Assembly: GCF_964355755.1 (NCBI RefSeq)
Contig: NC_092673.1
Span: 3,787,001-3,851,000, forward strand
DNA from: Antedon mediterranea
Lineage: Eukaryota > Echinodermata > Crinoidea > Comatulida > Antedonidae
DNA length: 64,000 bases
Direction: 5' to 3'
Of this stretch, positions 1 through 64,000 are shown piece after piece (within the stretch, counting starts at the first letter, position 1; each line of letters begins with the position of its first letter). Below the pieces are notes generated by a model, which ran no database searches, was not told where the DNA came from, and saw nothing but the letters and a program-made list of their open reading frames with translations. The position numbers were made by a program, and so were the translations under genes.

Positions 1-7
1 ATTACAG

Positions 8-3000
8 TAAAACTTTTTAAAGGAACAAGAGAGGCCGCTATGGATTCGGCGTTCTTGGTGATTGCGTCTTCGCTCGGCAAGCAGAGTGCACAGAAACTAC
101 ACACAGACTTGGTCATGTTTGATCCAAGGGAATATGTGGAGAAGCTGGTTTGTGTGTTATTTATTATTAATACAGTTTAGCATCATATTACCATGGTAAC
201 ATGATGATTGGTTTGATTCATTTTGTGTCCCAGGCAGACCCGACTCAAGATCCTGTATCTTTCTGGGATTCTGCCTTCTTCCTTTTCCCCCTCAGAATCA
301 TTGTTATTTGTATATTATTTCTTCTTTATTCCATTATTGTTAAAATCTTAAAAAGTAGTATACAAATGTTATTTTAAATTAAAATGGTTATTATTATTAT
401 TATTAGGTTATATGCATTATCATGCATATAACCTCTTGATTCTGTCAAAATCTTTATTTATTTATTTATTCTTTCCTTAGCACTATTTTGTCCGTGAATT
501 ATCTTGATATCAGTTTCATCTATCTAAGTCAATTTTTCAGAGTATATTCCTTATGGCCAGGAATCGATGTGGTTATATTTTCACGATGCGTAATCAAAAA
601 TTACGCGGTCTACGCGCGATTTTACGAAATCACGTTTGTAATCATATCTTCACAAGCATGAATCACAATTAAACAAAATTTGGTACTCATAAATTTCAGG
701 TCATATTTCATCATATGGCAATACAATTACGTGCGTAGCGCATATAACGCTTGCGTACGCGCGCTTAAAATGTTCAAAATTGTCAAAATTTATTTTCGAT
801 GAAATTAGAGTACGTTTCAGGCAATTTTAAGCGTTTAAAAAATTGCCATGAGTGCGCAGATTTTTGCACGCGCACTGCGCGTTATACGTTAATGCGCACT
901 CTTTTTGTCCGATTTCGGTTGTACAACCTTTCTTTAATAATATCATCATATTTTATTCACTTTTCAACGCGTAATTGCCTTATACGAGCACGTCAAAAGT
1001 GACAGGCTACGCACGTGTAAGTTAACAAAATGGTGAAAATATGCTAAATTTTAAAATTAATATAGATCGTCAGAATGCTCGGGAACACATATTTTTTATT
1101 TAATTTTCTTGAAGTGTATGTATCTTATGTATGATTTATTATTAAACTAAGGGAACAAAAGTTGATTAAGCCATAATTAATTGCATATTAAATTAAAAAA
1201 AATTCATTTCGACAATCAAACAAATTATGACATTTTCTTAGGCCAAAATAACAAACTTAACATTAACTTTCTTCCTTCAAAAGTTCATATATTAAAGTTA
1301 AAAGTATATAGTTTGACAGTGCATCATTTTTGTACATTTTTAGAGATGTCATCATAGTAAAAAATTATAATTCATTGCGGTATGTAATAATCTATCTGCA
1401 CCAAAGTGGTTACTGCATAGTAAATACACGGAGGAATTTTTCTACAATTTTTAGTCAGTTTTGTATGGCTCGGTGGTGTGTGCTCGTGTCTATGGCACTC
1501 AAGGTACCGAGATCGAGTCTCACCTTGGGAAACGAAATAAATTTTTTTTTTTATTATCCGTATTGTTTGTTCAAATTTATTTCTTAGTGTATATATTATA
1601 CACATGATTTATAATGAAATCTAGATAAAAAATAACTTATGTCTTTATTATTATGTAACAGCAAATGTGGTTTATGACATTATACGCAGAGGGATCTTTG
1701 ATCGGATTGTGATACCGGCTATTGTATTCGCGTTAGCAAGGTCCTATCATATATTATATATTATTTAAAGAATCTGAGAAAATCAATGAATCAAAATATC
1801 TTTTAAAAATAAATTATCTTTATTTTAATTATCAATGCATATAACCTATAATTCGTCATAGTGACGAATTAAATCTAGTTATTATTTATTTCCTTTATTG
1901 CATCAAGTAAGCAGTGATGAAGTTGACATAAATATAATAGTAAATATGTAAACACATAGTATAACACAGTCCAAACAAGTAATACTAAAATATATCATAG
2001 TCCACAAATTAGTCTTTCAATGGCCATCATAGTACATCCAGTAACACAAACCAATAGAGGTTCACAATTTGCTTATCATAACTCAGTTACTGATCATTCA
2101 CCAATCATTGAAAACTCCGTGGAAAGTAATGAAGTTTTTTGTGCGTTGTGTCCGGACTTTGGGGAGGGTGAACGATCTAACGCGTCGGAGCTGATGGTTG
2201 TGTGTGGGAGGTTTAGGTTTGGTGCTCAACTATTTACAGTAATACTTAAAACTAATTCAAAATGTGAAGTAACAGGCTTACATTATTCTGTTTTATCATT
2301 ATTGAAACACTTTTTTATCTCTTGGTTTTATACTGATTATTATATCAAACTTTATTTTCTATTTTTTATTTAGAAAACATATTTAAGTGGACGTTCATTG
2401 GAAAATACAGAAAATAGAAACATAACCGTTGAAGCGTGGAGAAATCTGGGAAAGGAGGCAAGGTTGCACTTCAGGAAAGCCCCAGCATCTCATTCATTGT
2501 AAGCTTTGAACACTTTTTGAATAAGGCCTATCATACCACTACAAGTATTTATATCTAAATTAATTGTAAAATGATATAAATGTTATTCAAATATAGTACA
2601 GTCAACCAGTGTGGCCAGCGATGGAAATTAAATTATGCTAGGTGGCAGCACAAAATTATGTCAGATTATGCTAGGCACGTTGACGGCCAAAATAGCACAA
2701 AAACAATGTAGTAGATGGCGGTGTACTAGATGCCAGATAGGTCAAAATTATGCCAGATTTGGCCACTATGCAGTCAACTCTCTCAATACCAGAAACTCTC
2801 TAATAGCAAATAGTCCAAAATTCCTGTTTACCTTTAAAAACACAATTTCCAAATACCAGATTTTACAGAAAACCAGACATATTTGGCCAGCCCAAAGGTG
2901 TCCGGTGTTGGGAGAGTTGACTGTAGACAGTTTATTGTAATATTTTAATTCTAGGTTGGGATCTTTTGGACATGATCAACCAAAGAAAGATAGACAGATC

Positions 3001-4609
3001 ATTCGAAAGAAAGACAAGGAAATAGTGCCTACAGCAGTACCAAAGCAGGTGAGTAAGCTAGTATGCACTGGCAAACAAGTCTGCCAAGAAACCTTTATTG
3101 TATTCCAGATAAAACAAGGCCAACAGCCATTAAGTCGCGTGCTACAATGCATAGTGATACCGGACCGACAGACAGACAGACAGACCGACCGACCGACATA
3201 GTGAACTATACTGACCGAAGTTACTGAACATGTTTAAAAATGTTGAAATGTTTAAAAACATTTATATTTTTTTAATTTACACGTGCGTAGCCTGTCACTT
3301 TTGACGTGCTCGTATAACGTAATTTCGAGTTGAAAAGTAAGTCAAGAAAACAGAAATCGGGCAAAAAGGGTGCGCAATAACATTTAACGCGCAGTGCGCG
3401 CGCAAAAATATGCGCACTCGTGGCAATTTTGTAAACGCTTAAAATTGCCTGAAACGTACTCTTATTTCATCGAAAATAAATTTTGAAAATTACATGCGCA
3501 TGCTACGCACGTAATTGTATTGCCATATGATGATTTATGCCCTGAAATTTATGAGTACCAAATTTTATTTAATTGTGATTCATGGTTGTGAAGATATGAT
3601 TACAAACGTGATTTCGTTAAATCGTGCGTAGACCGCGTAATTTTTTATTGCGCACCGTGAAAACATAACCACATTGATTCCTGGCCATAAGGAATATACT
3701 GTGAAAAATTGACCTAGTTAGATTAAACTGATATCAAGATAAGGTCAGAAAGCGATAAAACGCATAGTGATACAGGACCGACAGACAGACCGACCAACCG
3801 ACCGACGTAGTGAACTATAGAGTCGCTTCCACGCGACTAAAAACGGCAGAAAACAAGTTTTCAAAAGTCTACACTACCTTTGTCCGAGTTTTAAACAAAT
3901 TTAGACTTTTCTTACTCATTTTTGTTTTTTAACACCTTACCATCAATGGCGTAACGGCTATGTGTTCTCACTGGCTAAACTCAGGGCCACAGAGCATGAT
4001 CAGTCTAATGCAACTACCCAGTTTTAGAGTGCTCCTTGGTAGTGCTAAACCAGGAGCCTTTGCCCTTTGCATTACGCCACTGTTTTTTTAACTTTTCAAA
4101 TATATATATGATGCAATGGGTGATAACCAAAGCAACATTGAAGAAATTAAAATATGCTTTTTAATAGAAGAAACCTACCATTAATTAATTAATATTTAAT
4201 TTAGTTAACCTCAGTGGTACAGAGCCATCAGGAGGTAACAACAGAAGAAGTTGGAAAAATAATGGCTATTTTGCAGCAATATACAAACTGTAGTGAAGGC
4301 TCTGAAGGTAATTATATACTGCTCAGAAATATAGAGATCTTTGACAACTGTTTTTGTTCAGGTTTTGATTTAAACTGTCTACACTATCAAACTAGTTTGA
4401 CAAAAAAAGTGTAACATGCCCAAATATGATAGTGATATGCACAAATATGGTAGTGATATGACATAATCATGTCCATATATGGGCATATCACATTTATTTG
4501 TCACAGAAAGTTTGATAGTGTAGACAGAGCTTAATAACAAATTTGAATTAAATAAACTAGTTTTTTTTTCAGGAAACGTAACAAACTATGCTGTACTCTA
4601 GGTGCTACT

Positions 4610-4641
<32 letters not shown>

Positions 4642-6941
4642 CATTTTTTTTTTATTCATTTCAAAAAATACAACCATAACACAAATCACTTAAATATAAA
4701 GTAATAGGTGCTACTTCTTGACAGTGTCCAATTGAGTAACTATTCCATTCCTAAATAATAATATCTCTTTGTTTCCTTTCTCTTACAGTTGACCCAGTCA
4801 GTTTCTTTGAGTTTGTTATTAACCCGCAATCATTTGGACAAACGATCGAGAACATTTTTTATGTTTCATTTTTAGTAAAGGTAATAATTACAAACATAAA
4901 ACATTTATTGTCTATACCAATCACCAAGCACTGTAGTGCTAGTAACATGTTAGCCACGAGGAGAATACCCTTTTTTTACGAGCATGTCCACAAGTGCGTC
5001 TATGGTTTTAGAATAAGAGTTTTTAACAGTGAAAATGATCTTGTTAGATGTACTACGAACTATCTGTTACGATCAATATACAATATGTTTGAAATTATTT
5101 CAGAAATAATTATGACAACACAAATTGATCTTTTATCCATTTCAGGATGGGCATGTTAAGGTTGAACTCGACGGGGATGGCCTTCCTGTAATTTTTCCAT
5201 GCGAGCCTTATAAAGAAGGCCAGAGCAGGCAGGCTGTGGGAAAAAAACAATTTATGTTCTCTTTGACTATGGAGAAATGGCGGGTAGGTTAAACAATTAA
5301 CGCTTGGTTCCCATTAGGATGCAACTGTTAAATGTTACATTTCTTTTAAGTATTACATGTAAAAAATGTAATCATATTCAAACTTAAAGATGTATTGTCA
5401 CCTGAAAAAATAATTTTTACAAATTTTTTTGTTGAATATGCCATTTTAATGTCACATAATAGTTATCCACTTTGACCAAAACTTGGATTTTAAAACAATT
5501 ATTTACCTGAAAAAAAATGTAATTTAAAGCAAACAATTCTAGTGATTAACTTTATTAAAATTACAAACATACCTATTCAAAGTCTGAGTTAAATAATCTT
5601 CATTTTTCATATTTTTGGGTGACAATACATTTTTAATAGATTAGGTCCTTTACAGACCCAAAGCAGGTACATGGCCTACCAGATAAACAACAAGGGCTGA
5701 TGTGTACATTGAACCTCCAATTTGAAGTCTTTAACAATTTGACTGCCAAACACAAAGATCTTCGTGTTTGGAAACACAACGCTTGACTGCCAAACACAAA
5801 GATCTTCGTGTTTCGTGTTTTTTTACGAAATCCGGTAGATAGGTTAATTGTTGGTATATACTATAAATATGGACACTATATTCGGTCTGGACCGTCAATA
5901 TTTTACTATTTGAAAGTAACTAATCTGGTTACGAACGACTGTCAAAATGGTACCAGTCAAAATAACATACACCGCGCATCACAGTAGGTGCGTAGAGCGA
6001 TGGCTTGGCGCATTGTGTATCGGTCGCGCGCTAGCTATGCCGCCGAAGCATTACAAAGGTTTTTGTGGATTGGCATGTTTGTTTGTTATCTGAATAAAAA
6101 ATAATGGAGTCATTTTCAATATGAAGTATTTAATTTTATCATTGTATATATACCCTAATTGTTTTGGTGTTTCACTGTAAGTGACCGAGTTTCACACAAC
6201 AAACTTGTTTAGAAATGGTATGGATATTATCATCAGTTTACTAGGCCTAGTCCTAGTCGTAAAACGGTTCCGGATCAACATTACGCCTGGTTAACTGGGC
6301 CTGGTGTCCTTACTATATGGCAGTTTCTAACTGGAAAAACCTCTGGCAGTCAAAGTGTTAATCGAGAAGACCTAGTCTGTTTAAGTAAAACCTTGAACCT
6401 CTGATAATTGTATGGCTACAGTTCGCGGCACTCTGCCTTACTCACTCGGCCACTTATAGATGCATATAATCTTGATTGTTATTATTATTTTCTTTTCAGG
6501 AAATAATTGAGGTTATGGGTTTGGAGGAGCCTCTCATACCTACACGGGGTAAGAACCATTATGCATTAATTGTTAGGTTAATTCAATATTTATTTGTTAT
6601 CATAACTGAGCATTATTTGTTTTAATTGAAATTGCATGCACGAGTGAATTTTCTAGTAATCTCTATTTTTGTTTAATTTAAAATGTTTGTTTTACCCAAT
6701 AGTGGTTTTTTAGCAAAAATGAATTAACATTTTATACTGTGCTCGGGTAACATAACAATATTTGTTTAGGCCTTATTATAACAATGCTGTTTTTAATGTA
6801 AAGATCTTTCTACACTATCAAACTTTATGTGACAAATCACTGATGATGATGTCATATCACTAACTGTTTTTATGAACCATCTACTTGTGAGAAAATGAAC
6901 TTAAATAACAATCAGTATTTTTTTATATTACAGATGAATGA
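8..6941 (+). CDS. NSMCE4A: NSMCE4A / NSE4, SMC5/6 complex kleisin subunit (3' exons; 5' end outside window)
   Basis: Eight exons with consensus AG/GT borders and matching phases: 8-147, 2374-2498, 2955-3048, 4205-4307, 4789-4880, 5146-5283, 6500-6548, 6934-6941 (stop TGA 6939-6941). The first visible exon follows a splice acceptor, so the N-terminal coding part lies to the left. Seen: an N-terminal-half segment with [20 protein letters not shown] and [12 protein letters not shown], then the C-terminal Nse4 domain ([49 protein letters not shown]). The conserved [19 protein letters not shown] block is diagnostic. Known: NSE4 is the kleisin that bridges the SMC5 and SMC6 heads and binds NSE1/NSE3; the complex acts in the nucleus in DNA repair and restraint of extrachromosomal DNA. 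The last exon adds only two residues after PTR. The poly(A) site is not clear. Introns are filled with repeats listed separately. Confidence 0.93.
500..1022 (+). repeat. Interspersed repeat, copy A
   Basis: About 520 bp with unusual CG-containing blocks (ACGCGGTCTACGCGCGATTT, CTACGCACGTG). An inverted copy lies at 3277-3742. Intron 1 (as numbered here) of NSMCE4A. Confidence 0.92.
1465..1560 (+). mobile_element. Possible tRNA-like SINE
   Basis: TGGCTCGGTGGTGTGTGCTC and GAGATCGAGTCTC resemble A and B boxes, followed by a T-rich end. Weak. Confidence 0.35.
2771..2923. mobile_element. F9 MITE (CAGTCAACTCTC ends, pogo/Tigger-like)
   Basis: Ends CAGTCAACTCTCTCAATACC and GTTGGGAGAGTTGACTG followed by TA. 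Confidence 0.82.
3150..3212 (+). repeat. CGACAGAC-tail fragment of the 3277-3845 repeat
   Basis: CATAGTGATACCGGACCGAC with repeated CAGA/CCGAC units and ATAGTGAACTATA, as at 3758-3825. Confidence 0.8.
3277..3845 (-). repeat. Interspersed repeat, inverted copy B, with a CGACAGAC tail
   Basis: Complement of copy A (CACGTGCGTAGCCTGTCACT, ATTGTATTGCCATATGATGA, CCTGGCCATAAGGAATATAC), followed by ATAGTGATACAGGACCGACA, repeated CGAC units and GAGTCGCTTCCACGCGAC. The tail is also present alone at 3150-3212. Confidence 0.9.
4374..4531. mobile_element. F1 MITE (AGCTCTGTCTACACTATCAA ends)
   Basis: Inverted ends CTGTCTACACTATCAAACTA and TTGATAGTGTAGACAGAGCT flanked by TAA on both sides (4371-4373, 4532-4534). 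The left end has lost GCT. The interior carries the family's paired AAATATGGTAGTGATATG / CATATATGGGCACATCA stems. Intron 4 of NSMCE4A. Confidence 0.9.
4599..4719 (-). mobile_element. Short retroposon insertion with 15-bp target duplication and (T)30
   Basis: TAGGTGCTACTTCTT occurs at 4599-4613 and 4705-4719. Between them is a run of T continuous with the first copy (4612-4641), then about 60 bp. On the minus strand it reads ...GAAATGAATAAA followed by a poly(A) tail: a 5'-truncated LINE or processed insert made by target-primed reverse transcription. It lies about 70 bp upstream of NSMCE4A exon 4789-4880. Confidence 0.88.
5388..5632. mobile_element. F5 TTAA element (AGATGTATTGTCACC ends)
   Basis: TTAA at 5384-5387 and 5633-5636. 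Ends AGATGTATTGTCACCTGAAA and TTTTTGGGTGACAATACATT. A fragment of the same interior (TTATTGTCACATAATAGATA, ACCTGAAAAAATGTAATTTA) recurs at about 30390-30470. Confidence 0.85.
5641..6460 (-). mobile_element. tRNA-headed SINE (family S5), interrupted by F8
   Basis: Minus-strand head AGTGGCCGAGTGAGTAAGGC (A-box-like). The body CTAGGTC/GATGTGTAC... is shared with 31760-32045 and 63265-63520. The reading frame of the repeat resumes across the TTAA insert. Confidence 0.8.
5735..6357. mobile_element. F8 TTAA element (CAATTTGACTGCCA ends), inserted in a SINE
   Basis: TTAA at 5731-5734 and 6358-6361. Ends CAATTTGACTGCCA and TGGCAGTCAAAGTG. Near the left end the block TTGACTGCCAAACACAAAGA is repeated. 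Confidence 0.88.
6802..6862. mobile_element. F1 MITE, left-end fragment
   Basis: Starts after TAA with AGATCTTTCTACACTATCAA and TTTATGTGACAAATCACTG; the right half is missing. Confidence 0.8.
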
Positions 6942-7110
6942 GATGTACAAATGAACCATAAAAGAAATGTATATAGCTGCAATTTATATTATGCCAAATG
7001 CCTTGTTGCCTGTATAATCCGTCCTTTTTAAAACAACTCGAGAAATCTGAAATGCTGTCGATTTCAGAAGCATGTCAACTGCTTAATTAACTGCATATAT
7101 ATATACCTAG

Positions 7111-7286
7111 TTAACAGTCTGAAACCAGTGACCTGGTTAACAGTCAGAAATCAGTGACCTGGTTGACAGTCAGAAATCAGTGACCTGGTTGACAGTCAGA
7201 AACCAGTGACCTGGTTGACAGTCAGAAACCAGTGACCTGGTTTACAGTCAGAAACCAGTGACCTGGTTGACAGTCAGAAACCAGTA
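7111..7286. repeat. 26-bp tandem repeat, about 6.5 units
   Basis: Unit GACAGTCAGAAACCAGTGAC plus CTGGTT, with TTAACA/TTTACA variants at the first position. Intergenic, just downstream of NSMCE4A. Confidence 0.9.
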
Positions 7287-8040
7287 AAGGGTTAAAGGTC
7301 AGGGGGTAGTCTATATTGACTGATCAGGTAACATTTTGTACACAATTTGAGTAGTTGTTGGTAATGTATTGAGAGGATGTGATCGTGAAAACTTTTACAA
7401 TTATATATAATCGTTTATATTTAATCATTTAATTTTATATATTATATAAAATTATTACATTTTGTCTTTCAATAGGTATTTCTGTAATTAACATAGCTTT
7501 TAAATGGTTAGTCTAGCAAGTGCATGCCAATGTTTCTGCATGCCAATGTTTCTGCATGCCTTTTTCAATGTGTACATTCCACCGATGCATTATTGTTTTT
7601 AGTGTTTGTTTGTATGTATGTATGTATTTTTTTTTTAGTTGGTCTCTGGTATAATCTTCATGGCTTTGTATGCAAGAATATACAGTACATGTTTAAAAAA
7701 TCATTCTATATTTTTACGATGAAAGTAAATGAATTTATACCGGTTTAAAAGCTAGTAGTAGTGATTTATTTGAGTGTATAACATTCACAGCATCTCAATA
7801 CCAACAAACTCATTGATACAAATGTCGTCATTCGTGTTCGGTGCTAGTATTCTTCAAACTATCCTTTTTAAAATGATTTGTCAACTAGTTAGGTCTTTTT
7901 TATTTTTAATTACCAATGTTTTGTCTCAAGCATGTTTAATGGTATAGACACAATACATCTGTATAGGATTGATATAAGGTAATTCAACCAAAGACAAAAA
8001 TTAACCCAAGACAACTGAGCTATTCCAAATATCTGGTTTA

Positions 8041-8158
8041 AGGTTGGTTCCTGCAAGAAAAATGCAAGCGAGTTGACCAATCACAAGCAACAGTTTGGAT
8101 GATCCATTGTGGTGTGATTGGTCAACTTGCGTTGTTGAGTCCAAGTGGAAACCAAGCT
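8041..8158. mobile_element. F2 MITE (AGCTTGGTTCCCACTAG family), diverged
   Basis: TTA on both sides. Ends AGGTTGGTTCCTGCAAG and AAGTGGAAACCAAGCT, with the family's interior GTGATTGGTCAACTTGCGTT. Confidence 0.8.
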
Positions 8159-8204
8159 TTAGGAAAAGTTTCGTAACAATTAATTCATTGAGTTCTGTAA
8201 TACC

Positions 8205-8405
8205 AAGGCAATGTAACAGGACACTGAGTACAACTTGCCAAGATAGGAACTTGTAATCAGTCCTTATGTCTGGCTGCCAAAAATACCAACAATACTGTAC
8301 TATGTACATATTCTCCATGGCGTGTAGTGTCTGTTAAGTGGCGTGAAACTGATTATAATGCAGCCACAGATAAGCCCTTTGATCTCCAGAGCTGTTAGAT
8401 TGCCT
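8205..8405 (+). repeat. Interspersed repeat S4, copy 1
   Basis: ACAGGACACTGAG, TTGCCAAGATAGGAAC, GCAGCCACAGATAAGCCCTT shared with 29338-29515. Confidence 0.8.
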
Positions 8406-8761
8406 TGGTAATACAAAGTTTTTAATTGTATCTTTGTATAATCTGACTATAAAAATATTGTATAACACATACATTCAACCAAATAACTAAATACAGTTTT
8501 TTCATTTTTGTAAAATAAATGATTTCTAAACAAAGTTATATATTGTGTTTATTATTTCAGAAGGTTGATTTTAAATATCTTCATAATTTGAACTAAATTA
8601 ACTAAAATCAAGGTGGGGTCTGATTATTATTATTATTATTATTACCGCCTAATAAAGATGGGAGTCAGTAAAAGTATTATCCCTGGATGTACCTACATTT
8701 TTATGTATTATTGACAAATATATTCTGTGTCTTTACCACACTGCTGTGGATGACAAAATGT

Positions 8762-10292
8762 GGCGCTAGTTCCGTTTCGCACCTGTCGTTTATTTTGACT
8801 CAAAATTGGTCAAGTAACTTTATCGTGAGTACCACACCTTAGAATTAGGCCTCAAAAATATTTTTACGAAGGAGATCACACAAAAAGTAAAAAATAAATC
8901 CTTTAAAGACCCCTTCCCTGCAATTTTGGACGTTTTTTGGAAAATAATACATATATATCACTTAAAAAAACATTAAACCATGTCATTCCTTGTCTTAAAT
9001 GTACGTTTTATGGTAAATTATGATAAAAAGTGAGAAACAATGCACTACCTAAGTAGCTCGCGGCGATCGAACTCTCGTGGACGGTCTCAGGCCTAGCCTA
9101 GCTAGGCTTAGTTTTGTAGGCCTAGCTGGTAAACATCGGTAACGTACGAACATCGTACGCTAGCTATATACCTAGCCTGACGTTGTATAGTTGCTGCATT
9201 AATTATCTTTCTATTTTTGCCAGACTCCGTTGATACAAATTGGGGAACACCCGGTATTTTCGCTGAAAAGTTAGGAGTCTTCCATTTGTTTTGGCTTCAC
9301 GATCGATCGAAAAGTGGGCGAATTACAGGTGAAAAACAAAAATATCAATCCGCGCGCAATGCATTTTGGGATTTATAGCGGGCCGCTATAATTATTAAAA
9401 TCGATTTATTTTTCACATTTTTAACCGTTTAAAGACGAAAAAAGTTATCGCAATAGGACCATATAGTATTATTTTTACATTAAATATAGTTTGTGATCTT
9501 AAATTAGATCTAAAAAACGTAGGGAATGGGGCTTTAAATTGATGAATTTACAGACGTGTTTCTCGCACATCGGTTCGTGAATTTCGCATACTCTATGTTC
9601 AATGTTGTTGTTTCTATGGAGCGCCAAGAGAGCAATCATAATAGAGGGCTAAAAACTCAATAAATTGCGTATATTTAATGCATTTATTGGTGAAAATTAC
9701 GTTCAATTTTATCATATTTTGTCAATGTCTATGCAACAAAAATATTATTGTTGATACTATACATGTTTTTTGCAGGAAGTTTTAGGAATGAAAATCGACA
9801 AATTCATCATCATATTACATGTACTGTAGGGGTATACCTGATCTAAATAATATTCCTCTTAGTCTTAGTCTTACTCTTAGGTCTAGGGTTGGTTGCTATT
9901 TGAAAACAGCAAATTATTAGCAGTAAAATGTTACAGCATTTTTATTGACAAAATATATTAAAATTAAACGTGTATTTCAATAATAAATGCATTAAAAGAA
10001 GACGCATTCCACTGAGTTTTTAACCATCTATTGACATTGTTGTTGCTCTTTTGGCGCTCCATAGAAACGAAAATATTGAGCTTTGAGTATGCTAAATTCG
10101 CGAACGGTATGCGAGAAACATGTCTGTAAAATCATCAATTTAAGGATTTATTAGTTACTTTTTATGTGATTCTTCTTCATAAAAGTACTTATGAGGCCCA
10201 ATTTTAAGGTGTGGTATTCACGATAAGTTGCTTAATAATTTGGAGTCAAAAGGGAGTCGAAATAAAAACAGGTGCGAAACGGAACTAGCGCC
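8762..10292. mobile_element. Large foldback element with 8-bp target duplication
   Basis: The exact duplication CAAAATGT is at 8754-8761 and 10293-10300. Terminal inverted repeat starts GGCGCTAGTTCCGTTTCGCA; the complementary end is TGCGAAACGGAACTAGCGCC. The arms match over about 350 bp toward a centre near 9840, interrupted on the left by another element (8907-9533). An 8-bp duplication fits hAT, Merlin or P-type elements; no transposase is visible. Confidence 0.93.
8907..9533. mobile_element. F7 TTAA element nested in the foldback
   Basis: TTAA at 8903-8906 and 9534-9537. Ends AGACCCCTTCCCTGCA and TAGGGAATGGGGCT. The homologous position in the right arm of the host element lacks the insert. 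Confidence 0.92.
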
Positions 10293-10625
10293 CAAAATGT
10301 AGTGATATTTCAGAAAATTGTATAATAATGAGTGTACCACCATTATTGGGTAACAAGAGGGTTAAAATCAAAGATCACACACCCTCGTAAAATGTGGTTA
10401 TTTGGTTAGGAGATGTTATAGACGGCTTTTTGCTTAATATTCGTAAAAAGAACAACATTTTGGCACATGTAATGTGTCAGACCTACAGTATATGAACTGG
10501 AATCGTCAATTGAACTGAACTTTGCGGTAAATAACCATACTTACCAAACATAATGAATTACCTAACTTTCGCAAAAACTTTTTTAGCATAAAATAAAATT
10601 AGTTGGTACTACCATATTTGGTATA

Positions 10626-11880
10626 AGGCCAAATAAAAAAAAATACTTGTTAAGCGTCACACCCTCATAAATTTTCAGGGGCGGGGGGACGGTTTTTTTT
10701 TTTTTTTTTTACTTTTTATGGAGGAATATTTTTGCGCGATGGACGTTTTGGCCGACTTTTTTTTAGGACGAAACGTCAAACTTTTAAAATGCGAAACAGA
10801 ACAAAATTGACTATGTATGAAAATTGAGTTTTGTATTGTTTATATCCAGACGTAATTAAAACATTAAATTTAATTGCCACCGAGCGAAATTGTAGGCCCT
10901 AGGCTAATCCGTCCAAGCTGCCACCCCCGCCTCACTCATCGGCCATGGTCCGCCGTCTCTCGCTCGACTCATCTATCCAGGAAATTCCCTATCGCGAGAA
11001 GCATGATGTTGGTCTCAATAATAGTATACTAAATAGTGGGCTGATTTTGAAAACAGCTTACGGCATTTCTTAAGTGAATTTTTATTCAACGTATTCATTC
11101 TTCTTTGATGAATCCTTTGCCAATTGCTGTGTAAATCAGTATTTAAAGTTGTAATGCGAAAAGTGTGTGTAATTATTCCACAGGTAAACCAGGCATAAGA
11201 AAACCCATCGCCCAACAGGACCTCGTGGTGTGCCGATCTCGAGCGCGAGAACATCGTAAACAAAATTGGTAGAGTCCATTATGTATGGGGTGTTTCCTAT
11301 TTACGAACCTATAAAAAACGCGCTTCGACGACCACGGTGTAGGCAAAATATTTATTTCGTTAAATCCCTAAATTGATAATCGTGTATTCTGTAATCACGT
11401 GACTGATGATGTAATCCTCAGCGACGTACTAAATGCACATGATTTAATGTGTTGGGGAAAAAGCTTGCTGTTTACCACATTACATGATTCGCGGTGCTAT
11501 TCGCGTTTCCTTGACGTAAATCGGCGGCGTGTAAATATAATGAAACAATTGTTTTCACCAAATTGCCGTTGTCGACATAGGCCTAGAGCGATCGGTGGCT
11601 AGCTAGCGTGACTAAGCTAAGAAGTACGTATTTTTCAAAAAATTACACCAGCCTAGCAAACATTTGCTAGTTTTGAAATTTTCAACTAGCAATTATGAAG
11701 AATCTACTAGCAAAATGCTAGTTTGCTAGCGTGAATTTTGAGCCCTGCTCTGGAGCTAGGCCAGGCCGCTGAACTTTCCGTTGTATATGGGTAAAAAAAA
11801 AATAAAAATAAAAAGAGAGGCGGCTGGATAATCAGGAGCGGGCGCTGACGCTTAACAAGTATGTTTTTTTATTTGGCCTA
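10626..11880. mobile_element. 1.25-kb element with 34-bp inverted ends
   Basis: AGGCCAAATAAAAAAAAATA and CTTGTTAAGCGTCA at the left are matched by TGACGCTTAACAAGTATG and TTATTTGGCCT at the right. The interior is GC-richer than its surroundings; no protein recognised. Confidence 0.6.
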
Positions 11881-12057
11881 ATTGCTGATTTTTTTTCATA
11901 CATACTATTATTTCTTGTTATATTTTTATTTAAAAAAAATTGAGCTGAACAGAAAATGTTTTGAATTTTGCTATAAGCACAGAACGAATACATTCAATTT
12001 TTTATAGTTAATTTAATCAATAACAATGCCGTTACAGCAATAGATAGTTAATTGTAT

Positions 12058-15000
12058 TTAAGCTGAAGGCTTCTGCCATGGTTTTCGATCAACGCCCTTA
12101 TTTCCTGGGGTGTGCGTGTAACGGCAGCTGTCTCCAAATGCGCATCCAGTTGTTCTCCAAAAGTAACATTCGTTGCCATTCACCGGTCCCTTCACCTTTG
12201 TTTTATCGATCTCCGTAACAGTACTGAAAAAAGATGACATGCAATAGTGATTTTTGATTGGTTCGTATTAAAAATTTACTAGAGATTTTTATAGTCAAGA
12301 CAGCGCAGGAAATTGGTTTGCATACAATTAGCACACATCAAGTTTGCTCATTTAAATTCAGGTCTCAAATCTAACAAAATTCTGGATTACTTCTTCACAT
12401 ATTATAAACCAACCACCTCTAAAACTGTCCCCTTAGGCTTGATGTGACTGACGCTTGTGATTGGTCAACTCACTTGCATTGGGTCTATGCCATCGTGTTA
12501 CATCCAAGTAGAAACTAAGTATGTGTATGCTTTACATTTGGGTGCTCTATACAAAAAAAAAACCTTGGACCTACCTTGGTTTTGTAACCACCTCAACTTT
12601 CTGTGGCTGAGGCTTAAATTGAGTTTTCTGCATTGGTTTACTTGCAGCTACGGGTGCTGTGGGCTTCACATTTTTTCGTATTATTGTTGTTCTAGGCTGA
12701 CCAGACACAATTGGATTGTCTGGAAATTTGATGAGTAGCTGGCGCCCGTGAAAATCTTTTCCTTGGAGTTTTTCTAAAGCTGTACTTGCCGATAACGCAT
12801 TCTTGAAATTCACAAAAGCACAGAATTTTTCAGGCAGCATACGAACACTTGTAACTGGACCCCACCTGGAATTTAAAAATGTTGAAATGAATATTGTAAA
12901 TGGAGTTATTATTACAATATTAGGGAGCTTTCAATTTATGACTAACATCTAACATATTTCATTTTTTATTTATTTAATTTCAATTCACAATCAACAGCAG
13001 GGAGCTCGCCCTTTACAGACTAGAATACATAAAAAAACAAGACAAAAGAACATCGACAAGGTCCACAAGAACCAATTACAAACCAACTCTTAATTTTCTA
13101 TTTAAATAAAGATAAACAATTAAAGAAAATATCAATAGTGAATTAAGTAATCTCGGTAATCTACAAGTAATACAAGTGAAAATTATTATTTATTCACGAA
13201 AAAAACAATACAAAGCATAGCCTACATATTACACTACATTACACTATATATTATATTTTATTTACAGGTAAATACTAGTATTATTTAGTATGTCAATTCA
13301 AATAAACAAAATATTCTTGTGCACTTACTGTGAAAATAATTCTTCTAAAATTTTTTGTGTGACTGTTGATTGAACATTTCCAATCCACAATGACGTTAAA
13401 TTTTCAGGGTTGCGTGAACTATCAAAAAAATAAATCATAAAAAAATGATTACAGTGACATCGTAAACTGGAAGAATTTTATAGTACTGTTTAGTTTAGTT
13501 TCAGTTTTATTTCACACAACATATTACAATATGCATACATTTGTACTTATAAATAATAATAAAACAATTGATTGTGTGTGGAGATTACAATAAGTCTGAA
13601 CCTCCAGATAAAACAAACAATAAATATTGTGATGACATCGTGAGGTAATTTTCCGTCGTGAGGTAATTTCCCGATTGATCGTAATCAAAACAGTACTGGG
13701 GTTGGTCAACTAGCGTTCCTGCTCCCAACAAGTACATCCATTCATAGAAGCCTTAATGAAGTAAGCCTACCTGGTGGTGGCCATAGAACGGTCCCGAGAT
13801 AACGACTATACTTCGGCTTTAGTCGATAGAAGATTGAAAAAAATTGTTAGAGATAGAGTATACGATGTTTGATTATGTGTAAATGTGTGATTTGTTCTTT
13901 TATTCAAATGATGTTCTGCATAAGGAAACGGAGATAGTAGTTGGGTATAATGATTTTTTATATCAATTAATTAAATTATCATAGATTGTATATTATGCGA
14001 TAAATATTGTTTAATAAATTTTTGATATATTTATTATTATTATAATATTAATAAAAAGATATTTGTTAGTATAAATTTTAAAAATATAGATATAAGGAAG
14101 AAAAGCAAAGAGATTATGGAGCGTCTGTACCAGAATATACAACACTAAGTATTGTAAAGTTAATATAGGCCTACTAAACAATTTAGGTGATCTTGTCAAT
14201 TACCTCACGACTGAAATAAGCAATTAGAAAAACCATACAAGATATGCATTTCAAATAAGCAAAATAAAAAAACAAAAACAACAACAAAACTTTAATGCAT
14301 AACTGTACGTATGCATTGGTAAAAATTCAACAATATTTACTCTTGTCTATTTTCTGTAAGTGTTTGTGCTAAGTAGTCCTCTTCATCAGATATATATATG
14401 TCCTCTTCGGTTTCTGTAGTTTGCGGTACAATTCCACTGAGAAGAGAATCTAACGCCGCTTGTACCGACGTATATTGACGAATTGCTGCTTCACTTTGTT
14501 GTCTTGAAAAACCCATTTCCTAGGAAATAGAAACATAATCAAACAAAAGAAAGCACTCAGAAACTGAGTGAAGTACTTGCCCAAATATTGCCACAGAGGG
14601 TGCATGTTAATGCTAAGTGTACACAATATTTGTTTTTTGTTTTTAGTAATGCATGTTACAAATCTGCAACATAACTTGTGATAACCAACTATTCCCTTCA
14701 TTCAAACAACGTAACATGTTTCAAGTAAAAAGATTGATGAATAAATTAAACCTTTTTTTTAAATAGACTGTACTGAGCATGGCCCAACAAAATTAAAATT
14801 GACATATCTTACAATAAGTTGGTGAGTTCTAACACGAATCAGTTCTTGAACAGCGTCATCACACTCTTTATCAAGTTTTAAAACATGTTCAAATGCTGCT
14901 TCTGCATCAGAATATAACTGAAGAGAAAATTGAAATAGAAAAATAATCAATGAATATCAATCAATCAATGTCAATCAATCAATCAATGTCAATCAATAAA

Positions 15001-18000
15001 TGTCAATCAATGAATATCAATCAATGAATATTAATCACTAAATGTCAATCAATGAATGTCAATCAATGAATATCAATCAATGAATATCAATCAATGAATA
15101 TCAATCAATGAATATCAATCAATGAATATCAATTAATGAATACCAATCAATGAATATCAATCAATGAATATCAATAAATGAATGTCAATCAATGAATATC
15201 AATCAATGAATATCAATCAATGAATATCAATCAATGAATATCAATCAATGAATATCAATCAATGAAATTCAAACAATGAATATCAATCAATGAATGTCAA
15301 TCAATTAATATTAATTAATGAATATCAATCAATCAATATCAATCAATGAATATCAATCAATAAATATCAATCAATAAATGTCAATTAATGAATATTAATG
15401 AATATCAATCAATGAATATCAATCAATGAATATCAATTAATGAATATCAATCAATGAAATTCAAACAATGAATGTCAATCAATGAATATTAATCAATGGA
15501 TGGCAATCAATGAATATCAATCAATGAATATCAATCAATAAATATCAATCAATAAATGTCAATTAATGAATATTAATGAATATTAATCAATAAATGTCAA
15601 TCAATGAATATTAATCAATGAATATAAATCCATGAATATCAATCAATCTCAATCAATGAATATCAATCTCAATCAATGAATATCAATCAATCTCAATCAA
15701 TGAATGAATATCAATGAATATCAAACAATCAATCAATAAATTTAAATCTAAAACAATCAATCAATATTAATCAACCTCAATCAATCAAAACCAATAAACA
15801 ATAACAAGCATGTCCTCCTTTACAAAACAATTTATGATAAAATTAAAATATTTTCTTTATTAACCAAGAAAATTTAGATAATATGGCAAGAAATACAGGA
15901 CTTGAATAATTTTCAATGCATAACAATTATTACAGATGCATTTCTATATCTACAGGTTTCGTTTGTAATGTCAACGACAAAATGTTATTCTTAATTGATA
16001 CCTTATGAGAAAATTGGATAAAACTTACTTTTAAACCAGCGAGGGCTCTTCCTTTTCTAAAATAACCTTTCGGCCAATCTTTATTCAGCTGAATTGCTTT
16101 TTTCGCATCTTCTAATGCTCTTTAAGAATTAAAAATAAACTAGTTATCAACATTTATTATTTATTTTCAGACGAAATTAAAAACATTTGTAATGAATGTA
16201 AAAGCTATAGTATAACCGAGAATATTGAGTCTATAGGTCGCTCAAATAGTCCTTCAGGAAGAAAGTGTCTTTAATAGAGTGTCCACTGAATAGGTGTTGG
16301 CCAATATATTGGCCATTGTTCGTTTCATGTCCCCTTAATATGTGTACCAAAAAAGAGGTTCTATTGTAATTAAATGAAATTTTCAGAAATATAAAAAGCA
16401 ACTTACTTATCATGTTGGCCTATTCGGTCATAACAAAATGATCTATTACCAAAAAACCTATAAAAACAATTGACAAAATAACATCCACAAATAGAAGTAA
16501 TGGAGGAATAAACCTTGAAATTTCTATAAAAACCTATAAAATTTATTTTCATATGATCATAAAATCAAACACACTAAAAACCATGTAGACAGCTATTAAC
16601 TGTTATGTATCTTTTATGTACAGATATAAAACCAATAGGTTGGTTAAGCTTGGTTCCCTTTAGAACGTAACGCAAGGACGTAAACGCAACGCAAGTGGCT
16701 TGTCATTGGTCAATTCACTTGCGTTGCGTTACGTCCTTGCGTTGCGTCGCTAGTGGGAACCACGCTTTAGGGCTTGAGGACTTTTTCTAAGGTATTTGTA
16801 ACGAAACCCAAATGTTATACCGAAAAAATAAATTTAAATGGATTTAAAAGGTCAACTATTTTTTGTTTATGAATACTCATCTGTTTAAACAAAATAGACA
16901 GCATTCACAAACTATTAGCATCAAATTTAGAAATAAACTCACCTAAAATCTTTTGAATCTAGATTAATAGCCTCTGTAAATAATTGAATAGCATCGGAAT
17001 ATAATCCTTGATTTGCCATCTCATTTCCTTTTACTACAAACAAAAATAAAGCCATTAACTATTGTTAATAAGTCGCCTAGTATTTATTCTGATTTATTAC
17101 ATTTTAGAATTATTTATTTACAACAAGAAGACAAATTCATCAATTGCACTTAACTGAGTTATTCCCTTGAGTATTTCACTTAAGTCAGTAAATAATTTCC
17201 CTCACGTCGTATTCATGGTGTGAATGGTGAATACTCAATGGACCTTTTCAACCATGTGACAACATAAAAAGGTCAAAGTTTAACAAAACATGTAACAGGT
17301 AATATATTATTAAAGATTTGAGAAATAACCTTACCAGCAACTTTTCTGCTTTTAAGAACAACAGGATCCATCCCTTCAATACTTTCACCTTGATCCTTGG
17401 ATTTTTTATCTTTCTTTTTAGTTGTAGTCGTTGTGGTGGTTATCTTTTTTGTAGCGGTTGCTGCAGCCCGTGTAAAAAAAGCACTGTGCGTATCCCAGCC
17501 TTGGCCTTCTTCATCACTGGGCCCAGTATTACCATGTGAATCCAGTCTACAAAAAACAAATGGTTCATGTCAAATGAATGATATGGATATAGATGTTTAT
17601 TTTCCCTCGACATAATAAGCAGAAACCTAGAAGATACCATGAAAGGGTGTACAACCAGAAATAGAGTAGAACCCTCCCTTTCTGGAAACCCTACCTTCCT
17701 GTGAAATGAATGTGGGGCAATGCATATTTTAACCCTATAAGGCGACGCTTTGTTGGAGGGTCCCAAAACTGTCCACCTAGGGGTGCTATTATTAATAACT
17801 GTCCACCTAGGGGTGCTATTATTAATAACTGTCCACCTAGGGGTGCTATTATTAATAACTGTCCACCTAGGGGTGCTATTATTAATAACTGTCAACCTAG
17901 GGGTGCTATTATTAATAACTGTCCATCTAGGGGTGCTATTATTAATAACTGTCAACCTAGGGGTGCTATTATTAATAACTGTCCACCTAGGGGTGCTATT

Positions 18001-21000
18001 ATTAATATAAACTTACTTTTTATTTGTTGGGTCTTTTTTAATTTTGGGTTTTTGTTGATTTTGTTCTACATTTTCTTTTGTTGTATTTTTCTTGTCTGTA
18101 TATTTTTTATTTTCAGCTGTTTTTGATGATTCCGTTTCATCTAATCTTTCACTCTGAAAAGAAAGAAAACATCCTTACAAGAATAATAAAGATTGTATTG
18201 TATCTGGGAACGATCTAAACATGTATCTTGGTGGTGGTTTAGTGGGTAAGGCACTCTCCCTATAAGAAAGAGGTTGCATGTTCAGATCCCAAAATAAAAT
18301 CTTTATAACTTTTAACTTTCTGTTGAAGATCCTATAAACAAAGAATTGATAATTTGTACCCTGTCACCAATTAAACACTGCTCTTCTGTTGCCTTATTCA
18401 AAAAATTGCTCAAAACTTATTTTTTCGACTACTAACATGCATAGCATCTTTGATTTTGTACCTCGATCTTTGAATTGATGCTTTAATTTTGATATAATAA
18501 TAAATAATAATCACAATTTGATTCAAAGAATAAGAACAAGAACTAACATAGTTATTTTCAGTTGCTATATAAGATTCTTCGTTCTTTTTCTCTGCTATAT
18601 TTTCATTTATTTTTTCTCCACTATCTGTATTTTTTGCCTTTTCATTAGTTCCTTTTTCTATTCGTTTTTTCTCTTTCTGTCTTTTTTTCTTTGCTTTTTT
18701 CTTTTCTCTTTGTTTCCGTTGTTTTTCCTCTTCTTTTACCAGTTCATCTGCATTTTTTCTTGCTTCCTAATAAAATGAGAGAGAGAAACTATATTTTAAA
18801 GTAATTATTTTATGAGAGCAATATGGTATGATGGCATGGGTCCGATACCTAACTGTGTCACGTTGCTTTATCCATGATACTCTAATATGTCTAATTGCCT
18901 CGTCCTTCGAATGGATCATAGGTCGTTGGTCATGTATAAATACAATGAACATGAACACGATAAAAGAATTTGATATTCTAAGCAAAAAGAGTAGGGCCTT
19001 GTCTCTTAGTATTCTGTTCATGGTAGGCACTGCACCGTGGTTACCATGGGTTTGTAGAGTACATAATCCAACATTTCCTCAGTTAAACTATCAACGATTA
19101 ATAATACATTTTCACAGATGACAACACAATTAGGGATGGTATTAAGCTTAAGGGAAATGTTAATGCATGAATAAAAAAAATTATATAGATGAACTAGAAA
19201 ACATAAATATATGTTCATATATATGGTTAGTTTTCAGTAAAAAAGTTTAAAGAAAAAGTAAAGTTTATTACTTACATCTTCTGAAGGGCGATTTTTTTTA
19301 ATAGTGACATTTTCATCGGTTTTATTTGTATATATTCCTCTTCCAGAGTTGTTTGCCAAGTAGTGAATGAACTGTAAATCATCATCATCTTCATTTAAAA
19401 AGTCAGAATCATTTGAATAATCACTGCCATCGTCAAAGTCATCGCTGTCGTAAAAATTGTTGAATCCTGTAGAAGAAAAAAAAACATATTTAATACCTTG
19501 TTTTTTTTTTTCGCAAATATGGGATGGACTTCTGTCTACCTTAGGCAAGATACTTTACTTACGTTTGCCTCTCTCCACCCAGGTGTATAAATTGGTACCC
19601 AGTTAGATCAAGACACAACTTTGCGCTGGTTACTAGCTGCATTATGGGAGTACTGTATGTTTCCATACGTGTGTGATGCAAAAAAATGGCCAGGGTAATA
19701 ATGTTCAGCGCTTAGAGGTTTCACAACATTAGGCGCTATATAAATCTAGGATATTATTATTATTATTATCTTGGTTCAGTAAATGTGCTCTTAATTTAGT
19801 TAATTTTTTAAGAGACTAAGAAATGGGTCACAAATATATTTATCTATTAATAGAAGAATAATGCCTTAAGCAATATTGAACCTCCTACAACTGTCAACTA
19901 ATATTTGCATACTACAGCAAATTCTGTATTTCTATGATATTCTACATCACTGCACACTGACTATGAAAAGAATGCCTCACAATTATAATGGGAAAAATTT
20001 CGAGAATTAGGTATTTTTGTGCTTGATACAACTAATCATTATCATGTTAGGGTATGTTCAGATCTATGGAGTTATGCTTTCGTATCGCAAGCAGTGTCAT
20101 ATTATAATTAACGTCGTAACAGAAAAGTGTTCAGATTTGCCTAACTAACGCTTTCGTTTCAAACTGAAGTGTCACCGATTTGGGCGAACATATGGTATGA
20201 TGCAGGAATAATTTTGATTGGTTAGCGGTCAAAATCGTTGATGCATGACTTTCGTATCGTAAGCGGCGTTCACTAATCTTGTACCTTGAGCTGTCGTAAC
20301 GAACGAAAGAGTAGTGTCGTATGAGGTGGCTTACACTAATCTTTTCCTGGTTCAGACCTATGGAGTTGTACGCCGCGTACAATACAAAAGTTTAACTCCG
20401 TAGGTCTGAACAGGCCCTTAGAGTAAAAGTTTAGATAGTATGTGGCATAGGTTAAAGGTTATCAATATTAAAACATCCTGTAGGATAAGATGATACCTTA
20501 GTATAATAGGTATAGAACTGTATGTTCATTAAAAGCTTTGTCTACACTATCAAAGTAGTTTGCCAAAAAAGTGTGATGTACCTAAATATGGTAGTGATAT
20601 GCCCAAATATAGTAGTGATATGACATCATCATGTCAATATATGGGCACATCACATTTTTGTTGTCACGTAATTGATAGTGTAGACAGAGCTTAATTGGTA
20701 TAAGCCTATGTTCATTAGAACACTTCTGTGTTTATAACGAACACTTTCATCTTCAACATATGTTGTACTTGCACTATATGCTTTGAGATGTATGTTATAC
20801 TATTGCAGTACAATTTCTTCTTTGGGACACCCTATTAGGTAAACTTTGGATTATGCTGATACTTTTCCATGGAAACTGAGAAGACACCTATATTAAAGAG
20901 ACACTTTGTTGACCTTTAAAGCTCAGGTAAAGGCATGAATTTTAAATATAATATTTGGTTAATTGTACATAAATCAAATATTTGTAACAGAAATCGAGAC

Positions 21001-24000
21001 GAAAAAACATGAATTTCCCTTAATATGGTCAAATACAAAATTTGGCAAAATTCTTCCATAAAAACCAGAAAGACTTTTTTTCAGTAGTTAGGTAGTTAAC
21101 CTAATGTAATAACATGTCTGGTGACTTCCTAGACGATGAAAAAAGATGGTGGATATACGGTGGATAATTTTTGCTATAGCATGAAAATAAAAAGCTGAAG
21201 TTGAATACAAATATCAGAAATGTAATATTCAAGTTATATTACCTATATTTAGTCATCTGATAACATTTTTTACCACACCGTTTATTTTTCATAGCTTTTT
21301 AAAATGCCTCTCTATTTTTATTTTTTTTTTTTTATTTGTGTACAAAAGAATACAGATTTTACTGTGTAATTTGAACTATCCCCCCCACTGATAAGTGCTC
21401 ATTTTCAACAAGCTCACGTAATACAAATAAAATCCCAAAAATTATGAAACATAGGGGAAACTATAGATCGATAATTATTGGAATGTATGATCTATAGAAA
21501 TTTTTTGCCCGCACCTGGCCTTTAAGGTGTCCCTTTAATAGAGGTTCTATAGTATTTCAATAATGCATCTAATCAGGAATACTCACTTGCATTGAAAAAC
21601 ATTCTGGCAAAAAGATCAAACATGTCGGACTGTAAAAATAAGAAGACATAAACACATTCAATATATTTGCACAAAGAAAAATGTCATAATTTGTATGGAT
21701 GAACAGTTTGTGTGGGTGGGCTTTGTTCAATAAAATACTAAGTGTTCTATACTGTACAAGCTACCATCAACAGACAATAATGCTATGTTTATCTTGCATA
21801 TGTACATACTTAAGAAAAGCTGATAAAGACAATTCAAGTATTTAAACAATTTGTATGCATTAAAAATTGCTATCATTTTAGTAACAAATTTAATGTTATC
21901 ATAAAATTACAAAGAGTTAAAAAAGCGTTGACAACACTATCAAACTAGTTTGACCAAAAAAAATGTGATGTGCCCAATATGGTATTGATACGCCTAAATT
22001 TGGTAGTGATATGACATCATCATGTCCGTGTATGGGCACATCATCATGTCCGTATATGGGCACATCACATTTTTACTGTAAAGTTTGATCTTTAATGTAG
22101 ATTATATTATTGTAAATGATGTTCACTCCTAGCTAGCAACAAGACAATAATATAAATGACGTCAATATGGGAAATTTAGTTAAATATATTTTTAGCAACC
22201 TTTCCAACATGAATCAGTGGATTTATAAGAGAATTTCATTATGGTAACAACACCAAGATGCATATTAAAGCTCTGTCTACACTATCAAACTATTATTAAA
22301 ATTACCAAATTATTATGTGAAGGGATTGGCCTCTATTTCTCCTGAGAAAACTGTTTTGTAATACCTTGTCTCAATTAAAATCAGAATGTTAAGCTCTGTC
22401 TACACTATCAAACTTTATGTGACAAAAAAATGTGATGTGGCCATATATGGACATGAAATCAGTACCATATTTAAGCATATCACTACCATATTTGGGCACA
22501 TCCCACTTTTTTTGTCAAACTAGTTTGATAGTGTAGACACAGCTTAAGATGAACCCATAAAACTGCCTAAAAAACATAACAAATTTAAAAAAACAATATT
22601 TCTATTTATTTAAACTTACAGGAGACAAAATAATTTCGCTGCCATCTTCAGGTTCGTCTGATGTCAGGCGTTTGTAAGCTGCTGACACTTCTTGAAATTT
22701 CTAAGAAAAAATTTGATTGAATTACCGTATTCATAAAAAAATTTCAATAATTTATAATATACGGAATACACATTAGATTCTTAAAAACATTTTATTTTTT
22801 GATTACAGTACTTTTTTTAGGTTTATTTACACTGTATCTATCCTCATTATCAACATCAGAATATTTCATAAAATACTGCTTTGTGAATTTCATTTCAACT
22901 CTCCTTTTGTTAAGCTGATGTGATGTGCCCAAATGTAACGATATGATGTCATCATGTCCATATATGGGCACATCAAGTTTTTGTTGTCACATGATGGTGT
23001 AGACAGAGCTTTATACTATATGTGGATGTTTTAAAATTCTAAAGCTCTGTCTACACTATCAAACTTTATGTGACAAAAAAAATGTCATCACACTTACATA
23101 TACATATTAATTAATAACAACATATTACTTTCATAGGGAAGTATTATTCTTATAATATACCTTTGTTGCAGATTCTGAGTTGTGGTGTTTATCAGGGTGC
23201 CATTTTAAAGCAAGTTTTTTATAGGCAGCTCTAATTTCTTCTTCGTCAGCTCCTAAGAAAAGAATAATAACGTCATTTGTTTATACAAGTTTACGTTCTC
23301 TATTGTTAATGTTATATTCTTTTGAAATAATCATAAACCTGAAAGAATCATGTATTGAACCAGATTAAATAGCGAAAAGATAAATATCTAGGTTAATTTA
23401 TTCACATATTACAAAATACAGAAACTATAGAATAAGGGTTTCAGCTAGTTAAACAAAATAGGCAACCCATGTCATAATGGTAATCCATAGCATAACATTA
23501 TGGTTCTGAACATGCCTTAAAGGTAGCTTTGGATAGCACAATGGGTAAATAGGGAACATATTTGAATCAATCAATATAGAACTGAATACTGTATATTTTC
23601 GTGAGTAGGGAATTTCCAAATATTTCTTTGTTCCTTAAAAATACCACCTGCTCATTTCATTCATCAGACCAAAAAAAATACAACTTAAACAATTTCTCAA
23701 ACGGTCTTAAGTTGGAGACCTGATGATGAACTAATAATATTTTCAAATCAAAGGCCTCCATTTTAGTAACAAAATTTCCAGCTATTGATGTTAACAATAC
23801 TGTAAGTAAGTTGTATTATTACTATTATTAGGAATTTAAAGTATGCTTCACACAAAAGCCTATATATACTAATTGTATCGTATGAAAAAAGAATCGTGAC
23901 ATCACAATAGGTGAAGAGGGATGTTGGTCGGGTTTACATTTGTGTTCCATGTCTACAAATCGAAAGTAGCAATATTTTTTGCTGTAAAAAAAAATTTTCA

Positions 24001-24867
24001 CAATAGGTACACAGATTGTATCTACGCGTCTTGGCAAAGGTCGTGTTTCCGCAGCCAAAACAAAATTATCGGTTACTTGTTTACCCAATCAGGTAATTAA
24101 TTAACAAATAAAGTGCGCATGATCATGCATTACCGAACAACCAAGTGCCAAATCACAACGCAACAATTTTTCCTTCAGGTCAAAGGTTAAAAAATCTGAT
24201 TTAAAGGAGATAATTATTGGTAATATTTTAATAATTTTAGAATCGGTTAAACCCCTTTTCCACTGGCAGTTTATTAGTTAATTATCAGTTATTTTTGGAT
24301 GCGGAAACACGGCCATAGATGTAGCCACTGCGTATTATAAGGCTAGGCCCAATGTTACAAATTTACTTTTTATTGTTTCATGTGAAAATGCAAAAATATT
24401 CAGACATCAAATTAAGTTTAATTATTGGGAAAATTATCATTCATAAATGTATTATTATCATTATGCCACTTTTTACCTAATTTGTATACATTTTTATTTT
24501 GTATTATGTTTTGTTGGGTCTTTCTGAGACAGGCCTTGGCCTCTAAGTCTGATCCCAATTAATGAAATCTTTATTTGTTTATATTGTTTACATTGTTTAA
24601 GTTTTCATTAATTGAATAAATGTGAAATGAAATGAAATTGCTTGAAATTAAAAAAAAATAAATATCAATCAAAATAGAATCATAAATAAATATTCTCATA
24701 ATCATATGAATATGAAATTCTTTCTATCATAAGATGTTAATACATTTTAAATCATATTACTAGGCGTCATATTGAAGTTCAAAATTAAAAGAAGAATTGT
24801 CTAGGCTAAATAACTTGCCTCTCGGGATGCCTAAGATATCACAAGCTTCCTCGGTTGACAGTCCCAT
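12058..24867 (-). CDS. J-domain / TPR / UBA-like / RRM / CCCH zinc-finger protein, 695 aa
   Basis: Sixteen exons on the minus strand, all phases closing: 24819-24867 (ATG), 23161-23252, 22620-22700, 21587-21629, 19276-19466, 18548-18766, 18017-18153, 17335-17546, 16943-17033, 16407-16457, 16029-16119, 14813-14917, 14341-14519, 13329-13418, 12575-12865, 12058-12223 (TAA). Domains: J domain at 5-70 with the HPD motif (KLALKWHPDKHH); acidic stretch around 90-115; Lys/Glu-rich coiled-coil-like 153-270; Thr/Lys tract; three TPRs about 341-454 (VKGNEMA, FGNRSF, WPKGYFRKGRAL); UBA-like EMGFSRQQSEAA at 455-490; acidic SDEEDY; RRM about 522-590 (RNP2 SLWIGNV, RNP1 KFCAFVNF); CCCH finger C659-x7-C667-x5-C673-x3-H677. 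The TPRs keep four of the five Hsp70/Hsp90 carboxylate-clamp positions (N12, N43, K73, R77 in HOP numbering); the K8 position reads Ala. Inference: an Hsp70 co-chaperone that also binds RNA. Intron 1 uses a GC donor. I cannot assign a standard symbol; TTC31-like is one possibility for the TPR part. Confidence 0.9.
12432..12520. mobile_element. F2 MITE, degraded
   Basis: Contains CGCTTGTGATTGGTCAACTC and ACTTGCATTGGG, with TCCAAGTAGAAACTAAGT at the right, as in the other F2 copies. Confidence 0.6.
14945..15790. repeat. 14-bp tandem array (TCAATCAATGAATA)n
   Basis: About 850 bp of a 14-bp unit with many single-base variants, in the intron between exons 16029-16119 and 14813-14917 of the J/TPR gene. 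It begins 28 bp from the acceptor of the latter exon. Confidence 0.95.
16647..16766. mobile_element. F2 MITE, near-perfect palindrome
   Basis: TTA/TTA flanks (16644-16646, 16767-16769). Ends AGCTTGGTTCCCTTTAGAAC and CTAGTGGGAACCACGCT. The stem carries AACGCAAGGACGTAAACGC and its complement GCGTTACGTCCTTGCGTTGC. Confidence 0.92.
17771..18006. repeat. 30-bp minisatellite, 8 units
   Basis: Units start at 17771, 17801, 17831, 17861, 17891, 17921, 17951 and 17981, reading GTCCACCTAGGGGTGCTATT plus ATTAATAACT. Only position 4-6 variants (GTCAAC, GTCCAT) are seen, so the array is young. It sits about 10 bp from the donor of the J/TPR exon 18017-18153. The 30-bp period keeps frames open but nothing suggests coding. 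Confidence 0.95.
18222..18300 (+). mobile_element. tRNA-like SINE head
   Basis: GGTGGTTTAGTGGGTAAGGC and a B-box-like GTTCAGATCCC, then an A-rich stretch. Single copy in the window. Confidence 0.45.
19500..19772 (+). mobile_element. SINE S3 with (ATT)n tail
   Basis: CTCTCTCCACCCAGGTGTAT, GCGCTTAGAGGTTTCACAAC, GGCGCTATATAAATCTAGG then (ATT)n. This type is widespread in marine invertebrates. Confidence 0.8.
20050..20417. mobile_element. F4 element with canonical Harbinger-like ends
   Basis: TTA/TTA flanks (20047-20049, 20418-20420). Ends GGGTATGTTCAGATCTATGG and (complement) GGGCCTGTTCAGACCTACGG. 368 bp, no transposase. Confidence 0.88.
20534..20691. mobile_element. F1 MITE
   Basis: AGCTTTGTCTACACTATCAA at the left and TGATAGTGTAGACAGAGCT at the right, followed by TAA. 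Confidence 0.9.
20897..21534. mobile_element. F6 TTAA element (AGAGACACTTTG ends)
   Basis: TTAA at 20893-20896 and 21535-21538. Ends AGAGACACTTTGTTGACCTT and GGCCTTTAAGGTGTCCCT. 638 bp in an intron of the J/TPR gene. Confidence 0.82.
21921..22106. mobile_element. F1 MITE, degenerate, with an internal duplication
   Basis: Diverged left end GTTGACAACACTATCAAACT. The block ATCATGTCCGTRTATGGGCA occurs twice in tandem. The right end decays after AAAGTTTGATC. Confidence 0.75.
22269..22294. mobile_element. F1 solo terminal repeat
   Basis: TAA then AGCTCTGTCTACACTATCAA and ACTAT, with no interior. It abuts the segment duplicated at 63756. Confidence 0.75.
22297..22391. repeat. 95-bp segment duplicated at 63756-63850
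   Basis: TAAAATTACCAAATTATTAT, GGGATTGGCCTCTATTTCTC and AAAACTGTTTTGTAATACC are shared with one difference seen in the spacer (T/G). Both copies lead into an F1 MITE at the same base. Confidence 0.92.
22392..22544. mobile_element. F1 MITE, full
   Basis: TTA at left and TAA at right of AGCTCTGTCTACACTATCAA ... TTTGATAGTGTAGACACAGCT. Lies in intron 3 of the J/TPR gene. Confidence 0.92.
22913..23010. mobile_element. F1 MITE, internally deleted
   Basis: TTA/TTA flanks (22910-22912, 23011-23013). The left arm is shortened to AGCTGATGTGATGTGCCC; the right arm ends GGTGTAGACAGAGCT. Confidence 0.8.
23043..23095. mobile_element. F1 MITE, left fragment
   Basis: TAA, then AGCTCTGTCTACACTATCAA and TTTATGTGAC. 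Ends before the second arm. Confidence 0.8.
24530..24640 (+). mobile_element. LINE-like 3' tail
   Basis: CAGGCCTTGGCCTCTAAGTC stem and GAATAAATGTGAAATGAAAT end. Confidence 0.35.
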
Positions 24868-27424
24868 TTTCGCCCTCGTCAGTCACAGAATCAAAAACGG
24901 GTGGTAGGCTGGCTACGCCAAGCCAAGCGGTTAAGATTTTGTAGCTCACTTTCAGGTTGATACGAAGTTTACTATTTACATATACAAAATGTTCAGTTAA
25001 TCCTTGGATATATCATAAACTCTTAGTATCAATAATAATATTGTTTTTAAGGCATGCCTGCTAGCTAGGCCTAACGATTTTACCACAAAACACACTGCGA
25101 ATCTCCTGTGATCGATCTCTCTCTAGGCATACACACATGCGCATGTGTAAAACAAATATTCGTCACGTGGTAAATTGCAAAAACTTGTTATTTTAGTAGG
25201 CCTATATCCAAACCTTTTGTACGTCATCTGGTACGTACCCGCCGTACCACAAACAGTGACCACTGTAAAAAAAAATCAAAAGAACTTACTATAAGCCAAA
25301 TTTAGGACATATTCCTCTATTTCTCTTGTCAGAATCTAATGAAATGTTTAGTGAACATTTTTGACATCCAATCTTTATCCATGTATGCGCTGCTGAGCCG
25401 CGAGTGAGCCGGAAAAGTTTGTGGGAAATTCCCATTTATGATAATATTATCATTTCAACAATATTTTCGAGGGTGGTCCATCCAGCGGAAGCTGGTCATT
25501 AGGGATCCTCTTAATACAATATGACGAGACATGTAACAATAAAAATTAAATTTATTTAATTAATCACGCAGTTCGGGCACTTTTTAATGAAAACAAAATA
25601 GAACTTTAGACGTATATGGTTTATTGAGTTAAACTGTTATGTCCAGTCGAATTGTTTTTACTATGGAAGTTAGTACAGTTTCAGAATTGACAAAACAAAA
25701 ATATAGAGGGAATTCGGTTGTTGGCAATCCAATAGGCACAAATAATGTTAATTTATTTCTATATAGCCTAGTCCTAATAATAATATTCCTTAAATTGGGC
25801 ATCAAATCATGTGTGACGGTGGTATGTCCTACTACACGTCATATATGACATCATAGAAATATGAAAGACGTCATGACACAAAATCTGATCTTGAACTTGT
25901 AAAGGAAGTTTTAGGCCAAGACCTGACCAAATTGAAACATGATCAAATAACGTCAATGATCATGAGGAAGTTAATTAAATGGAAAACCATTCATAAACAG
26001 GCGTCGATAATTGCAACTTTTGCCTTTATTAATATTTACTATTAACATTAAAAAAAATAATAGGGGTAAGTTGACTCATTGAGTTACAGCGATTATAAAT
26101 TGCCCCTTCCAGCATTTTTTTCATCTTTCTTTTTTTTTAAATATTAATTTTATGCCGGTCGAATAAAATAAACGAAAATATAATTAAAAGAGTGAATATT
26201 TTGTATTAATGAGTAGGCCTAATAATAGACTATGAACAAAACATGCCTCTATAGAGATGTTAAATAATATAAAAAAAATACCCGTCATTTTTCGACATTT
26301 TGAACTTTATTTGTTCATTATGAAAATTAAATTGGAAGATTATCGTGTATTAAATACAGAATAAATGAAAATAAATATTATTTATTGCAAAAATAAATGA
26401 TGTCAAGTTAGTCAAGACAAAAAAGACTTTTTTTTTTAATTGTCGGTTTTAGACGGTAAATTATTTACTTATCGATTTGTGATCGGTTGTTGGTGTTGGT
26501 TGTCACTGTTAACGGTTTCTTGGTACGGTAATGGTTCGGTTTGTTGTTGGTTTTTGTGTACTGTCGCGAATAGTAGAAACCTAACAGCGCCACCTATAAA
26601 GGAAAGGGAGTTAAGTTTGGTACTTGATGCGGAAATACGAAAAAAGTACCGACAGTGTAATATATTGTTGTGGTGTGGGCATCTTGATTCATATAATGGT
26701 AGGAATTTAGCTGATAAATATTGTTTTTTGTTTAGTACGTTGGCTGAATAATTCATCAACCAGGTAGGTAAACGTCCCGTGCTATAATTAATACAGTTAA
26801 GTAAGTGCTTTTTAAAGTAGCATAAGAACACACCAGAGGCCAGTGTTGCTGTTTTGTTAATGGTGTTGCAGGGCCTGTACGTGCAGGTATTTTCCGTGTT
26901 GTCCTTCACAACTTTGCTGTTTTGATTTTTAAAACCGCAAGTCCTTTATTCAAGTTCATTTGGGTGTACAATATGCTTACTATTCTTCAGGTCAGTCGAT
27001 ATCATATTATATGTCAATGATTATGCTGACTGACAATATTATTATACTATAGTAGTACAGTTCAGTAGTAGAAATTCTAAATCTAAGTCTATAAAACAAA
27101 GCTTTAAGTTTTAACCAAGGACATTTAACAAAATAAGTAAAATATTGTATTTAAAACATAAAAGAAAAAGGAAGGCAAAAGCTGTACATAGGCATATAAT
27201 TAAAATGACAATGCCAATGATTGAAGTAATAACATTTTTTTGCAGTATAAAAATTGCTTAAAAAGAGTTCTGTCAAGTTACGTATAAACTTTCAGGGGCC
27301 CGCAGAACCAATGTGGATCTTCCCTGACTTTGATTATAGTCATACGATTTGTTCGTCCAACACTAGATGACAATACAATATTTTAAAAAAATCATTTCAA
27401 AATGTGTTTTTCCTTCCCACAGCA
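24868..27424. other. Divergent intergenic region between the J/TPR gene and TAPP gene
   Basis: Both genes start at this region's edges, so it should hold both promoters and non-coding first exons. I see a perfect 16-bp palindrome and an E-box near 25133-25169, and a short segment (25480-25550) resembling the reverse complement of the SINE tail at 32300. No open frame here resembles a known protein. Confidence 0.5.
25133..25169. promoter_or_regulatory. Palindrome ACACATGCGCATGTGT plus CACGTG E-box, upstream of the J/TPR gene
   Basis: 25133-25148 is a perfect palindrome with the core ATGCGCAT, which resembles an NRF1-type site. CACGTG at 25164-25169 is a canonical E-box. They lie about 270-300 bp upstream of the J/TPR start codon, a plausible promoter position for a housekeeping gene. 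Function is inference only. Confidence 0.3.
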
Positions 27425-30400
27425 ATGCCATATGTAGATAGACACGGTCGGACTTGTGGATATGCAGACATTGAGGATCAAAATCAAGTTGGAAAATTTT
27501 ATCGTCGTTATTTTATTATAGCCAACGATGTAGCTGCTTTTGAATATTATATGGACAATCCACTAGTGAGTGAAAACTATGTGTGATATATATTTTATAT
27601 TTCTTCTGCCTAATGCAGGTGGTAAGGTGGGGTATTAAACTTCTTGTCCCAGTGTGTCTCTTGTAGGAGATAGACTGGTCAAAACGTCAACATTATCTGC
27701 ATGATTTAATATGGTGTCCACCCAAAAACAGGTCTACTTAGCAATGCTTTAACATTAATAGACTTTAACTAACTGTAAATATTATTCCCTCTTTGAAAAA
27801 ATTGTATAAGGTGTTGCATTTACGGGGTATATTTTCATGGTCCTGGTAGCACAAGTGTGGGAAAATATGGGGGAGGTGCAGGTTTTATATATATATTTCT
27901 GAGGATTTGATACTGTAGCACAAGTTGGACGGGCTGAAATTTGTAATTAAAGTCCCTGGCACGTCCTGTGTAAAAATGTCACGATTTATCTGACAATTTT
28001 GGCAAAGATTTCAAGTACTGGATGCTAAGCCCATTGAATTACCTTGAAATTAAGGCTAAAGCAAATTGCTTATTCACCTCTCTGGAATTACAAATCTCTT
28101 ACATACGGCTGAAACTTCTTGGTTATACGGGTTTAGTTGTTTTTGTTTGGTTATATGCGACAATATGTTGGTGTACAATAATCATGAAAAACCAATAACC
28201 AGTTGTATACAAGTTGCAATATTTATATAGTAAAAATGAAAATGAATTAAACAAATATTTGTTTCAGAATTTACCAAAAGGATCACGTCCAGTTGGCCAA
28301 ATTCTGTTGTCAACAATTTCAACTGTAAGTAATCATATATAAAATACTCTCACATCAAATGATAAAAAAATGTATGTAAATATAATTTTTATTTATATTA
28401 GATTTAAATGCCAAATAAAAGAAAATTATTTTTTTTATGTCCAATGAGATATTCCAGGATTTGAGATTTATTTTTGATGTGTGTCTTTACCCTCCTTTAC
28501 TTTAATGTGATGTGTACTATTACTAAAAGTTCAGTTGCTGTTTATACTGTATACATCTCGGAATGAGTTGACAATGATAGTGCATTTTTTGGGGGATTTC
28601 TTTCTTTCTTTCTTTCAATTTGTTTAACTAATAACAACCATCTTTCATTTTTAAACTGAATATTTTTTTATGGTAAAAAATTATATATTTTTCATATATT
28701 TTTAAAAATTATTATGCTATAAAAATTTGAAGAGGGAGGGGAAAATGTTGTTATTTGGAGTTAGGTCAAACAGTAACATTTTCCAGCAGATGACTTTCTG
28801 GATAAATTCCAAATAGTTAATTTGTGTCCGCCAAGCTCTTTTTATTGTCATTATATAATATTCAAAAGGCCCCAAGGTTTAAATATAATGTCTTGCTTTC
28901 AGGTTTGTTAAGGTTTATTGTAAGTTTGTATTAGATTATTGACCTATATTATGTAGTTCTAAAGTTGTTCATGAGGCTTATGGGTCTATAGGCCTTTTCA
29001 CACAGAACTTCGGCAATATTGCGGTAAGCAAGCCGGCGGTATTGTACAGTACAGTATAATTCCCAAGGTGTGCATATTGGACATTTATAATCCTCCATGG
29101 GGTCTCATCAAAGGTGATGTATTGGATAGGGTAATTCAAGGTCATACTACAGTTCTTATCAGGCTTACAGCTGGTCCCTATCATTATATAACAATTAACT
29201 TGATAGGTCACATGTGGTTTTAAAACAATTAAGCTGATTGGTTGTGATCAATCATCAATTTAATGGACACCATCATGCATCAGAAATCTCATGCACTGAG
29301 TGAGAGTAGATAAGCATAAAAAAGTTTAACATAGGCAGTTTCAACAGGACACTGAGCTCTCCTTGCCAAGATAGGAACTCGTAACTGTTCTTTAATTTTA
29401 TGTCTTGCCGACAAATACTATCAGTACATACTCTCTGCGGTTCGCGCTGATCATGTCACAGCCACAGATAAACCCTTTGATCTCTGAAGCTCAGCATCCT
29501 TGGTTGAACTTGAATAAGTGATTATTTATACTGTACTAATTCTAAGTTACTTATGTTTATCATTAATTAAATACATTTTCTAATTTATTAGGCAAGAGAT
29601 GCAGCCAAGTTAAGACCAAAAGAACAATTTTGTTTTGGTAAGTTTTTTTTTTCAATTTTAAACTAAACTTATTTTGTTAGCCAAGGACCGTTGTGGCTGG
29701 AGAAAGCTTGTAGTCACCTGCTCCGCAGCCGACGGATTTTGATGATTTAAACAAATAAAAAGTTTTCTTTTACTAAATTGTCTTTTTAACTACGCGCTTG
29801 ATAGGACCCCATTGGAAATAAGTTGGGGTTTTTTTTCTCCTTTATGGGCTATTCTAGGTTTCTTGTGTTCTGTGCAATTCCTTGCTTGTTTCATTTTGTA
29901 TTTAAAATGTTTGTCTTGTAATTTTATGTTGAAACCTGAATAAAATCAAATCAAATCATGATGATTTAAAGTAAAACATAATACCAAATGTTATTATGAC
30001 TGCAAATCAATCTTTATACACAAAGAAGTGTTGTAGGCTTCAATTAAATTATTATTGAGCGAAGTCTCACACGATTATGACATTGGCCCAGTTAAAAATT
30101 CACAAAGTAAACCAAAATGTCACCGAGTTATAGATATGAATCACCTTCCTATAGGGCTAATGTGTACGTAATAGCCGCCGATTGCCAATACTTTATTCCT
30201 AGCTTTGATATCCTTGATTGTCACTATAGTCTGTTCTATGGTAAAATCCCGAACTGTCATTTTAGTAAATCTGACGCATTTTAAGTGATTGTGGTTAAAA
30301 CTGCAACTGTGTGGGCAATCCAGGATTTAACAAGAAATATTTCTTACAAAAAACGCTGCTCGCTTATTGATAAATATTTTTTATTTCAAATGTTTTTGAA

Positions 30401-33400
30401 TGTGTCATTTTATTGTCACATAATAGATAGTTATTTTACCTGAAAAAATGTAATTTAAAGCAACAAATACTTAAATTGTCTGTCAGACAATGGTTTTTGG
30501 GTTTCTTTTCATTTTTTATATGTGAATAAATATTACTTTTTTGTTACAGAAGTGAATACTCAATTCACTTTAGTTAATTTTATTGCTAAGGTCAAATCTG
30601 GGGGTCACTTCATCACCCTAGATATTTCAATTGTGAAGTATCCTATTACAAACACAAACTTTAATGGACTGTTTCGATAATAATTCAATGAATATCTGAC
30701 ACTGACAGTGAATATAGGGATTTGTAATTTTAGCATGACATGTCCTAATAGACTCTTTCCCAGCCGTTTTTTGGGTCTACTGTAGCAGCTGGAATCAATA
30801 AATCATAGTGGAGTTTCCATTTTCACAAAACTGTCTGTCCTTAGAACTATAACTGCTGCATGCTTTAGCTTCTGATTGAGTAGTCCTAATGGGACGTAGC
30901 GGGCTAGAGCAGCAGCGTGAAAATAGGTGAGGCCTTAAAAATGGTGAAATGAAGGGCTGAACTTAATTTAAAATGTCCTATCTTTTGCATAACAAGTTGC
31001 GAAATTTAGGGGGATGGGGGGAGGGAGCGAGCCGGTTGGTCCCCTCTTGGATCTGCCCCTGACACTTGTATCCTGTAACACACATCCTATCTTTGCTTAT
31101 GTATTAGTTTACTGAGTGGGGTATAATGTCTTGTACCCCAGAGAAACAAATGCAATGATTCAGCATTATAATTCTGAGAAATTCCTCTGGACATGGGTAA
31201 TTTATACCACAGGATATGCCCAACGCTGTATGTCTTGAAAGGGAAACATGTACACATTGAAGGACAATAATAAATTGTCATATTTCCAAGTACTATAGGC
31301 CTTTCAACTTTGATATTATAGGACTATCAACGTATAATCTGATTGCGTCATGCATTGTTGAACATTCTAATAACAATTCAACGATAAAAAGTGCGGATAA
31401 AAGACACTGATATAGTATATGCACTTATTGAGGCGTCACAATCGACCAATTAACACATTGCTTTCATATCAAGAGATTTTTTTATGATAGTCCAGCGACA
31501 ATATTATACAAAATGCAATCAGAAATTGATAGAAAGGTAACTAATGTACTACGTATGTACATCAGTAGCTGGAAAGTAAATGAGATGTTTACTTACCTGG
31601 ATAAACTGACATCTAACATCAGTAACCCCATACAATAATAGAACAGTCCAAACTTTATACAAGTGACCTGAAGCAATCAAATGGTGGGAGAAGATGGGAT
31701 ACATTCAGTAAATGGAAGAGTCTCATACTTTGAATTCTATTAATAGTTTTGAATTTGTTATTTATTTATAATGGGTAACTTCTTCATTTGAAGTCTGGTC
31801 TCCCAGAGGGTCCAGTTATGATCAGTGACTGTATACTAGTACACCAGGGTAACCCCCTACTCGTCTTGAAAAATGTACTAGGTCCTTTAAAGTGCACATG
31901 AGCTAGATGTGTACACTGGACCTACAGTTTATATTCTTTATCCGAGAAGACTTGTTTTACAACCAGAACCATGGAGCGAGTGATTACGGTTCTATTGTCT
32001 TAACCACTCGGTCACTCCTTCGCTCCTTGGATCATGGACCCACAGATAGTTGCTTCTTAAACTATATACAGGTAGCTCCATTGCTAAACTTTGTATTAAT
32101 ACATCCTTTGATAGTATACAAATACTCTCGGAGTGGAGTTGTGGCTTGGTGGTTATGATGCTTGACTACCACTCTATGGATCCTGGGTTCACGTCCCGTC
32201 ACATTTCAGGATTTTTTCTAAGGACAAAATTACAACTCCACTCCCAAAGACTTTGTAATAAGACTTTGTTTATGTAGAGCATCTTGTGTTTGTTTGTCTT
32301 GTGAACCGCTGAGGGTCCCTAATGATCACCCTCATTAAATATGGTAAAAACAAACATTTAAAAAAAATTAAATAAATAAATATTGAATAGTGAGAATATT
32401 TCATGAGCTAAAAATTGACTGTTCTGTGTATATCAAAGAGGTGGAGCCTGATGTGTACTCAACAGTGACTAATGACATAATTATAAACCCTATCAAATAA
32501 TGTTGCTATCTAATTTTTATTTCTTGAACATAGGTATTCAAAAACGCATTCTTATTCTTTGTATACTGTAGTACAGTACATTTGGATTTATAGCAAAATG
32601 GAATGATCTCATTTATCATATGTAAAATATAAAAGATCAGTTTTTCAGTCATCAGTTTGGCACAATTTAATTCTGAAAATGCTATTTTTGTTTGGATTAG
32701 GAATGGCTTAAGTCACAGACGCTATCTGTAGACCTACTAAATTTTGACCTATAAGAAACTATAAAATTCTCTTTAAATCAATAAGCGCTGTAAAAAGCAC
32801 CTCAAAATATTCAGATTATTATACATTATCATATTAAGCTCTGTCTACACTATCAAACATTATGTGACAAAAAAATGTGATGTACCCATATATGGACATA
32901 ATGATGTCATACCAATACCATATTTGGGCATATCACTACAACAGTATATTTGGGCACATCACACTTTTTTTGTAACATGAAGTTTGATAGTGTAAACAGA
33001 GCTTTATAAGGGATGAAAAACATCAATTTGTTGTAAAATCATGTTCTCTTTTGAAGCATCAAGGAAAAATATTGTGTATTATTATAAATTGTATATGTTT
33101 TGTAATATATTATAGTAATTCTTGGTTTTTTGGTAAAAATTAGAAATATTCTTGTTGGTTTTTAGGGAATTTTAACAAATTTCTTATAAATGTTACTAAA
33201 TCTTGTATGTAGGCCCTATATCAGCATCCTATGTTAGCAAATTTCCTCAATTGAAAATTATGGGAAATGATGTTGTTTTATTGGTGAAATACCTCAACAT
33301 TTTCTAGTACATTAGTACATCCCTTCAGCTTTGTGATAGAACGAAAGGTTAAATATTGTACTACATAAAATACAGAATTTAAACTAAATTTCACACAATC

Positions 33401-36400
33401 TTAAAAATTGCATCCACCATTAAAGATAGGCTAATTTGTGCCAAATGATTTACTTTTTCGTTTGATTATAGGATCTTTATTTTAAGATGGATGAAAAAAA
33501 CACAAATTTCACAATTTATGCACCTGTCCCAATACCATTGTTAATAACATTCTAATCGTAATATAAAAAAAATCTGAATGGTTAATTTGGTGACCTACTA
33601 AATGCATATACCTGTATGTATAGGGTCACCGAACTTTAAGTTGATCAACTCATGCTAATTAATTTCCACCCATCTTACTTTATAACATCTTCATACTGTT
33701 GACCAACATCACTTAACTTTTTGGTGACACTACACCCTAATGGTTTAGGTTATCATTGCATTTCCATTTCATTTTCATTTAATGATTCTTTTGTCTACCC
33801 TAGTGAGTGAGAATTATTATATTGAATAAAAAATTTTTCATTTTTCATTTATTTATTCGACCAAAACACATAGAAACAGAACAGAAAAGAAACAAAGCAC
33901 AATGGTCAGGTGAAACTAAAGCAAAAACAATTACTATAACTCAAAGAGTCAGTTGCCCCTTAGCTTTCGCCCGGGCTCGAACCGGGGACCTTCTGCGTGT
34001 TAAGCAGACGTGATAACCACTACGCCAAGAAGCCGCATATAATATAAATATAATATTATTATATCAATATAGTCAAATGCAACAATGATAAATTGTGAAC
34101 CATATTACTGAGTCATAGAACTTGACAATTGCAACCACTGTTGAAGCCAAATTATTAAATTAAGCTGCCTGAAAAAACTGTAATACACATCAATGCGAAA
34201 ATCAGGTATTCCCTGATAAATATCTCAAACAATAGCCGTTTTGTTCGGTTACTGTACAATCGCAACCTGTGTAAATTTATTTGTTGGAATTCTATAGAAT
34301 TTACTAAATTACCTACATTTGTTAACACAATCAAAGTTTTTTTTATATACAATTTAATTAAATAGAGAATATTATGGGAGCACTGAACAGTGAAAGACCG
34401 AAGGGTGTGCATCCTGGTTGAAAATTGAATGAATGAAAAGAATAATAATCAAGAATTCATTTTATGTTGCTGTGTCATTTCAGAGAGTAGCGCACATTTT
34501 AATTTAATCAGGCCACACCCTATTTTTCCATAAAAGCCCTACTCACAGTTTAAAGCCCCATTCCCTACATTTTTAGATCTAATTTAAGGTCACAAACTAC
34601 ATTTAATGTAAAAATAAATACTAAATGGTCCTATTGCAATAACTTTTTCATCTTTGGTTAAATACAGTATGTGAAAAATGTGTTGATTCCAATAATTTAA
34701 GCGACCCGCTATAAATCCCAACATGCATTGTGTGCGGATTGATATTTTTTGATTTTCTTCTGTGATTCACTCACTCACTTTTGATTGATCGTGAAGGCCA
34801 AAACAAATGGAAGAATCATAACTTGTCAGCAAAAATACAGAAAGACAATTTATGCTGCTGACCAGCTAGGTCTCCAAAACTAAGCCTAAAGACCATACGA
34901 CATTCACCGCGAGCTATAACACTGTGCACATTCTACATAAATACAGCATTACCTATTTATCAGAAAATCTCAATTTTTTAAGCTGATTTTCCACTAGGCG
35001 AATTTGTTCGCGCGAATCCAACGTTTCGAAGAGAAAAAAATCGCCTACTCTCTTTCCACTACATGAGCGAATAGCTGCGACGTTCATGTTCCTCGCGTGG
35101 TTGCTGAGCATTTCGATTCGCATGAGTGCTCATGAAAGCGTCATAGCTCATTTCCTGAGCTCTGATTGGTTGCGCAATATTTCGCTTCGCAAAAAGTAGA
35201 AACAATTCGAACTAATAAATTTCGCTGAAGCGAAAAATCAAAGGAACTAGAATTCGTCGAAGAAGGCAGTATGACATACAGAAACGCGAATACGCATGTG
35301 CATAGCATGACGCTTTCGATTCGCGCGAACAAATTCGCCTAGTGGAAAATCGGCTTTAATAAACTTAGCAATTTATTAGTAGAAAAAATTCCAAATAAGA
35401 ACCCATGATATGATTGTAGGATGATGATTCATTCATAATATATAGAATGTTAAACACCACGATTTACCTCGTAAACAATGAAAATAAAATAGGTGTGTTG
35501 TGTGGAATAATGCATGCTTTATCATTTTTCTTTTGTAAAATTACCACATTATTTGTTTGGTTAATTCCACGATTATTAATCATGCGTATTACAAAAGATG
35601 GGAACTTCTGACAGGATGCCGTTTTGCGTAATAATTGTGTTAGTATTACAAACGTATTATTCATCAATTAAATCATACATTCTTGTGTTTGAATTTGTTA
35701 CATCATCGTTGTGGATTTACACGACTCACTCTATACAAGGAAATGACAACAATTGGAAGAGCTTGGTTACTTCCTCATTTAAACAAGAACCTTTGGTGAC
35801 TTAAGATTGATTGTATTGATAAATTCCTGGGACTCTCTGAGCCTCCTCTGGGATTTTCCCTTTCCCCTTTCCAAATATGATAAGGGCGTGCTATTTTTCC
35901 TAATTCTACTAATTATGCAATTTCATGTTGGTATATTAGTCATTTCATTATGTGCTTGTTATAAGCCCTTCAGGATAGTTGTCTTTCACAGCTTTCGTCT
36001 CTCCTCAGTGCTTCCTTTTTTATGTATCACTGAAAGTAAGAAATAAAATATGCAATTCAAGATACAGTAGAGCTAGAGAAGTCTAAAGATCTATCTGCAC
36101 TATAAAACTTTATATGACAAAAAAAATGTGATGTGCCTAAATATGGACATGCCGACGTCATATCACTACCATATTTGGATACATCACACCATCTTGTCAA
36201 AATAGTTTGATAGTGTAGACAGAGCTTAAGTGGTGGTGCATATCAAAAATGGCACTACCCACCTGGCAACTTCATTTCTGCAACTATACTAGTTGAGTTA
36301 GTTGCAACATACTGTTACACATGGAAATTCATGATACATTTAAGAATGGTATTGAAAACTTCATTGGCATGCTTTCTGAGGGGGTTTCCCTTCTCCCTTT

Positions 36401-39400
36401 TCAAACAAAACAATCTTTTAAGAGGAAGTTGATAAATATTCTGGTTCAACTAATGCTTTATTGTTTGACACTTGGTAGGTTGTTTACTGTAATCCTAGTG
36501 TAAAGCTCTGTCTACACTATCAAACTTAATGTGGCAATAGATTGTGCCCATATATGGACACGATGATGTCATATCACTACAACTGTATATTTGGGCATGT
36601 CACCACCATATTTGGGCACATCACACTTTTTTTTGTCAAACTCATTTGTGTATTATTGTTTACGCAGAGCTTAATGCTATATTGGAGTGGAGCTGTGGCT
36701 TGGTGGTTATGATGCTTGGCTACCGATCTAAGGGTCCTGGGTTCAAGTCCTGTCATATGTCAGGTTTTTTTTCTCATGACAATTTACAACTCCACTCCCA
36801 AAGACTTAATAATAAGTCTTTGTTTATGTAGAGCATCTTGTGTATATGTTTGTCTTGGCGGGTTACTCGCTGTTGGATGAGTATGAAATAAAAAAAAAAA
36901 ATAATAAAAAAAAAATATTGTTTGACACTTGAAAAGTTGTAATAATAACAATAATGATAATATCCTGGATTTATATAGTACCTAATGTTGTGAAACCTCT
37001 AAGAGCTGAACATTATTACCCAAGTCATCAAGACCTACCTTTGTTTGTACCTGGTTGTTTTAGGGTACAACATTTGAATGCTTAGTATAGTATAGTAAAA
37101 TGCATTTATATTAATGAACATACTGATATTTCAGTAGTATAGGCCTACTGATATTTCAGTAGTATACTGTAGGCCTACTGTATGCCTTGGTATGGAAGAA
37201 CAATCAAGGAAGGAAATGCTATATAAAGTAGGCCTACATCAAGAGAAAAGTTTTGGGTTGTCCCTGCAACAAAAGAGAAACAAAAACAAAATGTGTTACT
37301 ATTTTTAGGCAAAATAATTGAAATTTTATATATTATATCATTACATTGCCTACCAAACCTTATACTCAATGTATTTATCAAATTGCATGAATTAGAAAAT
37401 TGTAAAATTATTTTTAAACGTTTTAAAACGCAGTGAATAAATAAAGAGCATGAAACTATTTTTGTTCTATTTGGCATCATTCTTCTATAAAAGCTGTTTG
37501 CTTTTTCTTAGGAACAAAAATGAAATTACTAAAACGTCTTCTTCACTTTCAAATAACTTAGCATATACACATTTTCTTGGTATTATAAATATTTATTTTA
37601 TAAAGTGTTATTATTAGGTCATAGGTTAAAATAAAATAATTGTTGAAAGACTTAAATTAACATACATTTTTACATGCATATATTTTCTTAAGAAAGAACT
37701 TCTGTTTTGTAAAATGTTACAGTTTCAACCTTCTGGCTATTTGTGGCTAATGTTCGTCTTTTTTTGGACAATAAATATATATCTGAATGAATTATTTATG
37801 GTACTGTATATGTTTCACAATGTATCTTGTTTTTTTAAATATTTATAGCTGTTAGTACACCAGATAAAGATTATATTTTGAGAGCTGATGGTGAAGAAGA
37901 TAAAGTAGAATGGATGAACAAATTAAACAATGCAAGTAGGATACCAGTAAGTACAACAAACATTTGTATACACATACATTTAGCCCCTACACAGCGTGTA
38001 AGGACCTAGGCTTCTCACAGTTTTAAACCAAACGCCTTCATTTTGCCCCTTTTCACACACAGCGTGTAAGGACCTAGTTTTCTCACAGTTTTAAACCAAA
38101 CACCTTCATTTAGCCCCTTTTCACACACAGCGTGTAAGGACCTAGGCTTCTCACAGTTTTAAACCAAACGCCTTCATTTTGCCCCTTTTCACACACAGCG
38201 TGTAAGGACCTAGGTTTCTCCCAGTTTTAAACCAAACGCCTTCATTTTGCCCCTTTTCACACATAGCGTGTAAGGACCTAGGCTTCTCACAGTATTAACC
38301 AAACACCTTTATTTAGCCCATTTTCACACATAGCGTTTAAAGACCTCTGCTTCTCACAGTATTAACCAAACACCTTCATTTAGCCCCTTTTCACACACAG
38401 CATGTAAGGACCTAGGTTTCTCACAGTATTAACCAAACACCTTCATTTAGCCCCTTTTCACACACAGCGTGTAAAGACTACAATGATTTCCATTTTCACT
38501 TTCATGATCTTCTTGAAATAATCTTTACTGCACTGTCCCGCTTCCTCTTGGATATATTTATAGATCAGTGTGCCAAGATGGTTGACGTTTCTATTTCTCA
38601 ACTTTTATCCATTTTTATTATAATGAAGGGTGTCTGGCCTTTGGGACAACATGTGATAGATTTTAACGATTTATTCTGTTATATGTTAATTAGTAAACTT
38701 TCGTTTCGGGACGATAGATGAGGAATGAAAAGCTGCCAATAGTTGACAGGGAGTTATTGAAGTTTTTTCTTTTTCCTTTACTTCTATATAGCAAAAATGA
38801 GTCAACAGTTTTATAATAGAGGGAAGTTGGAATTGTAGAGTATGCCTCCCATCTTAAATTAATAAACAATTAATTGATAAAAGCAGCATTTCTATTTTAT
38901 TTTTATTATTTTTGCAATGATATTCCTTAACAATCGATTGTATTAAATAAAAGTTTTTATATGGCGCCCTACAAAGAAAGAGAGAGAGAGAGAGAGAGAA
39001 ATGTGCATCCCATAACTTTATTTATTTATTATCTTAATGTAACGTATATCTTTTAGTGGGCCTCCTATCACAAGCCCCTTGTGGTTTCCTGGAGGTCCTT
39101 TTTACCTTCTTTAAATTTGTTACTCCTTTTTGTTATGTGTATTGTTTTGATGGGATGAATAAAGAGATTGATTGATATGTGGTGTCCTGAACTTTTATTA
39201 TATTTCAACATAATTAAAGGAAAAATGTAATTGTTAGCAGTTCAAATATGGCATTATTGGAACTGTATTTAGATATCTCATCTCATTTTTAGGTACCAAA
39301 ACAAAAACTAGAAGAAAATGAAAATGTAGAAAATGAAAAAACGGATGATGATACATTAGAAGGAGACACACAAAATAGGAAAATAATCAGTTACAGAACA

Positions 39401-42400
39401 GAAATAGTTGGAGGTGTGGTAGTACGGACGCCAGTTGAGGTGAGTAGTACCCAACTATAATTAAATGTTATTAGGCCTATAATAGGACTACCTATCACTT
39501 GATAAAGGCTTGTTGATAATATGTGAATTAATGTGATTGATAGACTACTATTATTGGACAGATGAGGTGACCAAATTAACAAAATCATTAGGAATTTGGT
39601 AAGAACATATCTTACAATATATATTATGTGGAAAGAGTAAAAATATCAGGGAAGAGTGAAAATGTAAGCGAAGAGTGAAAATATCAGGTTAGAGTGATAA
39701 TATAAGCAAAGAGTGAACATATTAGGAAAAAGTGAAAATATCAGGGAAGAGTGAAATATCAGAGAGGAGTAAAAATATAAGCAAAGAGTGAAAATATCAG
39801 GAAAAAGTGAAAATATCAGGAAAGAGTGAAATGTCAGAGAAGAGTGAAAATATCAGGTTAGAGTGAAAATATAAGCAAAGAGTAAAGATATCAGGGAAGA
39901 GTGAAATATCAGAGAAGAGTGAAAATATCACGGAAGATTGAAAGTTCTTCCTTGACTATATTATATCATCCAGTTTCCTGCCTACTTTTAAGAGACATGA
40001 AAACCAAGTTTGTTTCATAGGTACTCCTAACTAAACTTTTTCTATCTTTTTAGACTAGATATTCAAAAGTTGAAACAATGGTAAATATGGTATGTCCATA
40101 TACACCATGTCATTGTGTCCTAAATTTACATCTACTGCACGCTTATAAGACCTTAAAAAAGTTGGTTTGCGGTCATAAATGCCAGGCCAATATTGCCTTT
40201 TACTTGTGGACATAACTGTATGAAAAGTGTAAGAAACCGATAAAATATTTTTGTACCCGCCCTCTCCGTTCTCAAAATAGAATTGTGGTCCCAACCCAAT
40301 TCTTGATTATGTTATTAAATTGTTATTGTAATTCATATTTTGAATATTAAAACAAAAGTACCATTTTCACTTTAAAAACAAATCAGGGCAATGCTTGACA
40401 GCAAACAAAAACTTTTTTAAAGCCTGTATTTAATAGTATATTTTGAAGAAAAAAACATATATTGCATGACCTTTTCATTTCAGTTATTGTGTTACGTAAG
40501 TGTATAGTTGTTTAGAAATCAATTTAAAAATACCTTGAATCAGTGCATAAGCGTCGATAGGAATTTTGCAATGGTGAACAAAAGGTTTAAATTGTGGTGA
40601 CCTATCCTCCCATCCAAATCTCATGTACACCTTTAGAATCTTTCAAAGAACAAAGAATTCCAGTTTGCCGCTTACATAATAGATTTATAGTTTTTCTATA
40701 GTCCTATCTGAAGTCATACCATACATGTAAAACAAATAGAAAAGAAATGTTGTCTATGAAAGAAGTTGTTAGGCAAAAACAGCATGTTGTTAGCGTGGGG
40801 AATGTGTCGGTTGTAATTAAGTGAAGGGTTTTAGTGAATATCTGTCACCTTTCAGCACAGTCGGACATTTTGGTTTTGGCCTCTGTTGACCCCGACAATT
40901 GAGGAAAGTTTTTTTCTGAAGCCGCCCAGTTTTCCAAAACCCATGGTACGTCCAAATTGCATTTAAAACAAAAGCATTCACACATTATACGCTATTTCTA
41001 ATGGTTTGTTGATTTTGCATTTTATACATGGTCGCTGTCTTCTTTAGCATGACGAATCCACGTTAAGGTGGAATTCTCTTAAGCTTCTTCTCAAGACCTA
41101 TTTTGAAATGAAAAAAATGGTAAGTTTGGTGTTTGAATAACAGCATGGTTTGCCAATGGTTCTTCAGTCAGAAATCGTATCGCATCTTGGACTAACATTC
41201 GTCTTGAAGACAAGCATCAATGTCTGAAGTAAATACAAGTTTCATAAAGACTGAATTGTGCCTTTTTGTAGCATGAATGTTTAATTTGTTCAATATGATT
41301 CCAATTCTCCGAAATTGTCAGATTGTAAATGCATTCTTCTATTTATCTATCTATCCTATCAATCCGTTCATCCATCTTTCTTTCTATCAATCAGTTCATC
41401 CATCTTTCTTTCTATCAATCCGTTCATCCATCTTTCTTTCTATCTATCCTATCAATCCGTTCATCCATCTTTCTTTCTACAGTATCTATCCTATCAATCC
41501 GTTCATCCATCTTTCTTTCTATCTATCCTATCAATCCGTTCATCCATCTTTCTTTCTATCAATCCGTTCATCCATCTTTCTTTCTATCTATCCTATCAAT
41601 CCGTTCATCCATCTTTCTTTCTATCAATCAGTTCATCCATCTTTCTTTCTATCAATCCGTTCATCTTTCTTTCTATCTATCCTATCAATCCGTTCATCCA
41701 TCTTTCTTTCTATCAATCCTATTAATCCGTTCATCCATCTTTCTTTCTATCTATCCTATCAATCCGTTCATCCATCTTTCTTTCTATCCATCCTATCAAT
41801 CCGTTCATCCATCTTTCTTTCTATCTATCCTATCAATCCGTTCATCCATCTTTCTTTCTATCAATCCGTTCATCCATCTTTCTTTCTATCAATCCGTTCA
41901 TCCATCTTTCTTCCTATCAATCCGTTCATCCATCTTTCTTTCTATCTATCCTATCAATCCGTTCATCCATCTTTCTTTCTATCTATCCTATCAATCCGTT
42001 CATCCATCTTTCTTTCTATCTATCCTATCAATCCGTTCATCCATCTTTCTTTCTATCTATCCTATCAATCCGTTCATCCATCTTTCTTTCTATCTATCCT
42101 ATCAATCCGTTCATCCATCTTTCTTTCTATCTATTCTATCAATGCGTTCATCCATCTTTCTTTCTATCAATGCGTTCATCCATCTTTCTTTCTATCAATC
42201 CGTTCATCCATCTTTCTTTCTATCAATCCGTTCATCCATCTTTCTTTCTATCAATCCGTTCATCCATCTTTCTTTCTATCAATCCGTTCATCCATCTTTC
42301 TTTCTATCAATCCGTTCATCCATCTTTCTTTCTATCAATCCGTTCATCCATCTTTCTTTCTATCCATCCTATCAATCCGTTCATCCATCTTTCTTTCTAT

Positions 42401-45400
42401 CCATCCTATCAATCCGTTCATCCATCTTTCTTTCTATCTATCCTATCAATCCGTTCATCCATCTTTCTTTCTATCTATCCTATCAATCCGTTCATCCATC
42501 TTTCTTTCTATCTATCCTATCAATCCATTCATCCATCTTTCTTTCTATCCCTCCTATCAATCAGTTCATCCATCTTTCTTTCTATCTATCCTATCAATCC
42601 GTTCATCCATCTTTCTTTCTATCTATCCTATCAATCCGTTCATCCATCTTTCTTTCTATCTATCCTATCAATCCGTTCATCCATCTTTCTTTCTATCTAT
42701 CCTATCAATCCGTTCATCCATCTTTCTTTCTATCTATCCTATCAATCCGTTCATCCATCTTTCTTTCTATCTATTCTATCAATGCGTTCATCCATCTTTC
42801 TTTCTATCAATGCGTTCATCCATCTTTCTTTCTATCAATGCGTTCATCCATCTTTCTTTCTATCAATCCGTTCTTCCATCTTTCTTTCTATCAATCCGTT
42901 CATCCATCTTTCTTTCTATCAATCCGTTCATCCATCTTTCTTTCTATCAATCCGTTCATCCATCTTTCTTTCTATCAATCCGTTCATCCATCTTTCTTTC
43001 TATCAATCCGTTCATCCATCTTTCTTTCTATCTATCCTATCAATCCGTTCATCCATCTTTCTTTCTATCCATCCTATCAATCCGTTCATCCATCTTTCTT
43101 TCTATCTATCCTATCAATCCGTTCATCCATCTTTCTTTCTATCTATCCTATCAATCCGTTCATCCATCTTTCTTTCTATCTATCCTATCAATCCGTTCAT
43201 CCATCTTTCTTTCTATCTATCCTATCAATCCGTTCATCCATCTTTCTTTCTATCTATCCTATCAATCCGTTCATCCATCTTTCTTTCTATCTATTCTATC
43301 AATGCGTTCATCCATCTTTCTTTCTATCAATGCGTTCATCCATCTTTCTTTCTATCAATCCGTTCATCCATCTTTCTTTCTATCAATCCGTTCATCCATC
43401 TTTCTTTCTATCAATCCGTTCATCCATCTTTCTTTCTATCAATCCGTTCATCCATCTTTCTTTCTATCAATCCGTTCATCCATCTTTCTTTCTATCAATC
43501 CGTTCATCCATCTTTCTTTCTATCCATCCTATCAATCCGTTCATCCATCTTTCTTTCTATCTATCCTATCAATCCGTTCATCCATCTTTCTTTCTATCTA
43601 TCCTATCAATCAGTTCATCCATCTTTCTTTCTATCTATCCTATCAATCCGTTCATCCATCTTTCTTTCTATCTATCCTATCAATCAGTTCATCCATCTTT
43701 CTTTCTATCTATCCTATCAATCCGTTCATCCATCTTTCTTTCTATCTATCCTATCAATCAGTTCATCCATCTTTCTTTCTATCTATCCTATCAATCCGTT
43801 CATCCATCTTTCTTTCTATCTATCCTATCAATCCGTTCATCCATCTTTCTTTCTATCTATCCTATCAATCCGTTCATCCATCTTTCTTTCTATCTATCCT
43901 ATCAATCCGTTCATCCATCTTTCTTTCTATCTATCCTATCAATCCGTTCATCCATCTTTCTTTCTATCTATCCTATCAATCCGTTCATCCATCTTTCTTT
44001 CTATCTATCCTATCAATCCGTTCATCCATCTTTCTTTCTATCTATCCTATCAATCCGTTCATCCATCTTTCTTTCTATCTATCCTATCAATCCGTTCATC
44101 CATCTTTCTTTCTATCTATCCTATCAATCCGTTCATCCATCTTTCTTTCTATCTATCCTATCAATCCGTTCATCCATCTTTCTTTCTATCTATCCTATCA
44201 ATCCGTTCATCCATCTTTCTTTCTATCCATCCTAGTTCCTTCTTTCTTTCTATCTATCTATCTATCCATCCTCCTCTTACCTTCTTTTTATCATACATCT
44301 TTCTTTCTATCAATCCTAGTTCCTTCTTATCAATCCTAATTCCTTCCTTCTTTCTTTCACTCTTCCTTTTTTTCTATCCATCCCCCATCCTTCTTCCTTT
44401 CTTTTTTTCTTTCTATCCATCCTCCTCCATCCTTTCTTTCTTTCTATCCATCCTTCTCTTACCTTCTTTCTATCATCCTCCTTTCTTTTCCATCCTCCTC
44501 CTTTCTAACCATATATTTTTCTGTTTCATCAATTCATCAATATATTTACCCACCTACCTACCCAGGTTGGATGTAGATATTAGAAACATTTATTACCGTT
44601 GATTTTAGTTTTCTAGGATTGTGTTTAAACCAATATATCAATTATAATTAGGTTACAAGTGAACTTTCTTAGTTTCCTTCTTCTCCCATTTATTAATGCT
44701 TATTCATCCAACATAACATTACGTTCTGTATATGTGCCGTTCGTCTCCATTAAAGCCGCCAACTGGCTGAATGCCAAGTGCTTCACTATCCAGGGTCCAG
44801 AAGTCCATCAGCTAGGATATTAATAGTAGCTGCTGTTATTAGTACTGTACTACTACAACATTTATATTAATTTTAACAGATTTTATAAATATTTGTATAT
44901 TGTGTTTATGGTACTGTAGATAGTGGTGTTCTATACATTGGTTTATATTATAGGAATCAATCAATCACTATCACATTGTGTAGCAAAAAGCAGTATATTT
45001 TATATCACATAGCTTGTACAATGTAAATTTAATAGCTATCGCGCTTTAATATATGATCTATTTTGGTTGGTAAAAGTTGCGATATGATGTTAACAAATGC
45101 AGCGAACCGGTAGTTCGTTCGACTACAAAATGTCTAGGGCGCCATATCGATATTCTATATAAAGAATATTATCTCCCTAATGTACGATACTGTACGTGAA
45201 TTAATTTCACTCTGAATTCCGTATGTTATAGTAAAAGCTCTTTACATATCCTGTAGTTTAGAGTCTGTATATACAGTAGCTTACAATATAGAATTCTTTT
45301 ATAAATATTTATTATATGTATTGAATGTGATTTTTCTTCTTTTGACAGGCTAGCTACTTAGTCCCTAGCTTGTGACCTAGCTTGTGACCTCTTGTTTCCT

Positions 45401-48400
45401 GTATTAGATACATTTCCGGTTGGTTAGTTAGTTTTGATGTATCGTAAATCAGACGATATACTTTAATATTACTCTATTAAGGAAAGTGTTACAACTATAA
45501 AAATAAATTCCATTGATTTGTAAATTTCCAAAACCAATGTCTCATCGTTTCAAGACATTTTTACGGGAATGATAAAATGAATTAGGATAATTTAAACATT
45601 TTATGCAATTGTTTTTATTTTGTCAAACAATTTATAAATAAGAAAAAATATCATGATGTGAATATATTCAATTCCAGGGTAATAAATGCAATGAAGTAAT
45701 CATGTGCCGGGAGGGGGGGGGGGGGGGAAAGTTCTCCAAGATATAACATTAAATATGATTACGATAAAGAAAAAAAAACATATACATAAAATAATAATAA
45801 ATAATAAATAAAGAAAAGAAAGCTAGAATTTTTATTTAAACCATATTATACAGATCTGAAATATATGATAATCTATTATAAATATTTTATATTTATCACT
45901 AAAGTGCTGACTATCAGTAAAGTGTTGTGTTCCGTGAAACACATCATCCAGCAATATCATCCAACTGCTAAATCCATTATCTAAACTTTCGTGTGATTAA
46001 ATAGCACATTATTTGTTATCAAGATCCATTAGAAACTGTATTTTTTACTCAAAAACAAAAAAAAGTCATAATTGTAAATTCAATCGATTACACATAATAA
46101 AAAAAAAATCAACTGATGAAATTTTGTTTAACCGTTTTTATGTTTAATATTAATTTTTAATTTTATATACAACATACTGTATAGACACATTAATTAGGAT
46201 AGTATAAATATAATTATAATTTTTATTAATTAAGGATTAATTCATAATATTTGTTGAAATGTGACAATACCGTATTTTATGAAACACACATAATATTTGA
46301 GTTCTTCCATTAAATTGAATACTGGAGAAAAAGATAAATATTTATGTTGCAATTTTGATTTTACTGTATGTAAATTAATATTTTATTTGAGCAGGTATTG
46401 AGATAATTGTCATCTTTCAAATGATACAAACATATTTTGTTAAATTTCTCTTATTTTACAGTCATTTTATAAATATTATTAAAAAGTAATAATATTATAC
46501 TGTACTAATATTGTACATTTCCCTTAAAATAAAAGAAATAATTTTTTTTTGTTAGATAGCTAAACTATTCACAAGCAACCATTAATGACTTTATTATCAT
46601 ATTAAGTAGTGTTGCCCTTTGAAAAAAAAAGTCTTGTTTTAAATTTGTCATTTCCTGTATACAATATCAGTAGTCGTGACATTGGGATGTACTTTTGCTA
46701 CTTGTGCCTATTTAATTAAATTAATAGATTACCATGTCAATGCAGTAATAAGTGTTTAAGTGAAAATGAACAGCGAGCTGGACTTTGTAACTCAGCCTAA
46801 AGTTTTCGACTTTCAATTAGTATCTGATCAATTAAAATTTTAAACAGTTTATTAACTAAGTACGTACTATACCGTACCATACTGGGCTGTACTGTGGGCG
46901 TTAGCAAAAGTTTTTCGAATAAGATATACATTTCAAATCAAGATTGTATGGGAAACCTAACTTTTTAAAATACAAAAGTGTGAAAATGCTATATTACATT
47001 TCCATGCAAAGTAGTATGTGCTCTAAGCTCTGTCAACACTATCAAACTTTATGTGACAAAAAAATGTGATGTGCCCATATATGGACATGATGATGTCATA
47101 TTACTACCATATTTGGGCACATCACATTTTGTTGTCTTTCGTATCATTTTCTTACCACTCTTATTGTGCCTTTGTTTCATGAATCAATTTATTATTTAAA
47201 CAAATGCATGTATGTATTTAGATATTTGCACAGTCATTTAAGTTCCATTGTTAGTGTTCATCATTCGTAACAATCAAATTAGCATGTCCAATTGGCATGG
47301 TGTTCTAAACTGTTTATGCTCCAATGCCTTTCATAATAGAGTCTATGATCCATAAAACCCATATCTATATTTGTAATATAATAATAAAGCGGATTTACCT
47401 GTCAACTTTCAGTATTATCAATTGTTCTAGGAATGCCTTTCATAGGCGTCGCCGTGATTTTTGGCAAGGAAGTGTATCAGTAAAAAGTGGGGGACCTGAG
47501 CCACTTTTTTAGTGTCAACAAAAACTTATTTTCCTAAAGTTGAAGACCTGAAACAATGATTATTTTGAGTAATTGGTCCGATGTTTTGCCCTACTCTGAC
47601 GTAACTTGTACTTCATACTATTGGTACATTTGAGAATACTTAAGTAATTATCGGGTCCCACCCGAAAATGTACTTAGTATGAAGTACAAAGAGTAGGGCA
47701 AAACATCTGACCAATTACTCAACTCCCTGACGCAAAGCTACTCCACAGTGGTTTAATACAAATTTACAATATTATTTTGAGCCAATACTATTACGAAACA
47801 AAATCTTGAGTCAGCCAATCAGAGTGACAATCTGAAAGGGATCCATGTATATAGTTACATGTAATTAAATATGTTTACCTTATGTTTTAGAGTTATAGCG
47901 ATAGCGACAGTGGTGATGAAGAAAAGAACGCCAAGAAATCAACATTGCCAAGCACATCACCTAAACCACCACATTTAATTCCTGCGACGATAGGACGAAA
48001 TGTCATCAAATCAGGCTTTTGTGTTAAACAAGGAGCAGTTGTAAGTCATATATATCAAACTTTATGTGACAACAAATGTGATGCGCCCATATATGGACAT
48101 AATGATGTCATATCACTACCATATTTGAGCATATCATTACCATATTTGGGCACATCAAATCCTTTTGTCACGTAAGGTTTGATAGAGTAGACAAAGCTTA
48201 AAGATGTATTGTCCCTTGAAACACAAAAAATGAAGGTCAAAATATTCTAAATTTAAATTGGCCATATCAAAGTAATATTAAAGTTGTTCACTTTAAGTCG
48301 AAAATTTGAGCCAAAAACAACAAGTTTATGTAATTAACAGGTAAATTAATTTCGTCTGGAAAATCGTCGCGAGCGAAAGTAAACAAAGATTTCAAACTAC

Positions 48401-51400
48401 GAGTATGCATTAGGCATGATGCTAATTAGGATTGTTTACAACTCGTGACGGTTGAGAAGGTGTTTTCACATAGATCGCAAGGAAACTTTATGATTATGCA
48501 TACAGAGTAGCCAAATAAGTGCGTTGCATTATGAGATATGTTTTGATCGAAAACTTTGACTGGAAGTCAAAGTTATTTTTTGAACAAAAAAACGTCTTTA
48601 TTTCTGTTAAATGATTTTTTTTTCGACTAATTTTTGGTGAAATTTAGTAACTATTATGGTACTTCAAAATGACCCACATTTTTTTTTTAATCTTTTTTTT
48701 TTTTTTTTTTATTAGTCAAAGGGACAATACATCTTTTAGGAAGGGCCTATGCTAGAGGGGCTTATTACAAGTGCTATTTCTAATTTGTCTTCATAGTTTA
48801 CTGAACTGATTAATTTGATACTAGTACAAATTTTAAATCAAATCAAAACAGTTCTTAAATCTCACTTTCTTTACATCACAGTATATAGTGTCTAATATCA
48901 ACATCTATTTCTGTTTATATTGTTCTCAATATGAAACAAATTGATAATGTCTTACATAAACTATGTAGTTTAGTGACGTTCATATATAAAAAAAAATTGT
49001 CGATGCAATGCATATGATGTCCCAATAAGTTTGGATAAAAAAAGACTCCACACCTATTGTTAGATTTTCTAGACAATTTTGATTATACTACGGTCATTAT
49101 TATTTTTTAATGTATATCAATTGAATTGTTAATAATAAGTATAAAAAATGTAGTTAAGTAATTTAATGGCCATAAAAAAGAAGAACAAAAATGGATAAAA
49201 AATTACTTGGACCGATAGACATTGAAAGCATGACAGAAACAGAAAGTCTACAAGAAAATTGTTTTATCACTGTTTTAAAACTTACAGCCAGGAAAGGGTT
49301 GTTGAAAACCCACTGTGAATGACATTGAGTTACCATATACATTGTTACATAATATTGTGAAGATGCTATATCATTGAATAATACACAATAAACTCCATTA
49401 TTGTTCAATTTATTTGTTTTTTAGAGAAAAAATTGGAAAAGGCGGTTTTTTGTACTTGATAATCTTGGAATCTCCTATTTCAAATCAGACCAGGTAAGAA
49501 GTAAATTGATAAAATCTGAAAACACATTATTAATTTTTTTTTTTTTTTAATATTCATCGCACATTATAAACTATTTAAACAATAAATATATACAATATAA
49601 GCCTACATAGTCTAAAGCTCTTTCTAGACTATCAAACTTTATACGATACAAAAATGTGCCCATATATGGACATCATAATGTCATATCACTGCCATATTTA
49701 GGAATATCACTACCTTATTTAGGCTGGCATATCATATTTTGTTGTCAAACTAGTTTGATAGTGTAGACAGAGCTTTATGATTATCTGTATCAAGCACAAT
49801 GTTTGTGCTGTAAAACTGAGCAGGTAGAGTTTAGGTGAATTTAAAGCGAGCACAGTTTAAAGGTGATCATTGACAGTCAAATAAACATATGTGTGTGTGT
49901 AGCATACAGTAACAACTGAAATGTCAATCATTCTGTCAACTCAAAATTTTCTTTTGACAGTACATGGCGTACCACAACCATCTTACATTATCTTATTGTT
50001 ATATCATATTTAAGAAATGCAAATAGTACTGCTGATGGTCTTAAACATTACAATGCATCCCTATATTGTTTTTTAACCAGTATAGTATATAAAAAAATGT
50101 ATTTTGTATTGATAATCAACATTTATTCCCATTGCAGGATAAAGTTCCCATACGAACAATTCCACAAAAAGATATCACTTCATGTAAAGAATCACCATTA
50201 GGGTAAGTGTTATAATGTACTGTAATCGTGTATTTTGATAATAGACAAATATTGAATGTTTATGAGTGGAATGGTACAAATAATGCCATGAGGTGAATGA
50301 ATAAAGGTTATATTTCCTAGGCCTAGCTATACTAAATCGCGTAGGCCCAGGCTATAAAGGCAGCGATACCATTACGAAAATTCGCCAGATTCCATGTCTT
50401 GTAGAGTTGTTCCCAGAGAAAAAAAATACTATTTAACAATCGTAAAATAGTGCGTACTATTGCATGCTTTTTGACCCACAATCGTCCAATCAAATGACAG
50501 GAATTTATTTAGATGTTTATGTAATGTTTGTTATTTGTTGGTTAAGAATTATAGACATGGTGACCCTACCTATCTGTTCCTAGTGCAGTTATAGTAAAAT
50601 CTTTATTTCCTTAAATAAGGAAGTTAAGAAGAAAAAACTCCAGATGCAATTTGATACCTGAAGCAATTTGATACTTGAAAGTTCATAAAAAGGTTTTCAA
50701 AACCTGATTTCATTAATAAAATACACAAATACTATTGTTACATTACTACACATACAAAGCAATCTGTAAATACAATTTCATTTATGTAATATGACTTAAA
50801 AGGTATAATATTGTAAATATACTATATAGATTTATAAGCAGTTTTCCACAAAAAAAAACACCAACGCGCTGTATACATTTTGCATGTGTTAGACCAGAGG
50901 ATAACATTTTAGTCTCAAACTTATTCTGCCTAGTCAATTAACCTAATAGGAGATTGTAAATGTTGTGTTTTAAATTTATTATCTGTGTTTCGTAGTATTT
51001 TAAAATATAAATCTATTTTTTTTCAGAGCACAACTTCAAAGAGACAACCTTTTTGAAATTTCATGTTCTGGCAGAATTTTTTATGTACAGGTAATTATGT
51101 AAATACATGCATTTTGTGATTGTTTTATTTACAATAGTATACAGGAGTATAACATCATTCAGCAAGGTAGCTTCAAATACCTGCAGGTCATATATGTGTC
51201 TGGAAAGGTTTAACTATTTCCTCCTAAGACTGCTGCGAATATGCATGAAAAACATTATTCTGATTTCTGAAATACATTGGCTTATTATAAGAAATCAATT
51301 AAAATGAGAAAAAAAACACATTAAAGAGGTATATTTTTTAATATCATTTCTTCAGACTTATTCACCGGAAGAATTAACCGACTGGGTTCGATGTATTTCT

Positions 51401-54400
51401 GGCGCTATTATAGCAACAAGGGCAAAAGGAGGAAGCTCTGGGAATAATGTGAGTATATCAGTTATGCAAATACATTTTTCAAATTTAATAATAATAAACA
51501 TATCTATATTATAAAATGCCAAATGTTGATAAAAAATAACACACAAAAAGCTAAACCCTATATCCACATAATTTTATTTATAACCTAAAACAACCTGTGA
51601 GCATACCAATATTTTTACGCCTGATGTATAAAAAGATCCCTGAAAATGTTTGTAATCGGCCATGGGTGAAACATGGCCAAAAAATTTGAACAACTAACTT
51701 GCGCATATGTTATCAATACCAGGTTATGCGCAGGGGCTACTGTGTGTACTAAGCTGTATAAATACATATTTTCATACTATAAACAGTCTTTAGTGTAATG
51801 TTAATCAATAATTAATACATGTGTTCAAAATGAAATATTTATATGTATCATCATTTCGATCAATTTTGTTTGATTTTACTATATTAACCTATCCAAAAAA
51901 ACAGTTTTAGTTTATCCATTTTTTTTTTCTTTCATATATTTCTTTTGTTTTTTGTTATTTATATTTCACAGTATTTAATCACAGAGTCAGAGTTACTCTG
52001 AACAACCTGACCAATTTGCATGAGAGAGTTATATCCAGGTTTCTATTGTGTTTTTTGTCAACTTGAACCATTTTCATCTTGCATGTATGGCATATCCAAA
52101 GTTGAGCTACATAATATATAAAAAAAAACTGCATCATATCAAAATGTTTCAATGCATAACATAATCCTAAATACTTCCATATATCAATTTTATATAAAAC
52201 TTTATTCATTTTCTGTAAACCATGCAATTTGTAAAACTTCAATTAGAAATATTAAGAAAGCGTTCAAGATGCAAGTAAAACACTGCAGCAAAAAAAAACA
52301 TGCGCAAAGCAAAGAATCGATCAACCATTTTCAAGAAAATAATCAGTCTCTGTTTTGTTCTCACGCCCACCTAGATAATCTAAAGGGGACACTTTAATAT
52401 TGTTTTTGTAATTTATTATTGAAATGCAAAATGGAAAAAAAAATAATAATTGATAAATAAATAAAAAGATTGGTGATCAATAAAATCAATTATTCTTAAA
52501 TAAAACTTTTCAAATTGTTAAAAGGTTTTAGCATAGTCCTATTATGACAAAATATAAGTGCATTAAGATCTGGCTGAAATCTGAACTAAATCTCAATTAA
52601 ACATGACAATGCATTTCTTTGGATGGCCATATTTATGCTGCATGTTTATGTATCTTTAATTTCTTTATCAGATTTTAGTTTTTATACTTTTTATGTTTTG
52701 TCCGCACATTCTTACAAATATTATTAAAACAGCACAGCATGACTTTAGTTTTATTTCAAATGAATCCCATCATTAGATTAAAAATTGACGTTCTATTTTC
52801 CTTGCCTTAGTCTCTTGTACCCCAGATGCTAGTGTCCAGCACACTCCCTGCTCTTTCCTGGCCTGCTAGGTCTCTGTCACACGAGCCTCAGTCTACTGCA
52901 AAAATAATGAACCCCTTTTCTCGACTTTCTGAGAGAGCACCAATACAGATAACATCAAAGGTCAGAATTTTACATTCAATTTAATATATTATCCTACATA
53001 TTTGTATATTATGTTTAAAAGCTGTACTACTACTGCTAAATTACTAGTCTGGCATATTTATATGTATAAAAAAACCAAGCCATGCTACCCGCAATATCTT
53101 GTTTAGGAATAATTAAAAATGTCAAGAACAATTACAGTAGGCTCATAAAAACTGCATATAGTATGATTTTTGTTCAAAATCAATCAAAATTGTCCCCTTT
53201 AGATTATATATGCATTAGTATAATCATGGACCTTATAGGTCCATGGTATAACCAAAGACCCATTAAAACAGAAGAAAGCAGTCTGATACAAACTGTCATT
53301 TCGGACCATTTCACATTATGATTTCGCTGTGTGTGAATTAACATTAACCATGATACAGAAAACTTGCAGCTCTGTGTGAAAGGTGCTTAATATTATTAAT
53401 AATAATAACTTTATTCATCTTTCCACACTTAAATAAAAAGCAAAATATACATAAATTAAAGATGCAAAGGTTTTATTTTAATTAGAACAAAATTAAAGAT
53501 GAAAGATTCTTATTTTTTATGGTTAATACTTTGCTATTTTGTTTGCACTTCAATCAGTCAAAAATAACATTTATTTCCTTTAGAAACGCATAACAAACAT
53601 TATAAATGTAAAATAAATTATTGTTTCAGTCTCTGAAACATTACACAATTTACCAGAAATATATGAATGAATTTTGACTGAGGTGAAATTATAGAATTGA
53701 TCTCGCAATAAAATGTTATTAACCTGGAAGGTCTAAAAATTTGAAATATATTTTCAATATCCCACATAGAGTAGGAGTTGAAACATGCTGCATTGTTTTG
53801 CTTTCATTTGTGTGGGCTGATAATTGCCATCATAATACTTTTCATATATAACAAGTTTATATAATAAGTTTCATATATAAACAAAGCCACAGTCACAAGA
53901 CTATACAGCACAACCTATTCTGTTAATATTATAAAAACACTAGATCGGCAACTTCAATAAGAGTGAAACACAATGCAGCCATATTCTGCACATACAGTAC
54001 TTGTATACCAGTATTTAAATGTCCACTCAATCACAAAACTATGGCTGAAGTTATCCTAATACATAAATACATTTATATACCGTATATCCTCGGGTATAAT
54101 CCCACTTCGTGTCTAATCACACACCCTACTTTATGTCACAATTTCACAAACAGGCATATCCCCGGGTATTGTCCAGTATTGACTTGTGGTATGGATGTAA
54201 ACCTCTCTCTAGCCAGTTCAGATGAGAAGAAATGCTTACCAATCATTTTTTGGCTGAACCAGGCTTTATAGTCCCACCCCCAAAGTTGGCCTAATTTCAT
54301 GTTTTAGAGGGTGGGATTATACCAGAGGATATTCGGTATTAATACATTTTCAAAAAGAATAAAGGCTCATTCTAAATCTCTCACTTTGTTTTATTGCCTT

Positions 54401-55138
54401 ACTCACTATCTATCTACAGTAGTGTTTATTTCTGTGTGGCTAGTAGCTCTGTCAAAATCTGCTGTGGTCCAATCTGTTATTTCACCAAAACACAAAATGA
54501 CGCAAGTTACACATAGTTTTGCAATTTATTTTTAACTTTCATGTAGTATAATTCAGTGGTTGTGATTTTTATTTTGTCCATTTACTTGCATCTTACATAA
54601 CTTATAATTGCAAATAAATTTGTTTGAATGTTGGGATGATTGCTTGTGGTACTCTACTCTGATTATTCTAATTTGAATATGAACTGTTAAGGTATTTAGA
54701 TAACTTGAAACTTTAATGTTGAGAGATCGTGGTAATTTTTGTTAGTTTTCATTGTATGTATGTGTGAATTTGACAGAATCATAATACAGTCTGCCCTCCC
54801 AATACAAGACCACTCTGGTCTGCCCTAACATGTCTAGCTTTCCAGAAATTCTGGTGTTCTGAATGGTATTTAATGGTAAAAATGAATTTTGGATCTTTTG
54901 GATCTTTAAAAAGCCTGCTTTTGGAAAAGTTTCTGGTTTCTGGAAAGTGTGGTATTGGGACAGTTTACTGTTAATTCATTTATTCTTGTTTTATAAAAAC
55001 TATATAGGTATCATAATTGTTAATTTATTTTTTACACAGATCAATACATTGGTAATTATGTAGTAAGTTACAGAACTAAATACTTGTTTTTATCTTATGT
55101 TCTAGGAAATCGAGGAAGTTGAAGATACCTACTTTTAA
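27425..55138 (+). CDS. PLEKHA1: Tandem PH-domain adaptor, TAPP1/TAPP2 orthologue
   Basis: Exons: 27425-27565 (ATG, MPYVDR), 28268-28324, 29592-29637, 37849-37946, 39293-39439, two candidate exons 40054-40080 and 41048-41119, then 47891-48040, 49425-49493, 50138-50202, 51027-51090, 51356-51448, 52811-52960, 55106-55138 (TAA 55136-55138). The product is 403 aa with both candidate exons, 370 without; human TAPP1 is about 404. N-terminal PH domain about 8-114 (GKFYRRYFIIAND, MDNPLNLPKGS, DAAKLRPKEQFCF, EEDKVEWMNKLN). The hinge SYRTEIVGGVVVRTP is typical of TAPP proteins. C-terminal PH domain about 234-335 (KSGFCVKQGAVRKNWKRRFF, FYVQTYSPEELTDWVRC) has the basic K-x(n)-K-x-R-R-F signature of phosphoinositide binding. 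Known: the TAPP C-terminal PH binds PI(3,4)P2 at the plasma membrane. It ends in DTYF, a possible class I PDZ ligand; vertebrate TAPPs also end in a PDZ ligand. The symbol stands for the single orthologue of PLEKHA1 and PLEKHA2. The 5' UTR exon is not identified; the coding exon begins at acceptor 27422/27423. Confidence 0.93.
29338..29515 (+). repeat. Interspersed repeat S4, copy 2
   Basis: CAACAGGACACTGAGCTC, TTGCCAAGATAGGAACTCGT, CAGCCACAGATAAACCCTTT as at 8205-8405. Confidence 0.8.
29815..29958 (+). mobile_element. LINE-like 3' tail
   Basis: Ends TTGAAACCTGAATAAAATCA plus AATCAAATCA simple repeat; no open frame. Confidence 0.4.
30390..30475. mobile_element. F5 internal fragment
   Basis: Shares TCACATAATAG, ATTTACCTGAAAAA-type and TGTAATTTAAAGCAA blocks with 5440-5535; no terminal repeats. 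Confidence 0.6.
31760..32045 (-). mobile_element. SINE S5 copy
   Basis: Minus-strand head GTGACCGAGTGGTTAAGAC; plus-strand body GTGCACATGAGCTAGATGTG and GGTAACCCCCTACTCGTCT, shared with 63265-63520. Confidence 0.82.
32131..32385 (+). mobile_element. tRNA-headed SINE (family S1)
   Basis: Head GGAGTGGAGTTGTGGCTTGG with A-box-like TGGCTTGGTGG and B-box-like GGGTTCACGTCCC; tail CCGCTGAGGGTCCCTAATGA and A-rich 3' end. Confidence 0.85.
32837..33003. mobile_element. F1 MITE, full
   Basis: TTA on both sides (32834-32836, 33004-33006). Ends AGCTCTGTCTACACTATCAA and TTTGATAGTGTAAACAGAGCT minus one base of context. Confidence 0.92.
33830..34033 (-). mobile_element. SINE with tRNA-Val(AAC)-like head
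   Basis: The minus strand reads GGCTTCTTGGCGTAGTGGTT, ATCACGTCTGCTTAACACGC and a T arm CCCGGTTCGAGCCCGGG. The anticodon loop is TTAACAC (AAC). The acceptor stem has about three mismatches of seven, and the head runs into a body with an AATAAATAAATGAAAAATG tail, so I call it a SINE rather than a tRNA gene. Confidence 0.75.
34554..34975. mobile_element. F7 element, inverted and truncated
   Basis: Starts AGCCCCATTCCCTAC and follows the complement of 9533 downward (ACATTTAATGTAAAAATAAA, ACCAGCTAGG, CCGCGAGCTA). The far end is missing; it stops against the F3 element. Confidence 0.85.
34981..35355. mobile_element. F3 terminal-repeat element (Harbinger-like, non-autonomous)
   Basis: TTA/TTA flanks (34978-34980, 35356-35358). 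About 40-bp inverted ends starting AGCTGATTTTCCACTAGGCG; the right end reads CGCCTAGTGGAAAATCGGCT. 375 bp, no protein-coding content. Confidence 0.9.
36087..36226. mobile_element. F1 MITE, full, diverged left end
   Basis: TAA/TAA flanks. Left AGATCTATCTGCACTATAAA, right TTTGATAGTGTAGACAGAGC. Confidence 0.88.
36504..36671. mobile_element. F1 MITE, full
   Basis: TAA/TAA flanks. Left AGCTCTGTCTACACTATCAA; the right end is diverged (GTATTATTGTTTACGCAGAG). It directly precedes a SINE within a pair of 16-bp direct repeats (see findings). Confidence 0.88.
36684..36915 (+). mobile_element. SINE S1 copy
   Basis: GGAGTGGAGCTGTGGCTTGG, B-box-like GGGTTCAAGTCC, shared AACTCCACTCCCAAAGACTT, and an A-rich tail. 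Confidence 0.88.
36940..37022 (-). mobile_element. SINE S3, 3' fragment
   Basis: Complement of the 19690-19770 segment: CCTGGATTTATATAGTACCT, GTTGTGAAACCTCTAAGAGC. Confidence 0.78.
37983..38480. repeat. 68-bp tandem repeat, about 7 units
   Basis: GCGTGTAAGGACCTAGGCTT...TTTAAACC...GCCCCTTTTCACACA recurs about every 68 bp. The array starts 36 bp after the donor of TAPP exon 37849-37946. Confidence 0.9.
38979..38999. repeat. (GA)n microsatellite
   Basis: An uninterrupted run of GA dinucleotides. Confidence 0.85.
39060..39178 (+). mobile_element. LINE-like 3' tail
   Basis: ACAAGCCCCTTGTGG hairpin, GGATGAATAAAGAG and (GATT)n end, as in CR1/L2-type 3' ends. No coding remnant seen. Confidence 0.5.
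39640..39945. repeat. Short-period purine-rich tandem repeat
   Basis: Degenerate repeats of GAGTGAAAATATCAGGGAA, about 18-19 bp, in the TAPP intron after exon 39293-39439. Confidence 0.8.
40054..40080 (+). other. Candidate 27-bp coding exon of the TAPP gene
   Basis: A pyrimidine-rich acceptor (ctttttctatcttttTAG) is followed by ACT AGA TAT TCA AAA GTT GAA ACA ATG and then donor GTAAAT. It is phase 0 at both ends, as are its neighbours, so it can be included or skipped without changing the frame. It encodes TRYSKVETM in the variable linker between the PH domains. Supported only by splice signals and phase. Confidence 0.45.
41048..41119 (+). other. Candidate 72-bp coding exon of the TAPP gene
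   Basis: Acceptor CTTTAG, 24 open codons in phase 0 starting HDESTLRWNSLKLLLKTYFE, then the consensus donor GTAAGTTT. It lies in the inter-PH linker region and can be skipped in frame. I see no family match, so it may be a lineage-specific or alternative exon. The satellite array begins about 220 bp downstream. Confidence 0.5.
41339..44230 (+). repeat. Pyrimidine-rich satellite with 28-bp and 37-bp units
   Basis: The short unit is 28 bp (TATCAATCCGTTCATCCATC plus TCTTTCTTTC trimmed at the joins); the long unit adds a 9-bp TATCTATCC block, making 37 bp. Spacing of CCGTTC confirms 28 (42201 to 42229) and 37 (43981 to 44018). The plus strand lacks stop codons in all three frames, which produces spurious open frames up to about 1000 codons. 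Variants (CAGTTC, GCGTTC, CTATTCTATC) mark a higher-order structure. Confidence 0.97.
44231..44560 (+). repeat. Degenerate flank of the satellite
   Basis: CTTTCTTTCTATCCATCC-type pyrimidine repeats without the CCGTTC core; probably the decayed edge of the array. Confidence 0.8.
45713..45727 (+). repeat. Run of 15 G
   Basis: GGGAG is followed by 15 consecutive G in an otherwise AT-rich intron. Confidence 0.9.
47026..47143. mobile_element. F1 MITE, right-truncated
   Basis: AGCTCTGTCAACACTATCAA at left; stops within the second arm after CACATCACATTTTGTTGTC. Confidence 0.82.
48049..48198. mobile_element. F1 MITE, left-truncated, next to a splice donor
   Basis: Begins TATCAAACTTTATGTGAC about 8 bp after the donor of TAPP exon 47891-48040 and ends GATAGAGTAGACAAAGCT. 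Its right edge shares bases with the TTAA of the next element. Confidence 0.85.
48202..48735. mobile_element. F5-related TTAA element, abutting an F1 MITE
   Basis: TTAA at 48198-48201; the right flank reads TTAG. Ends AGATGTATTGTCCCTTG and GGGACAATACATCTTT. It carries long T runs near its right end. Confidence 0.82.
49616..49774. mobile_element. F1 MITE, full
   Basis: TAA at left, TTA at right. Ends AGCTCTTTCTAGACTATCAA and TTGATAGTGTAGACAGAGCT. Confidence 0.9.
54078..54339. mobile_element. Terminal-repeat element (TACCGTATATCCTC ends)
   Basis: The left TACCGTATATCCTCGGGTAT pairs with the right ATACCAGAGGATATTCGGTA. About 260 bp, non-coding. Superfamily not assigned. Confidence 0.75.
54787..54970. 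mobile_element. F9 MITE, diverged
   Basis: TA then CAGTCTGCCCTCCCAATAC; interior TATTTAATGGTAAAAATGAA is shared with 63130; right end TATTGGGACAGTTTACTG. Confidence 0.78.
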
Positions 55139-55314
55139 TCGTGTCAGTCATGTGATATTGATGGACTTTCAGAATCAAAAGGGAGAGTGGCAATACCAAT
55201 TCAGAATAATACTTGACCTTTTGCGTACGACGACTAAATATAGTTCACTGGACTCTGTGTGTGCTGCGCCTTCTGTGATGTCATCAGTATGCATCTGAGA
55301 GCCTTCGACTCTAG

Positions 55315-55476
55315 AGCTCTGTCTACACTATCGAACTTTATGTGACAAAACAATGTGATGTGTCCATATATGGACATGATGATGTCATATCACTACCATA
55401 TTTTGGCATATCACTACCATTATTTAGGCACATCACACTTTTGTGGTCAAACTAGTTTGATAGTGAAGACAGAGCT
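55315..55476. mobile_element. F1 MITE, full, TAG target
   Basis: TAG on both sides (55312-55314, 55477-55479): the one copy with an exact non-TWA duplication, which supports a 3-bp target duplication. Ends AGCTCTGTCTACACTATCGA and GATAGTGAAGACAGAGCT. Confidence 0.92.
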
Positions 55477-55689
55477 TAGGGACCAAGACCAAACAAAATG
55501 ACCTCTAATTCTAAGTCATCATCTGGCCAGGGGAAAGGGGGGATAGCACAATTTGACCGCTAAAATTAAGTTATGAACTACATTTGATATCTATATTTGA
55601 CAGACTATTAATATTATACATTAGCACTCCCTCAATTTAAAAATTCCTGTTTGTAACATTTAGAACAGTGAGGGGTTTATGACTGCTCT

Positions 55690-55797
55690 GTCACTACTAT
55701 GGTGGTGATATGCCTAAAATATGGTAGTGTTATGACATCATCATGTGCACATCACATATTTTTATCACATAAGGTTTGATAGTGTAGACAGAATTTT
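55690..55797. mobile_element. F1 MITE, degraded
   Basis: The left end is eroded (CTGTCACTACTATGG). The right end AAGGTTTGATAGTGTAGACA is clear. Confidence 0.75.
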
Positions 55798-56142
55798 ACA
55801 CCTCACATGTCCAGCATGAATGATAAATCCTGGTTGTGTCAAAATCAAAAACTCATTCTGTTTCTTTAATTCATTTCGGATTTTAATTGTATATAGATTT
55901 TATGCTATGCTTATTAAAACGATAATGTATTTTAAACTGATAAACCGTAGCAAATGTGTTTTTTTTTATGAATTATGTTGCTATCATTGCAAGGGATAAA
56001 ATAAAAAGGAAAGAAAAAAAAAATGGAATTTCATCATTAAGAAATATAGGTATTTATTTGGGTTTTGGCACAAACTTTGGACTACTGTAGTTTATTGATC
56101 TTATTCTGCAGATAGAGATTTTAATTGTACAAGACTCCCTAA

Positions 56143-56261
56143 AGCTTTGTCTACACTATCAAACTAGTTTGATTCCCAAATAGGGTAGTGACATCATCAT
56201 GTCTATATATGGGCTCATCACATTTTTGTGTCACATAAAGTTTCATAGTGTAGACAGAGCT
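56143..56261. mobile_element. F1 MITE, internally deleted
   Basis: TAA/TAA flanks, AGCTTTGTCTACACTATCAA at left, TCATAGTGTAGACAGAGCT at right, length 119. Confidence 0.88.
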
Positions 56262-57504
56262 TAAAATACAAATTTTAAAGCACACTTGTGTATAAACGCT
56301 ATCTTGTATACCCTTTTCACACTACTGTATATCAATATTATCCAAAGGTTACTGTCTAACAACAAATTGTAACAACAGAGGTTTAAGAAGTGTAAACACA
56401 ATTTTGCTTTAAATAAGCCTGTTTTTGTTACGAGTTATATTCATAATTTCAGCATCCTGGCTCCTGAACTAATAATGAGACTTGTTTTATATACAAATTA
56501 TTACTCTTCTGATGATGTGGAACAACACTGTAGTGCGAAAAGGGTATTAGAGTTTATAATAACAACAGAACCTGCAGAATAGAATCGTTGTGTCATTATT
56601 GTTAGCAATCTATCTATTTCAGATGTTTTTTTTATTTAATAATAAAAAAACATATCTGTAGATAAAACAAATAATATAGTGATTTTATTTCTTGATCTTA
56701 ATCTTTGATCCAATTCTTAATATATTTTCTTACATTTATATATATATATTATAGAGTAGAGATTGATATCAACCCATAAGATTGGACTTTAATATAATAT
56801 TATATTGTTGGTATGATCGTAGATGTAATGTATAATAACTAATACTTCTGCAGGCAGAACCATTTAAAATATTACAATCCATAAATATCTTCATCTTACT
56901 GTTAATGTTTGATAAAACATTCTACAAAAATCACCCCACAAAAAAAATTGCATCAAACTATTTTTTTCATATTTTAAGATCAGTTAAATTTTATGAATAA
57001 AAAAATTATAACTATAAAGATATCTGTGAATCAATAAATTATAATATATTTGCGTAACATTCAAGATTTAGAATACAGGGTTTATTTTTCCCTCTACTAT
57101 CTTTTTAGATCAAGCCTTGATTTTCAAATGATCTTATACTGTACTGTTCGCTTCTGTTCCATTAAAACAATTGCAAGTTACATATTTTTATTACAAGCAA
57201 AATTTAGAATTATTAATAATTTAGTTGGAAGCAAAATATGACTATTGAATAAAGACCCACAGGGCCAAAAATTTGAGGATTTTTTCCAGTGGCTATAACT
57301 GCTTGCTTTTCATTAATTCTGTTGTAGATACAGTATAGGAATTTGTTTACAGTGAATTGAAATAAGTAAGAAACGAAACAAGTTTTCCACCCTCTCCCCA
57401 CCTACTTAAATAACCCTGGTGATGCCCATATTTACAACCTAACGCATAATGTTCATACGCACTGGTCACTAGAACAATACAAGAAAACACAGAAATCTGA
57501 CATC

Positions 57505-58032
57505 TATAACAGGGATCATCACTGGAACATGTATATCTCATTTCAAAAAGCACTCCCACAAATGTACAAACGTTTGACAAATAGTCAATACTGTTAATGT
57601 ACAGGAATGTTATTGATGACTTAGTATGTAGCAAGGTGCAGTAAATGAAATTCATTTAGAGTCCTTCTTTTTTGGTATTATGATAACAGGGATCGTCACT
57701 GGGACATCTCATTTTAAAAAGCACTCCCACAAATGTACAAACGTTTGACAAATAGTCAATACTGTTAATGTACAGGAATTTTATTGATGACTAAAGCTTG
57801 GTTCCCACTAGAACGTAACGCAAGGACGTAAACGCAACGCAAGCGTTTTAACCAATGACAAGCGAAGTTATAGACAGTTGCAATCACAAGCGAATAAGCC
57901 ATCGCTTGTGATTGGTCAATTCACTTGCGTTGCGTTACGTCCTTGTGTTGCGTCGCTAGTGGGAACCACGCTTTAGTATGTAGTAAGGTGCAGTAAATGA
58001 AATTCATTTATAGTCCTTTTTTTTTTTATTAT
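57505..58032. repeat. Tandem duplication of about 178 bp; second copy interrupted by F2
   Basis: Copy 1 is 57505-57681; copy 2 is 57682-58032 minus the MITE. Both carry AGCACTCCCACAAATGTACA, GTCAATACTGTTAATGTACA and GTGCAGTAAATGAAATTCAT. Intergenic. Confidence 0.95.
57795..57972. mobile_element. F2 MITE filling one copy of a tandem duplication
   Basis: Ends AGCTTGGTTCCCACTAGAAC and GCTAGTGGGAACCACGCT; TAA at left, TTA at right. The adjacent duplicate (TTA at 57621-57623) is the empty site. Confidence 0.95.
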
Positions 58033-58309
58033 AGTGATTTGTATAAATTTTGATTACAGTAGATAAAACATAGAATAATGTAATTCATTGATAATGTACT
58101 ACTGATGTTAAGCTATACAATGTATTTAATACGTTTTAAAGTTTAATAATGTACTTTACAAAATCCACATGTTTGCTGAGGTGTCTATGAACTAATAAAA
58201 GAAATAATATATAGATAAATAGATAAATTTGTTGTTACTTATTTCTTTAGTTGAACTGCAAGCAGGATTTGAACCTCCAACTTCTCACTATCAAGGCGAG
58301 GTTGCTAAC

Positions 58310-58436
58310 TATTAATTACCCAAAATGCTCTACATAAATAAGAGTAGAGGAGTAACATATGATTTGAACCCAGGCTTCTGGTATTAATAAGCATGCAGCA
58401 TAACCACAAAGCTGCAATGCGCCACACTCCAATATT
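58310..58436 (-). mobile_element. SINE S1-like fragment, inverted
   Basis: The complement reads GGAGTGTGGCGCATTGCAGC, TTGTGGTTATGCTGC and GGGTTCAAATC: A- and B-box-like blocks. Confidence 0.7.
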
Positions 58437-58938
58437 TCATTGAATCAATATAAAATCAAATCTTTGCTGTGATTGGCAAGTTGTTACGGTTCACTCCTGA
58501 AACTTAGGTTGACCCTGGTCTCCCCAATTTCAGTTTTTTTTTGTTATGTATATACTCAAATAGACCAAATAAATAATGAAATGAAAACCAAATCTTAAGC
58601 CAGACATTACTAATAAAAATACAAAATGACACTTTGTAACTCACTCACTAAAGTAAAGCTTTTTATTTTTAATTGCAAAACAGAAAAAAAAATCATTGAC
58701 AAAACTACGGACTTAAATATTATACTAAATTGTTATTACACGACTAGGAAATGTCTTTTAAAAATCATAAAATTATATTATTTAACAACCAAGGTAATTA
58801 TTCATTGGAATCATCTAACTTATTAACTAAAATATTCATTCTTAGATTCAAATGTTTAGAGCAAGTGAATATCTTTATTATGTTTTTAAATCAAAGTGCA
58901 AAATTAACTTCACATTTGCATAGACAATCTACTCCTAA

Positions 58939-59039
58939 GGCCTGGTCTACACTATGAAACTTTATGTGACAAAAAAATGTGATGTCATATCACTACCATA
59001 TTTGAGCACATCAAATAGTTTGATAGTGTAGACAGAGCT
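58939..59039. mobile_element. F1 MITE, internally deleted
   Basis: TAA/TAA flanks, left GGCCTGGTCTACACTATGAA, right TTTGATAGTGTAGACAGAGC; 101 bp. Confidence 0.85.
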
Positions 59040-60245
59040 TAAAATGTGAAGCTGGTTTCTCTTCTATAAATAACGAAAGGCTCAAATAAATTAATAATTG
59101 CTCTTTAAAAAATTATTATCAAGTTCATTATTAAAATAAAAAATTTATAAAAATGTCTTGTATTTCATTACTAGAAATGATTTATTTTTAATTCAATTAA
59201 ATTCTAAATATTTATGCTTATAGGAATGTTAAAACACTAACAATATTCTTTTTTACCTTGATACAAATTACAAAAATTTACTACAAATATATTATATGAG
59301 GAAATGCGCTTACAATGCACATACTTTTAAAAACGTGACGCAGTCATGTTAGGATTCAGTATTTCATTGTTTATTAAGTCGTCATCATTTCTGATGAATC
59401 CCACCATGACGGCATTGTTTAGTGTGCTTTAACCTTTCTTAGCAGAAATATAAACTGGTTTAAGATATTCCTCTGGTAACGGTATAAATTGTTTTCTGAA
59501 ACACCTGGGCATGAACCATAGCTCCATGTATATTAACTATTGCTACAATTTCAAGGCATATTTAATACAGCCTTTTATATACCATTGTTTCAATAAAGAC
59601 TCACTGTACCACAATTATGGCCTTCAAAAACAGTAATTATTTTATAATAATTATAAGAGGTATTATTAGTACATATATATACTCTTATAACATATGATTT
59701 TGAAGTCAAGTTATCCATTTAGCTAACTTTTTCAATTGTTTTAATGTGATAGCATTTGTCTTATTGCTTATGGAACATATCAAAGGAATGAATAATGTGG
59801 AATTTCAATGCTACTGGAGTTATAATAATCAGCCACTACACTACTATAATTTGGTTTAAATCCATTATGTAAAATTATTACATAATTATTATATATTAAG
59901 AGACATGTTTTTATATTATTCTACACGTAAGTGTATTATATTGATTTCCAAGCACTAATAATGTCACGTATATTTTTCAAGAAATGTTAATAGCTGCTGA
60001 TGCATAAAAGATGTTTTAAGATCTACTCGCAGTGAAAGCATTTTACATGGGTTAAAACAACTAACATTTTAACAATTAACATTTTACAGTATTATAGAGG
60101 AAGCTTTGATATTTGGGACACAGTCCTTTGCTCACATCTATTATATAATGGATTAAGTAATTCAGAACAGACATAGGAACACAGATGTACAGTGTGTGTA
60201 AATACACTCACTGTTTTACTCCACTGGCCCTATGTTTTCTTTCAT

Positions 60246-63200
60246 TTAGAAAAGATCCTTTCCCTTGAATTCGCTGAGTGCTTGGACTGGGTTGATTTTT
60301 GCCTTCTTGTTTCCACGACGGACGTTTGATTGCGAGTTCTCGAGATTCTTCTTTTGGACGAGGGGTTTCTTTTCAGGAGGTCGGATCTTCCAGCTCACAA
60401 TTGGCGACTAAATAAAATCAAATAAATTATAAACCAATTATTAATACAGTTGACTCTCTGAAAACCTAAAACTCTCACAAAACCAGACTTTTCTTTTGAG
60501 GTCTAAAAGGTCCCAAATTCATTTTTACCATTAAATACATTCTGAATACCGGACTATCCAGAAAACCAGACATATTAGGCCAGCTTAAAGGTGACCAGTA
60601 TTGAGAGAGTATATTCAGCCGAACGGGTGCCGTTTGGTGGCAGCACTCAACACGGAGGGACCCTTAGGGGAGTACAAAGCTGTGGTATATGTCGTCCACA
60701 CCTGTGCGCTCAAGTTTTCTTTAATTGGAGGAAGGCAAGTACTCACATTGATTGAACTTTTTCCCTTTAGACGGTTGTATTTCGTTGATGCTACATACGA
60801 CGCCTTCACTGTCTGTACTACAGCAGTCATCAAATTTTTAGCTGCCGTGATTAAAGACGAAGCACTGTCTAACTAAAAACATAATCAAACAAAATAAATA
60901 AACTATTTTACCTCCCTTCTCCATTGAAAAAAAAATCTTGGAATAATAAATGTACAACAAAAAGGTTGACGTTTGTGTAGAAAATGCATATAGTTTTCTT
61001 TCAAGGGTATATATGTCGATATATGACCACATCACATTTGTAACATAAAGTTTGATAGTGTAGACAGAGCTTTAGATTTAAAAAATGCTATTATGTTGCT
61101 GCTATAGGGCCAGGACTTGAATATATAACTCTGGGATTGGTAACATGTTTATATAAGCTTGGAGTTTTTTTTCTTTTTCTGAATTTGAAATTTTTTGAAG
61201 AAATTGAAAAAAAAAATGACTTACTCCTGAGAGCACCAGTTCACCACTGACATTTTGTACCTCTGCTTTCACCTTACTGGTGATGTTTAGCTGATGGCAG
61301 TAGAGAGTGATCTTCTGAAGATACGAGACAAGGTCAGTCTTTGATGATGAATCTGGGCACTGATCAGCGATGGCTCTTGCTAGGTTGTCTAGCTTGTTAC
61401 CAAAGTCTGCGATCTTTTTGGCGGCTTTGATCACGTCCATGGTGTTCTTTAAAGGTCCATGGCCACTGTTAAATAAGTAAATTAATGATATTATTTATGG
61501 CGACGTTAGGCAAACTGTGGGCGAACATTTGTGAAGGGCTGTGGGGTGGCTTAAAAAATTGTGGAAAAAAAACAAATGATGATTTATCGTCGTAAGCGCC
61601 TTTATTATAACATGGTTTGATGAAATTGTTTTATATGCAGCTTGTTACCCTCCAAAAAATACAATACCATTCACAGGGACCTACAGGTCCATATTCCTAA
61701 AATGTTCTTATACCTCAGCTCCAACCATGGTGGATGGGGTGAGGTGGCGGACTCTTGTATATGTGCGGCTAAAGTTTTGATCGCCGCAATGCAATGTCAA
61801 ATTCTGACATGTCTCGTGTGCGTTATAAAGGGAAAACCCCAGGACTGTGCTGAATATTATTTCCACAATTTTCTTAACTCAGCCCCAACAATGGTGTTCT
61901 GAATAGTCTAAATATTAAATCATTACACCTTAATGTGGTATAGTAAAAAAGGTCTTGCACATGCGCAACATATACAAAATTAATACACCCTTATTCTCAC
62001 ATACCGCGTAAAGTCTGTCATTTCCATCATAATCATACACATTTTCTTGGCTAGAATAATGATGTCATTGCCGCTGTCGTCCCATTTTGCCATTTCTTGA
62101 TCCAACTTTGCCTTTTCAACTTTGAACTCTTCAACTTGTTCTTCGATCTTTTCTCTCTCTTCTTGTGGCAGCTGTCTCATTTGGCTCTAAAGATTAAAAG
62201 CAAAAGAAAACTGTATAAAATTGTAGAAGTAGCTTCTTGGTTTAAATACATATATGGCTTAAATGCAACTAAAGCTCTGTCTACACTATCAAACTAGATT
62301 GATATGGTAGTGATATGCTTAAATATGGTAGTGATATGACATCATTATGTCCATATATGGGCACATCACATCAAATTTGTGTCTTTGTTGTTTTTATTTA
62401 CTGAATATATTCTCAAAAGCACTGATAACTTTGAAACGTATTACAAAGTCCACCAACAAATTATAACATTTGTCCTCAAAATTAAACATTAACTTACTCT
62501 ACCAATATGGCCCTCTTCTAACTCCTCATCATTTGTTTGGTAGCTTGCTGAAATGATTAAAATATAATTATATATATTACAAAACAGAAATTGTATTTCT
62601 ATATTATATTTATATAATTAATAATGTTGACAATGCCCTGATTAAGGGCTAGAGTTGCCCGAAAGCTCTGGACATTTATCTGCTTGTTTTACTTTATCGT
62701 TTTGATTTAGCTTTTTGCCTATTTTATTTTGTATCTCCATTGAGATCCATCCACTGATACACACAGCATTGTCATTTTGTCAGTAATTTTCCTTTGGATA
62801 TATAACTAATAATTTTATTATTTAATACTTACATTTACTCTTCGTGTCATAGTCCTCCTCTTCTTCCATTTCTGACTCATCAAATATGTCTTCTGGGTTC
62901 TATAAACCAAATAAAATTCCATCAAAAATACTTTTTTTAGTTAGTTATAAACTACCAATAAACCTTTAATGCACTAAATCTTTCATTAAGTTTGGTTATT
63001 TAATTAGTTATTAGAATGGGGAATAGAGTAAACTTTTCATATACAGTCAACTCTCTTCATACCAGACACCTTTGGGTTGGGCAAATATGTCTGGTTTTCC
63101 AGAGAGTCTGGTATTCAGAATGTATTTAATGGTAAAAATGAATTTGGGACCTTTTGAACTTTGAGAAAAGTCTGGTTTGTAAGAGTTTCCAGAGAGTCCA

Positions 63201-63742
63201 GTATTGGGAGCGTTGACTGTACTAACAATTTGTAATAATTCTTCTTCTTTCATTAATTAGAATGTGTTATTTATTTATACTGGGCGACCTTAAGTTAGCT
63301 TTGTGTTTACTAGTACACTGGGGTAACCCCCTACTCGTCTCGAAAGATGTACTAGGTTCTTTAATGTGCACATGAGCTAGATGTGTACACTAGACCTCCG
63401 GTTTATAGTCCTAATCCGTGAAGACATGTTCTACCACCAGAACTATGGAGCGAGTGAACCTCGTCGATGTTATGGCTACGTAATTACGGTTCTACTTTTT
63501 TATCGCTCGGCTACTTAATTATATCCAGAATATTTTGTTAGATTTTAGGAGTAAACTAAATAAACAGAAGTTGATCATGACTAGACTTACTCTGTTCATG
63601 AGGACTGCTCTGCGAATATCACGGATGCCGTCATAAACCATTCGTGATGCATCAATGAATTCATTCTCATCAGGATCTTTCTGAGGATCTGCGCTCAACG
63701 CATCTACTGCTACTTCAACGCATTGTGCATAGACTGGGATTA
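60246..63742 (-). CDS. CTNNA: Alpha-catenin, C-terminal exons (5' part beyond right edge)
   Basis: Seven exons on the minus strand with closing phases: 63591-63742, 62833-62899, 62498-62547, 62005-62186, 61225-61465, 60747-60872, 60246-60407 (stop TAA at 60246-60248). Seen in order: the end of the M region (DENEFIDASRMVYDGIRDIR), an acidic linker (NPEDIFDESEMEEEEDYDTK), then the actin-binding domain (KWDDSGNDIIILAKKMCMIM, MTDFTR, LKNTMDVIKAAKKIADFG, LYCHQLNITSKVKAEVQN, VVQTVKASYVASTKY) and the conserved tail INPVQALSEFKGKDLF. Known: alpha-catenin links beta-catenin/cadherin to F-actin at adherens junctions and is the tension-sensing vinculin recruiter. The phospho-linker position corresponds to the CK2/CK1-regulated linker of vertebrate alpha-E-catenin. 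Convergent with the TAPP gene, 5.1 kb away tail to tail. Confidence 0.95.
60447..60614. mobile_element. F9 MITE, opposite orientation
   Basis: TA then CAGTTGACTCTCTGAAAAC; interior is the complement of the 63130 block (TTCATTTTTACCATTAAATA); right end degraded (TATTGAGAGAGT). Confidence 0.8.
61005..61071. mobile_element. F1 MITE, right half
   Basis: Starts within the interior (ATATATGACCACATCACA) and ends TTTGATAGTGTAGACAGAGC then T and TTA. Between alpha-catenin exons. Confidence 0.8.
62273..62381. mobile_element. F1 MITE, right-truncated
   Basis: TAA, AGCTCTGTCTACACTATCAA, then the interior to GGGCACATCACATCAAATTT; the right end is lost. Confidence 0.82.
63044..63219. mobile_element. F9 MITE, full
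   Basis: TA on both sides (63042-63043, 63220-63221). Ends CAGTCAACTCTCTTCATACC and TATTGGGAGCGTTGACTG. Confidence 0.88.
63265..63520 (-). mobile_element. SINE S5 copy in an alpha-catenin intron
   Basis: Shares GTGCACATGAGCTAGATGTG, GGGGTAACCCCCTACTCGTC and ACTATGGAGCGAGTGA with 31760-32045. Confidence 0.82.
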
Positions 63743-63755
63743 CTGTTGTAAAAAA

Positions 63756-63850
63756 TAAAATTACCAAATTATTATGTGAAGGGATTGGCCTCTATTTCTC
63801 CTGAGAAAACTGTTTTGTAATACCGTGTCTCAATTAAAATCAGAATGTTA
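63756..63850. repeat. 95-bp segment, second copy, upstream of an alpha-catenin exon
   Basis: Copy of 22297-22391. On the minus strand it ends 13 bp before the acceptor of exon 63591-63742 and so supplies part of its pyrimidine tract. Confidence 0.92.
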
Positions 63851-64000
63851 AGCTCTGTCTACACTATCAAACTTTATGTGACAAAAAAATGTGATGTGGC
63901 CATATATGAACATGAAATCAGTACCATATATTTAAACATATCACTATCATATTTGGACACATCAACATTTTTTTGTCACATAAAGTTTGATAGTGTAGAC
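63851..64000. mobile_element. F1 MITE, running off the window
   Basis: TTA then AGCTCTGTCTACACTATCAA; the right arm TTTGATAGTGTAGAC reaches the last base. Its left flank is a copy of 22297-22391. Confidence 0.9.

Follow-up and report, generated by a model that had tools for sequence, protein, structure and literature searches.

What kind of protein does a locus encode when its predicted product carries a J domain, TPRs, a UBA-like segment, an RRM, and a CCCH finger in one chain, and which known family does it belong to? An earlier note on this Antedon mediterranea DNA had described such a product and read it as a link between chaperones and RNA. We examined the locus in the window (the whole stretch of 64,000 nucleotides analyzed, G000:C4:3787001-3851000) and in the genome (354 Mb, 18 contigs).

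Structure of the predicted gene

Sixteen exons on the minus strand, running from 24867 to 12058, join into one in-phase frame of 2088 nt (695 codons plus stop). This reproduces the frame given in the earlier note, and splice signals and frame agree with it. The exons are as follows.

Exon 1, 24819..24867, minus strand: start codon and start of the J domain (residues 1-16 plus the first base of 17); a GC-AG intron is next
Exon 2, 23161..23252, minus strand: J domain including HPD (35-37)
Exon 3, 22620..22700, minus strand: end of the J domain, residues 48-74
Exon 4, 21587..21629, minus strand: SDMFDLFARMFFNA; helix V-like DLF motif (79-86)
Exon 5, 19276..19466, minus strand: acidic segment without Met
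Exon 6, 18548..18766, minus strand: charged segment aligning to the human TTC31 coiled coil (provisional sequence, see below)
Exon 7, 18017..18153, minus strand: charged linker without Met
Exon 8, 17335..17546, minus strand: linker leading into the TPR domain; clamp position 8 is A341
Exon 9, 16943..17033, minus strand: first TPR; N345 at clamp position 12
Exon 10, 16407..16457, minus strand: TPR; GNRSFC with N376 at clamp position 43
Exon 11, 16029..16119, minus strand: TPR; K406 and R410 at clamp positions 73 and 77
Exon 12, 14813..14917, minus strand: third TPR, then the first part of the UBA-like segment
Exon 13, 14341..14519, minus strand: UBA-like segment with an MGF loop; acidic tail
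Exon 14, 13329..13418, minus strand: first part of the RRM; RNP2-like LWIGNV
Exon 15, 12575..12865, minus strand: second part of the RRM (RNP1-like KFCAFVNF) and linker
Exon 16, 12058..12223, minus strand: CCCH finger (C660, C668, C674, H678) and stop

Donors are GT in 14 of 15 introns and GC in one (intron 1, GCAAGT at 24818); all 15 acceptors are AG. The start codon lies in the context GAAAATGG, with an in-frame stop 18 nt 5′ of it, and an AATAAA stands 128 nt 3′ of the stop codon. The chosen frame is free of stops up to the last codon across all 16 exons. Both other frames are interrupted by stops in 15 of the 16, and in exon 4 only one is. RNY periodicity peaked in the chosen frame by itself for 10 of the 16 exons, with a tie for first in 2 and a lower value in 4 (exons 3, 13, 14, and 15); GC content at codon positions 1, 2, and 3 of the joined frame was 0.48, 0.37, and 0.26.

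Methionine occurs at residues 1, 77, 84, 330, and later, with none in exons 5, 6, and 7. Translation of the coiled-coil part must therefore begin farther upstream, and the J exons supply a start. Introns 3 to 5, which connect the J exons with the TTC31-like part, were joined on splice signals, phase, and the Met-free exons 5 to 7, with no homology or domain spanning the junctions, and are the weakest links of the predicted gene model. That model nevertheless supports the single protein with J, TPR, UBA-like, RRM, and CCCH modules in this order that had been claimed.

J domain, RNA-binding modules, and UBA-like segment

A Pfam search with the 695-residue protein (best 25 of 27 families) placed DnaJ (PF00226; E = 1.1e-18), RRM_1 (E = 2.3e-15; 56.6 bits versus a cut-off of 20.7), and TPR_2 (E = 2.3e-13) above cut-off. 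UBA (E = 0.014; 15.7 bits versus 22.4) and five CCCH families (E = 0.015-0.036, among the best 25 of 27 families) fell below. Searched alone, the UBA-like segment improved to E = 6.7e-4 and 19.9 bits, still short of 22.4, and the CCCH segment reached a best E of 4e-4, still below its cut-offs. The HMM check proposed in the earlier note thus bore out the J, TPR, and RRM_1 assignments and left UBA and zf-CCCH recognizable but below all cut-offs listed.

The claimed J domain with an intact HPD was confirmed, with HPD at residues 35-37; in a genome-wide DnaJ search, exon 2 was among 33 exon matches, at 37.8 bits. A J domain with HPD puts the predicted protein among the class C J-domain proteins, and recruitment of Hsp70 and stimulation of its ATPase are plausible. 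In the RRM, RNP2 reads LWIGNV and RNP1 reads KFCAFVNF; the canonical RNP1 pattern usually has an aromatic residue where the latter has Cys. The CCCH segment has the spacing C-X7-C-X5-C-X3-H at 660-678 (C660, C668, C674, H678) and matched 14 PDB sequences, the best being a cytoplasmic zinc-finger protein (E = 0.0049), followed by CPSF30 (E = 0.0085). As to the two RNA-binding modules claimed earlier, the RRM is clear, and the finger has the expected spacing but sub-cut-off scores. RNA binding by the predicted RRM-CCCH part is plausible.

The UBA-like segment is recognizable and matched six PDB sequences, Dsk2 and Rad23A (E = 0.049-1.6), but it stayed below cut-off both within the whole protein and alone, and its exon was not among the 11 exon matches of a genome-wide UBA family search. 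Ubiquitin sensing by this predicted segment is unproven. UBA and CCCH as certain domains were rejected on the Pfam scores and, for UBA, on the exon missed genome-wide.

After the J domain, residues 76-86 read DMFDLFARMFF, with DLFARMFF at 79-86. In class B J proteins, a DIF/DVF motif in helix V is reported to mask the HPD surface; in DNAJB6b, HPD occupies residues 31-33 and helix V residues 96-104 (PMC11021509). The motif starts 42 residues past HPD in the window protein versus 63 in DNAJB6b (PMC11021509). The resemblance to the class B helix V latch is a lead, a short match found post hoc. In the J-domain search, the best-matching stretch reached the DLF motif in 0 of 40 PDB sequences.

Kinship with TTC31

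The human sequence used throughout is a provisional one, taken here to be that of human TTC31. Human TTC31 is given as UniProt Q49AM3, with 519 residues, a coiled coil at 147-197, TPRs at 305-406, and REERP (281-285) as the site of an isoform change (PMC7279152); the provisional sequence, 519 residues with REERP at 281, agrees with the published length and landmarks.

The window protein aligned to the provisional human sequence with 105 bits and 41% identity over 120 residues. A 40-residue alignment of the coiled coils scored 120, a value reached by 0 of 1,000 shuffles (maximum, 77). In both proteins the coiled coil precedes the TPR core of three repeats; they have FGNRSFC in common and, in the provisional human sequence as here, Ala at clamp position 8. 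The predicted gene is thus a TTC31-family member, judged against a provisional human sequence, with J, UBA-like, RRM, and CCCH modules added. This TTC31 identity is the point that the earlier note missed.

Among the stretches compared, similarity above shuffles was limited to this core. In Pfam, provisional human TTC31 matched 14 TPR families and, weakly, DUF1382 (E = 0.35), with the TPRs alone above cut-off. No other comparison with the provisional sequence exceeded shuffles: residues 75-152 versus human 1-146 (score reached by 92 of 1,000 shuffles), the J domain versus the whole human protein (54 of 1,000), the linker at 200-335 versus human 198-303 (113 of 1,000), the UBA-like part and tail versus human 407-519 (831 of 1,000), and the RRM-CCCH part versus the same human stretch (288 of 1,000). 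In contrast to the core, the J, UBA-like, RRM, and CCCH modules therefore have no above-shuffle counterpart in the human stretches compared. The domain order of the window protein is not kept in its human relative as represented by the provisional sequence.

An exon-by-exon genome search with provisional human TTC31 returned six matches, all to other TPR exons, and this locus was absent. At face value, its absence from six single-exon matches is evidence against orthology. We think that the locus was missed because its TPR exons are short (17-35 residues): human residues 304-375 (provisional sequence) scored 77.4 bits against the spliced window protein versus 34 for the best TPR exon among those six, program settings possibly differing between the two. 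The window protein itself gave 22 genome matches, 14 at its own locus and 8 elsewhere (5 to the TPR part, 3 to the J part); the two shortest exons, 1 and 4, were not matched individually in that search. This locus was the only one that the search found in the genome with more than a J or a TPR match.

The TPR groove and the carboxylate clamp

Aligned to HOP TPR1, the clamp positions are occupied by A341 (8), N345 (12), N376 (43), K406 (73), and R410 (77), the same placements that the earlier note had named. Four of the five residues K8, N12, N43, K73, and R77 are kept, and position 8 departs from the five-residue pattern. HOP/STIP1, which has Lys at position 8 where the window protein has Ala, was also the top solved relative of these TPRs in the PDB, at 55-59 bits in the two best stretches. 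To our knowledge, HOP has no J domain, RRM, or CCCH finger. In the alignment, the five clamp positions of provisional human TTC31 are filled by Ala (8), Thr (12), Asn (43), Arg (73), and Arg (77).

We take K30 of CHIP to be the equivalent of K8 of HOP. HOP K8A is reported to bind less Hsp70 (PMC5809404) and to be a mutant not binding Hsp70 (PMC7688965), and CHIP K30A is reported to have lost Hsp70 binding (PMC11300456, PMC5891347); a contrary report, cited in PMC5809404, found K8A to be without effect on HOP-Hsp70 binding in mouse fibroblasts. The claim of clamp-type TPRs that hold EEVD tails was therefore overstated: four of five residues stand, but the Ala at position 8 matches HOP K8A and CHIP K30A. 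Tail holding is weakened because the missing residue is the one whose mutation to Ala reportedly disrupts Hsp70 binding in HOP and CHIP, and further because provisional human TTC31 has Ala at 8 and Thr at 12. A standard carboxylate clamp was rejected on the reported effect of this substitution, and these TPRs probably hold chaperone tails weakly, if at all. Retention of four of the five clamp residues is insufficient ground for naming a TPR domain EEVD binding.

Known neighbors

Within the human Hsp70 network, DNAJC17 is described as the only J-domain protein with an RRM, a domain reported to inhibit the stimulation of Hsp70 by the J domain (preprint, PMC12248113). DNAJC17 resembles the window protein in its N-terminal J domain, coiled coil, and RRM, and is set apart by an architecture described there without TPR, UBA, or CCCH (PMC12248113). 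In rows of a catfish Hsp40 table, dnajc17 is given J plus RRM, and dnajc3 and dnajc7 are given J plus TPR (PMC4277396). The latter two are thus alike in combining a J domain with TPRs, but their seven TPRs precede the J domain, and RRM and CCCH are unlisted in those rows (PMC4277396). We found no description of a J-TPR-UBA-RRM-CCCH architecture in titles and abstract openings, a literature sample in which subscription journals are thinly covered. A scan of viral_contigs for relatives gave four pattern stretches, none of them confirmed.

Weighing the explanations

We consider it moderately likely, from domain content, that this is a TTC31-family gene for an RNA-tethered class C J-domain co-chaperone; the function may follow from its predicted modules. 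The RRM and CCCH finger would place the protein on RNA or an RNP, where the J domain would stimulate local Hsp70. Prior to engagement, the J domain may be kept latched by the DLF motif, and the TPRs would mainly hold a non-EEVD protein partner or bind EEVD weakly. The reading of the earlier note, in which a working clamp lets one molecule activate Hsp70 through its J domain while holding Hsp70/Hsp90 tails, draws on the four conserved residues, HOP as the top solved relative of the TPRs, and the report of harmless K8A in mouse cells (cited in PMC5809404); we judge it unlikely given the reported loss-of-binding substitution at position 8 and the same Ala, with Thr at 12, in provisional human TTC31.

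An alternative with two genes or two isoforms appears improbable. Under it, a J-only product would be short and end in intron 3, and the TTC31-like TPR-UBA-RRM-CCCH part would be a gene of its own, with an unseen first exon. Read-through into intron 3 would stop after SPVSLNK, with an AATAAA at 22610; introns 3 to 5 are not bridged by homology, and a J domain is absent from provisional human TTC31. However, AATAAA would be frequent by chance in such AT-rich DNA, introns 3 to 5 have consensus-like donors and acceptors and are in phase, and the Met-free exons 5 to 7 leave the downstream part in need of an upstream start. Improbable, too, is a TTC31-type scaffold that acts in centrosome or mitotic control and gives the J, RRM, and CCCH modules a minor part. 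Knockdown of human TTC31 led to supernumerary centrosomes and congression defects and pointed to a role in centrosome duplication (PMC3817404), and no tie to RNA appeared in the TTC31 literature examined, nor a link to DnaJ in titles and abstract openings. Against such a scaffold, the intact HPD and RNP2-like motif would argue for selection on the modules.

Several observations were counted against the RNA-tethered co-chaperone: introns 3 to 5 unbridged by homology, the lower RNY in 4 of 16 exons, the human TTC31 exon search that missed the locus, the RNP1 lacking one aromatic residue, UBA and CCCH below cut-off, the UBA exon missed in the genome-wide UBA search, TTC31 data that concern the centrosome, the report of harmless K8A, and the provisional human sequence.

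A broader evolutionary proposal is more doubtful but conceivable: TTC31 would descend from an RNA-tethered J-domain chaperone, with this gene keeping the full J-coiled coil-TPR-UBA-RRM-CCCH form and a helix V-like latch that opens once the TPR groove is occupied by a partner; in mammals, the gene would have lost both ends and retained the scaffold only. For the RNA-tethered co-chaperone itself, the interest lies in the union, within a single chain, of RNA-binding modules and a J domain predicted to recruit Hsp70; in the human Hsp70 network, DNAJC17 alone is reported to have such a combination (preprint, PMC12248113). Such a protein may bring protein-folding machinery to RNA-protein complexes, and the gene suggests that TTC31, itself poorly understood, may have a wider function that can be checked.

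Repeats and neighboring features

The window carries 16 copies of the motif GATAGTGTAGACA[AG]AGC, 6 of them on the plus strand and 10 on the minus strand. This motif resembles the terminus of a MITE-type repeat. Sites fall within introns 2 to 4 of the TTC31-like gene, and copies were also detected elsewhere in the window. Tandem arrays lie within two further introns of this gene, and a larger array overlaps a segment, 40001-44000, across which the GC skew is −0.55. An open frame matching the vinculin family is perhaps an alpha-catenin exon, the name being a guess.

Repeats and open frame in the window
23060, 22409, 22286, 20674, 20551: GATAGTGTAGACA[AG]AGC sites, introns 2-4
17767-18007: tandem array, intron 7, 30 bp x 8
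14945-15719: tandem array, intron 11, 14 bp x 55.5
41412-44234: large pyrimidine-rich array, 37-bp unit, 83 copies
61102-61494 (-): open frame, vinculin family (PF01044, E 1.6e-35)

Splicing of the J-domain exons

A GC-AG intron lies at 24818 (-), within the J-domain coding region. When the window DNA at 22580-22700 (-) was translated through the exon 3 donor, the frame continued as SPVSLNK and then reached a stop. Given this stop and an AATAAA at 22610, an isoform carrying only the J domain is conceivable.
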